Source: Planctomycetaceae bacterium (GTDB lineage: Bacteria > Planctomycetota > Planctomycetia > Pirellulales > Pirellulaceae). Taken from it: a stretch of DNA of 64,000 bases. Of this stretch, positions 1 to 64,000 are shown piece after piece. Within the stretch, counting starts at the first letter, position 1. Each line of letters opens with the position of its first letter. The position numbers were made by a program, and so were the translations under genes. Location: positions 1 to 64,000 of the forward strand of contig JAJTFC010000002.1 in the NCBI GenBank assembly GCA_021298315.1. The letters are read 5' to 3'. The notes under the pieces are model-generated. The model saw nothing but the letters and a program-made list of their open reading frames with translations, was not told the DNA's origin and made no database searches.

Positions 1-312
1 GGGACAGGCATCGCAACGATTTTTCTCGGTTACGGTGTTCTTCTAGGGACCGTCGGAGCCGGGGTCGGTGTGGTTTGTGGTCTGATCTTTGTTTGGAAGA
101 TCAATGATATTGCAAGAATGATCGAATGGATCACTGGACGAGAGGTCTTTGACCCGACGGTGTATTACTTTGATACCATCCCGACGATCATCCATCCGAC
201 CATGCTCGTTTGGGTCACTCTCGGAGCGATCCTTATCGCCGTTTTGGCCAGTGTGCTCCCGAGCATCCGAGCCGCACGCATGCATCCGGTCGAGGCACTC
301 CGCTATGAATAA
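1..312 (+). CDS. ABC transporter permease, FtsX/MacB/LolC-type, C-terminal fragment (truncated by window start)
   Basis: Frame 1 is open from base 1 to the TAA at 310-312; hydrophobic segments followed by the typical C-terminus PSIRAARMHPVEALRYE. Confidence 0.85.
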   Translation, partial: GTGIATIFLGYGVLLGTVGAGVGVVCGLIFVWKINDIARMIEWITGREVFDPTVYYFDTIPTIIHPTMLVWVTLGAILIAVLASVLPSIRAARMHPVEALRYE

Positions 313-1177
313 CTCTGAATCAACCCGCCAACCCCTCATACCGGCACCGCATATGTTGGAAATGGAATCGAAGACCGCTACGCCTTATCGCGTTATTCGT
401 CCCGAGGAAACCGAAGGAGCTAAGTCCAAGCGTCATGCGCATTTGGGTGTTGCTGATCCCATGATCACCGCAACAGGGTTATTCAAGTCCTACCGGAGGC
501 ACAAAACTTCCGTCCCCGTTCTCAAAGGGGTCGACTTTGTGGCTGCCAGAGGTAGGGTCACTGCGATCATCGGCCAAAGTGGTTCTGGCAAAAGTACCCT
601 ATTGCATCTGCTCGGCACCCTCGATCGCCCCGACGCCGGAGAAATCGCCTTCGACGGCCAGCGTATCGATTGCCTCGGATCGCGTGACCGAGATGCGTTC
701 CGGAATCAACAACTCGGGATGATTTTCCAATTCTATCACCTGCTCCCAGAGCTAACTCTCCTAGAAAACGTTTTAGCACCGGCGATGATTCAACACGGCG
801 TTTTGTCCTATTGGCGAAATCGACGATCGATCCATCAACGCGCCAAGAATCTCATCGAACTTGTAGGCCTTTCGCACCGCATGAAGCATCGCCCCAGAGA
901 GCTCTCAGGCGGAGAGATGCAGCGGACGGCGATTGCCCGAGCATTAATCTCGAATCCCTCGCTGCTGCTTGCAGACGAACCGACCGGGAATCTCGATCAG
1001 GAATCAGGCCAAACGATTCTGAGTATCCTTCGGCGTCTTAATCGCGAACACGGACTGACCATCGTCATGGTCACTCACGACGAATCGATCGCCCAGCAAT
1101 GCGATTCGGTGGTCAAGCTCAAGGATGGAAAAGTCGAACGGCTTCAGCCAACCGTTCTTCGGACGACTTCGGTCTAA
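305..1177 (+). CDS. ABC transporter ATP-binding protein, LolD/MacB family
   Basis: Walker A GQSGSGKST, signature LSGGEMQRTAIARAL, Walker B LLLADEPTGNLD. ATG at 305 overlaps the permease stop; ATG at 461 (MITATGLFKSY) is an alternative start. The 149 ORF start is too long. Confidence 0.9.
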   Translation: MNNSESTRQPLIPAPHMLEMESKTATPYRVIRPEETEGAKSKRHAHLGVADPMITATGLFKSYRRHKTSVPVLKGVDFVAARGRVTAIIGQSGSGKSTLLHLLGTLDRPDAGEIAFDGQRIDCLGSRDRDAFRNQQLGMIFQFYHLLPELTLLENVLAPAMIQHGVLSYWRNRRSIHQRAKNLIELVGLSHRMKHRPRELSGGEMQRTAIARALISNPSLLLADEPTGNLDQESGQTILSILRRLNREHGLTIVMVTHDESIAQQCDSVVKLKDGKVERLQPTVLRTTSV

Positions 1178-1184
1178 AGAGTCC

Positions 1185-2636
1185 TCAAAGTACAGGGCCT
1201 AACATCGCGATCGCATTATTAAAGAATCTTCGTGTGGCCGACCAAGCCGCCACTTGTTCTTTAGTCACTTCGTGCGACTGCCACTGATAGGACAGTTGCC
1301 TCTCCCGTATCTGCTTGGTCAATGGCTCATCGTGAAAGAGGATGTTGTTTTCGTAGTTGAGTTCAAAGCTTCTGCGATCCATGTTTGCCGAGCCAATGAG
1401 CCCCATTTGCTCATCGATCGTCAGCGATTTGGTATGGAGTAAGCCACCTTCGTATTCAAAGATTCGCACTCCGGAATCGAGCAGGGCAGCGTAGTAACTG
1501 TGGCTTGCGGCAGCGACGAACCAGGAGTCGTTCTTCTTAGGCACGATCAGGGTGGTTTTAACCCCTCGCCGACCGCTTGCACATAGGGCGGCTTGCATGG
1601 GTTCATCGGGCACATAATAGGGTGTTGTGATGATCAATTCTTCACGGGCGCTGTACATGAGGGATTCGAAAATCTCTGGCATTGCCGAGTACCTGACGGT
1701 CGGTCCGGTGCCAACGACCTGGGCAACGAATCCCTTTCGATGCTCGGTCCAAGGCTCCATAATGAGACCTTTGAGATCTTCGTCCACATGCGCCATCCAA
1801 TCCGATGCAAAAAGCATTTGGTTTTGCCTAGCGATTGGACCTTCAAAACGCACCATGGCATCGACCCATGGAGCATACTTAGGTTTGACTCGAAACTCTG
1901 GATCGGCGCAGTTTTGGCTCCCGCAGTAAGTGATTCGATTATCGATGATCAAAATCTTGCGGTGGTTCCTCAAATCGACCCTTGTCCAAAGAGGAGCAAG
2001 CGGCGTGTTTCCAATCGGAAGGGCCACTGCGATCTTCGCCCCGGCTTCCTTCATCGCCTGCCACAGCGGCGAACGTATGATACCCCTGGACCCCAAACCG
2101 TCTGCCATCACCCGGCAAACAACTCCTCGTTTCGCTGCTCGGCAAACCGCCTCGGCCATCTTCGTTCCGCTGTTGTCGGTAAGCCAAATGTAGAAGTTCA
2201 GATGGACATGATCTTTCGCCGCATCGATATCCCGAATCATCGCATCGATCGCCGCACACGAATCGGCCAAGAGTTCTGCACGATTGCCCCCGATCGGTTC
2301 GAAGCCGTTGACCGAATAGCCCATTCGAAACACATGGTCAAAACGGGAATTGCCCGGTGGTTGTATTTCCTTGACCGTCATCCCTGGGATGTCCGTCGGA
2401 TTTGGCATTTCCACAAGCACCTTTTCAACCCTGGCGATCCTGGATCGACCGATGCTCACAGAACCCAAAAGCAGGTAGGCGATGATCCCAAGAACCGGTG
2501 TGGTGACTAAGACAACGATCCAAGCGATTCGAGATGACGGATCCCGGTGTGGGCGCAAGATCGCTTGGACAATCAAAGCCGCTTGCAAGGCGAAGTGCAC
2601 GATCACCCCAATGATGACCATCCAGCGTGGTTCCAT
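1185..2636 (-). CDS. cls: Cardiolipin synthase (phospholipase D superfamily)
   Basis: Two HKD motifs (HRKILIIDNRITYCGSQN and HTKSLTIDEQMGLIGSANMD) and N-terminal TM segments (SSRIAWIVVLVTTPVLGIIAYLLLG). Confidence 0.92.
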   Translation of the reverse strand: MEPRWMVIIGVIVHFALQAALIVQAILRPHRDPSSRIAWIVVLVTTPVLGIIAYLLLGSVSIGRSRIARVEKVLVEMPNPTDIPGMTVKEIQPPGNSRFDHVFRMGYSVNGFEPIGGNRAELLADSCAAIDAMIRDIDAAKDHVHLNFYIWLTDNSGTKMAEAVCRAAKRGVVCRVMADGLGSRGIIRSPLWQAMKEAGAKIAVALPIGNTPLAPLWTRVDLRNHRKILIIDNRITYCGSQNCADPEFRVKPKYAPWVDAMVRFEGPIARQNQMLFASDWMAHVDEDLKGLIMEPWTEHRKGFVAQVVGTGPTVRYSAMPEIFESLMYSAREELIITTPYYVPDEPMQAALCASGRRGVKTTLIVPKKNDSWFVAAASHSYYAALLDSGVRIFEYEGGLLHTKSLTIDEQMGLIGSANMDRRSFELNYENNILFHDEPLTKQIRERQLSYQWQSHEVTKEQVAAWSATRRFFNNAIAMLGPVL

Positions 2637-2637
2637 G

Positions 2638-4641
2638 CTAAGCCCCCTGGGGGCGATGCAAAGGAGCCAAATCCAAAACCGGTGGCATCGGGCAACCTAC
2701 CGCATCGGAAATCACCCGCAGCAATTCGACTTCGTTAATCGTCGATCGCTGATCGTAAACAATGCATTCGGCGAGTGCATCAAGGACATGCCGCTTGTGC
2801 TTGATGTTCAAAAGTGCAAGCCGATCTAAGGCGACATCGAATTGCTTGAGCGTACAGCGATCCCGATCGATGATCGCTGGGCTTTTTTGAGTCCCAAAGA
2901 CTTTCTTGTCGAGGCTTTGCCAACCGGCATCGAAAGCAGACTCGGCATGGGTGTTTCCACCGACATGAGCAAGCGTCGATAGGACTTGAACAAAGGCCGC
3001 TTGGAGTTGATCGGAAGAAACCTGGGTTTCAGCGGAGATGTCTTTTCTCAAGACGATCCGCCGTGTGATGTACCGCTGCAGCGCGTATTCAAAAATGGTC
3101 CATCGCCGATCCGCATCGATCAGACGCCGAACCAGTGTCCTAAATGCACCGGTTTGGGAGTCCGATAATTGATCCAAAGCCGGGAGTGCCATGCAAGCAA
3201 GCGGCAGTCGTTGCTCGACCAAAAGAGCATCGATTTTGGGTAAGAGTTTTTTGGTGTGTGCAGCAACGCCCTCGGGAGCAGACTTGCCGAGCAACTCGAT
3301 CTGCGCGCTACGTACTGGATCCGATTGCGGTGCACAAAGAAGTCCATAGATGATCGCCATGGCTCCAAAGGGTTCGTGAACTTCACCGACCAACTGCGAA
3401 TCGATTTCCTGCATGAGCCGATGGGCCTGCTCGATATGCTCATCCTCGGGATTGCCGATATGGTCGATCGCGGTCTTGGGGGTCGCTTCAAAACGTCCCA
3501 CGCCGGCAACGGCCGCTTGGTGGGCTGAGGATGCATCGGCAGGGACCGATTTTCGGTTGAGACCCAATGTTCTAGGATCGACGATGTCGTTCTCCGAATG
3601 ACTGGCTCTGGCGGCAGTTTCGAACTTGCCGCTGAAGGTCGGTTCGATCCGCCGGATTCGCAATTCAAGCGGTGGATGGGTCGCGAAAAATTGGGCCGCG
3701 AGTCCTTGGGAGAAAAACAGGTGCGAAGCTTCCTTGGCATAAGTCGCCCGAACGAGCGATTTGCTTTTCCAACCGCCGATTCTTTTGAGAGCTCCGACAA
3801 TGCCAATAGGATTACGCGTGAATTGGACCGCCGATGCATCGGCCAAAAATTCACGTTGCCGCGAAACCGCTGCTTGAATCAATCCTGCGAAAAATACCCC
3901 TGTGTACCCGATCCCCAATAGCATCGCACCAAAGAGGAACATGGCGATCACAAAGGCCGCGGCCCCCTTGGCATCATCGTTTTTTCCGGAGGATCTCACC
4001 GGCATGTGCGATGCCATACGGAACAAGCCGTATCCGATCATCGCGATGAGCAAGATGCCGTGCAAAAGGCCCATCAGCCGGATGTTGAGCTTCATATCGC
4101 CGTTGAGTATGTGGCTAAACTCGTGCGCGATCACACCCTGCAATTCCTCGCGAGAAAGAGTTTGAATGCAACCTCGCGTTACGCCAACAACAGCATTTTG
4201 AGGGGTTGTCCCAGCCGCAAAAGCATTGATCCCCTGCTCGTTTTCCAGCACATAGACCGGGGGTACAGGTGTGCCGGAAGCCAATGCCATTTCCTCAACA
4301 ACGTTGAGCAATATTCTCTCATCGAGATCTCGGGTGTTGGGCTGAACTTTGATCCCACCTAGCTGCAAGGCTACCGAGGATCCATCGCCCGAGAGGATCC
4401 AAGTCTGATACATACTCCCGGAGGCGATTACCACGCCTACCGAGAGGATGACACCGACAAGGATCTGCGGATGGAATGTGAAAAAGTCGATCTGATGTGG
4501 CTTGTTGGCGGTGCTCAGGGCGAGGATTGCCATGAGCGCAAAGTAGACCGTCGCCATGATGATCAAGACGGTGATCACGAAGTAGACGACCAGCAGGCTG
4601 GTGTTCTTACGCGCTTTATCCTGATGTTCAAAAAAGTCCAC
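2638..4641 (-). CDS. M48 family zinc metallopeptidase (HtpX-like) with long C-terminal extension
   Basis: HEFSHILNGD (HExxH) motif, flanking TM segments, REFLADASAVQFTRNP; located next to LemA. Confidence 0.9.
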   Translation of the reverse strand: MDFFEHQDKARKNTSLLVVYFVITVLIIMATVYFALMAILALSTANKPHQIDFFTFHPQILVGVILSVGVVIASGSMYQTWILSGDGSSVALQLGGIKVQPNTRDLDERILLNVVEEMALASGTPVPPVYVLENEQGINAFAAGTTPQNAVVGVTRGCIQTLSREELQGVIAHEFSHILNGDMKLNIRLMGLLHGILLIAMIGYGLFRMASHMPVRSSGKNDDAKGAAAFVIAMFLFGAMLLGIGYTGVFFAGLIQAAVSRQREFLADASAVQFTRNPIGIVGALKRIGGWKSKSLVRATYAKEASHLFFSQGLAAQFFATHPPLELRIRRIEPTFSGKFETAARASHSENDIVDPRTLGLNRKSVPADASSAHQAAVAGVGRFEATPKTAIDHIGNPEDEHIEQAHRLMQEIDSQLVGEVHEPFGAMAIIYGLLCAPQSDPVRSAQIELLGKSAPEGVAAHTKKLLPKIDALLVEQRLPLACMALPALDQLSDSQTGAFRTLVRRLIDADRRWTIFEYALQRYITRRIVLRKDISAETQVSSDQLQAAFVQVLSTLAHVGGNTHAESAFDAGWQSLDKKVFGTQKSPAIIDRDRCTLKQFDVALDRLALLNIKHKRHVLDALAECIVYDQRSTINEVELLRVISDAVGCPMPPVLDLAPLHRPQGA

Positions 4642-4664
4642 GATCGCCCCTCAGCCCACAGACT

Positions 4665-5273
4665 CTAGAACGATACCTTCACCGGTTCACGTTGCTCAGG
4701 TTCACTCAGTTCCCAAAGTGAAGCTTTTTGGAAGTTGCCAAAACCGGCCACGAGATTGCCTGGAAACGTTTCGGTTGCGGTGTTGTACGTGGTGACTGCG
4801 TCGTTGAATCCTTGGCGTGCAAACGAGATCTTGTTCTCGGTGCTAGTGAGCTCTTCTTGGAGCGCAAGCATGTTTTGGTTGGCTTTGAGTTCCGGGTAGG
4901 CCTCTGCAAGTCCGATGAAACGATTCAGGGATCCGGCCAACGCAACTTCGGCGGTGGAAAGGTTTTGGATCGCAGATGGATCGCCGGGGTTGGCCGCCGC
5001 TTTCTGTCCGGCAGCCATCGCGGTGTTCCTGGCTTTGATGACTGCCTCGAGCGTCTCTCGCTCGTGCTTCATGAAACCCTTGGCCGTCTCGACCAAGTTC
5101 GGAATCAGGTCGTAGCGACGCTTAAGCTGAACATCGATCTGTGAATAAGCGTTTTGAAACCGGTTTTTGAGCGTCACTAGGTTGTTGTAGAGCCCAATGA
5201 GGTAGAACGCAAACAAAAGCGCCACTACGGCAAGGGTGATCAGCAAACCCATTAAAATCAAAACGACATTCAT
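4665..5273 (-). CDS. lemA: LemA family protein
   Basis: N-terminal TM followed by YNNLVTLKNRFQNAYSQIDVQLKRRYDLIPNLVETAKGFMKHERETLEAVIKAR, diagnostic for LemA. Confidence 0.95.
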   Translation of the reverse strand: MNVVLILMGLLITLAVVALLFAFYLIGLYNNLVTLKNRFQNAYSQIDVQLKRRYDLIPNLVETAKGFMKHERETLEAVIKARNTAMAAGQKAAANPGDPSAIQNLSTAEVALAGSLNRFIGLAEAYPELKANQNMLALQEELTSTENKISFARQGFNDAVTTYNTATETFPGNLVAGFGNFQKASLWELSEPEQREPVKVSF

Positions 5274-5675
5274 CTGATGTTGCTCCCTTTTTCGATCGAA
5301 GTCCTATGGAAATACCGCCTCAGATCCTTGGCAGATGCTTGGCAGATTCTTTGAAAACCCATGCAAACCCAGTTCCGCGCAAGCCACTGGATCGGGAGAA
5401 TTCTAACCTACCAAACACTGGCCGCATCGAATCGTGGTACTTGTTGGCCGTTTTCACCCAAGAATTGGTCGGGCAAAATGCAAGTTGTTTTCTTAAAAGG
5501 GCAAAATCTCCGGTTTAGCCAAGATGTGCCATGTTTGAGGCTAACTTAAGGCCCTTTAGGCCCCTTTATATCTCTTGAGTGGTAGCGAAGCCACCCCTGG
5601 CCAGTTAGACTCTTGGTCAGGCGAACGTTAGTCGCTTTGACCTCACACCTCTTTTTTAATCGTAAGGAACCGTCG

Positions 5676-7262
5676 ATGAACAATTCAGAAACCTTAGGAC
5701 CATTGGTCCCCAACGCCCATCGGCTACTTTGGGCAGGTTTCATGGCAATCCTGGCTGCTGGAGTTGGTTTTGCAATCCGTGGTGGTATTTTGGACAACTG
5801 GGCCACTGAGTTCAGTTTCAATTCTCAGCAACTCGGCTCGATCACCGGAGCTGGGCTCTCAGGATTTTGCTTTGGCATCATCATCGGGGGGTTGATCGTC
5901 GATAAGATCGGGTACGGCAAACTCGTTGTGCTTGCCCTGCTTGGTCATATTCTCTCAGCCTTGGTGACCTTCTCGGCCGGACCGAGCAACGCTTACACGA
6001 TGCTCTTCTGGGGCAGTTTCATTTTCGCCTACGCCAACGGAACCCTTGAGGCAGTCGCTAACCCACTGGTTGCCACGGTGTTTCCCAACAACCGAACTCA
6101 CTATCTGAATATTCTTCATGCAAGTTGGCCTGCCGGTCTGGTGATCGGTTCGGCACTGGGTTGGGTTCTTGACGATCGGCTCAATTGGCCTTGGCAATAC
6201 CAACTGGCCCTGTACCTAATCCCAACGGCTTTCTATGCGTTTATGTTCCTAGGTCAGAGCTTTCCTAAATCCGAAGCTGCGGCGACCGGGGTTAGTTTCG
6301 CTGAAATGTACAAGTCCGTCGGCTTGCTAGGTTCCTTGTTGGTTTGCTACCTGTTGTCGCTGTTCTTTGGCGACATTCTCAAGGGACTCCTTCCCGATTA
6401 TGCAAACATCATCGGTTATGCAATCGGTGGTGCATTGCTGATTGCCACCGGGGTGATGACCAATTTCTCCATGGGTTCGGTGGTTCTTTTCGTTCTCTTC
6501 GTGACCCACGCCTTGGTCGGTTCCGTCGAACTTGGCACCGATTCGTGGATCCAAAACATCACAGGTAACCTCTTTACCTCTGAGCAAGGCAAGTACTTGT
6601 TCCTATGGACATCAGCGATCATGTTCGGTCTGAGATTCTGTGCCCACTGGATCGAAAATACTCTCAAGCTCAAGCCCGTTGCATTGCTCTTGGTCTGTGC
6701 GGTGATTGCTGCCATCGGACTATATCTTGCAAGCGAGATGAAAACATTTAGCATGGCCTTGATCGCTCTGGGTATCTATGCCGTGGGTAAGACTTTCTTC
6801 TGGCCAACGATGCTCGCCGTCGTCGGCGACCGCTATCCGAAATCGGGTGCAGTTGCCATGTCGATCATGGGTGGTATCGGTATGCTCTCGGCCGGTCTGA
6901 TCGGTGGACCAGGTTTGGGATACTGCAAAGATCGCTTCGCTGGCGAAGAGCTTCGAAATTATGATGAAGCTTTGGCTGAAAAGTACAAAGCCAAGTCCCC
7001 GAGCACTTTCTTGAACATTCCAGCGACGGCCGTCTATGGTCTCGATGGGGCTGCCACAGAAGAGGCCCGAAAGGTCAGCAAGGACTCCCGCAGCGTCGAA
7101 CAAAGTAAGCTGGTCACAGCCAGCGAGCGAGGAGACCGCAGAACGCTTTTGGCCGACTCTCTGATCCCTGCAACCATGGCGTTGATCTACCTTGGATTGC
7201 TCGTGTACTACAAGGGCATCGGAGGCTATCGACCTTTGCGTATCGACGAACAGCAGGTCTAG
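5676..7262 (+). CDS. MFS transporter
   Basis: About 12 hydrophobic segments; ATG at 5676 preceded by AAGGAAC. The 5613 start in the ORF track is upstream of this RBS-like site. Confidence 0.85.
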
Positions 7263-7294
7263 TTACCTGACTGTTCAGCTATAGCAACAAAATG

Positions 7295-7334
7295 AAACTG
7301 CCAGTTGGAGTTGCTCCAACTGGCAGTTTTTTTG
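7295..7334 (+). terminator. Rho-independent terminator after the MFS gene
   Basis: AAACTGCCAGTTGGAG (7295-7310), TTG loop, CTCCAACTGGCAGTTT (7314-7329), then a T tract: 16-bp perfect stem. Confidence 0.93.
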
Positions 7335-7844
7335 TGCATCTCAGTCATCTCAACTCTAGAGGATAACTCTCTCCAAATCGCGACCAACCTCTATCTTCTC
7401 GGACGAGCTGTTCCGAAATCGCTTCTCTTAAAGCGGGATTTTCCACAGTTTACCACCCAGTGTTATTGCTGGTCTTTTCTATTGGGAACCGTGGTCAGCA
7501 CCTTTTTTCGGGTCTTAGTTGTCGATTTGGTACACGGTTCGCATCTATAGCTTTTTGTAGGGGCGATTGGACAGCCAATCGGACTATGGCTTGCTCTTTG
7601 ATCTGATCGCCATCGTTGCTCTCGCAGCGATGGCAATACTGGGTACAAACATTACCTCGTTGTTCATCGATGCATCTTCCAAGTTGCTTGGCTAGCGCTT
7701 GGTAATCATTGTTGATTGAGGAAATGGAAAAGGGGCGTTGTGTGTATGTGTGGCACGCGATGCCTCTTTTTTTGTTGGTGTGTCAGACTTCAGCAGATCG
7801 ACATTGTCTGATGGACTGCACTCGGGAGCTTCGTGGTTATCTAG

Positions 7845-8729
7845 CTATGCGTAAGGCTTTAGAACTCGCAAAACGTCGTCATGGATCAGTCCATTGCTCG
7901 CAAAGCAATGACCCGCTCGCAATTCAACTTGACCCGCCCACGACGTAAACTTACCCCCTGCCTCTGTAATCACCGGTGCCACGGCTGCAACATCCCATGG
8001 ATTGACAATCGGGTCGACCATCAACTCCCCTCGACCCGTTGCAACCAACAAATAACCATAGCCGTCTCCCCAAGATCGACTGACATAGGCTGATTTTTCA
8101 AGCGTTCGATAAGCCTCTTGCGCGGTGCGTCGATCGAAATTGTCGACCTGCGAGGTCAAAAATAGTCCGTCCGAAAGGGATTCCACACTCGATACCCGGC
8201 ATCGTTGCATCGCTTCAGAATCCTGACCATACCAAGCTCCACAGCCTATGGCTCCCATGACCAACTCACCAAGGGCTGGTATCGCGATCACACCGATCAG
8301 TGGGCGGCCTTGATAAGTCAAACCCACGAGTGTCGAGTACAGAGGTACTCCAGAGATAAAAGACTTCGTTCCGTCGATCGGATCAATGATCCATTCAAAG
8401 TCGTTCTGGCCTGCCAGCGATCCAAATTCTTCACCCAGCAGCCCGTCCTGAGGATACCCTTTCGAAATGGCTTCCCGGACGGCCTTTTCGGCCTCTTTGT
8501 CAGCAGCCGTCACTGGGGAGCGATCGCTCTTCCTTTCAACTTGGTAAGCTTTCGTGCGAAAAAATCCGAGCGTCACTTGGCTTGCAATTTGCGCCAATTC
8601 CATCGCAAAGTCGATCCTCGACCTGAATTCCTCTGGGCCCAATTCCAGCCCCAAAGGCCAGTCGGGACTTCGAGCATACTCTCGGCCGACGAGATCCTGG
8701 GGGAGTTGCAATCGAGGAAATCGGTACAT
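7845..8729 (-). CDS. Inositol monophosphatase family protein (histidinol-phosphatase-like)
   Basis: GEEFG, WIIDPIDGTKSFISG and NPWDVAAVAPVITEAGG motifs of the IMPase superfamily. The start may be internal. Confidence 0.9.
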   Translation of the reverse strand: MYRFPRLQLPQDLVGREYARSPDWPLGLELGPEEFRSRIDFAMELAQIASQVTLGFFRTKAYQVERKSDRSPVTAADKEAEKAVREAISKGYPQDGLLGEEFGSLAGQNDFEWIIDPIDGTKSFISGVPLYSTLVGLTYQGRPLIGVIAIPALGELVMGAIGCGAWYGQDSEAMQRCRVSSVESLSDGLFLTSQVDNFDRRTAQEAYRTLEKSAYVSRSWGDGYGYLLVATGRGELMVDPIVNPWDVAAVAPVITEAGGKFTSWAGQVELRAGHCFASNGLIHDDVLRVLKPYA

Positions 8730-8849
8730 CGGTTAAAATCCTTAATGGTTTCGCGGTCAGAATTAATTCAAGTCTCCGTCGATCGATTCTAGTCGATTAC
8801 AATACATTCGGTTACACCCCCCCGCGCTCCCCCCTCCCAAAAGCGTTTT

Positions 8850-10100
8850 ATGCCGACGAGTCCCAAGCTCGATGCCGGTGATCCGGTCGTCGAATCTAAG
8901 AATCCAGACGTGCAGTTTGGCCGGAAAAGCAACTCGAAACCTTGGTGGTACAAGGCTCTTTCGTTTTTGCTCGTGGCGAGCCTATTGGGTCTGGGCTACT
9001 GGACACAAAGCCGCTGGGAACCGATCCTCGAAAGTTGGATACGACCAGCCGCAGCGAACCGACCCAAGCCTCGGCCACCGGTCGTCTCGATCGCAGAGGC
9101 TAAAATCGAGTCGATCCCTCAGTTCATCAATTGCCTCGGCACGGTGACGGCATTCAATAGCGTCACGGTCAAAAGCCGCGTCGACGGAGAGCTTGTCGAA
9201 GTCGCTTTTCAAGAAGGTCAGATGATCCAAGAGGGACAACTACTGGCCCGTATCGATGCACGCAGTTTCGAAGCTGCCCTCAACCAAGCCAAAGGCCAAC
9301 TGCAACGGGATCTAGCCGCACTCGAATTGGCAAAGCTCAACGTTGACAGATCCAAAAACCTTCCCACCGGAGGAACCCTCTCTCAACAAGAACGCGACGA
9401 ACTCGACGCGGTTTACAAGCAGGCCCAAGCATTGGTCGATGTCGACCGAGCCCTGGTAGCCAACGCACAGCTTCAAGTCGCCTACTGCAATATCATCGCA
9501 CCCATCGGTGGACGTGTCGGATTGCGTCAGGTCGATCAAGGAAACATGATTCAAGCCAACAATCCAAACGGCATCGCAGTCATCACCCAATTGCAACCGA
9601 TCTCGGTCGTTTTCTCGATTCCCCAAGACGAAATCCTCCGCGTACAAAATCAACTCTCCGAGAACGCTCAGGTGCCTGTGATCGCCTTCGACCGAACCTT
9701 CCAAAACAAATTGGCCGAGGGCACCCTCAGTGCGATCGACAATCAAGTCGATCCAACGACTGGAACGTTGCGATTGAAAGCCAATTTTGAAAACACCCAG
9801 GGGCTTTTGTTTCCTAACCAATTCGTCAACATAAGACTGCTGGTCAAGCAGTGGGCCGATGCGATTGTGATCCCATCTTCGGCGGTCCAACGCGGTGCAG
9901 ATTTCCAATACGTCTATGTGGTCCAAAGCGACAACGAAACGGTCGACATCGCCAAAGTCCAAGTCGCTTTTAGCGAGGCTGGGCGTTCGGTCATCTCGCA
10001 AGGTCTTTCAGGCGGAGATCGAGTCGTGATCGAAGGTACTGACAAGCTCCAACCCAAAGGCAAAATATCCTTACCTGGAGCAGGTCCTAAGCCGCGATGA
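8850..10100 (+). CDS. Efflux RND transporter periplasmic adaptor subunit (MdtA-like)
   Basis: N-terminal TM, lipoyl/hairpin region (VKSRVDGELVEVAFQEGQMIQEGQLLARID), beta-barrel; overlaps the next gene by 4 nt. Confidence 0.93.
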   Translation: MPTSPKLDAGDPVVESKNPDVQFGRKSNSKPWWYKALSFLLVASLLGLGYWTQSRWEPILESWIRPAAANRPKPRPPVVSIAEAKIESIPQFINCLGTVTAFNSVTVKSRVDGELVEVAFQEGQMIQEGQLLARIDARSFEAALNQAKGQLQRDLAALELAKLNVDRSKNLPTGGTLSQQERDELDAVYKQAQALVDVDRALVANAQLQVAYCNIIAPIGGRVGLRQVDQGNMIQANNPNGIAVITQLQPISVVFSIPQDEILRVQNQLSENAQVPVIAFDRTFQNKLAEGTLSAIDNQVDPTTGTLRLKANFENTQGLLFPNQFVNIRLLVKQWADAIVIPSSAVQRGADFQYVYVVQSDNETVDIAKVQVAFSEAGRSVISQGLSGGDRVVIEGTDKLQPKGKISLPGAGPKPR

Positions 10101-13100
10101 ACATCTCAAAGATCTTCATAATGCGGCCCATCGCTACGGCGCTGCTGATGATCGCAATCATCCTCAGCGGACTGGTAGCCTTTCGACAACTCCCTGTGGC
10201 CGCTTTGCCTCAAGTCGACTACCCGACGATTCAAGTCGTCACCTTTTACCCCGGAGCCGGACCTGAAGTCATGGTTTCCTCGGTAACGGCTCCCTTGGAA
10301 AAACAATTCGGCCAAATCCCCGGCCTTTCGCAAATGACCAGTTCGAGCACCCAAGGGTGCTCGGTCATCACCCTGCGCTTTGTCTTGGATCTGGATATCG
10401 ACATCGCAGTCCAACAAGTGCAAGCTGCGATCAATGTCGCGGGTAATTTTCTACCTAGAGAGTTACCCAACCCGCCGATCTACTCGAAGGTCAATCCCGC
10501 CGATGCACCCGTCTTAACGCTGTCGCTCTCATCGAGCACCATACCCCTTCCGAAAATTCAAGACTTAGCAGATACCCGCTTGGCTCAAAAGCTTTCCCAG
10601 GTCAAAGGTGTTGGCCAAGTCACGGTTACCGGTGGTCAAAAACCCGCGATCCGAGTCCAGGCCAATCCGACAAGTCTCGCGGCCATGGGCCTGACGCTCG
10701 ATGATCTGCGAACGGCACTCATCGCTGCCAACGTCAACCAAGCCAAAGGGAGTTTCGATGGGCCCAAACAATCGATCATCATCGGTGCCAACGACCAACT
10801 CTTTACCGCCGAGCAATTCCGCGAGCTCATCGTCGCTTATCGAAATAATGCTCCAGTCAAACTTTCCAAAGTTGCGAACGTGATCGACGACGTCGAGAAT
10901 ATTAGGCAAGCAGCCTGGCGCGATACGACTCCGAGCGTTTTGCTCAACATCCAACGTCAGCCCGGAGCCAACATCATCGAGGTGGTCGATCGCATTCAAG
11001 CCATGATGCCGCAGCTTCGCGAAGCACTCCCTGCAGATCTTCAGGTCGATGTCCTAACCGACCGTACCACGACCATCCGAGCCTCCGTCGAAAGCGTCCA
11101 GCATGAGTTGCTTATTACGATCGGGCTGGTCGTTTTGGTCATCTATTCATTCCTGCATAGCTTTCGCGCGACGGTGATCCCCAGCGCAGCGGTTCCCCTG
11201 TCGATCGTCGGTACTTTTGGGGTGATGTACTTGATGGGCTATACCCTGAACAATTTGACCCTGATGGCGCTGACGATTTCCACGGGATTCGTCGTCGACG
11301 ATGCGATCGTGATGATCGAGAACATCATGCGATACGTCGAAGAAGGAATGGATCCGCTTTCGGCCTCGCTCAAGGGGGCTTCGGAAATCGGATTTACCAT
11401 CGTATCGCTCAGCATTTCGCTCGTAGCTGTTTTGATCCCACTGCTGTTTATGGGAGATGTGATCGGTCGATTGTTCCGGGAATTCGCCGTCACCTTGAGC
11501 GTGACGATCTTTGTGTCGGCGATCGTATCGTTGACACTCACACCGATGATGTGTGCTCTGTTGCTAAAAACATTGCCCAAAGGTTCTGCTTCCAGTCACG
11601 GTGATAGCACCCGAGGCTGGCTCTTTATCTGGCTGCTTCGTTTCTATGAAACCACATTGAAGTGGACGCTCAAGCATCAGGGATTCACGATGCTGGTTTT
11701 TCTTGCCACCCTGGCGGCCACGGTGTTTCTATACATCCAAGTTCCTAAAGGTTTTTTCCCAGTTCAAGACACCGGTGTTATTCTTGGAATCACTGAGACG
11801 GATCAAGATAGTTCCTTTTCTAGGATGCAAGCCAAACAGGCTGAGCTTAACGAAGTGCTCTGCGCGGATCCTGCCGTCGAGAGTATCGCCAGTTTCATCG
11901 GGATCGACAGCATCAATTTAACGCTCAATTCAGGCCGTATTCAAATCAATCTCAAACCCCACGAAGAGCGTCACGAGTCGATCCAAAATGTCATGGCAAG
12001 GCTATCGGAAAAAGCCTCCGCCGTCTCTGGTATCCAACTCTTCATGCAGCCCGTACAAGACCTTTCGGTCGAGTCTCGCGTCTCGCGCACGCAGTACCAG
12101 TACTCGCTCGAGACCCCCGATCCAGAAGAACTTAATCAGTGGGTGCCCAAACTCGTTTCGAAGCTCAAAGAACGACCAGAATTGCAAGATGTCGCAAGCG
12201 ACCAAGCGGTCCAAGGACGCGAGGCTAAACTGGTGATCGATCGCGATACGGCTTCAAGACTCGGAGTCACGCCCATGGTGATCGACGATGCCCTCTACAA
12301 TGCGTTTGGGCAAAGACAAGTCTCGACAATCTTCACCCAACTCAATCAGTACCGAGTCGTCTTGGAAGTCGCTCCCGAGTTTCGTGACTCCCTGGGTGAT
12401 GTCGGCTCGCTTTATGTGAAAACCAATACTGGAAAGCCAGCACCCCTGGAGTCGCTGACAAAAATCGAATACCAAAACGCTCCCCTTGCAATCAATCACC
12501 AAGGACAGTTTCCTGTCGTTACCGTTTCGTTCAATGTGGCACCCGGGGTATCCTTGGGCCAAGCCGTTGAGGCCGTCGAGCAGACCGTTCGCGAGATCCA
12601 AATGCCCGCTGGAATCGCTCGATCTTTTCAGGGATCTGCCGAAGCCTATCAAAAGTCCCTTTCAACCACACCGCTGCTGATCTTGGCCGCATTGATCACT
12701 GTGTACATCGTTCTAGGTATTCTCTACGAAAGCTTTGTTCACCCTCTTACGATCCTTTCGACTCTCCCGTCGGCAGGAGTCGGAGCCTTGGTGGCGCTGA
12801 TTCTCTTTCGACTCGATCTGAGCATCATCGCACTGATCGGAATTATTCTGCTCATCGGAATCGTAAAAAAGAATGCGATCATGATGATCGACTTTGCTCT
12901 CGAAGCCCAACGCAAGCAAGGGCTAAGTGCCGAGGAAGCAATCTTTCATGCGTGCCTACTGAGACTAAGGCCGATCTTGATGACCACCATGGCGGCCTTG
13001 CTCGGAGCTGTTCCCCTCGCATTTAGCGGCGGTGTAGGCTCAGAGCTCAGGAGACCTTTGGGCATCTGCATCATCGGTGGACTGATCTTCAGCCAAGCCC

Positions 13101-13195
13101 TAACCCTCTACACCGTTCCAGTGATCTATGTGTGGTTCGACAGGCTCGGAGGTCGCAAAAAAGACCTCGAACTAGGAGGGACACAAAGGGCATGA
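10097..13195 (+). CDS. Efflux RND transporter permease subunit (MdtB-like)
   Basis: 1032 aa; MNISKIFIMRPIATALLMIAI start and RND motifs (GFVVDDAIVMIENI, GIVKKNAIMMIDFALEAQR). Confidence 0.95.
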   Translation: MNISKIFIMRPIATALLMIAIILSGLVAFRQLPVAALPQVDYPTIQVVTFYPGAGPEVMVSSVTAPLEKQFGQIPGLSQMTSSSTQGCSVITLRFVLDLDIDIAVQQVQAAINVAGNFLPRELPNPPIYSKVNPADAPVLTLSLSSSTIPLPKIQDLADTRLAQKLSQVKGVGQVTVTGGQKPAIRVQANPTSLAAMGLTLDDLRTALIAANVNQAKGSFDGPKQSIIIGANDQLFTAEQFRELIVAYRNNAPVKLSKVANVIDDVENIRQAAWRDTTPSVLLNIQRQPGANIIEVVDRIQAMMPQLREALPADLQVDVLTDRTTTIRASVESVQHELLITIGLVVLVIYSFLHSFRATVIPSAAVPLSIVGTFGVMYLMGYTLNNLTLMALTISTGFVVDDAIVMIENIMRYVEEGMDPLSASLKGASEIGFTIVSLSISLVAVLIPLLFMGDVIGRLFREFAVTLSVTIFVSAIVSLTLTPMMCALLLKTLPKGSASSHGDSTRGWLFIWLLRFYETTLKWTLKHQGFTMLVFLATLAATVFLYIQVPKGFFPVQDTGVILGITETDQDSSFSRMQAKQAELNEVLCADPAVESIASFIGIDSINLTLNSGRIQINLKPHEERHESIQNVMARLSEKASAVSGIQLFMQPVQDLSVESRVSRTQYQYSLETPDPEELNQWVPKLVSKLKERPELQDVASDQAVQGREAKLVIDRDTASRLGVTPMVIDDALYNAFGQRQVSTIFTQLNQYRVVLEVAPEFRDSLGDVGSLYVKTNTGKPAPLESLTKIEYQNAPLAINHQGQFPVVTVSFNVAPGVSLGQAVEAVEQTVREIQMPAGIARSFQGSAEAYQKSLSTTPLLILAALITVYIVLGILYESFVHPLTILSTLPSAGVGALVALILFRLDLSIIALIGIILLIGIVKKNAIMMIDFALEAQRKQGLSAEEAIFHACLLRLRPILMTTMAALLGAVPLAFSGGVGSELRRPLGICIIGGLIFSQALTLYTVPVIYVWFDRLGGRKKDLELGGTQRA

Positions 13196-16100
13196 TCGGT
13201 TCAGGAACCAACGTCTCAGAACCATTCATTCGTCGTCCCGTAGGCACGACCCTGCTGACGATCGCCATTACCTTATCGGGACTCATTGGCTACTTCTTGC
13301 TGCCAGTGGCGCCGTTGCCCCAAGTCGAGTTTCCAACCATTTCCGTCAGTGCCAACCTGCCTGGGGCCAGCCCCGAGACGATGGCTTCTGCGGTCGCTAC
13401 ACCTTTAGAGAGAAGCCTCAGTCGCATTGCCGGCGTCACTGAGATGACTTCCAACAGCACCCTCGGATCGACCTCAATCACGCTGCAGTTCGAACTCGAT
13501 CGAGACGTCAACGCAGCGGCTCGTGAAGTCCAAGCGGCGATCAATGCAGCAAGGAGCCAACTCCCTCCAACCCTTCCCAATAATCCTTCTTACCGCAAGG
13601 TCAATCCGGCTGACTCGCCGATCATGCTTCTGACTCTCGTTTCGGAAATCTATTCGAAACCGCAAATGTTCGAACTTGCGTCGACCATCGTCCAGCAAAA
13701 GCTATCGCAGATCCAAGGGGTCGGACAAGTCTTTGCGACTGGCGCATCGAACCCGGCGGTTCGAATCGAACTCAATCCGACCGTACTTAACCAACTCCAA
13801 ATCGGCCTTGAAGATGTCCGCGCAGCGATTGGCACCTCGAATGCAAATAGACCCAAAGGTGTTCTCGAGGAGGGACAAGTCCAATGGTCTCTGAATACTA
13901 CAGACCAATTGATGACCGCCGATGACTACCGGCCTCTGATGATCGCTTACCGAAACGGTGCACCCATCCGCTTAGGCGATGTCGCCAATGTCAGCGATTC
14001 GCTCGAAGACATTCGGAATTTCGCTCTTGCTGATGGTAGGCCGTCGATCAGCGTTTTGATCTTCCGTCAACCCGGTGCCAACATCATCGAGACGATCGAA
14101 AATGTCAAAGCTGTGTTACCCCAGCTTAGGGCACAACTACCTGCGGCCATCGATTTGGATATCGGTATGGATCGCTCAACAACGATCCGCGCTTCGCTCC
14201 ATGAAGTCCAAAAGACGCTTCTCATCAGCATTCTGCTGGTGATCGTTGTGGTCTATTTGTTTTTGCGAGATGTCCGCGCTACGATCGTCCCGACCATCGC
14301 TGTTCCGGTCTCCTTGGTCGGAACCTTTGGTGTGATGTACTTGCTTGGCTACAGTCTCGATAACTTGTCCCTGATGGCCCTGACGATTTCAACGGGGTTT
14401 GTTGTCGATGATGCCATCGTGGTTACCGAGAACATCAGCCGTTATCTGGAAAAAGGGCTCAAGCCCCTCGATGCGGCGATCAAAGGGGCCGGCGAAATCG
14501 GCTTTACCGTCGTCTCGATCACCCTGTCGCTCATCGCTGTCTTTATCCCAATCCTTTTGATGCGAGGCGTTATCGGTCTGCTTCTTCAAGAGTTTGCAGT
14601 CACACTTTCGATTGCGATTCTTATCTCGCTGGTGATTTCGCTAACGACCACGCCGATGCTCTGTGCGATCCTGCTCAAACCCCACAAGAACAACGAGCAC
14701 TCCAATCGCTACTGGATGGAAAACACCTATGGGCGAATCCTCGATGTCGTGCTGAAATTCCCTGGCTGGACCATGGTCGCTCTGGCCTTGATCATCGCCT
14801 TTAACGGCTATCTGTACGTCAAAGTCGCCAAAGGTTTCTTTCCTCAGCAAGACACCGGACGACTGGTCGGAAATATCGTTGCCGACCAAGGCACATCCTT
14901 CCAAGCCATGGTGGAACTGTGTGAGAAATTCGGCAAAGCCGTCAGCGACGAACAAGCCATCGATCGAGTGCTTGTATCGACCGGAGGTGGTGGCCCAGGG
15001 GGTGGCGGTACCAACAACGCCCGCTTGTTCGTAACCCTCAAACCCCTCGATCAGCGAACCCAATCGATCGACGAACTATTGGCCGCTATCCGAAAAAAGA
15101 CAGCCGGAATCAGCGGTGCGAATCTCTTCATGCAAGCCGTTCAGGATCTTCGTATCGGTGGCCGTCCCTCAGGAGCCCAGTTCCAATACACACTTCGTGG
15201 TGGTGACCTCAAGGAACTCAACGAGTGGACGCTTAAACTCATGGCTGCGATGAAAAAGCTCCCCGAGATCACCGACGTCAACACCGATCAGCAGGACAAA
15301 GGCCAACTCTCGCGTTTGGTCATCCACCGCGATCTGGCCTCTGTCCTGGGCCTGGACATCGCCACCATCGACAACACGCTCTACGATGCTTTCGGCCAAC
15401 GCCCCGTCTCGACGATCTACTTGCCGATGAACCAACGACGCGTCGTAATGACCCTTGAACGCGACTATGTCAAAGGCCCTGAGTCACTCAAAAACATCTA
15501 CATTCGAACCAAAAACAACGCCCAAGTCCCCTTGCAGGATCTCTACTCGCTCGAAAGCCGAAACACCTCATTGTCGGTGGCCCACTCCGGACTTTTCCCC
15601 TCATCGACGATCTCATTTAACCTCAGCCCCGGCAGCGCCTTAGGTGATGTGGTTCCCATCATCAAAAATGTCAGTGCCGAAATTGGAATGCCATCGAGCA
15701 TCCAAGGCAACTTTCAAGGAACGGCACAGGCTTTCCAAGACTCACTCTCCAACCAACCGATCCTGATCCTCGCGGCGCTCGTCGCCGTCTACCTAGTTCT
15801 AGGGATCCTCTATGAGAGCCTCATCCATCCGATCACGATCCTTTCGACCTTACCCTCTGCAGGCGTGGGTGCGATCCTAGGCTTGATCCTCTTTCGTATG
15901 GATCTGAATATCATCGGGATGATCGGAATTCTGCTGCTGATCGGGATCGTCAAAAAAAATGCGATCATGATGATCGACTTTGCAATCATGCTCCGCAAGG
16001 ATCGAGGTTGGGGCCCCCGTGAGGCGATTCACGAAGCTTGCTTGAGACGGTTCCGCCCGATTACCATGACGACACTTGCTGCCATTCTCGGTGGAATTCC

Positions 16101-16323
16101 ACTGGCTATTGGCCGTGGAGACGGTGCTGAACTTCGTCAGCCCTTGGGAATCGCCATCGTCGGCGGGCTGATCGTCAGTCAGTTTGTGACCCTTTTTACA
16201 ACGCCCGTGATCTACTTGTACATGGATCGCTTTTGGTCCTATTTTCAAGCGAGCAAATCGAATCAACCTGTGGTAGAATTTCCCGAAACTTCTTCGTTAT
16301 CCCTCCCCGCTAAAGGAATCTAA
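13192..16323 (+). CDS. Efflux RND transporter permease subunit (MdtC-like)
   Basis: ATGA overlap with the previous stop at 13192-13195; GTNVSEPFIRRPVGTTLLTIAI and GIVKKNAIMMIDFAIMLRK. Confidence 0.95.
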   Translation: MIGSGTNVSEPFIRRPVGTTLLTIAITLSGLIGYFLLPVAPLPQVEFPTISVSANLPGASPETMASAVATPLERSLSRIAGVTEMTSNSTLGSTSITLQFELDRDVNAAAREVQAAINAARSQLPPTLPNNPSYRKVNPADSPIMLLTLVSEIYSKPQMFELASTIVQQKLSQIQGVGQVFATGASNPAVRIELNPTVLNQLQIGLEDVRAAIGTSNANRPKGVLEEGQVQWSLNTTDQLMTADDYRPLMIAYRNGAPIRLGDVANVSDSLEDIRNFALADGRPSISVLIFRQPGANIIETIENVKAVLPQLRAQLPAAIDLDIGMDRSTTIRASLHEVQKTLLISILLVIVVVYLFLRDVRATIVPTIAVPVSLVGTFGVMYLLGYSLDNLSLMALTISTGFVVDDAIVVTENISRYLEKGLKPLDAAIKGAGEIGFTVVSITLSLIAVFIPILLMRGVIGLLLQEFAVTLSIAILISLVISLTTTPMLCAILLKPHKNNEHSNRYWMENTYGRILDVVLKFPGWTMVALALIIAFNGYLYVKVAKGFFPQQDTGRLVGNIVADQGTSFQAMVELCEKFGKAVSDEQAIDRVLVSTGGGGPGGGGTNNARLFVTLKPLDQRTQSIDELLAAIRKKTAGISGANLFMQAVQDLRIGGRPSGAQFQYTLRGGDLKELNEWTLKLMAAMKKLPEITDVNTDQQDKGQLSRLVIHRDLASVLGLDIATIDNTLYDAFGQRPVSTIYLPMNQRRVVMTLERDYVKGPESLKNIYIRTKNNAQVPLQDLYSLESRNTSLSVAHSGLFPSSTISFNLSPGSALGDVVPIIKNVSAEIGMPSSIQGNFQGTAQAFQDSLSNQPILILAALVAVYLVLGILYESLIHPITILSTLPSAGVGAILGLILFRMDLNIIGMIGILLLIGIVKKNAIMMIDFAIMLRKDRGWGPREAIHEACLRRFRPITMTTLAAILGGIPLAIGRGDGAELRQPLGIAIVGGLIVSQFVTLFTTPVIYLYMDRFWSYFQASKSNQPVVEFPETSSLSLPAKGI

Positions 16324-16326
16324 TCC

Positions 16327-17661
16327 ATGAGCCAACCCTCCCGCCGCAGTTTTCTCAAACGCTCCGCACAAACCACCGCCGCACTGGCTTCGATCCCCTA
16401 TTGGTCGTGGTCGACACAGGCCAACGCGGCAACTTCGCAAGATCGAATGAAGATCGGTTGCATCGGAATGGGTGGCATGGGCACCGGTGATGCTCACGAC
16501 CACAACCGCTTCGGCGATATCATCGCTGTCTGCGATGTTGATGCCAACCACCGAGAAAGAGCCCGCAACGACGATCGAATCGGCAAAGGGAAAGCCGAAT
16601 CGGTTGAAGACTATCGCAAAGTCCTCGATAACAAAGACGTCGAAGTCGTCAGCATCGTCACTCCCGACCATTGGCACACCAAGATCGCCATCGAAGCCCT
16701 TCAAGCTGGCAAACATGTTTTTTGCCAAAAACCTTTGACGCTTACTCTGGCTGAAAATCTTGCGATCCGAGCCGCTTGCAAAGCCAACCCTAAGCTCGTT
16801 TTCTTCATCGGTACGCAACAACGCTCTGACCGACGACTCTTCATGCGCGCAGTGAACATGGCTCACCAAGGTCTCTTGGGTGACATCAAGAAGATCACCT
16901 GCGGCATCAACGGTAGCCCAACCGGTGGACCTTTTGCTAAAGCCGCCGCACCGGCTCACCTCAATTGGGACATGTGGCTCGGCCAAGCACCCAAGGTTGA
17001 CTACATCCAGCAACGTTGCCACAACGACTTCCGTTGGTGGTACGAATACTCCGGCGGTAAGTTCACCGACTGGGGTGCCCACCACATCGATATCGCTCTG
17101 TGGGCAACCAAGATGACCGAGCAAGGAACCGGCCCAGTCGAAGTCGATGGTACCGATTGCAAACATCCTGTGGACATGAAGGATGGCAATCCGCTTGCCG
17201 ACGATCGCTTCAACACCTCCCATGACTTTAACATCGTGCACAAGTTCGCCAATGGCATGGAGATCCATGTCACGAGCCGTGGCGATAATGGATTGCTCAT
17301 CGAAGGTTCCAAAGGCCGGATCTTCGTCAACCGCGAACGGATCACCGGCAAACCGATCGAAGAGCAGTGGGATAAAGATGTCTCTGGCGATGAGCAGATG
17401 CAAGCTCTCTACAAAGGCAAGCCGCACGAAGGCCACAAAGCCAACTTCTATCGATGCATCCGCGAAGGTGGTCTGCCAGTCTCGGATGTTTACTCCCACT
17501 TGCAAACCATGAACCTCTGCCACCTGTCTGCAATCGCCGGAAGACTTGCTCGTAAGATCAAGTGGAATGCCACCACCGAGAAGATCGAAGGCGATGAAGT
17601 GGCAGCATCCATGCAAGCACGCGCTCAGCGTGCTGGATTTGAAATCCCCAAAGTCGGCTAA
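16327..17661 (+). CDS. Gfo/Idh/MocA family oxidoreductase with TAT-type signal
   Basis: SRRSFLKRSAQTTAALASIPYW twin-Arg leader; GCIGMGGMGTGDAHDH Rossmann motif; KHVFCQKPLT. Confidence 0.93.
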   Translation: MSQPSRRSFLKRSAQTTAALASIPYWSWSTQANAATSQDRMKIGCIGMGGMGTGDAHDHNRFGDIIAVCDVDANHRERARNDDRIGKGKAESVEDYRKVLDNKDVEVVSIVTPDHWHTKIAIEALQAGKHVFCQKPLTLTLAENLAIRAACKANPKLVFFIGTQQRSDRRLFMRAVNMAHQGLLGDIKKITCGINGSPTGGPFAKAAAPAHLNWDMWLGQAPKVDYIQQRCHNDFRWWYEYSGGKFTDWGAHHIDIALWATKMTEQGTGPVEVDGTDCKHPVDMKDGNPLADDRFNTSHDFNIVHKFANGMEIHVTSRGDNGLLIEGSKGRIFVNRERITGKPIEEQWDKDVSGDEQMQALYKGKPHEGHKANFYRCIREGGLPVSDVYSHLQTMNLCHLSAIAGRLARKIKWNATTEKIEGDEVAASMQARAQRAGFEIPKVG

Positions 17662-17665
17662 GTCC

Positions 17666-20600
17666 ATGTTGCTTCATAAAACCGGTTGCTATGCCTTGTG
17701 CTGGCTCGTGGGCCTTTGCCTGCTAGCCAGCCCAGTGGTCGTTGGGCAAGATGCTTCGTCTGGCCCAGATTTTGCCTCTGAAATCAAACCGATCCTGGCC
17801 AACCATTGCTGGAGTTGCCACGGGCCCGACGAGCAATCTCGCCAAGCCAACTTGCGACTCGATCGACGCGACGATGCACTCTTAGCCAAGTCCATTGTTC
17901 CGGGCAAGTCCTCCGAGAGTCTGCTCTCGGAGCGCATCGATTCGACCGATCCGGATTCGGTCATGCCCCCTCCGGAAACCAAAAAGCCTCTGACCGAGCA
18001 GCAACGGCAATTGCTCAAGGATTGGATCAACTCTGGAGCCGAGTACTCGCAGCATTGGTCGTTCGCTACACCAGATAGAACCAGTCTTGCAAACAACGGA
18101 CTTGCAAGACCGATTTGGCAGAGCATCGATCAGCAAGTCGCTTTGAAACTCCGAGCCCATGGACTAAGCGCCTCGGAGCCTGCTAACCCCGAAACGCTCC
18201 TTCGCCGCGTGAGTCTGGATCTGACCGGACTACCGCCGACCCTCGAAGAGCTCGATGCGTTCTTGAAGGACTCTTCAGGAAATGCTTACGAGAAAGCCGT
18301 GGATCGTTTGCTCCAAAGCGATGCCTACGCCGAACGCATGGCCTTCCAATGGCTCGATCTGTCTCGCTATGCAGACACCAACGGTTACAACAACGACGAG
18401 GATCGTCAAATGTGGCCGTGGCGTGATTGGGTGATCAACGCCTATCGCCAGAACATGCCTTACGACCAGTTTCTCACCGAGCAACTCGCAGGGGATCTGC
18501 TTCCTAATGCCAGCTTGCAACAGCAAGTCGCCACGGGCTTTCTGCGCAATCAAGGACATAACACCGAAGGCGGGATCATCCAAGAGGAGTACAGAGTCGA
18601 ATACGTGGCCGACCGAGTCCACACCGTCGCGACGGTTTTTCTTGGACTCTCCATGCAGTGTGCCCGCTGCCACGATCACAAGATCGATCCGATCACCCAA
18701 GCCGAATACTACCGATTCTTTTCATTGGTCAACAACTTAGAAGAAAAGCAAGCCAGCTACAGCAACTTCGTCGGTGCAGAGCCTTTTGTACGTGTTCCGA
18801 CCACCGAGCAAATCGAATCCAAGAAGCAACTTGCTGTCGAACTAGAAAAGATCCAAGGCCAATTGCAAGCCAAGGAGCAACAGATCCAGCAAACGTGGAC
18901 CGCTTGGGTTGCTGCCACCTCCGATAAGTCCATCGAAGAAACACTTGGTATCTCCCAAAAGGATCACATCGATTTCGAGCAGTCCAATGCTTCAGCCAAT
19001 CCGCAGATGTGGGAACAACCCGATCTGCTCGTCTTTGCTGCTGGCAAACAAGGTACCGCTGCTACTTTCGAAAATGGACGGTTTTTGGCATCCAAGCAAA
19101 TCGGCAAGCTCCGATCGGATCGGCCTTTTTCGATCAGCGTCTGGGTCAATGTCCCTAGTCTTGGGAGCATGGCGATATTGTCTCGGATGGACGAAGGGAT
19201 GAACCACCGAGGTTACGATATGTTGCTAGTCAACGGAAAGATCGAGGTTCATCTCGTCGACACTTGGCCTAACAATGCGATCAAGATCAGTTCACAACAA
19301 ACGATCGCTCCAAACCAATGGCATCATCTGACACTCACTTACGATGGATCGAAAAAAGCGGCTGGAGCGAATCTTTACATCGACGGCAAACCCGTCAAGT
19401 TCGATGTTCCCAACAACAATCTCACAGGCAGCTTGGATACCGAGAAGCCCTTTCACTTGGGACTGCGCGAGAAGTCATTGCCATTTACCGGTTCCATCGA
19501 CGAACTGCGTATCTTCGATGGGGTTCTATCAGCCAAGGATGTCGAGCGATTGGCTCAGTTGCAAGCCCCTGAGTCGAATCTGGCTTGGGTGCGAAAGAAC
19601 TGGGATCAGTTCAGTGAGGATCAACGCAATCAGGCCAAGAGTTGGACTCGCGAAAAAATCGATCCCGAGCATGGTAAGCTTCAATCGCAAGTAGTCGAAC
19701 TGGAAAAGAAAATCGCGGGTGTTGATCAAGCGGCCCCGGCGGTGATGGTCCTGCGAGAGATGAACCCTCCCCGCGAAACCTTTATCCTCAAGCGGGGTCA
19801 GTACGATCAACCGACGACCAAAGTCCTACCGGGGATTCCTGAGTCGCTTCGGATCGAGGGGATCGAGCATCCAACGAATCGATTGGAGTTAGCCCAGTGG
19901 CTGACCCATCCGAAGAACCCACTTACTGCCCGAGTCGCGGTGAATCGACTTTGGGAGCAGTGTTTTGGAGTCGGAATCGTTCGAACGAGCGAAGATTTTG
20001 GTGGATCGGGTGAGTACCCATCGAATCCGGAATTGCTCGATATGCTTGCCCTCAAGTTCATCGAAAGCCGTTGGGATGTTCGAGCGATGCTCAAGCAGAT
20101 TGTGCTCAGCCAAACCTATCGGCAAGCATCGCGCATGACCCAGGAGCTTAAACTCAAAGATCCCGAGAATCGGTTTTTTGCACGAGGTCCAAGGCATCGG
20201 CTCTCGGCCGAAGCGATCCGAGACAATGCCCTTGCGATCGGTGGGCTGCTGGTTCGTAAAGTCGGTGGGCCAAGCGTCAAACCGTATCAACCTGCTGGTC
20301 TATGGGAAGACGTTACCGTCGAGAGGCGAGGCAAGTATGTTGCCGATACAGGTGAAGGACTCTTCCGGAGAAGCATGTACACCTTCTGGAAGCGGACGTG
20401 CCCACCGCCGGCGATGGTCAGTTTCGATGCTCCTAACCGAGAGGTTTGCGTTGCAAGGCGATCTCGAACCAATACCCCGCTGCAGGCACTTGTTCTGCTA
20501 AACGATCCGACTTACATCGAAGCGGCTCGGTCGTTTGCAACCGATGTGCTCAAGGCAGGTGGAAACGATGAACTCGCTAGGCTTAACTACGCCTATCGCA

Positions 20601-20821
20601 AAGCCCTTGCTAGGGAGATCCGTCCTGAAGAGATTCCAGCCATGAAGGAACTCCTCGAACTGGCCCGCATTGACTTTGGCGAGGATACCGCGAGGGTCGA
20701 TGCCTACTTGAGCGTTGGAACTCTTGGAGTTTCTGCGGAGATATCAAAACTTGATCTGGCGGTTTGGAGCGTCGTATGCAGTGCGATTCTGAACCTCGAT
20801 GAAACCATTACCAAATACTGA
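17666..20821 (+). CDS. PSD1 / DUF1549 / DUF1553 planctomycete cytochrome C-type protein with internal LamG-like domain
   Basis: Signal peptide, [11 protein letters not shown] (CxxCH), [52 protein letters not shown]; central ConA/LamG-like stretch FSISVWVNV...[12 protein letters not shown]. The ORF track start 17546 lies inside the upstream gene; ATG 17666 starts a signal peptide. Confidence 0.9.
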
Positions 20822-20823
20822 TT

Positions 20824-22260
20824 ATGGACAAGAGCTTCATCGACCAATCGATATCCCATCGGCGTGGTTTTTTGAAACATTCAGCGCTCGGTGGGGCTGC
20901 ACTTGGGCAATTGCTCGGTGGTTCTTCGCGAGCCATCGCGGCAACTCAAGAGCCTCACTTTGCACCGATGGCCAAACGGGTGATCTATCTATTTCAATCC
21001 GGTGGGCCATCGCAATTAGAGCTCATGGATTACAAGCCCAAGCTCAAGGAACTTCATGGGAGCGAGTTGCCCGATAGTATTCGCAACGGCCAACGGCTTA
21101 CCGGGATGACTTCGGGCCAAAAGAGTTTTCCGGTCGTGGCACCCAAGTTCAAGTTTCAGCAATACGGCAGCAATGGGGCTTGGTACAGTGAGCTGCTTCC
21201 TCATACCGCATCGATCACCGATGAATTGTGCGTCGTTCGATCGATGAATACCGAAGCGATCAATCACGATCCTGCGATTACTTTCATGCAGACCGGATCC
21301 CAGCAGCCTGGACGACCCTCGCTCGGAGCTTGGCTCAGTTATGGACTTGGAAGCGAAGCCCAAGACTTACCTGCGTTTGTCGTGATGATCTCGCATGGGA
21401 GTGGGAACGATGCGAATCAGGGGCTTTTGGATCGGCTTTGGGGAAGTGGATTTTTGCCATCGAGCCATCAGGGGGTGAAATTTCGAAGTGGCAGTGAGCC
21501 GGTTTTGTATTTGAGCGATCCGCCTGGGATGCGCAGAGGTTTGCGTCGGGGGATGCTAGACCAAATCGCAAAGCTCAATGAGCTCGAGTATCAGAGGGAG
21601 CAAGACCCAGAGATCAGTTCGAGGATCGACCAGTATGAGATGGCTTTCAAGATGCAGATGTCGGTTCCTGACTTGACCGATATCTCTGACGAACCCGAGT
21701 CGGTTTTGGAGATGTATGGACCGGAGGTCAAGAAGCCCGGTAGTTATGCCGCGAATTGTTTGATGGCTCGAAGGATGGTCGAGCGTGGGGTTCGGTTTGT
21801 GCAGTTGTACCATCGGGGTTGGGACAATCATGGCAGTTTGCCGTCGAACATCCCCAAGCAATGTCGGGACATCGATCAGCCGCAAGCTGCGTTGGTCAAG
21901 GATCTCAAGCAACGAGGTTTGTTAGACGAGACGATGGTCATTTGGGGAGGGGAGTTTGGTCGCACGGTTTATAGTCAAGGTTCGTTGCAGGACGACTATG
22001 GACGCGACCATCACGGGAGGTGTTTTTCGATGTGGATGGCTGGGGGAGGATTCCGTCCTGGGGCCGTCGTTGGCCAGACGGACGATTATGGATACAACAT
22101 CACCGAGGGTGCGGTCCATATCCATGATTTCCATGCAACGCTTTTGCATTGTTTGGGGATCGACCATGAGAAGCTTACGTATCGGTATCAGGGGCGAGAT
22201 TTCCGATTGACCGACGTGCACGGCAAGTTGGTACCAGAGCTCATTGCCACAGGGTCATAG
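20824..22260 (+). CDS. DUF1501 domain-containing protein (sulfatase-superfamily-like)
   Basis: Twin-Arg-like [63 protein letters not shown]; directly follows the PSD1 gene. Confidence 0.93.
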
Positions 22261-22401
22261 TCGTAGTCGTAGGGTACGTGCAGCGGTTGGAGCTTCATGG
22301 CTGAGGATTGATTCCAAAGCTTCCGACTCACAGATAACCGATCCAGCATAAGCCCCTCAACCGCGGAACGTACCAAAGAGCGTTCTTGTTCTCCCATCGT
22401 A

Positions 22402-22423
22402 AAACGGGCCTCCGAGCCCGTTT
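22402..22423. terminator. Hairpin between convergent genes (possible bidirectional terminator)
   Basis: AAACGGGC...GCCCGTTT inverted repeat between the DUF1501 stop and the stop of the minus-strand ATPase-TPR gene. Confidence 0.6.
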
Positions 22424-22431
22424 CGTCAGTA

Positions 22432-24975
22432 TCACGAGTGCAGTTGTTTCAGCTTGGTCTTCACCTTCGCTTGTGCATCCTTTTCCGAACACCCTTGAGC
22501 AACCAGCAATTGTTTATAGTTCCCCAACACCATCTGCATGTTCGGGTGCTCATGACCGTTTTTCTTACCGAAGGAAGAAAGGATCGCTACGGCTCTCCAA
22601 GCAAGCGGCTCGGCCTCGGCTAGTCGGTTGGTGGCCTTAAGCAATAAAGCTAGGTTGTTGAGGTCTCTAGCTACATTGGGGTGCTGGTCACCGAAGGACT
22701 GCTCGTCGATGGCAAGCGCCCGACTTATCAACGGCTCGGCCTCGGCTAACCGGTTGGTGGCCTTAAGCAAAAGAGCTAGGTTGTTGAGTGAAGTCGCTAT
22801 ATTCGGGTGCTCGGGACCGTAGAGCCGTTCGCCGATGGCAAGCGCCCGGCGCATCAATGGCTCGGCCTCGGCTAGCCGGTTGGTGTCTTGAAGCAATTGA
22901 GCTAGGTTGTTGAGTCGAATCGCTACATTGGGGTGCCGGTCGCCATAGGACTTCTCGTCGATGGCAAGCGCACGACGCATCAGCGGCTCGGCCTCGGCTA
23001 GCCGGTTGGTGGCCTTGAGCAAATGAGCTAGGTTGTTGAGTCGAAGCGCTACATTGGGGTGCTGGTCACCGTAGGACTGCTCGTCGATGGCAAGCGCCCG
23101 ACGTATCAGCGGCTCGGCCTCACCTAGCCGGTTGGTAGCATGAAACAAATGAGCAAGGTTGTTAAGCGCGTTCGATTCCCATTCTTGAAGATTGGCGCAT
23201 TCTGCTTCATTGAGGGCTTGGCGGATCTGCAATTCGGCTTCGCTCCATAGAGTCTTTTCCTCCAGCAGCGATGCGAGGCGAAGTCGCATATGGACCCGCT
23301 CTTTTGGATCGTTTAGCAAGGGGATATGATCTCGCAGAAACGAGATCTTTGCCGCGGAATAATTCTTGTAGTTGAGTTCAGAGCTCATGGCGGCAAACTG
23401 TTCCATGAACGCTTCTAAATCTCCGCTACGGTGCAACGACCATAGTTCAATCAGTTGCTCAATTTCGCCGAGGTAATCCAACGGCTCTTCTTGTGAAAAC
23501 GCCCAACCTACGATCCAGCGTCCCATCGGATCAAGAGACTCTGAGCGAATCTCGGCGATCAACTCGGCTTGCCCGCTAGGATTGCTGGCTTGGGCATAAC
23601 GTGATGCCAAATCGAGTTTGGCACGTATGCGTTCCGGTGGTGTACCGATATCAGAGAGCAACTCCAAGCCTGACTGAGCATTGGGGTTTGAGAAGTCTTT
23701 GCGGTACTGAAGCCTCTTTGCGTCTCGTTCCTCTTGCTTTGGATAGAATTTGGCTAAGCATTCGACGAGGATCGGTAATCGTTTTCGGAATTTTCGAGAG
23801 AGGTTCATCGCAAGCCAAAGATCGAAGAAACCTTCGTTTATCGAGTAAATGCGGGACCTTTTATCCTTAGGGTTTTGAAAGCTTTTAACGTATCCGCTTT
23901 GAGACATCCGTTTGAGCAGCGAGGAGGTTTGTTGTTCGCTGATTCGCAGTTTTTCAGAGATCCTTTTGGGGGTTTTCGGTTCGCTCTCGTCACGCATCAG
24001 AGCAAGGGTTTCAAGCAGGGCTCGTTCGCGCGGTGCTAAATCTCTGAGTCGATCTTGATAAAAGGGTGTAACGCGATCGAGCAACTTTTTGAACTGTTCG
24101 CCTACGGCGACCACCGAGTCATGGACGATCAATTCATAGAGCATGTGGGTTAAACGCGGATTGCCGGCTGTCATGTCGTGGAGAGCGGCCAGTTTGGGCC
24201 GCAGGGATTTGAAATCCTCAAGTAGGTTTGCGCGTTGTTCCCACTCGAGGTTCTTTCGAATCAGTTCAATTGCCTCCTCCTTGGTCAGGGCATCGAGCAC
24301 CTGAACGTCGAAAAAGTCAAAGAACGGTTCATCGACACTGGAAATGCCTTCGAAATGAATGGGAGCCGTCGCGAGCAATTGGCAACCGTTATCGCCCATG
24401 AAAAACTTGCGCAGTGCACCGACGTCCATTCGCTCTTTCATTTGCTTTTCGAAAACATCATGAACGTTTTCAAGCATGATGAGCAAGGTTCGCTTGGTCG
24501 ACTGATTGGCCTTGCGAATCGCTGGAACCAACGAGTCGATAATCGTGGCATCGTCTTGTACGGTCTCAAGTTTTTGATAGAGGGTTTCCCAGTTTTTCTC
24601 GGTGGGCAACTGGTTTGCCAATGCTTCGCATACTCTCAAAAGAAAGTCTGCAAACGAAAGTATCCGGCTTGACTCCTCTGGGAATCGGACGACGACGAAT
24701 TGCGTTCGCAGTAGGTCGTCTCTTTGTATTTCATCTTCGATGAGCGAGAGAAAATGGGTTTTGCCGGTACCCCGACTTCCGATGTACAGGAAGTGGTGTT
24801 TCGAATTCCGCTTCGACGACTTTCGAAGGTGCTCGAGAGCATCTTGTAGTTTCGCTTCACGCGCTACGGTAATAAAGCGGCGGTGCTCCGGGGATGTCAT
24901 CCCGGCTCGAAACAAGCCCAGATAGGAGTGTTGTGGTGTGTCCTGCGGCTTGGGTGTAGGAGTTTTTTTAGCCAT
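22432..24975 (-). CDS. AAA/STAND-type ATPase - wHTH - TPR protein
   Basis: Walker A IGSRGTGKTH, Walker B-like TLLIMLENVHD, MarR-like wHTH (PKRISEKLRISEQQTSSLLKRMSQSGYVKSF...), then KLC-type TPR units NNLAHLLKATNRLAEAEPLMRRALAIDEKSYGDRHPNVAIRL. Confidence 0.85.
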   Translation of the reverse strand: MAKKTPTPKPQDTPQHSYLGLFRAGMTSPEHRRFITVAREAKLQDALEHLRKSSKRNSKHHFLYIGSRGTGKTHFLSLIEDEIQRDDLLRTQFVVVRFPEESSRILSFADFLLRVCEALANQLPTEKNWETLYQKLETVQDDATIIDSLVPAIRKANQSTKRTLLIMLENVHDVFEKQMKERMDVGALRKFFMGDNGCQLLATAPIHFEGISSVDEPFFDFFDVQVLDALTKEEAIELIRKNLEWEQRANLLEDFKSLRPKLAALHDMTAGNPRLTHMLYELIVHDSVVAVGEQFKKLLDRVTPFYQDRLRDLAPRERALLETLALMRDESEPKTPKRISEKLRISEQQTSSLLKRMSQSGYVKSFQNPKDKRSRIYSINEGFFDLWLAMNLSRKFRKRLPILVECLAKFYPKQEERDAKRLQYRKDFSNPNAQSGLELLSDIGTPPERIRAKLDLASRYAQASNPSGQAELIAEIRSESLDPMGRWIVGWAFSQEEPLDYLGEIEQLIELWSLHRSGDLEAFMEQFAAMSSELNYKNYSAAKISFLRDHIPLLNDPKERVHMRLRLASLLEEKTLWSEAELQIRQALNEAECANLQEWESNALNNLAHLFHATNRLGEAEPLIRRALAIDEQSYGDQHPNVALRLNNLAHLLKATNRLAEAEPLMRRALAIDEKSYGDRHPNVAIRLNNLAQLLQDTNRLAEAEPLMRRALAIGERLYGPEHPNIATSLNNLALLLKATNRLAEAEPLISRALAIDEQSFGDQHPNVARDLNNLALLLKATNRLAEAEPLAWRAVAILSSFGKKNGHEHPNMQMVLGNYKQLLVAQGCSEKDAQAKVKTKLKQLHS
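22607..23236. repeat. In-frame 126-bp tandem repeat array (42-aa TPR units) inside the ATPase-TPR gene
   Basis: GGCTCGGCCTC recurs at 22607, 22733, 22859, 22985 and 23111, exactly 126 bp apart. Confidence 0.9.
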
Positions 24976-26197
24976 AGTATTTCTTCCACCACGCTTTCAT
25001 AAGGCCACTTTCGAAATCGAAACGATCCTTCTTGATCTCGCCGATGTAGAAGTCGTTCATCAAATCGTGCATGATCTTATTGAACAGCAAATCCCGTTGG
25101 AACGAATGAGATTGCGTACCGATTTCTTGTTCACAAATGGTCTTAAGTGCATTCCTTGTCAGACCATTGGTCTTACTTTTGCTCAGCGAGTTTAAGATCT
25201 TGTGAGCCAAAGATGCCCTAGGCTCAGGGTAATATTTTTGAATGCGAGAATGGTAATGCTGAAGTTTGTCTTGGGCACCGATTCCAGTGATCAGGGAAAG
25301 AAAGACCTTTTCGACGCGTGTCGCGGTGATTTCTTCTTTTGATTGTTTACCGGCTCGGTAAAGCTCTTGGGTAGCCATCTGTAGGAATAGCGGGATTGGT
25401 CTTCCGAGTTTCTGTTCGACTAAGGATGGGACATCCGGATGGAACTTGATGCCTTTGCCCGAGAGCATTTTGGCGACAAACTCGCGAACTTGTTCGGGAG
25501 TCAGGATGGGTAACTTTTCGGTCGACAGGTTGTTGATCAAATCAATACCGCCTAGGTCATCTAGAGTTCCGGCGAGGTTGATCGAGCCACCGACAAGCCA
25601 CCGGATATTGTCTTGTTGAGGGGGTGGAGTTTCTCGTTGCTTGCGGAACCATGCCATGAAGTCCCTGGCGTCCTGCGGTTGATCGATTTTCATATTCAAG
25701 AGCATGTCCGGCAGTTCATCAACGATGATCAGAACGGGTTTCTTACTCTTGCGGATGCGATTCAAAAGCTCTTCGGCATGAGTTTTCCAATTAGCTTTCC
25801 AGTCAGGGTCGTTTTCCCGAAGAACGATCTTTACACCTCCGGTTTCAATTTCCTTAACCTTGCCGGTCGCCGACCATGCAAGGCCCTTGAGCACCTCCCA
25901 GCTTTTGCCGGCAAGGTCACGCAAGAAGTCTGGGTGTTGTTCGTAGAAGTTCTCGATGATGGTTTGAAACAGATCGGCTGGGTGTTTGAAGTCCTGCACG
26001 TTCTGAAACACGACGAGTCGACCAGACTGGGGCCGTTCCCGCAAATGGTTCATCACGCTGGTTTTGCCTGTCCGCCTGGGGGCTGTCAGCAGAACATGTT
26101 CCGTATGGAGTTTTTCCCAGAGTTGCTCGATGAATTCATCGCGAAACCAAAGGTCCTCGGGTGGCACAATCGAACCTGTGTAGAAGTCAGCAGTCAT
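24968..26197 (-). CDS. AAA/STAND-type ATPase (archaeal-ATPase-like, pfam01637-type)
   Basis: LTAPRRTGKTSVMNHL (Walker A), KPVLIIVDELPDML (Walker B); stop overlaps the start of the next gene by 8 nt. Start chosen at MTADFYTGSIVPPEDLWFRDEF; ORF track start 26263 also possible. Confidence 0.82.
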   Translation of the reverse strand: MTADFYTGSIVPPEDLWFRDEFIEQLWEKLHTEHVLLTAPRRTGKTSVMNHLRERPQSGRLVVFQNVQDFKHPADLFQTIIENFYEQHPDFLRDLAGKSWEVLKGLAWSATGKVKEIETGGVKIVLRENDPDWKANWKTHAEELLNRIRKSKKPVLIIVDELPDMLLNMKIDQPQDARDFMAWFRKQRETPPPQQDNIRWLVGGSINLAGTLDDLGGIDLINNLSTEKLPILTPEQVREFVAKMLSGKGIKFHPDVPSLVEQKLGRPIPLFLQMATQELYRAGKQSKEEITATRVEKVFLSLITGIGAQDKLQHYHSRIQKYYPEPRASLAHKILNSLSKSKTNGLTRNALKTICEQEIGTQSHSFQRDLLFNKIMHDLMNDFYIGEIKKDRFDFESGLMKAWWKKYYG

Positions 26198-26394
26198 GGT
26201 GTACACCTTTTTTGATGGATAAAAATATCCCATGTATTGTACGTCGCTTTTGGTGTACGTCAATGTTGGTGTGTAAAATACATGATCCTTCGTTTGGCGG
26301 CTGCAAACACCCTCAATCTTCCGGGTTTACAGGTTTTTTGATTTTCCCCTGGAAATACTCCAATCTCTATTGATCCGAGACCGATCTGGTGTAA

Positions 26395-26420
26395 TACTTA
26401 GCTAGTGCACTAGTAGCGTA
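26395..26420. promoter_or_regulatory. Candidate GntR operator overlapping the -10 of the gntR promoter
   Basis: TAC-N4-CTAGTG|CACTAG-N4-GTA inverted repeat (12-bp perfect core 26402-26413). TTGATC (26370-26375) - N16 - TAATAC (26392-26397) resembles a sigma70-type promoter. Confidence 0.6.
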
Positions 26421-26442
26421 CTCTAGCAGCGGGTGGTTTCCC

Positions 26443-26880
26443 ATGTTTTTCTCGATCGATCCGAGCAATGGCATCGCGATCTACGAACAAATCGTTCGGC
26501 AGGTCAAGTTCGCCGTGGCCGATGGGGTGCTGATCCCAGGCCAACTACTCCCCAGCGTCCGAACGCTGAGCGTTCAATTGGCTATCAACCCAAACACGGT
26601 TGCCAAAGCCTTCCAAATTCTCCAGTCCGATGGCATCTGCGAATCGCTCCGAGGCCGAGGCCTAGCGATACGCTCCGAAGCCGTCGCACAGTGCAACCAA
26701 GCTCGCCGAAGACTCCTCGAAGAACGCCTTCGATCGGCCATCAGCGAAGCTCTCCACGGTGGACTCTCGACCAAAGAAGTCCGGCGACTGATGCTCGATC
26801 AGCTCGGTCTGCTCGATGGCAACGTCGCGACCGTCGCTTCTCCTGTCGGCTCTGCTGTCGAAGAATCAGAGCCTGCCTAA
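26443..26880 (+). CDS. GntR family transcriptional regulator (YtrA-type)
   Basis: FFSIDPSNGIAIYEQIVRQVKFAVADGVLIPGQLLPSVRTLSVQLAINPNTVAKAFQIL is the canonical GntR wHTH. Confidence 0.93.
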   Translation: MFFSIDPSNGIAIYEQIVRQVKFAVADGVLIPGQLLPSVRTLSVQLAINPNTVAKAFQILQSDGICESLRGRGLAIRSEAVAQCNQARRRLLEERLRSAISEALHGGLSTKEVRRLMLDQLGLLDGNVATVASPVGSAVEESEPA

Positions 26881-26934
26881 GTGCCCCATCATCCATACAA
26901 CAATCGGAATTACCATCCATCGGAGGACTCTCTT

Positions 26935-27891
26935 ATGAACGATGCGATCAAGATCAACGGAATTGAAATGCATTACCGAGGCTGCGATGCCTTGAGAGGA
27001 ATCGATCTGTCGGTTGCCCCTGGGACGGTCATGGCGATCCTCGGTGAGAACGGAGCTGGAAAAACAACTCTCATCAAAATCATGACGGGCTTCCAAAGAC
27101 CATCCAAGGGAACTTGCTCGATCCTTGGACTCGATCCGACGGTATCCGACCAAGCCCTCGAGCTTCGCAAACGCATCGGATACGTCTCGGACTCCCCAGC
27201 CCTTTACGATTGGATGACCATCGGCGAAATCGGCTGGTTTGCTTCGTCATTCTATCCCGACGGTTTCAAAGAACGCTATCAAGACTTCATCGCTCGCTAC
27301 GATTTGCCGGCGGGGCGCAAGATCAAGCAACTGAGCAAAGGCCAGCGGTCCAAGGTGGCATTGTCACTGGCCTTGGCACACGATCCAGAACTGCTGATCC
27401 TCGATGAGCCAACCTCGGGCTTGGATCCCATCGTCCGAAGAGAGTTTCTTGAAAGCATGATCAGTGTGGCGGCCACTGGGCGAACGGTTTTTCTATCGAG
27501 CCACCAGATTTCCGAGATCGAACGCGTCGCCGATACGATCGCGATCTTGCACAAAGGCAAAGTCCAACTCGTCGGCCCATTGGCTGATCTTAAGGAATCG
27601 ATCGCGTTGGTGACGGTGTCGCTAAGTGATCCACTGATCGCACTTGGTGATTTGCCCGAGCCGAGCCGGATTCTTGCGGAGATCACCGAAGGCAGGCAAA
27701 AGCAGTTGATTGTCCAAGGTGACGGTGATGAAGCGGCCGCTTACTGGCGACAGGCAACTGGGGTTCTGGGTACCCAATCCCGAAGTGCGAGTCTTGAAGA
27801 GCTTTTCGTTGCCTGCACCCGAGGTGACAGCATTTACAAACGGGTCTCTGAAGCGAGCAATCCAACAAAGATGGAGGCTGGAAGATCATGA
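26935..27891 (+). CDS. ABC transporter ATP-binding protein
   Basis: GENGAGKTTLIKIM, LSKGQRSKVALSLALAHDPELLILDEPTSGLDP. ATG 26935 chosen over the in-frame GTG at 26881. Confidence 0.94.
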   Translation: MNDAIKINGIEMHYRGCDALRGIDLSVAPGTVMAILGENGAGKTTLIKIMTGFQRPSKGTCSILGLDPTVSDQALELRKRIGYVSDSPALYDWMTIGEIGWFASSFYPDGFKERYQDFIARYDLPAGRKIKQLSKGQRSKVALSLALAHDPELLILDEPTSGLDPIVRREFLESMISVAATGRTVFLSSHQISEIERVADTIAILHKGKVQLVGPLADLKESIALVTVSLSDPLIALGDLPEPSRILAEITEGRQKQLIVQGDGDEAAAYWRQATGVLGTQSRSASLEELFVACTRGDSIYKRVSEASNPTKMEAGRS

Positions 27892-30416
27892 GTAGTCAAG
27901 CGACTGCATCGATATCCAATCAAGCGTCTTGGACCAGGGCCTTGCTTTGGAAAGAGGTTCGGCAAGTCATGCCGCTGATGCTGATGGTTCTCGGGATGGG
28001 GTTTGGGATTCTGTTGCTCATCCTCATTACGGCATCTTTCAGTTCCACCAAAGGTCTCCGTTATGACAATGGGTTTTGGTTTCTGTTTCTTTCGATGCCC
28101 ATGATGTACGCGACGGGTGTAGGGATCCTGCTGGTGGGCACCGAGAAGGAATCGCGTTCCATGCTGTGGATGCGAACTTTGCCCGTCGGTGCAAAGCATA
28201 TCGCATGGAATAAACTGGTTGTCGCATTGGTTAGCTTGGCCGTGGTATGGTTGATCGCTTTGACTGCCTGGGCGCTTTTCGCGACGGCACTTGGAGCTCC
28301 GTTGTCTGTCGTCGGAGCCTTTTTCAATTCGAGAAACGAAACCAATGGATGGTTGCTACCCGACTATTTGATGGTGTCTGTGTTTCTATGCTTGGCAGGT
28401 TTGGCTTTCGCATGGAGATTTGAGTCCCAGATTCTCTCCCTGGTATTGCTCATCCCGGCTGCTCTTGCGATATGGTTGCCATCCTATGGAATCAGCAAAT
28501 GGCTCGATGGCAGGGGCTTTGGTTTAGCGCGTCAGAGTTTTCTCGATTCGGGTGTCTACTTGGTGGGGTTAACGATCGGCAGTATCGTTGCACTTGTTTA
28601 TGGATGGCGAGTCAGCCAAAAGGCGCTTTCAGCATTAGCTGCTCCATCGCAAGCCTCGGGTGCTGCGGTCTGGTCTCCTGCGATCTTCGGCCAAGCCACA
28701 GCAGGGGGGGCTCTATCCGAAGCACGATTAGCAGAGGCTTGGTCGCTCTGGCCGAGCGTCACACCACTTAGCGGAATGCTATGGCAGATGATCCGGCAAA
28801 ATGGGATTTGGTGGTCCCTCATTGGATTGTTATCCCTGATCGTATTAGGAATCGGTTCGGGCTGCGACATCAAGGGCAGTACGGATCCGATCGACGAAGA
28901 TTGGATCCTCAAGGTTCTTTTTCCGCTCGGGTTCTTATCTGGATTGCTGGGGGTTCTTGCCTTTCAATCCGATGGAATTCAGCAGCGAGTCCGCTTCTAC
29001 GCCGATCGAGGGGTGTCTCCGACGCTGCTTTGGCTAACGCGTCATTGGATTCCGGTCACGATCGTGTTGGTATTGGCAATCGCCAGATACTTATCGCTTC
29101 GATTGGCACCTTGGATGAACTCTCCGTGGATCTTCATCGATACTGCGGCGGTCCTTGGCGTTTGTTTGGCAGCCTACATCGTCGGCCAATGGGTTTCGCA
29201 GTTCATCAAGAGTCCAATTCTTTCGGCGATCGTATTGCCAGCGGTGCTTTTGACGAACCTCGCCTATTGCATCTTCACGGTCGTCGCGATGGAGGCACCT
29301 TGGTGGCTGCTGATTGCATCCTTCGCGATCACTGCATTCTCGACTTGGTGGATGATGAAGCCGTGGATGGAGCGGCGGATCGATTGGAAGTTCTACTTGC
29401 AACATAGCCTATTCTCACTTGCAGCCATGTTGATTCCGCTGATTCCTGGGCTTTGGAAGATCTGGAATCTGCCCACGATGCCCTCGGATGTTCGTGCGAA
29501 TCTTCAGCAACTTGCGATGAAAGCTCCATCGTCCCAACGCATGCAAAAGTATCTGAGCAGCAACTATCTGACTTCGATTGATAAAATCGACCAAGATGCT
29601 ATTCCGTTGGTGCTTAGTCGCAACGAGGAAATTCGGGAGTACCAACAAGGTCAAGTGCTCGGACAAGTTGTGGATCCTGAGTACTTGCTAGCCAATGGCG
29701 ATCCTACGGACTTGCTTAAGATTTATCTTGCACAGCTCGCGAGCCTTCAAAATAGCCTCATGAGCTCGCAAGTCGATTCCAAAATGGACATGGAGGTGTC
29801 GCTACGCAAATACCGCGATGCGATGGCAGATCTCCCTAAAGTGGTTACGGGGTTGAGGGCGACGAGACGATTGCGTCTCTGTGATATTGCCGAGCAAATT
29901 GAGCTGTCGGCCTTGGGCCACTGCAAGCACTCCAAGGCGCGAGAGTGGATGGGAGATGAAGCGTACGAATCCGTGGCGAGACTCCTGGGTGACGATCAAG
30001 CCCGAGATGAGTCTAGACGGGTAGCGCTTGCGACGGCTTGGTGGGAACCTAAGCAAAACTTACATACGAATCGTCCTGATCTCTATTTTGGTCTAGATGG
30101 TTATCCAACGCAGTATTTCGTTGGCATGGATCGAAGAAATCAATCGCCCTCGATACCATCGAGTATGGGAGTGCTCAGAGGTCGCGATTTGTATGTCGCA
30201 GACTTGTGGAGGCTCTTGGAGTTACCCACCGGTAGCCAGCAAGCCGCTGCTCATCGTGAGCTAATTGATTCGAGAAACGCTTATGCAAGTCACACTCCAG
30301 CCGATGGGCGATTCATTGTGTTGAGTCATTACCCTTCTTTATCCCCCGCTGGAACGTGGCGAGGTGAGTGGGAAGTCCTGGCTAAAAAACTACTGACGGA
30401 GGTAAATGGCCAATGA
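27888..30416 (+). CDS. ABC-2 type permease-like membrane protein
   Basis: ATGA overlap with the ATPase gene; many TM segments (LMLMVLGMGFGILLLILITASF etc.) and a long soluble C-terminal part. Confidence 0.8.
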   Translation: MSSQATASISNQASWTRALLWKEVRQVMPLMLMVLGMGFGILLLILITASFSSTKGLRYDNGFWFLFLSMPMMYATGVGILLVGTEKESRSMLWMRTLPVGAKHIAWNKLVVALVSLAVVWLIALTAWALFATALGAPLSVVGAFFNSRNETNGWLLPDYLMVSVFLCLAGLAFAWRFESQILSLVLLIPAALAIWLPSYGISKWLDGRGFGLARQSFLDSGVYLVGLTIGSIVALVYGWRVSQKALSALAAPSQASGAAVWSPAIFGQATAGGALSEARLAEAWSLWPSVTPLSGMLWQMIRQNGIWWSLIGLLSLIVLGIGSGCDIKGSTDPIDEDWILKVLFPLGFLSGLLGVLAFQSDGIQQRVRFYADRGVSPTLLWLTRHWIPVTIVLVLAIARYLSLRLAPWMNSPWIFIDTAAVLGVCLAAYIVGQWVSQFIKSPILSAIVLPAVLLTNLAYCIFTVVAMEAPWWLLIASFAITAFSTWWMMKPWMERRIDWKFYLQHSLFSLAAMLIPLIPGLWKIWNLPTMPSDVRANLQQLAMKAPSSQRMQKYLSSNYLTSIDKIDQDAIPLVLSRNEEIREYQQGQVLGQVVDPEYLLANGDPTDLLKIYLAQLASLQNSLMSSQVDSKMDMEVSLRKYRDAMADLPKVVTGLRATRRLRLCDIAEQIELSALGHCKHSKAREWMGDEAYESVARLLGDDQARDESRRVALATAWWEPKQNLHTNRPDLYFGLDGYPTQYFVGMDRRNQSPSIPSSMGVLRGRDLYVADLWRLLELPTGSQQAAAHRELIDSRNAYASHTPADGRFIVLSHYPSLSPAGTWRGEWEVLAKKLLTEVNGQ

Positions 30417-31648
30417 GTAACACCCAAAAAAACGCGTTTCCCAAGTGGTTGATTGCAGCCATGGTTGCAAGCTGCCTTGCGGTCGTTGTTCTTGGATACC
30501 TTGCGAATCAATTGCTTGCTCGCGAAATCGCGATTCACCGTGAGCAGATGCGGCGGCTGCGTTTGGTAGAGACTCGGTTGGGGCTACCGCCGAATCCGAC
30601 CGGCCAACCAAGTCAGGTCATCGAAGCAAGCACCAATAATTCCGATGCGATCCGCAGATGGGAAGGAGTCCTAGCACAGATCAAGGATCCTTACATTGCG
30701 GCCCAGCAAACGGTACTCGCCGAGGAAATGCCACAGGTACTCCATGCCGCATCCGCAGAAGCCGATATTGTGCAGGAGGGGAGTTTTGATGCGAATGTCG
30801 TTTGGTTTCAATTTCCGGTGGGTTTAGCTCGATTTACCCTGGCCAATCGGCCACTTTTAGACGCGACTTACGATTTGGTTTCCCAGCCCTTCGACGATGC
30901 TTGGTTGGTTTCAAGAATTGGGTATGAGGATTTGTATCGACTTCGCCAATTGGTCTTATGGGACATTGCCAATTGCGTAGCATCCAAAGACAAAGAGCGA
31001 TTTGTCAAGGCGTTGGAGGGTTACCATCGATTAACCAACCACTTTGGAAATCCCAATCGTGGCAACGAACTCTACACCTTGGAATGTTTATTGCATCGAG
31101 GTCTAGACGAAAAACTCATCGATGCAAAGATCGTTACGGAGTCCCTTGAGCGTGTAGCGAAAAACACGGCCATGGCAAGCAGTTTCATCGATTCCGTTAG
31201 TGGCGATCTTGACCTTCGAAGAGCGAACCTGTTCTCAGTTTTCAGCAACCAGTTTGGTGGTGGTCGGGCATTTCCAAGCATCATGGAAGCGGCCTTTGAA
31301 GAGTATTTGTACCGAAATAACTTCGGGGCTAATTTTGTCGTCGATCGGCAAAATGATCTTGGGGGTGCGCTGAGATATTTTACGCTCGCAGTGCGGGTGG
31401 CATTGCTCCAAGCAATCCAAGAGCAAGGGGGGCAGATCCAGGTGCCGAAGGACTTGCTCTCTCGATTGCAGATGCCTGCGGAGATTCAAGGAGTGATCGT
31501 TGCGAAACTCAATGGAGACCCATTGTCCACGCTATTCGAGTATGAGCAAAAGGAGCCGGGCACTGGAGTCCTGAAATTCAAGCTGCCGATCGATATAAGT
31601 TCTGGCCCTTTCCCGATTCGAACCACGTATAAAATCCAAGCGGATTGA
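30413..31648 (+). CDS. Hypothetical membrane-anchored protein, third gene of the GntR-ABC operon
   Basis: ATGA overlap with the permease gene; single N-terminal TM (WLIAAMVASCLAVVVLGYLANQLL). Confidence 0.75.
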   Translation: MSNTQKNAFPKWLIAAMVASCLAVVVLGYLANQLLAREIAIHREQMRRLRLVETRLGLPPNPTGQPSQVIEASTNNSDAIRRWEGVLAQIKDPYIAAQQTVLAEEMPQVLHAASAEADIVQEGSFDANVVWFQFPVGLARFTLANRPLLDATYDLVSQPFDDAWLVSRIGYEDLYRLRQLVLWDIANCVASKDKERFVKALEGYHRLTNHFGNPNRGNELYTLECLLHRGLDEKLIDAKIVTESLERVAKNTAMASSFIDSVSGDLDLRRANLFSVFSNQFGGGRAFPSIMEAAFEEYLYRNNFGANFVVDRQNDLGGALRYFTLAVRVALLQAIQEQGGQIQVPKDLLSRLQMPAEIQGVIVAKLNGDPLSTLFEYEQKEPGTGVLKFKLPIDISSGPFPIRTTYKIQAD

Positions 31649-31854
31649 TCAGACGGATCGGACGGGCATACCTGGGGCGTTGCCCCAGGCTATGATGAGT
31701 ATCGCCTTTGGCGAAAAGACCGACGTGCGCAATTGGACGATGAACGTAATGATTGGTCTATTTGGCCAACGGCCATATTCAACATAGCCAGGGGCATCGC
31801 CCCTGGTGCGTTGCCCTGGGCTATCCCATGAAGCCCCTTCGGGGCTGATCAGAC
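31646..31854. repeat. REP-like cluster of GC-rich short-loop hairpins flanked by TGATCAGAC direct repeats
   Basis: CCTGGGGC-gtt-GCCCCAGG (31671-31689), TCGCC-ttt-GGCGA (31702-31714), CCAGGGGC-atc-GCCCCTGG (31788-31806), AGCCCC-ttc-GGGGCT (31832-31846); TGATCAGAC at 31646 and 31846. Confidence 0.7.
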
Positions 31855-31874
31855 AGTTTTTGCTAGCAAAAACT
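31855..31874. repeat. 20-bp perfect palindrome
   Basis: AGTTTTTGCTAGCAAAAACT equals its own reverse complement. Confidence 0.85.
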
Positions 31875-32008
31875 AGATCAGCAAAAAATTGGAAAACTCT
31901 TTTCCAAATGCTTGGACCTCGACGCTCGCTTCGCTAAACTACCGACCGGGTTGGAGCCCAACACTGTCCCCCTGTTTCACTATCGCGTCTCTACACGGAG
32001 GTAATCCC

Positions 32009-32272
32009 ATGACCCGTATCCCTATTAGCCAAGCCGAAGAGAAAGCTCGACAACTGCAAGAGAACCTCGATCTAAGCACGGCCGAAATCGGCCTCCAAGT
32101 CCGTACGACCAACTGCTTGGAAGAAAAAGGTATCTTCACTGTCCGCCAATTGCTCCAAGCGAGCCCAGAAACCCTCCTGAGCATCGCAAATTTCGGCGAT
32201 AAAACCCTTGAAGAAGTTTACCTTGCCCTGGAAAAATACGGCTACTACCGACCTTGGCGCAAACCTCGCTAA
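32009..32272 (+). CDS. Free-standing RNA polymerase alpha-subunit C-terminal-domain-like protein
   Basis: ACGGAGGT RBS upstream of ATG 32009; 87 aa with LDLSTAEIGLQVRTTNCLEEKGIFTVRQLLQASPETLLSIANFGDKTLEEVYLALEKYG, an alpha-CTD HhH pattern; no alpha-NTD. Confidence 0.82.
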   Translation: MTRIPISQAEEKARQLQENLDLSTAEIGLQVRTTNCLEEKGIFTVRQLLQASPETLLSIANFGDKTLEEVYLALEKYGYYRPWRKPR

Positions 32273-32279
32273 TCCTACG

Positions 32280-34139
32280 GTGACCCCTAAGTCCTACGTA
32301 TGGCTCGCCAATCTCTGCTTGCTCGTGGCACTTGCCTGTAGTCTGACAACTTTGCAGTCTACAGTTCTCGGGCAAGCAGACGATCAACTAGTCCAAGCCT
32401 TGTTGTCGAAACTTCGCTCGATCGAAAAATTCGAATCGAGCACTACCGAGCCTAACAGACCTTCTCTGCAAGCTGATTCATCGCTGGCTGATCTCCCATC
32501 ACCCCAGCGCCTCGCGGAACTCCTGGAACTCGTTCTTCAGCCTACCCCCCCGACTTCAAATCGCTTCTTTATCGCGGACACTTCCTCTCGAAGCCAACTC
32601 AGACGCGAGCGACTTCGATCTGCCCTCCAGTCCGCAGGACTACTCGGCGATCTTGAGTCAATCATCGAAAGTCAAGCTTCTAGTCCATCAAGTATCGAGG
32701 CCACTCCCAACGCACAACTGCTTGATCGCAACCAGGCCCTGCTAACGATCCTCAATACCGATGAGAAGAACGTTCGCAATTCCAATCCAAACGCCGAAGA
32801 TACCATTGAAGTAAAACGTTCCGCAGCAAACTTTCCATTGCTAGGCTGGGGGCCCGGAACTTATCAATCCGCACGCAGTACCCATTTTGCGATCGCTTCA
32901 CAAGCAGGCGAAAAAGTAACCGCCGAAGTGGCTCAAGCATGCGAAGTGATTTTCAGCATCTGGCAGTCGCTTTTCGCGGAAAGATTTGCATTTCCCGCTC
33001 AGCAGACCCAAGCCTTCCGAGTGGTTCTGCTTCGCAACAAAGAGGCCTATGTGCGCGCCCTGAAAGCCATCGAACCTCGTATCTCGATTTCGACTGGCTA
33101 CTACAGCCCTGAACATCGGATGGCTTTCTTTTACTGGGATGGACCGAAATCCTTCCCGACCCTCGTTCACGAACTGACCCATCAATTTTTTGATGCAACA
33201 TCGACCGAAGACTCCCGATTCGACGCCGACTCCGACCCAGGAGCTTGGGCTCTCGAAGCCGTCGCGCTTTACATGGAGTCTTGGTCCGAGGAATACGTCG
33301 GAGGTCTTAGAGTCATCGAAATCGGCGGATGGGATGCGCCTCGAGTTCAAGCGGGACGATTTCGCCGCTTGCGAGATCAGTACTGGATCCCATGGGATGA
33401 ATTTTCAAAAGCCGATGGAAGGAAGCTCAGGGCCGACCCCGATGTTGCCGCTTGGTATTCCCAAGCTTGTGGTCTTGCCCACTTTTGGCTCGATTCGGAT
33501 TCTGCATCGCGAGAAAAGTTTTTGACCTATTTGCAGAGTGTCTACCGGGGTGATGGTACTAGTGCCGCAAATGCCCTTGCTGATGATGATACGCTGCGGA
33601 CCGCGTACGATCAGTACCTGCTTACTGGTAGCAACCCACCAATCGATCCGAACGAAAATTACAGAAAGCGGCCAGGTTTCTTGCGCCGTAATGAAATCGT
33701 ACTAACCCGTTCTGCGATCCAAAGCCGTGCTCTCCTGAGTTGGCCGCTAGGCCTAAGGAAACTTGCATGGCTCGATCTTGGATTCACCCAAGTCGACGAT
33801 TCACTCTTTACACAGGCCGGCGAGAATCCCTGGGAGATCCAACGATTGAATGTCGAGTCGACGAAAATCACCGATGCATCGATGCAGGCCATCGCCTCGA
33901 TGAAGAACCTTACCGAACTCGATTTGAGTGGCTGCAGAGTGACCGATGCAGGTCTTGAGGCATTGGCCAAGCATCCGAGTTTGAAGCAACTTTGGCTGAC
34001 CAACACCGACGTCACCGACCGTTCGGTAGAAGTCCTTGCATCGATCCCCAAGCTCGAACGAATCGAAGCCAGCGGATCGCTTTCGGTCGAGGGCTATCAG
34101 GATCTAGTCAAGAAAAAGCCTCGGCTGCGTAAGCCTTGA
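32280..34139 (+). CDS. Putative secreted gluzincin-like metallopeptidase with C-terminal leucine-rich repeats
   Basis: LVHELTHQFFDAT (HExxH) and C-terminal LRRs (MKNLTELDLSGCRVTDAGLEALAKHPSLKQLWLTNTDVTD). GTG at 32280 gives a signal-peptide-like N-terminus; ORF track start is 32208. Confidence 0.7.
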   Translation: MTPKSYVWLANLCLLVALACSLTTLQSTVLGQADDQLVQALLSKLRSIEKFESSTTEPNRPSLQADSSLADLPSPQRLAELLELVLQPTPPTSNRFFIADTSSRSQLRRERLRSALQSAGLLGDLESIIESQASSPSSIEATPNAQLLDRNQALLTILNTDEKNVRNSNPNAEDTIEVKRSAANFPLLGWGPGTYQSARSTHFAIASQAGEKVTAEVAQACEVIFSIWQSLFAERFAFPAQQTQAFRVVLLRNKEAYVRALKAIEPRISISTGYYSPEHRMAFFYWDGPKSFPTLVHELTHQFFDATSTEDSRFDADSDPGAWALEAVALYMESWSEEYVGGLRVIEIGGWDAPRVQAGRFRRLRDQYWIPWDEFSKADGRKLRADPDVAAWYSQACGLAHFWLDSDSASREKFLTYLQSVYRGDGTSAANALADDDTLRTAYDQYLLTGSNPPIDPNENYRKRPGFLRRNEIVLTRSAIQSRALLSWPLGLRKLAWLDLGFTQVDDSLFTQAGENPWEIQRLNVESTKITDASMQAIASMKNLTELDLSGCRVTDAGLEALAKHPSLKQLWLTNTDVTDRSVEVLASIPKLERIEASGSLSVEGYQDLVKKKPRLRKP

Positions 34140-34154
34140 TCCGATCGAGGAAGT

Positions 34155-35015
34155 CTATTTTTTGAGTTCCATGCACTCGGCGATCTCGATAGCAATCGCT
34201 TGAAGATTCTCGGGGTTCTTGGGCGCTGTCCCAAAGGCATGAGCATCGTAGGCTTCCTCGGCATTGCGAATCGGTGTGGAATTGACGGTCGACCAAGCCA
34301 TATCGTAGACCGAATAGGAGACAACGAGTCCCTTGGTCACCGCATTGACTTCACGCTGTAGATCGTACGCCGTAAAGGCGCTGTTGACGAAGCACGAAGC
34401 ATTGATCAGCCAGTCCTTGTACTGCTTGTTTTTCGCGATCTTCGGGCCATAAACCTTTTCGAGTGCCTCAGCCGCACTTCTGACAGAGACCATGATCCGA
34501 TCGATAATGGTTCGAACCGGATGGCTGAAGGCGACTTCGGCAAAGCTCGAAGGAGAAAGGTAGACGTTGACGGCTGCCCCAACGGCACCGCAGTTGGTAT
34601 GTCCAAGAACGATCACGCTCTGGAGCGACTCACGCAGGGCCGTTGCGGCATAGTCGATGCTCCCGATGCATTCGAGTCCGAGCACATTACCCGCGACGCG
34701 TACGACGAATAAATCATTCGATGAGCAGTCGAAGATATGCTCGATCGGGACGCGTGCATCGGCACATCCGAGCACTGCTGCATAAGGAGAGTGCATTTGA
34801 GCTAGCCCACCGACGACTGGTATTCCCAACTGCACTGGAGTGATCGGCATGATCATCGAATCGACCTTTTTGCCATCTTGGACTTCTTGAAGGTGATTGA
34901 CCATCGAGTAGAAACGGCAATTGCCTTGATGAAGTGTTTTCAAGGCCTCCTTGTTGCTCTTGGGTCGCTTGAGCTCTAGAGGTGCATACGGGTCAAAACG
35001 GTAGATGATATCCAT
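34155..35015 (-). CDS. Beta-class carbonic anhydrase family protein
   Basis: AVLGCADARVPIEHIFD, DLFVVRVAGNVL, SVIVLGHTNCGAVGAAV. Confidence 0.93.
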   Translation of the reverse strand: MDIIYRFDPYAPLELKRPKSNKEALKTLHQGNCRFYSMVNHLQEVQDGKKVDSMIMPITPVQLGIPVVGGLAQMHSPYAAVLGCADARVPIEHIFDCSSNDLFVVRVAGNVLGLECIGSIDYAATALRESLQSVIVLGHTNCGAVGAAVNVYLSPSSFAEVAFSHPVRTIIDRIMVSVRSAAEALEKVYGPKIAKNKQYKDWLINASCFVNSAFTAYDLQREVNAVTKGLVVSYSVYDMAWSTVNSTPIRNAEEAYDAHAFGTAPKNPENLQAIAIEIAECMELKK

Positions 35016-35020
35016 GTTGC

Positions 35021-35923
35021 TTATTCCTGGTTTTCTTGGGAGAGTTCGCCTAAGTCTCTTCGGCTATTATAAAAGATCTCTTCGACGGAGTTTGCGATGG
35101 TTGCGGACATGCCTTCGAGATCCAAGTCGTCTTCGTCAAATCCGAAAGGCTCGTCGACATGCTCGGCAACGACTTCCATCCCTACCATGAAGTAGGAGAT
35201 GACAATCGTCAATGGGAGCGTCCACCATTTGAAGTCTTGGACAAGCCCCCAGGGCAATGTGAAAAGGAAAAGGAAAATACATTGTCTGGCGAATATCCTG
35301 TATGAGCGAACCATCGGCGTTTTTGCGATTCGTTCGCAAGCTCCGCAGATATCCATCAGCTTGGAAGCTTCGCAATCGAAGACTCGCAAAAGCCCTCGAT
35401 CCATAGGTTTGTTAACCAGGCGATTATTGATCCAACGGTAGATGTCTTGGGAAATCGCTAGCGGCACATGCGTTGGGACTGCGCCTTGGAATGCAGGTCC
35501 TGAGTATTTCTGTTTGCGAAGATGGTCGGTCAGAGCCTTGGGGAACTCCGACAGATGCCTTGAAAGGAATCGACGTTCCTCTGGGCTCAAATCAGGGAAA
35601 AACTCCTGAATCTTGATCGCTAGGTTTCGCGAGCAATTGATCAAACTACCCCAGAGCGTACGGGCTTCCCACCAACGCGCGTAAGCCGCATTGGTTCGAA
35701 ACACCAACAGCCATCCGAGCACCAGGGACAGAGCAGCATGCAGATCCGACGGTGTGTCGCCAACATCGGCGTACGTGGTATACTCTTTGAGGATTGGGAA
35801 TAGCGAATAGAGCCCCATCGCAAGAGCGACCGAGCCGATCGTCATGAGTGTCCGTGACTTGAAAAGCGGGTAAAGCGTGTCCTGGATTGGCATATCTCGC
35901 AAAAGATACTTTAATAAGTCCAA
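35021..35923 (-). CDS. Bestrophin-like (UPF0187) membrane protein
   Basis: LVFRTNAAYARWWEARTLWGSLINCSRNLAIKI, MVGMEVVAEHVDEPFGFDEDDLDLE; bestrophin family signature. Confidence 0.92.
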   Translation of the reverse strand: MDLLKYLLRDMPIQDTLYPLFKSRTLMTIGSVALAMGLYSLFPILKEYTTYADVGDTPSDLHAALSLVLGWLLVFRTNAAYARWWEARTLWGSLINCSRNLAIKIQEFFPDLSPEERRFLSRHLSEFPKALTDHLRKQKYSGPAFQGAVPTHVPLAISQDIYRWINNRLVNKPMDRGLLRVFDCEASKLMDICGACERIAKTPMVRSYRIFARQCIFLFLFTLPWGLVQDFKWWTLPLTIVISYFMVGMEVVAEHVDEPFGFDEDDLDLEGMSATIANSVEEIFYNSRRDLGELSQENQE

Positions 35924-35959
35924 ATCTTCCAGGCCCCATTTTTATATCGAGTCCGTTCC

Positions 35960-36715
35960 ATGCGATTTTCGCAAAGAGTTGTCATTGTCACCGGTGGAGC
36001 CAAGGGTATCGGTGAAGGTTGTTCGAGGGTCTTTGCCCAAGAAGGGGGGCTCGTGGCGATCCTCGATCGGGACTTGGCCGCCGCAGAGCGAACCGCCGCA
36101 AGTCTTGGGGAAAACCACCTAGCGATCGCCTGCGATGTCTCGGACGAAAAGCAAATCGCTTCAAGCGTCGATGCTGTTGTCCAGCGGTACGGTCGAATCG
36201 ATTGCTTGATCAACAACGCCGGAATCCATCCGCCCGATACCCCGATCCATAAAATGACGCCCGAAGAGGCCTTAAGCGTCATCCGCGTCAATTTTTTAAG
36301 CACTTATTCGATGTGCTACTACGCACTGGAGCATTTGAAAAAAACCAAAGGGACAATCATCAATGTTAGCTCGATGACAGCCGCATTGGGGCAACGCAAC
36401 TCGACGGCTTATGCGGCCAGCAAAGGTGCTCAGCTATCCTTCACGAAGTCTTTAGCACTCGAGTGCGCCGATTATGGTGTTCGGGTCAATGCGATCCTTC
36501 CGAGCAACGTCGATACACCGCTGATGCGCCAGTGGGCATCAAGTTTATCGGATCCTGAAGCTGCCTTGCAACGCATCGCCGCTTTGCAACCCATCGGTCG
36601 TATGGCTGATGTCCAGGAGATGGGTCGCGTGTGCTTGTTCCTTGCCACCGAGGATAGCAGTTTCATCACCGGCCAAGGGCTCCATGTCGATGGTGGTGCT
36701 AGCCTCGACTACTAG
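35960..36715 (+). CDS. SDR family oxidoreductase
   Basis: VTGGAKGIGEG, NNAGIHPPD, YAASKGAQLSFTKSLALE. Confidence 0.94.
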   Translation: MRFSQRVVIVTGGAKGIGEGCSRVFAQEGGLVAILDRDLAAAERTAASLGENHLAIACDVSDEKQIASSVDAVVQRYGRIDCLINNAGIHPPDTPIHKMTPEEALSVIRVNFLSTYSMCYYALEHLKKTKGTIINVSSMTAALGQRNSTAYAASKGAQLSFTKSLALECADYGVRVNAILPSNVDTPLMRQWASSLSDPEAALQRIAALQPIGRMADVQEMGRVCLFLATEDSSFITGQGLHVDGGASLDY

Positions 36716-36747
36716 GCCTTGCATACTAGCCCTTGCAAATCGAATCC

Positions 36748-38292
36748 ATGCGCATTGTTACGCCCGGTTCCCTGAGCAACAACTACGATTATTTGATCGT
36801 CGGTTCTGGACCAGCCGGTTCGATGTTGGCAAGTCAACTGCAGCACGTCGGACGGGTGCTGGTTCTTGAAGCTGGATCGATTCATCAAGGCCGATTCTCG
36901 CATACGCCTGCTCTTTACCCGCGAAGTTTCGCAACACGGATCGACTGGAACTATCAGACAACGCCTCAACCCCATCTAGCTCATCGCAAATTCTCCTGGC
37001 CCTCGGGCAAAACCATCGGCGGGTCGTCTGCGATCAATGCGATGATTCGTATCGAACCGGCTCTGGCTTGCTTGAAGCAGTTGGAGCATCACTGCGGATC
37101 GGATTGGTCGATCGGTTCGATCCTCAAAACCTTTGATCGCTTACGGAGTCTCTGGCAGGGGACAACTCCAGAGCTCCATGCAAATACCTCGTCACTTCTA
37201 GCGCGAGCGATTGCTCAAGGCGTCGGCACCTCAGAGGGACTCGCAACACCAGGATGGAAGATCTCTCCCTATGTTCGTATGCAGTCAGGCGGCAAACGAC
37301 AAAGCATCCGACAGAGGCTTATTTGCGATGTGATGGCTGACGCGACTGTCTCCAAGCTTGTCATCGAGTCGGATCGGGTCACAGGTCTTTTAGTAGATGT
37401 CGAGGGTACGCAGATTGCACTTCGTGCTAATCAGCAAATCATCCTTTGTTGCGGTGCGATCCAAACGCCGAGGCTCCTTTTTCAAAGTGGCATTGGACCC
37501 AGCGATTCGCTCGGTGATGCGGGCTTGGTATGCACCCACCGAGTCGAACGCATCGGCGTAGGCTTGCAAGATCACTTGGTCTACCCATTGGTCTTTAGGC
37601 TTCGAAACGGACAAGCTTTTTCACTACCCTTTTCCCGAGACGATCGATTGCGGTACGTTCGAGAGGGCAAAGGCCCAATGTCCTCGAATCTAGCAGAGCT
37701 CGGAGCCTTCACCGTTCCAACGGATACGCTGCAGGAAACTTTTCAATGGCACATCACTCCAACGCACTACTTAGCCTATCCCAACATCCCAGTCCCCTAC
37801 CCTTGTGTCAGCATCGGAATCACTCAGTGCAAACCCACCAGTTCTGGAGCGATGATTCCCTTGCCCGCTACCGAAGGAGGCGAGTGCAACCTGCGTTCAA
37901 TCCCGTTGCGTATCGACCCGGGTTATCTGTCGGATAACAGGGACAAGCAGGCCTATTTCAAGGCGATTCAATTAACCCGTGAATTCTTCCATAGAGACAT
38001 TTGGAATGATCTTCTCGAAGAGGAAATCGCACCGGGCCCAAAACGAGTCACCTCGGAGTCGCTTGCGAGCCATTTTGAACGCTTTGCCACGACGCTTTAC
38101 CATTACAGTGGAACTTGCCAGATGGGAATCGATCCGAGGGCCCCGGTCGATCCGAGATTCAAGCTTCGGGGGATTGAAGGGTTGCGGATCTGTGACGCAT
38201 CGGTCTTTCCCGAAATCCTGGGTTGCAACCCTCAAACAACGATCATGATGCTGGCGATGCGACTTGGTGATTGGCTACTTGAAGACTCCTAG
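36748..38292 (+). CDS. GMC family oxidoreductase
   Basis: DYLIVGSGPAGSMLASQL FAD motif, WPSGKTIGGSSAINAMI, LRICDASVFPEILGCNPQTTIMMLAMRLGDWL. ORF track start 36733 is a TTG; ATG at 36748 used. Confidence 0.92.
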   Translation: MRIVTPGSLSNNYDYLIVGSGPAGSMLASQLQHVGRVLVLEAGSIHQGRFSHTPALYPRSFATRIDWNYQTTPQPHLAHRKFSWPSGKTIGGSSAINAMIRIEPALACLKQLEHHCGSDWSIGSILKTFDRLRSLWQGTTPELHANTSSLLARAIAQGVGTSEGLATPGWKISPYVRMQSGGKRQSIRQRLICDVMADATVSKLVIESDRVTGLLVDVEGTQIALRANQQIILCCGAIQTPRLLFQSGIGPSDSLGDAGLVCTHRVERIGVGLQDHLVYPLVFRLRNGQAFSLPFSRDDRLRYVREGKGPMSSNLAELGAFTVPTDTLQETFQWHITPTHYLAYPNIPVPYPCVSIGITQCKPTSSGAMIPLPATEGGECNLRSIPLRIDPGYLSDNRDKQAYFKAIQLTREFFHRDIWNDLLEEEIAPGPKRVTSESLASHFERFATTLYHYSGTCQMGIDPRAPVDPRFKLRGIEGLRICDASVFPEILGCNPQTTIMMLAMRLGDWLLEDS

Positions 38293-38301
38293 GTGCGTGG
38301 C

Positions 38302-40053
38302 CTAAGCTTCGGAGGAACCATGGGCTCGCGGATCGTGTGCCGCTTCGAGACGGTTGCTCTGCCGATGGATCGCTTGGCTGATGGCTAGAGCTCCCGAGGC
38401 TTTTAAAGGGTGTCCCAAAGCGGTGAGTCGATCGCGAATCGCAGGAGTGATTTCCCAAGGTGTGCCAACACCGATTTGGTCTTCGAAGAGCAATTGATCG
38501 GGGCGCCATTGATGGTGCACCCGAGGGGCCGCGACGGCTTCGGCGACGCTACAACCACCGTCGAGGACTCGCAGAAGAACCTGCAGGGTCGCATTGATGA
38601 TCCGGGGACCACCGGCTGCCCCGGCCGTAAGGATCGGTTGTCGGCTCTGATCCAAGACCATCGTCGGGCTCATGCTCGACAAAGGACGCTTTCCGGGCGC
38701 GACCGCGTTGGATTGCGAACCGATCAATCCGAATGCATTGGGAGTTCCCGGCGAGATACTGAAGTCATCCATTTGGTTGTTGAGCATCACGCCTGTGCCC
38801 GGCACGGTCACTTTCGAACCCCACGAGGTATTGACGGTGCAGGTCATGGCGACCCAGTTGCCTTCATCGTCAGCGGTGGTCAAATGCGTCGTATGTTTGC
38901 GATCTTCTCCAGGCGCAGGTTCGCTCGAATTTAATTCTCGCTCGGAACTACCGTTAGGCCAACCATGGTCGATGTTTGAAGAAGCTCTTGCGCTCGAAAA
39001 ATCGGCCATGCGGTCTTGGGCGTATTGCGGATCCAAGAGACCTGCGGGTACATCCACGAAATCGCTATCGCCGAGCCAGTGAGCACGGTCGGCAAAGGCT
39101 CGCTTCATGACTTCGCATAGCAGATGATAGTAAGCATCTTCGCGAGATCGCATCCAAACACCGATTGGATAGGGTTCGAGCATCATGAGCATCTGCGCGA
39201 TGTGAATGCCTCCGGAGCTTGGTGGCGGAAAACCGATCACTTCGTAACTTCGGTATTTTGTTCGTATCGGGGTGCGCAGCTTGGGCTGGTACAATCGGAA
39301 GTCCTCGGCAGTGAGGATACCTCCGATGGATTTGAGGTAATTCTCGCAGCTTTGGGCGAATGGCCCTTGATAAAACCAATCTGCTCCCTGCTCTGCGAGG
39401 TTGCCAAGGGTGCTTGCAAGATCCTTTTGAACCAGCAATTCTCCTTCGCGTATCGGAGATCCATCAGGATGGAAGTAGATCTCCTTGGATGCGGGGTATT
39501 TGCGAAGTTCGTCGGCTTCTGCTGCGATGGTTCTGCCAATCGACTTCGAGGCCAGCACTCCGTCAAAAGCAGCTTTCTTTGCATCGGCGAATAGGTCTTT
39601 CCATGGCAGTCGTCCGGCTGCGGTGTGCATCTGTTTCATGGCGGCGATTTGACTCGGGACGCCTGCAGCAAGCGGTCCGTTTTGGCTCAGTTTTGGATCG
39701 GCCTTGCCATCGCGAACGAACATTTGCTCGTGGGCGGATTGTCCAGCGGTTTCGCGTCCGTCGATCGCGAGGATTTGGTCCTTTGCGGTACGGATCAGGA
39801 CTAAGCAACCACCTCCGATACCCGAGTTGTGACCATCGACCACGCCAAGAACCAGGGCGGCGGAGATAGCCGCATCGATCGCGTTTCCACCGCTTTGCAG
39901 GATTCTCATAGCGCTGCGTGTGGCCAACGGGTGGACCGTCGCGGCACCATGGTTGATGGTCAACTTATCCCAGCCATGGGCAAACCTAGGAATTCCAGTG
40001 CTTAGAACCCCGCTGGCTGCGGCGGTTTGAAGAAATGCTCTGCGTGTGGTCAT
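38302..40053 (-). CDS. Gamma-glutamyltransferase family protein with TAT-type leader
   Basis: MTTRRAFLQTAAASGVLSTG leader; TTHLTTADDEGNWVAMTCTVNTSWGSKVTVPGTGVMLNNQMDDFS contains the autoprocessing Thr region. The ORF extension to 40155 reads through a microsatellite. Confidence 0.92.
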   Translation of the reverse strand: MTTRRAFLQTAAASGVLSTGIPRFAHGWDKLTINHGAATVHPLATRSAMRILQSGGNAIDAAISAALVLGVVDGHNSGIGGGCLVLIRTAKDQILAIDGRETAGQSAHEQMFVRDGKADPKLSQNGPLAAGVPSQIAAMKQMHTAAGRLPWKDLFADAKKAAFDGVLASKSIGRTIAAEADELRKYPASKEIYFHPDGSPIREGELLVQKDLASTLGNLAEQGADWFYQGPFAQSCENYLKSIGGILTAEDFRLYQPKLRTPIRTKYRSYEVIGFPPPSSGGIHIAQMLMMLEPYPIGVWMRSREDAYYHLLCEVMKRAFADRAHWLGDSDFVDVPAGLLDPQYAQDRMADFSSARASSNIDHGWPNGSSERELNSSEPAPGEDRKHTTHLTTADDEGNWVAMTCTVNTSWGSKVTVPGTGVMLNNQMDDFSISPGTPNAFGLIGSQSNAVAPGKRPLSSMSPTMVLDQSRQPILTAGAAGGPRIINATLQVLLRVLDGGCSVAEAVAAPRVHHQWRPDQLLFEDQIGVGTPWEITPAIRDRLTALGHPLKASGALAISQAIHRQSNRLEAAHDPRAHGSSEA

Positions 40054-40098
40054 CGCTTTTTTGGCCCGTAGATCGACGACATCCCAAGGATTACCTTC

Positions 40099-40143
40099 GA
40101 GTACGAGTACCATTCCATTGAGTACGAGTACGAGTACGAGTAG
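40099..40143. repeat. GAGTAC hexanucleotide microsatellite
   Basis: GAGTAC x2 (40099-40110), CATTCCATT-type spacer, then GAGTAC x3 plus GAGTAG (40120-40143). Confidence 0.85.
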
Positions 40144-40297
40144 GAATAGAACCAATCACAAAAATTCTAAGCCACAATAATTTCCGAGGAACCCTAAATT
40201 CAAAAACGAAAACTATAATCTCGCCAATGTTTGATGTTGCAGATTGTAATTCTAGTCCAAGTCCCCTCGGAACCCAACCAAGGCGAATCTTCTTAGC

Positions 40298-41194
40298 ATG
40301 GAAACCTTGACCGTAGGCCAACGTGTTTGCCGTGCGATCTTGGAAGAGGCTTCATCGATCAAAGCGGGAAATGTCCATCCGCAAGCATCCTTTTCCAATA
40401 TGACCTATCGGGACTTTCAAGTCGCATCCGAGGCGATCGGCCAAGCGATCGATGCATCGTGGCACACCCATAGCCTTGGGGAAATCATTTTTGCAAGTGT
40501 CCAAGCGATGGCTCAAGCCGTCTCGGTCAACACGAGTCTTGGCACGATTCTGCTAATGGTTCCCCTGACTCTGTGCTCCGAATCGAGCTTTCCTAGTTTT
40601 GCAAAGCAGCGAAACATTCAAGATTATGTTTGGAACCCGCAACGGTTCCAAAAGTGCATCTTGGGGGTTATCCATGAATCAACATATGAGGATAGCCAGA
40701 GGATTTACGAAGCGATCCGAATCGCAAACCCGGGAGGGTTAGGGAAAGTCGATTCCAGGGACATTTCACAAGCAGCCCCGGTATCGATCCTCCAAGCCAT
40801 GGAGCAAGCGTCAAGCTGGGACGATGTCGCTTTGCAATACGCCAATGGATACGAGCAAATCATCCAGTGGACGTCGCGTCTGATCGAGCTTGCAAGCCAA
40901 CATGCAAAACGAACCGATGCGATTCGCCAACTTCAAATCGAAATCCTTGCATCGCGGCCCGATAGTCTGATCGTCCGCAAGTCTGGTATCGACGTCGGAA
41001 AACAGGTGCAGTTTCGAGCCTATGAGGTTCTTCAAAGCGGTCGGTATGCAAGTCTAGCTTTTGAGAAGGCTTGGCGGCAGTTTGACGAGTATCTTCGCGA
41101 GGATGGACACCGCAAGAACCCAGGAACGGTTGCCGATCTGATTGCCGCGACGGTCTTCTTGGCAAGTTATGCTTGGGAACCTGTCGATGGATGA
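40298..41194 (+). CDS. CitG/MdcB-like triphosphoribosyl-dephospho-CoA synthase family protein
   Basis: ILEEASSIKAGNVHPQASFSNMTYRDFQVASEAIGQAID and NTSLGTILLMVPL match the CitG family pattern. Confidence 0.78.
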   Translation: METLTVGQRVCRAILEEASSIKAGNVHPQASFSNMTYRDFQVASEAIGQAIDASWHTHSLGEIIFASVQAMAQAVSVNTSLGTILLMVPLTLCSESSFPSFAKQRNIQDYVWNPQRFQKCILGVIHESTYEDSQRIYEAIRIANPGGLGKVDSRDISQAAPVSILQAMEQASSWDDVALQYANGYEQIIQWTSRLIELASQHAKRTDAIRQLQIEILASRPDSLIVRKSGIDVGKQVQFRAYEVLQSGRYASLAFEKAWRQFDEYLREDGHRKNPGTVADLIAATVFLASYAWEPVDG

Positions 41195-42191
41195 ATCCTT
41201 CAGCAGCAAAATCCGTCGGCTGCGGCCACCGAAGCCTCTACGCAGAGCCGGCGAGTCGATGGGTTGGACAAGTGAGCAAGAGCCCGATGGCCAAGGCGGA
41301 TTGGTTTCCAGTCGAACCTATTTCCTTGTTGGTTCCGAATGCCGATTCACTTGCTCGATGTGCGATCTGTGGAAATACACGCTCGGCGAATCCCACACTC
41401 CACTCGGCTCGATCGCCGTTCAGATCGAGACTCTTCACGAACAGGTTTCGAAGGAAATACCGGGATCCAAGCATCCAGAGTGGATCAAGCTATACAACGC
41501 ATCGAATTTTTTCGATCCTGCGAATGTCTCACCCGACGAGTACGATTCGATTGCGAAATTGTGTAAGGGGTTTCGGAGGGTGGTTGTCGAGAATCACGCT
41601 TCCATGATGGCTTCTAAAAAAACTCAAGACTCAGTTCTTCGATTTCGCGATCTGATCGAGGTGCCTTTGGAAGTTGCCATGGGGCTCGAAACGATGGATC
41701 CAAACGCGATGAAGTGGCTCAATAAATCGATGTCCCTCGAGCAATTTCAAAAAGCGGTGGAATTCCTAAATGGCGAGGAAATCTTTGTTCGGTCTTTTGT
41801 TCTGCTTCAACCGCTCGGTACCCGCTTGGATGAGTCTGTTGAATGGGCGCTGAAGAGTTGCCGTCAAGCGGCTGCCTGGGGATCGCAGCGAGTAAGCTTG
41901 ATACCTACGCGAAGTGGAAATGGCTTCGTGGAGGATGTTGCAAGCCAGATTGGGTGGGAGCCGCCGACGGCAAGCCAACTCGAAAACGCTTTTGATACTT
42001 TGCTCGGAAGATCGCTGGAAAATCAGCAGGTGGATAATCGATCGTGCATCTACACGGTTGATTTGTGGGATTGGAAAACGCTTGCGGGAACTTGCGAGGT
42101 TTGTAGCCAGTGGCGACACGATCGCTTGGAGAGGATGAACCAGTTGCAACGGGTCTTGGAAAGCCATCCTCCGAGAGCTTGCACTTGCTAA
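41187..42191 (+). CDS. Radical SAM protein (COG1244/RaSEA-like)
   Basis: TYFLVGSECRFTCSMCDLWKYT (Cx3Cx2C); ATG 41187 overlaps the CitG-like stop at 41192-41194; extra Cys motifs at the C-terminus (GTCEVCSQW, RACTC). Confidence 0.82.
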   Translation: MDESFSSKIRRLRPPKPLRRAGESMGWTSEQEPDGQGGLVSSRTYFLVGSECRFTCSMCDLWKYTLGESHTPLGSIAVQIETLHEQVSKEIPGSKHPEWIKLYNASNFFDPANVSPDEYDSIAKLCKGFRRVVVENHASMMASKKTQDSVLRFRDLIEVPLEVAMGLETMDPNAMKWLNKSMSLEQFQKAVEFLNGEEIFVRSFVLLQPLGTRLDESVEWALKSCRQAAAWGSQRVSLIPTRSGNGFVEDVASQIGWEPPTASQLENAFDTLLGRSLENQQVDNRSCIYTVDLWDWKTLAGTCEVCSQWRHDRLERMNQLQRVLESHPPRACTC

Positions 42192-42253
42192 GGGGCTTTC
42201 CTAGCGTCTATCTGTCCTCGACACCCTTCAAAGATCGGGCGATCCCGTAATCG

Positions 42254-42709
42254 TCAGTCTTCGTCCGATGCATGCTTGGGAACACGCGCAAGCGCATCGG
42301 GCCACAGTGCGGATTGATCACCCCAAGGAGAATCGCACCATGGGAGGATTCGGCGGGCATTTGGCCACTTGCGGATGTCAGGGATCAAGTAAGCAAACGC
42401 CTGTGTTTGCTCCCTATGGGATCGGACTTCAATGACTTTACGCAGATATAGCCCACGGTCGCTTGCCGAGTCGTAGCCTTCGATGCCATCGAGAATTTCG
42501 AGTGTCGGTAATACATCTTCAGGATCGAAAGTCCAAAGTTCACCGAGAACCAGGTCGTTGCCTACGCAAAGACCCGGATAGCTACCTAGATCCCAAAGTT
42601 GGCCCGTTGCGATAGCAGGTTGGATACTCACGGGGCGTTTGGGCCACATCGAAGCTCGGAGTTGATCGTGTTTGAGTGTTCCGTATGCAAAAAAGTTTGA
42701 AATGTTCAC
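42254..42709 (-). CDS. Gamma-glutamylcyclotransferase-like (AIG2/GGACT) protein
   Basis: FFAYGTLKHDQLR, ATGQLWDLGSYPGLCVGND, GELWTFDPEDVLPTLEILDGIEGYD. Confidence 0.88.
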   Translation of the reverse strand: MNISNFFAYGTLKHDQLRASMWPKRPVSIQPAIATGQLWDLGSYPGLCVGNDLVLGELWTFDPEDVLPTLEILDGIEGYDSASDRGLYLRKVIEVRSHREQTQAFAYLIPDIRKWPNARRILPWCDSPWGDQSALWPDALARVPKHASDED

Positions 42710-42748
42710 CGCTGGGCTCTGCTCCTTTGGATTCTCTTCTTTGTTCCT

Positions 42749-44248
42749 CTAGGGAATCGTCTTAAGGCGTTCTCCTTGGAGAAACTTCATGTCCTTGAGG
42801 CTGATCATGCGTCGATCGGGACACGGTTCGATGATTACGAAAAGGGATTTGAGTCCATCACCTTGGAAGTACTCGACTCGGATTGGCAGGAGACCTTTTT
42901 TGAGTCGGACGATCCGCCCGGAGGGTTTCGCAGGATGGTTGCCGTCATTGTCGATAAACAACTCGTCGTTGATATAGAGTTTGCTGCCGTCATCGGAGAC
43001 CACTACGATGCGATAGAGTCCTTCGTTTTCGACGGTTGCATGTCCGAAGAAGCGGATAGCGAAATTATCGTTGCGGCCCATCGACAGGGTCGAAACATCG
43101 AGTGTCTCGCTCATGCCTCCTCGAACCGGCTGAAGCTTGTCGAAGTCGGGCATTTCATTGAACCGACCTTCGTAGAATTCGTACCGAATGCCGTTTTTGG
43201 TGGTTTCTGCTTGAACAGTTTCGAGTCCGCTGGCGGGCTCCAGAGGCCAGTCGATCTGGATAGTTTTACCGGCTCGTTCGATGTTGAGTTTGATCGAATC
43301 GTTTTTTGGCAAGTGCGTTTCTAGTAGAAGTGTCCAATCGAGCGAACTTTGAACTGGGTCGTCAAAGATCGATCGGATTTTGTCTCCTGGTTCGATGGTT
43401 TCTGATTTGGGTGAATCCGTTTTTGGAGTTGAAACAGAGCGTACGATAGCCTGTTTGGAATCGGGCTCAAGTTCGATGCGGGTGTTTTTTGCGTGAGTCC
43501 ATTCCGGTTCGATCATTCGCTGAGCGATTCGAACCGCGCGATCGATTGGGATTGCAAAACCGATATTTTGCTCACCTTCGATCACTGCCGAGACGATCCC
43601 GATGATTTCACCTTCCATGTTCACCAGAGGGCCACCGGAGTTTCCTTTGTTGCTGGCCGCATCGAACTGGATGAGACGTTCGCGGCGGTCGTTGACATAG
43701 TTGGCCATAACGATCGCATTGGGGCCACCTTCTAAGACCTCTTTGGCGCTGACGATTCCGGCGGTAAAGACCAAGCCTCGGCCACCAGGGTTCCCGGCAA
43801 CGACGATGGGTTCTCCATTGATGACTTCTGACGAGCGACCCAGCCGGATGGTTGGAAGTGGGGTGGCTACATCGATGAGTTTCACGATTGCCAAGTCGAA
43901 TTCGGGGTAGCGCGAAACAACTTCGAAACGAGCTTTCTTAGAGTCCGAAAAAAGTGCAAAGCCTTGGGGTTCGGGCAGCACGTGATTGTTCGTTAGGACA
44001 TAACCTAGAGAGTGGATGATCGTGCCACTCCCCGAGGAGATTTGATTGTTTCCGATTGGGGTAAAGAGTCCCACGACAGCCGGTTCGATCTGCTGGATCA
44101 CTTTCACAAGCGGTGTTATGCGGGGGGAATCCTCGGGGATCGGCTCTTGGCAAAGCCCAAGAGCAGTTTGCCCAAGAGGACTTGTTAGGAATCCCAGTAA
44201 ACCAAAAATCAGGGCTTGGAAGTAGGTGTTTCTAAGTGGTTGCATCAT
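42749..44248 (-). CDS. Trypsin-like (HtrA/S1C) serine protease with PDZ-like region and C-terminal PA14-like domain
   Basis: LTNNHVLP (His), EFDLAIVKL (Asp), SNKGNSGGPLVN (Ser); C-terminal YEFYEGRFNEMPDF...YRIVVVSDDGSKLYINDELFIDNDG PA14 pattern. Confidence 0.85.
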   Translation of the reverse strand: MMQPLRNTYFQALIFGLLGFLTSPLGQTALGLCQEPIPEDSPRITPLVKVIQQIEPAVVGLFTPIGNNQISSGSGTIIHSLGYVLTNNHVLPEPQGFALFSDSKKARFEVVSRYPEFDLAIVKLIDVATPLPTIRLGRSSEVINGEPIVVAGNPGGRGLVFTAGIVSAKEVLEGGPNAIVMANYVNDRRERLIQFDAASNKGNSGGPLVNMEGEIIGIVSAVIEGEQNIGFAIPIDRAVRIAQRMIEPEWTHAKNTRIELEPDSKQAIVRSVSTPKTDSPKSETIEPGDKIRSIFDDPVQSSLDWTLLLETHLPKNDSIKLNIERAGKTIQIDWPLEPASGLETVQAETTKNGIRYEFYEGRFNEMPDFDKLQPVRGGMSETLDVSTLSMGRNDNFAIRFFGHATVENEGLYRIVVVSDDGSKLYINDELFIDNDGNHPAKPSGRIVRLKKGLLPIRVEYFQGDGLKSLFVIIEPCPDRRMISLKDMKFLQGERLKTIP

Positions 44249-44349
44249 AGATTAACAAGCTACATTTAGCGCTGTGGGTTTGCAATCGAGCGGGATCAAC
44301 CTGTCGACATTTTCGCCAAAACGGCTGATCAAAATGCTCCAAACGCGAT

Positions 44350-45348
44350 ATGCTTGGAGGCATGACGATTGAAACCATCCAAGTCCCCAACAACATTCCG
44401 CCACCAGCAAGGCAATTGGCAAGCGTCCTGAGGAACCTGCTCGGGATCCCAGTGAGCCACTGCATGTGGCTCATTGAAAACAATTGTGTGGCCGTCAATC
44501 ACAAGCCTTGTCGCAAAACCAATCTTCAACTAAAGCCGGGGGATTTGATTCAAATCGATCGGATTCCTATGCCGATCGCACAACCCTCACCCCGCAAGAG
44601 TTCTGGCAATCGAGATGCGATCGAATTCCTTTACGATGACCAAGACCTTTGTGTGGTCGTCAAGCCATCGAATTTGCTGACTGTACCAACGCAATATCGC
44701 GAGGGGCAAACGCTCGTCGGTCGGGTCGAAAGGAGACTCAAGCAACAGGACAAGAAGGCCAAGGTCTTTTGCGTCCACCGATTGGATCGCGATGTATCGG
44801 GTGTCTTGGTGATGGCCAAGAGTCTTGAAGTCGCTGAAAAAATCAGAAATCAGTTCGCGGCTCGAAAACCGGATCGTCAGTACATTGCGATCGTTGCAGG
44901 ACTCGTCGAGGATGATTCCGGAACCATCCAAAATTACTTAGCCACCGACGAAAATCTCAACCGATACTCGGTCGAGGATCCTGCCAAGGGTGAATTGGCA
45001 ATCACTCATTATCGGGTACGTCAGCGTTGGCAAGACACAACGCTCGTCGAAGTGCGACTCGAGACCGGTCGTCGGAATCAGATTCGGGTGCATATGGCCG
45101 ATCTTGGGCATCCGATCTTGGGCGATCCTCGGTACCGTCGGGATCTAGCAACGCATCGAGCTTGGCCTTATCGCCGTATTGCACTGCACGCAGAGAGTCT
45201 GGGTTTTGTTCATCCAACCGATGGTCAAGCGATGCGATTCGTTGCGCCATGGCCGCAGGAGTTTCGTGACTTTCAGCGGGGTGGATCGAAGCCTCGTCAG
45301 GCCGGCTCGGCCAATCGCAAAGTGGACACTCAGGAGAATCGGGATTGA
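44350..45348 (+). CDS. RluA family pseudouridine synthase
   Basis: VHRLDRDVSGVLVMAKS, RRNQIRVHMADLGHPILGDPRY. Confidence 0.94.
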   Translation: MLGGMTIETIQVPNNIPPPARQLASVLRNLLGIPVSHCMWLIENNCVAVNHKPCRKTNLQLKPGDLIQIDRIPMPIAQPSPRKSSGNRDAIEFLYDDQDLCVVVKPSNLLTVPTQYREGQTLVGRVERRLKQQDKKAKVFCVHRLDRDVSGVLVMAKSLEVAEKIRNQFAARKPDRQYIAIVAGLVEDDSGTIQNYLATDENLNRYSVEDPAKGELAITHYRVRQRWQDTTLVEVRLETGRRNQIRVHMADLGHPILGDPRYRRDLATHRAWPYRRIALHAESLGFVHPTDGQAMRFVAPWPQEFRDFQRGGSKPRQAGSANRKVDTQENRD

Positions 45349-45351
45349 TCG

Positions 45352-46590
45352 ATGAGTTTGGCTCCCAAGAATTCGACCTCCCAAGGTAAGTTGCTGGGCT
45401 ATTGCACCAATGTGCATGCCGGTACAGATGCCGATTCTATTCTTGCGAATCTTCGCAAATGCGCTGTTCCGGTGCGGGAACGCTTGGCAATCGATCGCCT
45501 TGGGGTCGGTTTGTGGTTTTCTCAAACGGCGGCCAAGGAGTTGCTCCAAGGAGATCGTCTGGAGCATTTCCGCGACAAATTGGAGCAAATGCAGCTTGTT
45601 CCCTATACGATCAATGGTTTTCCTCAGGAGGATTTTCACCAGAAGGTCGTCAAGCACCGAGTGTATCAGCCGCCATGGTGGGAACGGTCTCGCTTGGATT
45701 ACACGAGGGATTTGGTTCGCATCCTCGATCGGCTATTGCCCGAGGGTGTTTCGGGTTCGATTTCCACATTGCCGATTGGTTGGAGTTCGGATCTGGGCTC
45801 GCAAGCCGACGGGGAAATGAAATGCGCCCAGGCCGCTGCGCATCTGCTTCAACTCGCCCAGGAACTCGATGAGCTCCGCGAGAGAACTGGCCGTATGATC
45901 CGAATCGCTTTGGAGCCTGAACCTGGCTGCGTCTTTACCGATAACGCATCGCTCAGGGCTTTTTACGAGAGGTACTGGACCCCACCAGCGGTGAGCATTG
46001 TCCAAGCGGCTCGGGCACGAGAGCATTTGACGGTCTGCCATGACATTTGCCATTCGGCTGTCATGATCGAGGATCAAAGTCAAGAAGTCCTCCAATCCAG
46101 TTTGCTTGGAATCCGAGTCGGTAAGGTTCAGGTCTCTTCGGCCATCCGAGTTCCTTGGCATAGCCTTGACGCATCCGAGCAACAGCGGGCTCTGGAGCAA
46201 TTGTCGCAATTCGCCGAAGACCGATACTTGCACCAGACCATGGTGGTCGATTCCCAGGGCAATCGTCGATTGATCGAGGACTTGCCGCTTGTGCTCGAGC
46301 GCCACCTGGATCGCAAATCCCATGCGGGCACGGTATTGGTAAGCGACCGGGAGTGGCGAATCCATTTCCATGTCCCGATTTATCTTCCGGATTGGGGATA
46401 CATCGAGTCGACGCAATCGCAGATCAAGGCGTGGTTTGATTTGGTCAAGAGCCGACCGGAATTGTTCGATCCGGATTTAGCCTATGAGGTTGAGACCTAC
46501 GCGTGGGGCGTACTTCCTGATGGCTTAAAGACATCAACGCTCGACGAAGGGATCGCCCAGGAGATCGCTTGGTTGGCATCTCAATTCTAA
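45352..46590 (+). CDS. eboE: Metabolite traffic protein EboE-like (xylose-isomerase-like TIM barrel)
   Basis: GYCTNVHAGTDADSILANL, GVGLWFSQTAAKELL, TINGFPQEDFHQKVVKHRVYQPPWWERSRLDYT, GSISTLPIGW resemble EboE. Confidence 0.72.
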   Translation: MSLAPKNSTSQGKLLGYCTNVHAGTDADSILANLRKCAVPVRERLAIDRLGVGLWFSQTAAKELLQGDRLEHFRDKLEQMQLVPYTINGFPQEDFHQKVVKHRVYQPPWWERSRLDYTRDLVRILDRLLPEGVSGSISTLPIGWSSDLGSQADGEMKCAQAAAHLLQLAQELDELRERTGRMIRIALEPEPGCVFTDNASLRAFYERYWTPPAVSIVQAARAREHLTVCHDICHSAVMIEDQSQEVLQSSLLGIRVGKVQVSSAIRVPWHSLDASEQQRALEQLSQFAEDRYLHQTMVVDSQGNRRLIEDLPLVLERHLDRKSHAGTVLVSDREWRIHFHVPIYLPDWGYIESTQSQIKAWFDLVKSRPELFDPDLAYEVETYAWGVLPDGLKTSTLDEGIAQEIAWLASQF

Positions 46591-46604
46591 GTTAAGCCAA
46601 GGTG

Positions 46605-48734
46605 TTATCGAATTTCGATCCAGACCATCATCGATCGGTGCATGACTCGAACGGAGCGATGGGCTGAAATCTTGGGAGCATTGCTGATTGATCCTGCACT
46701 GGCAAGGTCCAAGAGTTCTGGATAGACATCCTCAGGCGATGGTTTGCTTGTGTCGGCAAAGAGTCTCCAATGGAGAGAATGGGATTCTTTGGGGAAGGCA
46801 AAAGGAAGAGTGCTCTTTGTGGGATTCACCAGGATCATGATATCTCCGAGTTCGTTGGACTGAGTTTGGGGTTCTTGGCAAGCAACGCCGGCGGGTGTTG
46901 TTAACCAGCACCCGAGTCCAGAGTCGGCTTTATTCCAGTCCATTGCATGGCCTCGTGGGTCATACCAAGAAACATCAGCGACACCTCGGGCATCGACCGG
47001 TTTTCCGGTAAAGAATCGGGATCGTCTCAGGGCCGGATGTCGACGCCGCAAAGCGATCATAGAACGGGTAAATCGCAAGATGTCTTCGGCAGCTTGATCG
47101 GTTTGCCAATCGAGCCAAGAGATTTCATTGTCTTGGCAATAAGCGTTGTTATTGCCCTGCTGGGTCCGTCTGCATTCATCGCCCATGAGAAGCATCGGAA
47201 CGCCTTGGCTGAGCATCAGCGTCGTAAGAAAGTTTCGGATTTGTTTGACACGTTTTCTCTCGATTGCTTTGGTTGCCGAGGGTCCTTCAACACCGTGATT
47301 TTCACTGTAGTTGTTGTTATCACCGTCTCTGTTGTTTTCGCCGTTGGCTTGATTGTGTTTGTTTTCGAAGCTCACTAGGTCATTGAGCGTGAACCCGTCG
47401 TGGCTCGTTACAAAATTGACACTTGCCATGGGCGATCGACCTGTGGCTTCGTAGAGGTCTGATGAACCGCACAGGCGAGTAGCGAACGAGCCGAGTCCGG
47501 AGCTGTCTGTGCGCCAGAAACGTCGAACATCATCGCGATAACGACCATTCCACTCGCTCCAGCGTTTGCCACCGAAGGAGCCAACCTGATAAGCCCCTGC
47601 GGCATCCCAAGCTTCGGCGATGAGTTTGGTGTCAGCAAGCATTGGGTCTTCGGCGATCAATTCGATCAAAGGTGCATTGCTGAGAAGGTTTCCTGCTCGA
47701 TCGCGAGAAAGGATACTGGCAAGATCAAAACGAAATCCATCGACATGGTAGTTGTGAACCCAGTGCCTCAGGCAATGCAGGATCATCTCGCTGCAGACGG
47801 GATGATTGCAATTGACAGTGTTGCCGCAACCACTGTAGTTGCTGTAATGCGCACCATCGGAGTTGACGATGTAGTAGACCGAGTTCTCAAGGCCTCTGAG
47901 CGAAAGGATCGGGCCTCGCTCGTTCCCTTCGCAAGTGTGATTGAAAACGACATCGAGGATCACCTCGATGCCAGCTCGGTGAAGTTCCCGAACCAAGGTC
48001 TTGAACTCTTGGACCTGAGCTCCTGCTTGATGGCCGTGCGCATAGCCGCGATGAGGGGCAAAGAACGCCAACGGATCATAGCCCCAGTAGTTTGGATGTT
48101 TGAGAGGTTGACCGTGGAAATCGAGGATCGGAAACTCATGGATAGGCATCAACTCGACTGTCGTAATGCCCAGGGATTGCAGGTAGGGTATCTTTTCGAT
48201 GGCACCCAGGTAAGTTCCTGGCTTTGATACACCGCTTGTAGGATGCTTGGTGAAGCCTGCTAGGTGCATCTCGTAGAGGATTGTATCTCGGATTGGCCGT
48301 CTCAGAGGCTTATCGTCATGCCATTCAAAGGCGTGGTCGATCACGACGCATTTTGGTGGGCGGATGACACCATCGCTTGAGTGCTGAAAGTCACCTGCTA
48401 AGGCGTTGCAATAAGGATCGATTAGACGTGCTTTGTTGTCGAACCACGAGCCGGATTCGGGTCGGTACAGACCGTCTGCTTGAAAATGGTAAAGTTGGCC
48501 GGTTGAAAGTCCTGGCACGAACTTGGTCCAGACATCCCCAATTTTGTCCGAGAGAGGATCCAGTTCGATCGTCTCGGTGGGCTCACGATCTTGGATGCTC
48601 GAATACAGCAGGATTCGCATCGCGCTTGCAGATCGGCTAAAAACGGAGAATCCAACGCCCTGTGGATCGATGGCCGCCCCGTAGGGAGGTTGATAGGCGA
48701 AGGCAGCTTTTGAACTTCCAGTACGCTTGAGCAT
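46605..48734 (-). CDS. glgX: Glycogen debranching enzyme GlgX
   Basis: VFNHTCEGNERGP, VDGFRFDLASILSRD, AEAWDAAGAYQVGSF, SHDGFTLNDLVSFENKHNQANGENNRDG. Confidence 0.95.
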   Translation of the reverse strand: MLKRTGSSKAAFAYQPPYGAAIDPQGVGFSVFSRSASAMRILLYSSIQDREPTETIELDPLSDKIGDVWTKFVPGLSTGQLYHFQADGLYRPESGSWFDNKARLIDPYCNALAGDFQHSSDGVIRPPKCVVIDHAFEWHDDKPLRRPIRDTILYEMHLAGFTKHPTSGVSKPGTYLGAIEKIPYLQSLGITTVELMPIHEFPILDFHGQPLKHPNYWGYDPLAFFAPHRGYAHGHQAGAQVQEFKTLVRELHRAGIEVILDVVFNHTCEGNERGPILSLRGLENSVYYIVNSDGAHYSNYSGCGNTVNCNHPVCSEMILHCLRHWVHNYHVDGFRFDLASILSRDRAGNLLSNAPLIELIAEDPMLADTKLIAEAWDAAGAYQVGSFGGKRWSEWNGRYRDDVRRFWRTDSSGLGSFATRLCGSSDLYEATGRSPMASVNFVTSHDGFTLNDLVSFENKHNQANGENNRDGDNNNYSENHGVEGPSATKAIERKRVKQIRNFLTTLMLSQGVPMLLMGDECRRTQQGNNNAYCQDNEISWLDWQTDQAAEDILRFTRSMIALRRRHPALRRSRFFTGKPVDARGVADVSWYDPRGHAMDWNKADSGLGCWLTTPAGVACQEPQTQSNELGDIMILVNPTKSTLPFAFPKESHSLHWRLFADTSKPSPEDVYPELLDLASAGSISNAPKISAHRSVRVMHRSMMVWIEIR

Positions 48735-48907
48735 TCAGGGATAAATCCGGTTTTCAGAGGAAGCCAAAAAGTTGTTCGATTTCCGGACTATCATTTTAGT
48801 ACCGGAGAGCTTGCCAAGGTAATCGGGCTCAAGGAAGATACACAGCGGTAACGGAGGAATCTCCGACGAAAACACAAGTTTTATCCTTAAACGGAATCCA
48901 CAAGTTT

Positions 48908-50227
48908 ATGAAGCGAAAACATCCAGAGTTGCTCGATGCCATCTGTGGTAGAGCCTTGGCCTTGGGACTTGGAGTTCTTTCGAGCTCGATGATCCTTACC
49001 TGCTTTCCCCATAGCATCTACGCACAAGAGTCTACTGCAGCGAGCAAGACAACGACTGCTCAAGCGATTGCTGCGATCAAGGCGATGCCTGGTATCTCGG
49101 TTCAAGAAAAGGATGGCGAAGTCATCGGCGTGGACTTTCGTAAATGCGGAGATGACTGGGTCAAGACTTTCCCGCGAGTCCTTGAAATACCTACCGTGCA
49201 AACGATTTCGGTAAGCGGTCCGGCGGCAACGCACGATCTGATCGTGACCCTGAAGTCACTTCCGAATCTCAAGGCCCTGCGTATGGAACAAGCGGCCATT
49301 ACCGACGAGACGATTGCACAGGTTGCCAAGTTTCCGAAGGTCGATGATGTGCTGCTTGACCGATGCGGCATTACCGACGAGTGCCTAAGGAGTCTGGGTC
49401 AGTCCAAGACCATCAAAAGGATTCGAGCACCCCGGACAAAACTTTCAGATGCCGGGTTGGCTTATCTGAAGGACACGGTGCAACTGGAACTGCTCGATCT
49501 TTCCGATTGCAATCAGATCAGTGATGAAGGACTCTCGCATCTAAAGGGCTTGAGCAGACTCCGGAACTTGAGTCTGTGGGGACCGCGGATCACTGATGAT
49601 GGAATGAAGTATCTGTCTGGTATGACCAACATGGTAGCAATCTCGTTCCAAGACTGTGGTGTGACGGATCAGAGTTTTAGTGCTCTTTCGGGAATGACCA
49701 AGCTCAAGGAGTTCGACATCTTTCGAACTCGTGTTGGCAACGACGCTTTGGGGTCCATCTCCGGTGCTAAAGAGATGTCAAAGATGAAGCTCAGAGACTG
49801 CGCCATCACGACCAAAGGGATCGTCGAGCATATCGGTAAATTTCCGAATCTCACGGCGCTGGATCTAAGCGAAACGACCATTAAGGATGCCGCTTTGGTC
49901 GAGATTGGAAAACTTGAAAAGCTCGAGGATCTGAATCTTTGGCACACCCGAGTCACCGATTCGGGTTTGGCGGCTTTGACGTCGAGCAAGCTCAAGCGAT
50001 TGAACTTGGACGACACCAATATCGGTGATGGCGCGATCGAGCATCTGGCAAAGATCGAGTCGCTTGAGTTTCTGCATATCGGCAAAACGGCTGTTACGGA
50101 TGAGAAGATAGGGGAGTTGGCAAAACTGAAGAATCTCAAGGATCTGATTTTGACCAACACAACCTTGAGCAAAAAAGCCGTGGCGAGTTTGCAAGAGAAG
50201 TTGCCGAAGGCCAATATCAAGTATTGA
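48908..50227 (+). CDS. Secreted leucine-rich repeat protein
   Basis: Signal-like N-terminus then about 12 LRR units (LTALDLSETTIKDAALVEIGKLEKLEDLNLWHTRVTDSGLAAL). Confidence 0.85.
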   Translation: MKRKHPELLDAICGRALALGLGVLSSSMILTCFPHSIYAQESTAASKTTTAQAIAAIKAMPGISVQEKDGEVIGVDFRKCGDDWVKTFPRVLEIPTVQTISVSGPAATHDLIVTLKSLPNLKALRMEQAAITDETIAQVAKFPKVDDVLLDRCGITDECLRSLGQSKTIKRIRAPRTKLSDAGLAYLKDTVQLELLDLSDCNQISDEGLSHLKGLSRLRNLSLWGPRITDDGMKYLSGMTNMVAISFQDCGVTDQSFSALSGMTKLKEFDIFRTRVGNDALGSISGAKEMSKMKLRDCAITTKGIVEHIGKFPNLTALDLSETTIKDAALVEIGKLEKLEDLNLWHTRVTDSGLAALTSSKLKRLNLDDTNIGDGAIEHLAKIESLEFLHIGKTAVTDEKIGELAKLKNLKDLILTNTTLSKKAVASLQEKLPKANIKY

Positions 50228-50266
50228 AAAATCTCTGTTGACACCGCCGGTGGGATTCTAGTAATC

Positions 50267-50516
50267 GATTTGTGGTATTGATGATCCACAAATCAAGCTC
50301 TATCGGCGGTCGGGGTTTTGCGGGAAGACTCGACCGGCCTTCCTCCTGGGTTGGAGCAGCATAGAGCCGCGGACTTGGCAGTTACTGGGTCAATTGCCTG
50401 TCGGTGGTGCTTCACGGTAGAGCTTAAGACTGAGCGTCGGGGAGTCCCAAAAGGCTCTCCGACGCCAGGGAACACCGGCAAGCAGGCCGGCCCAAACGGG
50501 CCGGCCTGCTTCGTTT
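50267..50516 (+). ncRNA. Candidate structured RNA (family unknown) with intrinsic terminator
   Basis: Hairpins GATTTGTGG/CCACAAATC (50267-50294), CGGTCGGG/CTCGACCG (50307-50336), GGCAGTT/AATTGCC (50377-50398), GCGTCGGGGAG/CTCTCCGACGC (50434-50465), then a terminator. No Rfam family recognised by eye. Confidence 0.45.
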
Positions 50517-50517
50517 T
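50480..50517 (+). terminator. Strong rho-independent terminator
   Basis: AAGCAGGCCGGCCC-AAAC-GGGCCGGCCTGCTT (50480-50511) followed by CGTTTTT; 14-bp perfect stem. Confidence 0.93.
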
Positions 50518-50654
50518 TGAATGAGCCACGCTTGGTTTCATGTTAAGATCTAATAAAGACGCGCCATGGTTCGGGCTAGAAACTGCCATGGTAGAATGAA
50601 GGCGATCGGAAATTGGTGATTCCGATCTTGGTCTCAAACTAGGGAGCTTCGCTT

Positions 50655-51698
50655 ATGCTCGGTCATGGCGTTTTTTGGTTGCTCGACCCGATCATTCATC
50701 TTTCGGGCCCCACGTTTATGTGGTTCTTCTGCTTTCTTGCCACGTTGACTCTCCTGGCCGTTTTTGTTTTGGTTCAATACACGCGAAGGTCTGATCTGCC
50801 CGATATGAGGATCCCCGATCAGCTTGATCCCTTTAAAATCGCTTATCTAAGGGGAGGTGATTCCGAGGTGATTCGCACGGCGATGGTCGAGTTGGTCGAG
50901 CAGGGTTGGATCATCCAAGATCCAACTGAAAAGCCGTCTGCTATCAAGCCGCCTAAGTGGAAGACGGATCTACAAGGAAAATCGCTCGCGGGTTTCGAGC
51001 CCTTGCAGAGAATCTTATTGGAGAACTTTCAGGTTCCGGGCAAGGGGGATTCCGTGTTCGATCCCTCGATCGTCGCAAAGGTTCAGGCAATTACCGAGCC
51101 CTTCAGAAAGTGGGTGACTGAAGAGGAACTCTGGACCGTCAGGGACAAGGACAAAAATCCGATGGTGCCTCGGGCTGTTTGGTCTTCGTTCTTGATCGTA
51201 GAAGGGCTAGGAGTTTACAAGCTAATCCATTCGATTTCGGAGCATCGAAACAATGTCGAGTTTCTCGCCTTGGGACTCTTGATGACAGCTTGCCTATTCT
51301 ATGGCGTGACGCGTCGCCGTCGATTGAGCAACCGGGGAGAGAAATTACTTGATGATATTCAAACGGCTTGCAAGTCTGTGCGGAATCTGAAGTTCGCGAC
51401 TCCGGTCGTTCTCACAAACTCTAGCGAGCAATCGCAGGATCGAATCGAGTATGCGGCCAGTGGTATTTCTATGCCGCTTCTTGCGATGGGTGTCTTTGGC
51501 ATCTCAGCTTTGGAGGGAACTACCTTGAATCCGTTATACATGTCCTATCGCAAATCTGCTGTCAACGCTTCAGGCTGCAGTGCGGGTGGATGCGGAGGGG
51601 GCTGCGGCGGTGGATCGAGCTGTGGTGGAGGATCGAGTTGTGGTGGAGGATCTAGCTGCGGCGGTGGAGGATGCGGTGGCTGCGGTGGTGGTGATTGA
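50655..51698 (+). CDS. TIGR04222-like membrane protein with C-terminal Cys/Gly repeat tail
   Basis: DQLDPFKIAYLRGGDSEVIRTAMVELVEQGWI pattern, TM segments, tail SGCSAGGCGGGCGGGSSCGGGSSCGGGSSCGGGGCGGCGGGD. Confidence 0.85.
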   Translation: MLGHGVFWLLDPIIHLSGPTFMWFFCFLATLTLLAVFVLVQYTRRSDLPDMRIPDQLDPFKIAYLRGGDSEVIRTAMVELVEQGWIIQDPTEKPSAIKPPKWKTDLQGKSLAGFEPLQRILLENFQVPGKGDSVFDPSIVAKVQAITEPFRKWVTEEELWTVRDKDKNPMVPRAVWSSFLIVEGLGVYKLIHSISEHRNNVEFLALGLLMTACLFYGVTRRRRLSNRGEKLLDDIQTACKSVRNLKFATPVVLTNSSEQSQDRIEYAASGISMPLLAMGVFGISALEGTTLNPLYMSYRKSAVNASGCSAGGCGGGCGGGSSCGGGSSCGGGSSCGGGGCGGCGGGD

Positions 51699-51731
51699 GT
51701 TTTTCGATCTTAGTGAACAAGAGATTCTCGA

Positions 51732-52574
51732 ATGGATTTTTCCAATTTACCGCGACTCGGTGTGGGCATCGGTTATCGAGAACCGTTCTTGTCGAAGTTG
51801 TTCGAACACCGCAACCGGATCGATTTCCTCGAAATTACAGCCGATCACTACTTTGAACCAATCGATTCGAAATCCGCAGAGTTGCAACTGCTTGCTCGCA
51901 ATTTTCCATTGATTCCGCACGGGCTGGCCATGTCGCTTGGAAGCGCCGAAGGTCTCGATGCAGGGTATCTGAAGATGTATGCGAATCTAGTGCATCAGCT
52001 AAAGCCTGCTTGGTGCAGTGAACATATTGCATTTACCCGTGGAGGCGGAATTGATATCGGTCACTTGACCCCTTTACCGAAAACCGACGCGGCTCTTAGG
52101 GTTCTCCACGACAATATCGCTCGCTTGCAGGATTCGATCCAGACACCGCTGATCCTAGAAAATATTACCGATACGATCCGCTATCCATCCGAGCAGTATG
52201 ACGGTGCAGATTTTCTATGCAAATTGTGCGAACGCAATGACGTTGGATTGCTCTTGGATGTAACGAATCTTTTTATCAACTCACAAAATCATCGATTCGA
52301 TCCGGTAGAATTCTTGCACCGATTGCCCCCAGAGCGAATCGTTCAACTGCACTTTGTTGGCGGCCATATCGAGCAGGGCGTTTGGGTCGATAGCCACAGT
52401 CGATCGACTCAAAGCGAGATTTGGGATCTGTTAGAGCAAGTGGTTCATTATGCTCCTGTCAAAGGCATGATCCTTGAACGCGACGAAAACATTCCGGATC
52501 TAAAAGAGTTGGCCCCCGAGTTAGAGCATGCAAAATCCATCGTCGCACGAGTCCAAGCTACGCAAAGAGCTTGA
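51732..52574 (+). CDS. DUF692 / MNIO family (multinuclear non-heme iron oxidative enzyme-like) protein
   Basis: LPRLGVGIGYREPF, WCSEHIAF, LILENIT, LLLDVTNLFINSQNH, QLHFVGGHIEQGVWVDSHSR, LERDENIPDLKEL: family motifs with conserved His/Asp/Glu. Confidence 0.9.
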   Translation: MDFSNLPRLGVGIGYREPFLSKLFEHRNRIDFLEITADHYFEPIDSKSAELQLLARNFPLIPHGLAMSLGSAEGLDAGYLKMYANLVHQLKPAWCSEHIAFTRGGGIDIGHLTPLPKTDAALRVLHDNIARLQDSIQTPLILENITDTIRYPSEQYDGADFLCKLCERNDVGLLLDVTNLFINSQNHRFDPVEFLHRLPPERIVQLHFVGGHIEQGVWVDSHSRSTQSEIWDLLEQVVHYAPVKGMILERDENIPDLKELAPELEHAKSIVARVQATQRA

Positions 52575-53034
52575 GCAACTTCAAGCATCCTTGGCCGCCC
52601 GTCTGGTGTACCCGGAACGTTCTATCGAATGTTCCAGTTTCGATCGACAAGAACTTGATCGGGCCGCCGAAACATTGATTCGCAAGCGACTCTCGCAAAC
52701 TCGTTCGCTACTTCCCGAAAGTGTAAAACATTTGGGTAAGAATTATCGCCGATGGTTTCGAGTGTACGCTCAATCGCACCATTTCGATGGCCACCGAGCT
52801 ATTTTGCTCGATGCGATTCATTTTGCCGACTGGATGCTCGTTGAGTTGAAGAAATCCGATGGCTCGTCGGTGCAGACCCAACAAGATACTCGGGTGCTGG
52901 AAGACTCTTTGCGTTGGGAACAAGAGATGTGCCGACTACGACTCAGTCGCTTCCGGGTGCGTTGGCTCAGAACCGCGCATGGTGTCCATCTGATGGTTCG
53001 AGCAGGCAAATTTCTGCGTGTGTGGAAATTATAA
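52528..53034 (+). CDS. Hypothetical protein, likely partner of the DUF692 protein
   Basis: 168-aa ORF overlapping the DUF692 3' end by 47 nt, same strand; no recognised domain. Confidence 0.65.
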   Translation: MQNPSSHESKLRKELEQLQASLAARLVYPERSIECSSFDRQELDRAAETLIRKRLSQTRSLLPESVKHLGKNYRRWFRVYAQSHHFDGHRAILLDAIHFADWMLVELKKSDGSSVQTQQDTRVLEDSLRWEQEMCRLRLSRFRVRWLRTAHGVHLMVRAGKFLRVWKL

Positions 53035-53039
53035 AGTCA

Positions 53040-53326
53040 TCCGATGAACGCTGATAGAAAACCGGACCGCTGATAGACGCTGAAGAAAAGACCCGACCGC
53101 TGATGGACGCTGATGAACGCTGATAGAAGACCTGGACCGCTGATGGACGCTGATGAACGCTGATAGAAAAGCCTGAGAGTTTTTTGGTTAGGAGTCCTGG
53201 CATAAGCGTTCATTAGTGTTCATGAGCGGTTGAAAAATCGGGGGCCTGACATCAGCGTTCATTAGTGTTCATCAGCGGTTGAAAAAGACCGGGCCGCAAG
53301 CATGAGTGTGCATCAGCGGTTGCGGA
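53040..53326. repeat. Intergenic repeat cluster, CTGATGAACG-type units, in opposite orientation on the two sides
   Basis: Left: ACCGCTGATGGACGCTGATGAACGCTGATAGAA-type copies; right: reverse-complement copies CAGCGTTCATTAGTGTTCATCAGCGGTTG. Confidence 0.88.
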
Positions 53327-56069
53327 TGGTTCTTTGGGGTTTGGACATCGTTCGATAAGCGAACCAGGAGATGGCCGCTAGGCCGATGATCGTTGTGATA
53401 ATCGAACTCATCGATAGCTTGGGTTGTTGGATTTTTTGATCATCGAGCGACGGGCCTTTGGACAACTCCCAGCGATCTACAACCATCATCGGACCCTGCT
53501 GATATCCGGTGTCTTGGGTTGCCGCAGATACCTGAGGCGTCCGAAATCGCCAGATTCGGTACGCATATCCCATCACATCGACACGGATCTTGGTCGACCA
53601 AGCGATCGAGGAGGATGTGTCCAAATCGGTCGGATCCTCAAGCGACAGACCCTCGACGCCGATCGTTGTCGGGTCGGCAAGAATCCAACTGGGTAACTGT
53701 GAAGCGACTAAGGTGATCGGAAATTCACGCTCGTAAGTGATCGGTTCGAAGTCCTTACCATACTTGACCTCGATGCGACTCGGTCCGATATCCGCGACTC
53801 CATCGAGTTGATAATAATGGTTGCCGCCCAACCAAGCTTGATGCTGCGGACTGCGAACATCAACCCTTTGGATACGCCGCACTTGTACCCTGGCTCTGAC
53901 CCGCTCACCGACGGTTCGCTTGAGCATTCCGTCATCTTTCTTGGCCGCTTTTGTCGCCTCGGTACCTCGTATCCATTGCATCACATTCAAGCTATTGGAC
54001 ACTTGGGTCGGATCAACTTGATCGGTGGTTTTGTTCGGCGAAAGTTTCGATGTGGCGACTAAAGTGTAAAATGCTTTGGACTCCTTATTGCTGATGGATT
54101 GGCCGTGGATGCCTTCGATCGCATCTAATTGCGATAAATCCCAACCCGATCGAAGCAGTTGAGCTTGGCCGTCACTGAGTTTGGGAGTCAATTCAGTCCT
54201 TGAGGCGAGTGTATCAGCTTTCTCTGAGGAGAGCTGCCAAGCTACCTTCGATGCCAAAATCATGCTCGGTTGCTTGTCTGCGGAAGAACTAGGCGAGGCA
54301 GCGCTATCGGCAATTGGCACGAGCCCTAAGCCTGAGATGACTACCGGTTGGCGGATCTGCGGTCCGGTTCGCCAAAGCATAGGGATGTCCTTTGCAAGAA
54401 CGGTCATCAACATCGAACCGTCGCTGCTTGAATTCAACGGCGACGGATCCATTTCCACCTGCAACGCATAAACTTCCCGCCAATCGAGGCCTGGTAACAA
54501 TTGCGGATCAACTTTGCAGGCTTTCCAGTGAACTACATAGCCGTTCCAACTGCTTAGCCAAGGCTCATAGGCGATGGCACCCGGTCGGGGGCTTTCTGTT
54601 GTCGTCAACATTGCGCTGTTTCCTCCAGAAACCACCGTATCGACTTGGTTTTGGAACTTGATCAAGTTAGCCAAGCTAGCAAGAGCCTCTGGATTGCTAA
54701 CGAATGCTTCAGGCGATGGAGATTTCGTATCCATCGAAGGGAGTTTGTCCAAGTACTTCGAGAGCGATTGCTGAACAAGCTCCAATGGGGCTTGGCGATC
54801 CACCGGGGGGATCCACAAGAGTCGATTTCGACTCAAAGAGAGGCTTTTTGCAATCGATAGGCTCCGAGCAACTCGTTCCGGAGTTCTTGTTGGATCCGAT
54901 TGAACCTCTATGTTAGGTTCGCCCACGATGACACAAGTTGCTATCAGAACCGGAGCGATCTCTCCTCCACGTTGCGAAGCATAAGCGCGACGTTTTGCAA
55001 TCAGTCCGGCGACTTGCACTGTCTGTCCTGGCTGGATCTGGTCGCTGGCTTTGACTGACTCGGGGATGTAAACATTGATCGGTTGGTCGCTCAGGTCATC
55101 GGGACGAAGCCAGAGTACCGAGTAATTCAGTTTGCGGGAATTGGCCAGTTCCATGCTACTTGGCTGATCGATCAGCCCAACGGTTCCTTGCACTCTGTAG
55201 CATCGACCGCGCAGAGTATCGGTCTGAGATAGCAATTGGGGAATCGAGATCGAGGGGACTGCATTGATGAGGATAGACTCATCGAAGTATTTACCGAGTT
55301 GTGAGGCTCGATCCAGCAGACGAGCAAGACAGAGTCGTTCAGTGGTTCGCCAAGGTGTGTTGTCCGATAGGTCGGCAAGCAAAGTGCGATCGAGCGCAAG
55401 CCGGAGACTGCGCAGGAGTTGCTCGGGCACTTGAGTAAGGTCCCCTTCTGAAATCGCTGAGGATGAGTTTTCGAAGGCGACACGGAGCGAATCAAGACTC
55501 GTGTGCTGAGGCGATTGATCGTCGGTTAGGTCGGCCCAGCGAGAAAGAGTCGCCTTGGAGGTGTCGAGCCAACTGTCGATCGAGTCGACAGAACTTGGGT
55601 CATTCGATCCGACCGTTTTGGAGCGATCCGCGATTCCAAAGAGCTGTTCGACGAGTGTCGCTTTGGCAATTGGAGGCAGGTTCCGCATGAGTTGCTCGAA
55701 GACTTGTGAGCCCAGATCGACGGATGAATCGCTCGATGAAAGTCCTAGCGATTCGACTTCGAGGCTTGTTTCTTGGGAGGACGCCTCAAGGGCTCCGGCA
55801 ATCTGCGAGTCCGAATGATCCTCGGAACCAGGAGTCGAGTTGTCCGACTTGGTAGACTTTGACGCATCGAGGGGAATGAGCCCGACGGCACCGGCGACTT
55901 TGGCTACTTTCTTTGGATCAGAGACTTGTTGGATCATCATCATGACCAGCAAGAGCAAGACAACAAGGGAAATCAAACGCCTTGGGCCGTTGTTACTCTG
56001 GAGTGCCGACTGGTGGATTCGGCGTTGACCGTCCAGGGAATACCATCTTTCTCGGCGTTTGGGAGTCAT
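53313..56069 (-). CDS. Hypothetical membrane-anchored protein (918 aa)
   Basis: N-terminal TM (RRLISLVVLLLLVMMMIQQV), C-terminal TM (MSSIITTIIGLAAISWFAYRTM), long extracytoplasmic region. Confidence 0.75.
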   Translation of the reverse strand: MTPKRRERWYSLDGQRRIHQSALQSNNGPRRLISLVVLLLLVMMMIQQVSDPKKVAKVAGAVGLIPLDASKSTKSDNSTPGSEDHSDSQIAGALEASSQETSLEVESLGLSSSDSSVDLGSQVFEQLMRNLPPIAKATLVEQLFGIADRSKTVGSNDPSSVDSIDSWLDTSKATLSRWADLTDDQSPQHTSLDSLRVAFENSSSAISEGDLTQVPEQLLRSLRLALDRTLLADLSDNTPWRTTERLCLARLLDRASQLGKYFDESILINAVPSISIPQLLSQTDTLRGRCYRVQGTVGLIDQPSSMELANSRKLNYSVLWLRPDDLSDQPINVYIPESVKASDQIQPGQTVQVAGLIAKRRAYASQRGGEIAPVLIATCVIVGEPNIEVQSDPTRTPERVARSLSIAKSLSLSRNRLLWIPPVDRQAPLELVQQSLSKYLDKLPSMDTKSPSPEAFVSNPEALASLANLIKFQNQVDTVVSGGNSAMLTTTESPRPGAIAYEPWLSSWNGYVVHWKACKVDPQLLPGLDWREVYALQVEMDPSPLNSSSDGSMLMTVLAKDIPMLWRTGPQIRQPVVISGLGLVPIADSAASPSSSADKQPSMILASKVAWQLSSEKADTLASRTELTPKLSDGQAQLLRSGWDLSQLDAIEGIHGQSISNKESKAFYTLVATSKLSPNKTTDQVDPTQVSNSLNVMQWIRGTEATKAAKKDDGMLKRTVGERVRARVQVRRIQRVDVRSPQHQAWLGGNHYYQLDGVADIGPSRIEVKYGKDFEPITYEREFPITLVASQLPSWILADPTTIGVEGLSLEDPTDLDTSSSIAWSTKIRVDVMGYAYRIWRFRTPQVSAATQDTGYQQGPMMVVDRWELSKGPSLDDQKIQQPKLSMSSIITTIIGLAAISWFAYRTMSKPQRTIRNR

Positions 56070-56201
56070 AGGGGTCAGTCCTGCAACTGGAAATTTGAGG
56101 GCAGAGAGTTTTCTTCCGGGACGTTCATTCCGGTCGGAAGAGCGTTATAATGCCCTGTCTACTTTTCCTCATTGTACCCGCGTTTGTCAAACGAGCGATC
56201 T

Positions 56202-59200
56202 ATGCTTCGAATCGGCCCCAAGGTTCTTCGCTGTCTTCTGGGTGGATTGGTGATCTTTCCGGTTTCCAGCTTTTGTTCAACAGTGCTAGCCGACGAGCCG
56301 GCTGCAAAATTCTTGCAGAGCCTTAAGGATTCCGGCTACTACGACGAAGCCCTTAAGTACCTCGAAATCAGCGCGCAGCGGAATCGTTTACCGGAATCCA
56401 TCAAGGCAGATCTTGGATTGGAAAAGATCATGCTCTTGCAGTTGTCTTTGGCTGAGGTTCGCACATCGAAGGATCTCGACGAGAAGCTTGCACAGGTCGA
56501 GCAGGGGTTTAAGGACTTTTTGACAAACTCGCCAACGCATCCTCGAAGGGGGGAGACTCTTTTGAAGCTTGCGGATTTGTATCTCAATCGAGGTACCAAA
56601 TTCATCGATGACTCCAAGGAGAGTGCGGACAAGCCCGAGACAGCCGGCAAAGCCAAAGAACTCAGGGAAAAAGCCCGACCGTCGCTTCAGCAAGCTTTCG
56701 ACACTTTTGCAACCACGATCGAAACCTTAAGGCCAACCCTTGAGCAGATGCAGGGAGCCAACGTCAAGCCGAATGAAACAGATCGTTTGGCTCTTCGAGA
56801 GAAGCTTCAAAAGGAGTACCGACAAGCTCAGATCCTCCAGGCGATCACCGCCAAGCTCATCGCCGAGACTTATGATGCCAACACTCCGGAGTGGAAGCAG
56901 CGGCTCGAAGAGGCCGATAAAAAACTCAATGAAGTGTCCGAGAAGAGCACCGGTGCGAAGAACGCAGGAGCCAAGTATTTGAGCTTGCTCAACCGTGGGC
57001 GTGTCCAAGCGATGCTCGGGCAGATCGACGCTGCACGAGAGACCTTCAAGCGTGTTGCGGAAAACGAGGAGGCTGGAATCTTTCGGACTTGGAGAGTTCA
57101 AGCCATGGCCGAAATGGTTCGCCTCGATAGTACGCCCGCTTCGGGCAAATACGAAGCGGCGGTGATGGCTGGCGAAGAACAAATCAAAACGGCCGACTAT
57201 CGCGAACGAGAAAAACCCGAATGGCAGGAACTCATTTTGGCCGTTGCACAAGCTCGCTTGGATTGGATCAAGTCCTTGGATGCCAAGGGTGATGAGCCCA
57301 AGATCAGGAATATCCGACGCGAGGCTCGGGAAGCTTTGCAGATCTTGGCCAAAAAGAATGGCCCCATCGCCAATCAAGCTCGAGGCTATCTCAAAGATCT
57401 TGGGATCGAGACCAAAGCCAATGACGACACCAAGCTACCTGAGGTCAAAAATTTTGCTGAAGCGATGAAGGCTGCTCGGTCCAGACTCGATAGAGCCGAA
57501 GAGGGGGATGCGACCATCAAGCTCCTCGAAAAACAACTCGCCGGTGCCCCCGAAGCCGATCGCAAAGGGATCGAGGATCAAGTTGCGCTTGTGCAGTCGG
57601 ATGCCAAGCGGGATCGCGAGCAAGCCATCGAGCTCAATGGCATCGCACTGCGGCTATATCGTGACGACGATTCTCGCGAGGATTTAGCCCAAGTTCGATT
57701 CCTTCAAGCGTACCTCAATCTTCGGATTGAAAACTATTGGGAGTCGTTGGCGATTTCCGAAGTCCTGCTCAAGAGTGGAAAAGGAACTGAGACCGCTCAA
57801 AAAGCAGGTTCCTTTGCGCTGATGTCCCTGGGTCAGATCATTGAGAGCTCGCCTGATGATCGCAAGGGGACTCTCATTGCAAGCCTCGAGAAGCTGGCCA
57901 ATACACTCAGCGAATCTGCTCCCGGTTCGTCCGAGAGCGAGCAAGCGATCGATATCCTCGTGAGCTTGGCGCTTCGAGAAAAAGACTACGACAAAGCCGA
58001 GAAGTACCTTGCGAGCAAAAAGTCGGCTGGTGGAGATAAGGCGTTTCTATTGGGCCGCATTCTATGGGCGGAGTATCGCAAGGCGATCTACGCGCACCGG
58101 CAGGCCAAGACCGAGCCGACCCCGGCTGACGAGGCCTTGCGGCAACGTGCCGAAAAGCTCCTTTCGGACGCTTGGAACAATCTCAATCTTGAAAGTAGCA
58201 CCTCTGGGGTCTTGGAGGGAACCAACGATCTGGTCGGCCTGTACCTTCAAGGAGGTAGGCTCGACGAAGCCTTGAAAGTCCTCAACGAACCGACCAAAGG
58301 TGCGCTTGCTGTCTTAAAGGCCGTCCCAGATGCGCCATTGAATGCGCAGCTTGATTCCTATCGCCTCAACTTGCAAGCCATGGTTCAATCGGCTGGCCAA
58401 GGTCGAGCGGATTTGAGTGCCGAGCAGATTGACCAAGCGATTACGACGATGAAGGGCCTGTGTGACAAAGCCGGTGACACGACGATGCTTCCCAAGGCGC
58501 TTCAAAATTTAGCGGCTGAGTTGCAAGGACAACTTGAGTCCAACAAGAACGCCGAGCAACAGGCCAAACTCGCGAGTTGCTTTAAGATTCTCATCGATCA
58601 GCTCACGGGTGTCAGCAGCGATCCTGCGGTGATCGAATCGGCCGGTGCGGCGATGATTGTTCTGGCTACGAATTTGGAGAAGGTTCCGGCGCTTGCGGCT
58701 AAGGCACCGGAGATGATGGCAACGGCGGAAAAGGCATTTACTAAGCTTTCGGCTTTGTCCCCAGCAGAATTGGAGAAAATCAAACGAAAGCCCGAAGAGA
58801 TCACTTTGAAACTGGCTTTGACCAAGCGTGGTGCTAAAAAGTTTGAGGAGGCCAACAAGCTCTTCATCGAAGCGTTGCAAAAAAACCAGAGCAACATCAC
58901 TGTGCAGATGGAGGCAGCAAGGAACCTACAGCAATGGTCAGGAGGAAAGGATATCGAAAAGCTCAAAGCGGCGATGCTTGGAGCCGAGCCCTTGCCTAAC
59001 AAAAAGAAGCTCATTTGGGGTTGGGGGCAAATCGCTCAAGTCACCGCCAGGTATCCGAACTTTCAAAAGGAGTTCTTTGAATCGCGTATCAATATTGCAC
59101 GTTGCCGAGGGTTGATTGGAGACGCAAGTGCCGGAGCCGATAAGCAGAAGCTATACGACGCTGGTATTGCCGATATCTCTCAGACCTATTCGAGGTTTCC

Positions 59201-59348
59201 CGAGTTAGGGGGCCCCGAGAGCAAGAATGAATTCGACCGCTTGCTTCGCGAACTACAGCAAAAAGCGAACAAGCCTGTGACAGGTTTAGCTGGGCTGCCC
59301 AAGATCGACGGTGATTCTCCAAGCGACAAGCCTGCTACGGACAAGTAG
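56202..59348 (+). CDS. Secreted TPR-like protein (about 1048 aa)
   Basis: Signal peptide LRIGPKVLRCLLGGLVIFPVSSFCSTVLADEP; helical TPR-like repeats. ATG 56202 preferred over 56172. Confidence 0.75.
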   Translation: MLRIGPKVLRCLLGGLVIFPVSSFCSTVLADEPAAKFLQSLKDSGYYDEALKYLEISAQRNRLPESIKADLGLEKIMLLQLSLAEVRTSKDLDEKLAQVEQGFKDFLTNSPTHPRRGETLLKLADLYLNRGTKFIDDSKESADKPETAGKAKELREKARPSLQQAFDTFATTIETLRPTLEQMQGANVKPNETDRLALREKLQKEYRQAQILQAITAKLIAETYDANTPEWKQRLEEADKKLNEVSEKSTGAKNAGAKYLSLLNRGRVQAMLGQIDAARETFKRVAENEEAGIFRTWRVQAMAEMVRLDSTPASGKYEAAVMAGEEQIKTADYREREKPEWQELILAVAQARLDWIKSLDAKGDEPKIRNIRREAREALQILAKKNGPIANQARGYLKDLGIETKANDDTKLPEVKNFAEAMKAARSRLDRAEEGDATIKLLEKQLAGAPEADRKGIEDQVALVQSDAKRDREQAIELNGIALRLYRDDDSREDLAQVRFLQAYLNLRIENYWESLAISEVLLKSGKGTETAQKAGSFALMSLGQIIESSPDDRKGTLIASLEKLANTLSESAPGSSESEQAIDILVSLALREKDYDKAEKYLASKKSAGGDKAFLLGRILWAEYRKAIYAHRQAKTEPTPADEALRQRAEKLLSDAWNNLNLESSTSGVLEGTNDLVGLYLQGGRLDEALKVLNEPTKGALAVLKAVPDAPLNAQLDSYRLNLQAMVQSAGQGRADLSAEQIDQAITTMKGLCDKAGDTTMLPKALQNLAAELQGQLESNKNAEQQAKLASCFKILIDQLTGVSSDPAVIESAGAAMIVLATNLEKVPALAAKAPEMMATAEKAFTKLSALSPAELEKIKRKPEEITLKLALTKRGAKKFEEANKLFIEALQKNQSNITVQMEAARNLQQWSGGKDIEKLKAAMLGAEPLPNKKKLIWGWGQIAQVTARYPNFQKEFFESRINIARCRGLIGDASAGADKQKLYDAGIADISQTYSRFPELGGPESKNEFDRLLRELQQKANKPVTGLAGLPKIDGDSPSDKPATDK

Positions 59349-59393
59349 AAATTTCTAAAGACATCCTCGCCCATTGTTAAATCTTTTTCCTTT

Positions 59394-60458
59394 ATGGTTT
59401 TGATCCCCATGATAATCCATCGATTTAAGACTTTGATCGCGATCGCAACGACCTTCGTATGCTTGTTAGGAAACGAGTCTGTGAGTGCTCAGGACCGCGA
59501 TCGAGTGTATCCGGTCAAGGGAGCGGCTGTGACAGGAAAGATTGTCGAAAAGAATCGAGATCGAGTGGTGATCGAAGTTCGCGGGAACAATCAGAATTTT
59601 CCTTCGAACGAGATTCTTCGATTGCTCTACGATGGAGAGCCACCGACACTCTCTCGCACCAAGGATTTAGTCGCGCAGGGGCAGTACGAGCAAGCCATTG
59701 AGGAGTTCAAGAAGATCGATGCAGCTTCCTTGCCTTCGGACGACATGAAGCAGGATTACCAGTTTCTCCGCGGCTACATCGCTGGAACCATGGCGATCAA
59801 TGGAAAGGGAGATCCAAAGAATGCTTTGACGTTGCTAACCAATTGGGTCAAAGACAACGCCCAGTCGTATCAGTTTTATCCCGTTGCTGAGCTGATGGGT
59901 GATCTTGCAGTTGCATCGGGAACTCCAGACCAAGCAGCCAAATACTACGGCGGGCTGGCTGCGGCTCCATTTCCTGAGCTCAAGACCAAAGGGAGTTTCC
60001 TGCAGGGCAAGGCGCTGATGGCGTCCAAGCAGAATGCCGATGCCAAGGGTAAGTTTCAGACGGTGCTTGAGGCCAAGCTCTCCGACCCGGTGTCGCTGAA
60101 GTATCAAAAAATGGCTCGCATTGGAATCATCCAGTGCGATGCTCTGGATGGGAAAGGCAATGAAGCGATTGGCGAACTCGAAAAGATGGTGGACGAAGGG
60201 GACTCGACCGATGGCGAGTTGTTTGCCGAGCTATTCAACACCCTCGGTTCGTTATTTGCGGCAGCCGGAAGAAACGAAGAAGCCGTATTGTCTTATTTGA
60301 AAACCGATCAGCTCTATGGAGCACAGAGCGAACCTCACGCGGAGTCTTTGTATCGGCTGACGCAGCTATGGACCAAGATGGGTTCTACGCAAAAGGCCGC
60401 CGATGCCAAGCAGAAGCTTGAAAAGCTTTATCCCACATCGTCTTGGGTACGGAAGTAA
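59394..60458 (+). CDS. Secreted TPR-like protein
   Basis: Signal-like N-terminus (ALIAIATTFVCLLGNESVSAQ region), TPR-like repeats; upstream of the exbB-like gene. Confidence 0.75.
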   Translation: MVLIPMIIHRFKTLIAIATTFVCLLGNESVSAQDRDRVYPVKGAAVTGKIVEKNRDRVVIEVRGNNQNFPSNEILRLLYDGEPPTLSRTKDLVAQGQYEQAIEEFKKIDAASLPSDDMKQDYQFLRGYIAGTMAINGKGDPKNALTLLTNWVKDNAQSYQFYPVAELMGDLAVASGTPDQAAKYYGGLAAAPFPELKTKGSFLQGKALMASKQNADAKGKFQTVLEAKLSDPVSLKYQKMARIGIIQCDALDGKGNEAIGELEKMVDEGDSTDGELFAELFNTLGSLFAAAGRNEEAVLSYLKTDQLYGAQSEPHAESLYRLTQLWTKMGSTQKAADAKQKLEKLYPTSSWVRK

Positions 60459-60606
60459 CGACCTTCGCTAAAAATCAGCTTGCTTTCCCGGTCTAAATTA
60501 CCCTTTAGGGCTAAGTATCGGCTAAAATACTCGCCACTAGAGAGACGCTTCTGGGTTCGCACCAGTAACGAGAACACCAACTTTTCCATTTCCTTTCGGA
60601 GTTATT

Positions 60607-61374
60607 ATGCAGTCCCGATTTCGCTTGTCGCCAACCCATTTGCTGGCCAGCACTTCTAGGATTTTGACTTTCTCGCTTGCTACTCTTTGGACTTCGAGCT
60701 TAGCGATGGCTCAGGAGGCTGCGGCCGATGCTAGTGCCTCAGCGTCCAAGGGGAATGTTTTGGAGCAGTTTTGGGTCGGCTTGGGCCCGATGTACTTCAT
60801 TATCTTTTTGATCATGTCGGTGATCTTGGTAGCCTTGGTTGTCCGATCGATTCTGGCCGTCCAGCGAAACAATTTCGTTCCTGCTGATCTCGTTCAAGGG
60901 ATCGAAGCAAATTTGGAGCAGAACAACCCGCAAGCGGCAGCCGAGCTGATCAAGGCTGATGAGAGTTTCTTGGGTAGCCTGCTCAATGCCGGATTAGGAC
61001 AACTGACGAAAGGTAAAGAAGCAGTTCTTGAGGGGATGCAAGTTGCGGGCGATTCTGAGACCATGCGGATCGAGCATCTGATTGGCTACATTGCTCTGAT
61101 TGGTAACATCGCTCCAATGGTTGGATTGCTCGGAACGGTTCAAGGGATGGTGACATCCTTCGGAACAATCGCCAGCAGTCCGCAAACCCCGAAACCTAGC
61201 GCATTGGCTGGTGGTATCGAGCAAGCTCTTTACACGACCCTAGTCGGACTATGGTTGGCGATCCCAGCGATCGTCATCTACAACATTTTGAGAAACATCG
61301 TTCAAAGACAGATCTTGCAAGCCGGTAGCAAGAGTGAAGAACTGATGGAAAAATTTCAGGAACTTGCTAAGTAA
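60607..61374 (+). CDS. MotA/TolQ/ExbB proton channel family protein
   Basis: GYIALIGNIAPMVGLLGTVQGMVTSFGTIAS...ALYTTLVGLWLAIPAIVIYN. Confidence 0.94.
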   Translation: MQSRFRLSPTHLLASTSRILTFSLATLWTSSLAMAQEAAADASASASKGNVLEQFWVGLGPMYFIIFLIMSVILVALVVRSILAVQRNNFVPADLVQGIEANLEQNNPQAAAELIKADESFLGSLLNAGLGQLTKGKEAVLEGMQVAGDSETMRIEHLIGYIALIGNIAPMVGLLGTVQGMVTSFGTIASSPQTPKPSALAGGIEQALYTTLVGLWLAIPAIVIYNILRNIVQRQILQAGSKSEELMEKFQELAK

Positions 61375-61386
61375 CAGAAATCCGTA

Positions 61387-61830
61387 ATGGCACTCAAACG
61401 CAAGTTCGACACAAAAGCCGCCGAAGGTGACATGACCGCCATGATCGACATGGTGTTTCAGTTGATCATTTTCTTCATGGTGCTTATCAATTTTTCTCAA
61501 GACGATCAGAACCAGTCCATCAAATTGCCTTCGAGCGAGTTGGCCAAACCGGCTGATGTACCTCTGGAGAATCCAATCGTCTTGAACTTGGGGTTCAACG
61601 GCAATGTGTACATGGGTCCAGAGACCGCGACCATCGCGGGCTTAAGACCGCTTTTGGAATTGGAAGCCAATGTTCTCAAGGCCAACGGCAAGAGCGCCAA
61701 GGATGCGAATGTCATCATCCGTGCCGATGGCAATTCAGCCGGTGGAATGGTACAGGAACTGATTAAGAAATGTCAGGAATCCGGCTTTGAGAAGTTTGCT
61801 CTACGAGCCAAAGAAGAAATCAATCCATAG
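61387..61830 (+). CDS. ExbD/TolR family biopolymer transport protein
   Basis: GDMTAMIDMVFQLIIFFMVLINFS and C-terminal VIIRADGNSAGGMVQELIKKCQESGFEKFALR. Confidence 0.93.
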   Translation: MALKRKFDTKAAEGDMTAMIDMVFQLIIFFMVLINFSQDDQNQSIKLPSSELAKPADVPLENPIVLNLGFNGNVYMGPETATIAGLRPLLELEANVLKANGKSAKDANVIIRADGNSAGGMVQELIKKCQESGFEKFALRAKEEINP

Positions 61831-61847
61831 TTCGTGATGGTGTTCCT

Positions 61848-62333
61848 ATGCCAATGAAATTCAAATCCAGAAGCAATGAAAAAGTCGAGATGCAGCTTAC
61901 CTCGATGATCGACATCATCTTTTTGTTGCTGATTTTCTTTGTGATGACCTTCAAGATCGCCGCACAAGAAGGGGACTTCAATATTCGCATGCCCATCGGA
62001 GGAGATTCGGGTGCTGCCGACACAACCAATCTTCCGATCAAACTAAGGCTCCGATCCAACACCGATGGAGAACTCATCGATATTGTTGTTGATGATAGCC
62101 GCTCGTTTGGAAACGACTTTGGAAAACTGCGAGCTTTCATCCTGCAGCAAACCGGAGGGAATGCACCCCCGAATCCCGAGGATGGTCCAGAGGTCGAACT
62201 CGACTTGGACTATAACCTTCGCTATGCCCACGTGATATCGGCTATATCGGCAGTGACCGGACAGCGGCAAGGGGATGAGGTCAAGCGATTGGTGGAGCGA
62301 ATCAAGTTCGCTCCACCCCGTAAACCCCAGTAG
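61848..62333 (+). CDS. ExbD/TolR family biopolymer transport protein (second copy)
   Basis: VEMQLTSMIDIIFLLLIFFVMTFKIA. Confidence 0.92.
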   Translation: MPMKFKSRSNEKVEMQLTSMIDIIFLLLIFFVMTFKIAAQEGDFNIRMPIGGDSGAADTTNLPIKLRLRSNTDGELIDIVVDDSRSFGNDFGKLRAFILQQTGGNAPPNPEDGPEVELDLDYNLRYAHVISAISAVTGQRQGDEVKRLVERIKFAPPRKPQ

Positions 62334-62348
62334 CCTTTAGAGTCCTTG

Positions 62349-62999
62349 TTATTTCTTGGTCATGACGGCTTTTCGCCGTTTGGGATACAGTTCGGTGCAT
62401 ATTCCGCACACGGTTCCATCGCAACCTCGTGCAGTGCAGTGCTCGCGACCGTAGAAAATGATCTGCAAATGGAGCTTGTTCCAAGACTCCATCGGAAAAA
62501 GTTTCTTCAAATCCTTTTCGGTCTGAACAACGTTCTTTCCATTGGTTAGTCCCCATCGCTGAGCAAGTCGATGGATGTGAGTGTCGATTGGAAAGGCAGG
62601 CACCCCAAAGGCCTGGGCCATGACGACCGACGCGGTCTTGTGGCCGACCCCAGGAAGCCTCTCCAAAGCCTCGAAGTCTTTTGGGACCAAGCTACCATGC
62701 TCCTGAACCAAGATCGTCGAGAGTCCCGATATGGCCTTAGCCTTCTGGGGACTGAGTCCGCATGGCTGGATGATCTTCTGAATTCTAGCTACGGGTTGTT
62801 TGCTCATCGCCTCGGGGGTCTTGGCGAGTTTCCAAAGTTCCGGTGTGACTCGATTGACCATCTTGTCGGTGCATTGGGCGCTGAGCACGACCGCAACGAG
62901 AAGGGTATAAGGATCCGTGTGTTCCAGAGGGACATCGGTGCTGGGGTAGAGTTCATCGAGTCGCCGATGAACGATTTCGGCTCGCTCCTTGCGATTCAT
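62349..62999 (-). CDS. nth: Endonuclease III
   Basis: LERLPGVGHKTASVVMAQAFG HhH, FPIDTHIHRLAQRWGL, C-terminal 4Fe-4S Cys (CTARGCDGTVCGIC). Confidence 0.95.
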   Translation of the reverse strand: MNRKERAEIVHRRLDELYPSTDVPLEHTDPYTLLVAVVLSAQCTDKMVNRVTPELWKLAKTPEAMSKQPVARIQKIIQPCGLSPQKAKAISGLSTILVQEHGSLVPKDFEALERLPGVGHKTASVVMAQAFGVPAFPIDTHIHRLAQRWGLTNGKNVVQTEKDLKKLFPMESWNKLHLQIIFYGREHCTARGCDGTVCGICTELYPKRRKAVMTKK

Positions 63000-63001
63000 C
63001 G

Positions 63002-64000
63002 CTACTTGGATAACTCCTGCGGAGAGGACGTCAGGTATTTAAACAAGTTCAATTTGGAATCCTCGCTGAGTCCCTCCAAGAGTCCTTCGGGCATTAGGGA
63101 TAGTTGCAAAGGATTGCGTTCTTCGATCTCGCTTATGTTGAGGATGATTTTCTCCTGCGCCGTTTGAATGGTTACTTCATTCGCTGTCTCGGAGAGAACC
63201 ACGCCGGTGATGACCCGGCCATCGAGCGTGCGAAAAGCAGTCGACCTGTAGTTCTCGGCTACGAATTCAGAAGGAGCCAAGATGTTTTCGAGCCAGTAGC
63301 GGATGTTCGATCGCTGGGCTCCGGTGAGTTCGGGGCCGATCTGTCCGCCTTGGCCGTAGAGTTTGTGGCAGTTTCCACACTTAGAAATCCAGATTCCGCG
63401 ACCACTATTGACGTTACCTTTGGCGATCAAATCTGGGGTTAGCAGCGCCTCTTCTTTTTCAATCAGTTCCTTGCGATTCCCTTGGATATCGAGAACCTTG
63501 GTATGTTTTCGGGCCCGTTCGAGCAATTGCCAATTGTTTGCCGAAGCGAACTGTCTCCAGGAGGAAGCGTCTACCGATTCCTTGGCGATCTTGTTGTTGT
63601 CGATCGCATCGAGAAGGACTTCCATCGTATCGACACGGCTAGCTAATGCCGAGATGATTCCTCTGCGGGTTGGATCGGGAACTTGGCCGAAAAGGTCGAC
63701 CATCTGCTCGGCCCTGGATTTATTGAGAGTTCTTCGAAGTGCATAGGCCGCAGAATTGCCAAGGTCTTGATCGTCAAAGAATCTTTTCAACCGATCGATC
63801 ACTTCGGGGTCATCGATCCCTCCGAGAGCCTCTATCGCTGCCTTGCGTTCAGCGATGGGAATATTTTTGTCTTCGACGATTCGAACCAGTGGCTGAATAT
63901 CTTTGTTGGGATCGAAAACAGAGCCGAGCAACACGCACAAGCGTTGGATTGTCACGTCGGGGTGTTTAGCTCCAAGTGCTGCAAGTTCGTCCCAATAAGG
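63002..64000 (-). CDS. Heme-binding HEAT-like c-type cytochrome domain protein, C-terminal part (continues beyond window)
   Basis: CGNCHKLYGQGGQIGPELTGAQRSNIRYWLENILAPSEFVAENY; frame open to base 64000 (PYWDELAALGAKHPDV upstream of the GTG called at 63955). Confidence 0.88.
   Translation of the reverse strand, partial: PYWDELAALGAKHPDVTIQRLCVLLGSVFDPNKDIQPLVRIVEDKNIPIAERKAAIEALGGIDDPEVIDRLKRFFDDQDLGNSAAYALRRTLNKSRAEQMVDLFGQVPDPTRRGIISALASRVDTMEVLLDAIDNNKIAKESVDASSWRQFASANNWQLLERARKHTKVLDIQGNRKELIEKEEALLTPDLIAKGNVNSGRGIWISKCGNCHKLYGQGGQIGPELTGAQRSNIRYWLENILAPSEFVAENYRSTAFRTLDGRVITGVVLSETANEVTIQTAQEKIILNISEIEERNPLQLSLMPEGLLEGLSEDSKLNLFKYLTSSPQELSK

Follow-up and report, generated by a model that had tools for sequence, protein, structure and literature searches.

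The cassette and its products

Three genes in a row lie in the window (the whole stretch of 64,000 nucleotides that we analysed): they encode a membrane protein, here called the carrier, an MNIO enzyme and a third protein, ORF3 (Table 1). The initial annotation had described consecutive same-strand genes separated by a gap of 33 nt and joined by an overlap of 47 nt, and these coordinates and the three ORF lengths agree with ours. Its family names are also correct, as both TIGR04222 and DUF692/MNIO are found above the profile cut-offs. The hairpin stands between an upstream LRR gene and the cassette, and since the cassette starts after this strong terminator-like structure it is probably a transcription unit of its own. 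The three-gene order was found again in related genomes. The source assembly comprises 5.3 Mb in 205 contigs and is about 90% complete; the best matches of the MNIO, at 82-83% identity, come from planctomycete and 'Pirellula sp.' MAGs, and such named relatives assign the window to the Pirellulaceae. The gap 3' of ORF3 (window positions 53068-53295) contains tandem repeats, with CGCTGATGGA units and a 49-nt unit present twice.

Table 1. Positions of the cassette genes and associated features in the window.
Feature	Position	Strand	Basis
Terminator-like hairpin, 14 pairs (11 G-C), then CGTTTTTG	50480..50511	+	Consensus scan only
TIGR04222 membrane protein (carrier), 347 aa	50655..51698	+	TIGR04222.1 profile match
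Cys/Gly/Ser tail C308-D347, proposed MNIO substrate	51576..51695	+	Tail features conserved, 73 carriers
MNIO (DUF692) enzyme, 280 aa	51732..52574	+	PF05114 match; ligands aligned on TglH
ORF3, putative MNIO partner protein, 168 aa	52528..53034	+	AlphaFold2 model, VIA-align match to TglI

The carrier scores 76.1 bits against TIGR04222 (curated cut-off 43) and belongs to this family. In its AlphaFold2 model (mean pLDDT 82.9) the transmembrane segments correspond to helices 18-44, 170-196 and 201-219, a soluble YLRGG domain is formed by residues 45-169, and the tail is disordered. Among solved structures no significant relative of the model was found. The tail holds 8 Cys in 40 residues and ends in CGGCGGGD. 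At the DNA level a CGGCGG-like tail pattern is present in only two ORFs of the whole genome, the carrier tail and a YTV-repeat protein, which argues that the Cys tail is more than chance.

The YTV-repeat protein (L160:1-1575, contig 171 of the same genome) has an internal Gly-Cys run (CGGCGGCGGCGG). The DNA pattern was rejected as a marker, being too common across 149 Pirellulaceae genomes. A TIGR04222 paralogue of the window genome, encoded on contig 147, lacks a Cys tail, and no MNIO is linked to it. Further, TIGR04222 relatives weakly match DUF2207_C; for the DUF2207 membrane proteins neither a required Cys tail nor a link to MNIO genes is known to us.

The enzyme matches PF05114 (MbnB_TglH_ChrH) over residues 10-271 with 271 bits, where the cut-off is 25. 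By alignment to TglH its iron ligands are H63, H98, E143, D176, N179, H207, D220, H222 and E249, corresponding to H71, H107, E151, D184, N187, H216, D229, H231 and E258 of that enzyme (PMC10880893). Missing ligands were to count against the initial annotation, and all nine are present. They are conserved in 81/81 sequences, the single exception being D176N in L146. The top NCBIfam models are BufB (NF050167; 228.8 bits, equivalog cut-off 310) and HvfB (192.5 bits, cut-off 360). Both scores are under the cut-off, which places the enzyme outside BufB, and the two are the closest named enzyme families. Their products are 5-thiooxazoles (PMC13097082).

ORF3 has no significant family match in Pfam or NCBIfam, and a sequence search against the PDB gave nothing useful. 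Its AlphaFold2 model, built with 59 relatives, has a pLDDT of 93.6 and six helices and three strands, arranged as a helical domain followed by a short, three-stranded, RRE-like end. When 996 chains were compared to it with VIA-align, the best two matches were both TglI of the TglHI holoenzyme (8hi7_A with Z 10.4 over 145 residues at 3.1 A, and 8hci_A with Z 10.0), and the unrelated chains that come next have a Z of 7.5 or less. MbnC is matched with Z 5.8 (7dz9_C) and 4.9, while 3dee is not among the matches listed. By Foldseek alone MbnC is fifth and insignificant. One ORF3 relative matches DUF2063 below the cut-off (E 0.0086).

Since the confident model matches TglI best, and also MbnC, ORF3 is on structural grounds a shortened TglI/MbnC-like MNIO partner of the kind named PME-type 2. 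Such partners follow the MNIO directly, have no DUF2063 match over the cut-off, and combine an NGO1945/TglI-related fold and a helical N-terminal domain with a full or truncated RRE, all of which is seen here. The earlier proposal that ORF3 is the recognition partner thus gains support from the structural match. A recent preprint reports that the mixed-valent di-iron state, in which the enzyme is active, depends on HvfC, the analogous partner (PMC13419390). The window resembles TglHI and MbnBC both in the fold of the partner and in the iron ligands. However, TglI has 269 aa compared to 168 in ORF3, and the substrates of these systems are small soluble peptides.

Distribution of the cassette and variation of the carrier

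We surveyed 80 loci, collected by MNIO similarity only. ORF3 is found in 76/80, and 67/80 have a carrier with the tail on the same strand and at most 4.5 kb away; the conserved neighbourhood on which the initial annotation was to stand or fall is therefore present. Of the 13 carrier-less loci at least five run into the end of a contig (L110, L116, L132, L142 and L155). In a Nostoc locus (L094) an ORF on the opposite strand, which reads as transposase-like, occupies the expected carrier position, and in L154 (Plesiocystis) a short Cys-rich ORF replaces the carrier. In the three Bacteroidota loci only the MNIO was seen, with neither carrier nor ORF3.

The loci span about ten phyla, among them Planctomycetota, Verrucomicrobiota, Acidobacteriota, Cyanobacteriota, Pseudomonadota, Myxococcota, Bacteroidota, Armatimonadota and Vulcanimicrobiota. 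Among Actinomycetota, Nonomuraea combines MNIO and ORF3 with a pair of TIGR04222 proteins that both have the tail. A plasmid of Tsukamurella tyrosinosolvens, of the same phylum, encodes a tandem TIGR04222 protein (L173:2010-3989) whose two Cys tails are internal and terminal; it adjoins an MNIO and a 61-aa ORF that resembles a shortened partner. Several of the loci have two or three tail proteins for a single MNIO. In L087 (3263-4374) a TIGR04222 carrier gene is broken into ORFs of 83 and 287 aa that overlap, which is a frameshift or a sequencing error.

The Pirellulaceae serve as a control. ORF3 is present in 14 of 149 genomes; 12 of these are the genomes that have a tail-type MNIO, and in all 12 it adjoins this enzyme. 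At 28 other MNIO loci of the family ORF3, carrier and tail are each missing (22 of them were examined within 1.5 kb only). In three genomes of the window's genus MNIO, TIGR04222 and ORF3 are all absent together. The counts should be read with phylogeny in mind, of which they are not independent. The MNIOs of L072 and L073 are tail-type. Solitary ORF3-like genes were seen in two genomes without a PF05114 match (L169:4715-5188 and L170:5071-5553).

There are 73 tail-bearing proteins, 44 from TIGR04222 and 29 others. The others are either 3-TM proteins (motif GPEFLxxY...FExxGxxR...GMHKW), bare or with an N-terminal zinc ribbon, or single-TM anchors of 65-100 aa that have little beyond the membrane anchor and the tail; one of these (L102, 6517-6720) consists of one TM segment, then RR, then 9 Cys. 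The tail consists of 53% Gly, 21% Ser and 21% Cys. Gly or Ser follows 431/435 of the tail Cys, and 65/73 carriers have a C-terminal CGGCG plus small residues, the usual end being CGGCG(G/S/D).

The hairpin of the 3-TM carriers aligns with TM2-TM3 of TIGR04222 (HHalign probability 88.5%, E 2.7e-6, 48 columns). Because this holds with the tails removed, the two carrier types are probably related, though distantly, and differ in their soluble parts, and the idea that they are unrelated was rejected.

In the MNIO tree the enzymes linked to TIGR04222 and those linked to 3-TM carriers form two main groups, while enzymes with single-TM carriers are found at three separate places. Thus the carrier varies, whereas the enzyme pair and the tail stay. 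Of the arguments available for the tail as substrate this is the best one, and at the level of sequence it points to the Cys tail itself as the target of the enzyme.

Published relatives and the side of the membrane

The initial annotation had presented the pairing as a candidate new one. It is not new: TIGR04222 proteins beside MNIO genes were already described by Antoine et al. 2025, who proposed the Cys-rich C-terminus of a TIGR04222 subset as MNIO substrate, defined the PME-type 2 partners and showed an example from Pirellula staleyi (PMC12452194). The published TIGR04222-MNIO-PME-type 2 loci have the same gene set and the same tail-substrate proposal as the window cassette, which is another member. 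That study reports no experiment on the TIGR04222 group (PMC12452194). It found PME-type 2 partners at ≥10% of TIGR04222 loci (PMC12452194), while here, within one MNIO clade, ORF3 is present in 76/80. What our survey adds is the near-constant partner, the constant tail on varied carriers, the Pirellulaceae control and a topology that leans cytoplasmic.

The 'adjamnio-I' precursors of the same study have 122-293 aa and 8-21 Cys and go with MNIO-PME-type 2 (PMC12452194). Compared by these size and Cys limits alone, 11/29 non-TIGR04222 carriers fit, and the group may overlap with the zinc-ribbon/3-TM carriers. The captophorins, i.e. bufferins, oxazolin and fontiphorin (BufABC, HvfABC and FonABC), have Cys-Gly targets and need a partner, as proposed for the window. 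However, their precursors carry Sec signal peptides, whereas the window substrate would be the end of a membrane protein, and their partners are DUF2063 (PME-type 1). With a multi-pass membrane protein as carrier and a partner without a significant DUF2063 match, the cassette falls outside the bufferin/captophorin RiPPs. Further, the EGKCG context of oxazolins is absent from the window tail, a point against the modification model given below.

On which side of the membrane the tail lies depends on the carrier considered. The 3-TM carriers have no fourth hydrophobic segment. Their K+R residues number 11 ahead of TM1, 37 in loop 1, 20 in loop 2 and 37 behind TM3, and individually (n=22) 17 read tail-in, 2 tail-out and 3 tie. 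Five of the six single-TM carriers also read tail-in; the start of the sixth is doubtful. From such charge and hydropathy patterns we lean towards a cytoplasmic tail. A 'surface function', as initially suggested, is doubtful, since the topology of the non-TIGR04222 carriers points inwards.

Antoine et al. 2025 concluded that the tail is periplasmic (PMC12452194), in contrast to the topology favoured here. The tail would then be modified in the cytoplasm, cross the membrane via a fourth hydrophobic segment and act like a tethered bufferin. We hold this to be possible but somewhat doubtful. By hydropathy count alone, 28/44 TIGR04222 carriers have four segments and are tail-out, a reading that depends on the fourth segment; in the model of the window carrier, however, this is a 14-residue helix (273-286), short for a membrane span, and the 3-TM carriers, most of which read tail-in, have a hairpin that can be aligned with TIGR04222. 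The tail-in majority of single-TM carriers argues in the same direction. A periplasmic tail is compatible with tail modification and competes with the cytoplasmic placement only.

Proposed modification of the tail

We favour, as reasonably probable, the reading that the tail is modified by the MNIO together with ORF3, because of the iron ligands, the TglI-like partner, the conserved linkage and the constant tail on varied carriers. The Cys-Gly tail of the membrane protein would be oxidatively modified in the cytoplasm, with ORF3 holding the tail or the carrier and helping the iron centre to reach its active state, and each Cys that precedes a Gly or Ser would take its turn in the active site. 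By analogy with bufferins, oxazolin and fontiphorin the likeliest product would be a 5-thiooxazole, with a change of -4 H (about 4 Da) per Cys; in fontiphorin, 4 H are lost per Cys to give a 5-thiooxazole (PMC13097082). The end state would be a tail that is tethered to the membrane, never released, and binds a soft metal, probably copper. Among the recurring neighbours of the cassettes no metal or export function was found, and the lack of a recurrent family with an evident role in copper or metal handling counts against this model.

Against this reading, the same tail is also found elsewhere. A subfamily of TIGR04222 proteins of about 500 aa has it with no MNIO or ORF3 beside the genes, and eight surveyed genomes with such proteins have no MNIO at all (G130, G081, G147, G066, G082, G027, G137 and G128, in the last of which the tail itself is masked). 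The tail is therefore not diagnostic of modification, and its presence in these genomes indicates that it can be of some use without modification. A search beside the MNIO-less ~500-aa genes for an alternative modifying enzyme found no neighbour that they share. The Pirellulaceae members of this subfamily (L057-L067) have a CGGCGG tail and an extra N-terminal domain, often in an MNIO-free genome.

These tails, and the observation of Antoine et al. 2025 that one third of TIGR04222 genomes are without MNIO (PMC12452194), would fit a tail that works through free thiols, binding metal or forming disulfides, and that stays unmodified in many bacteria; the cassette MNIO would then make only an accessory change to a few Cys, or protect them. 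We consider this unlikely, as tail, MNIO and partner are linked almost throughout the cassette lineage and not at other MNIO loci. It is more unlikely still that MNIO and ORF3 act on another, unannotated small peptide, with the TIGR04222 gene a mere neighbour: the short Cys-rich ORF of the Plesiocystis locus and the three Bacteroidota loci would agree with it, but no other recurrent Cys-rich ORF was seen and the tail is kept when the carrier type changes.

Returning to modification of the tail by MNIO and ORF3, a broader and more tentative suggestion is that the two form a dedicated system, which would oxidise a portable C-terminal Cys-Gly tag on varied membrane proteins at the cytoplasmic face and so give tethered metal-binding tails. 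If true, this would be a post-translational tagging of whole proteins, common to TIGR04222, 3-TM and single-TM carriers in about ten phyla, and the tails would stay permanently tethered instead of being released or secreted as peptides. MNIOs are known mainly as enzymes of peptide natural products; should they also label the tails of ordinary membrane proteins, oxidation of Cys would count as a way of modifying proteins that has a role in the cell. With 65-70 aa and 8-10 Cys, the single-TM carriers are of a size that allows direct testing.

Two other families recur beside the cassettes, both without a family match (Pfam/NCBIfam for the first). A protein of about 245 aa is found in 25/80 cassettes, mostly directly 5' of 3-TM or single-TM carriers (L133:2124-2885, L102:5756-6475 and 23 further loci); it has a YGxxAR motif and reads as nucleotidyltransferase-like. 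In verrucomicrobial loci, mostly with single-TM carriers, a lipoprotein-like family stands directly 5' of the MNIO (L102:3656-4195, L112:5413-5961, L156:5354-5962 and L126:4764-5969).
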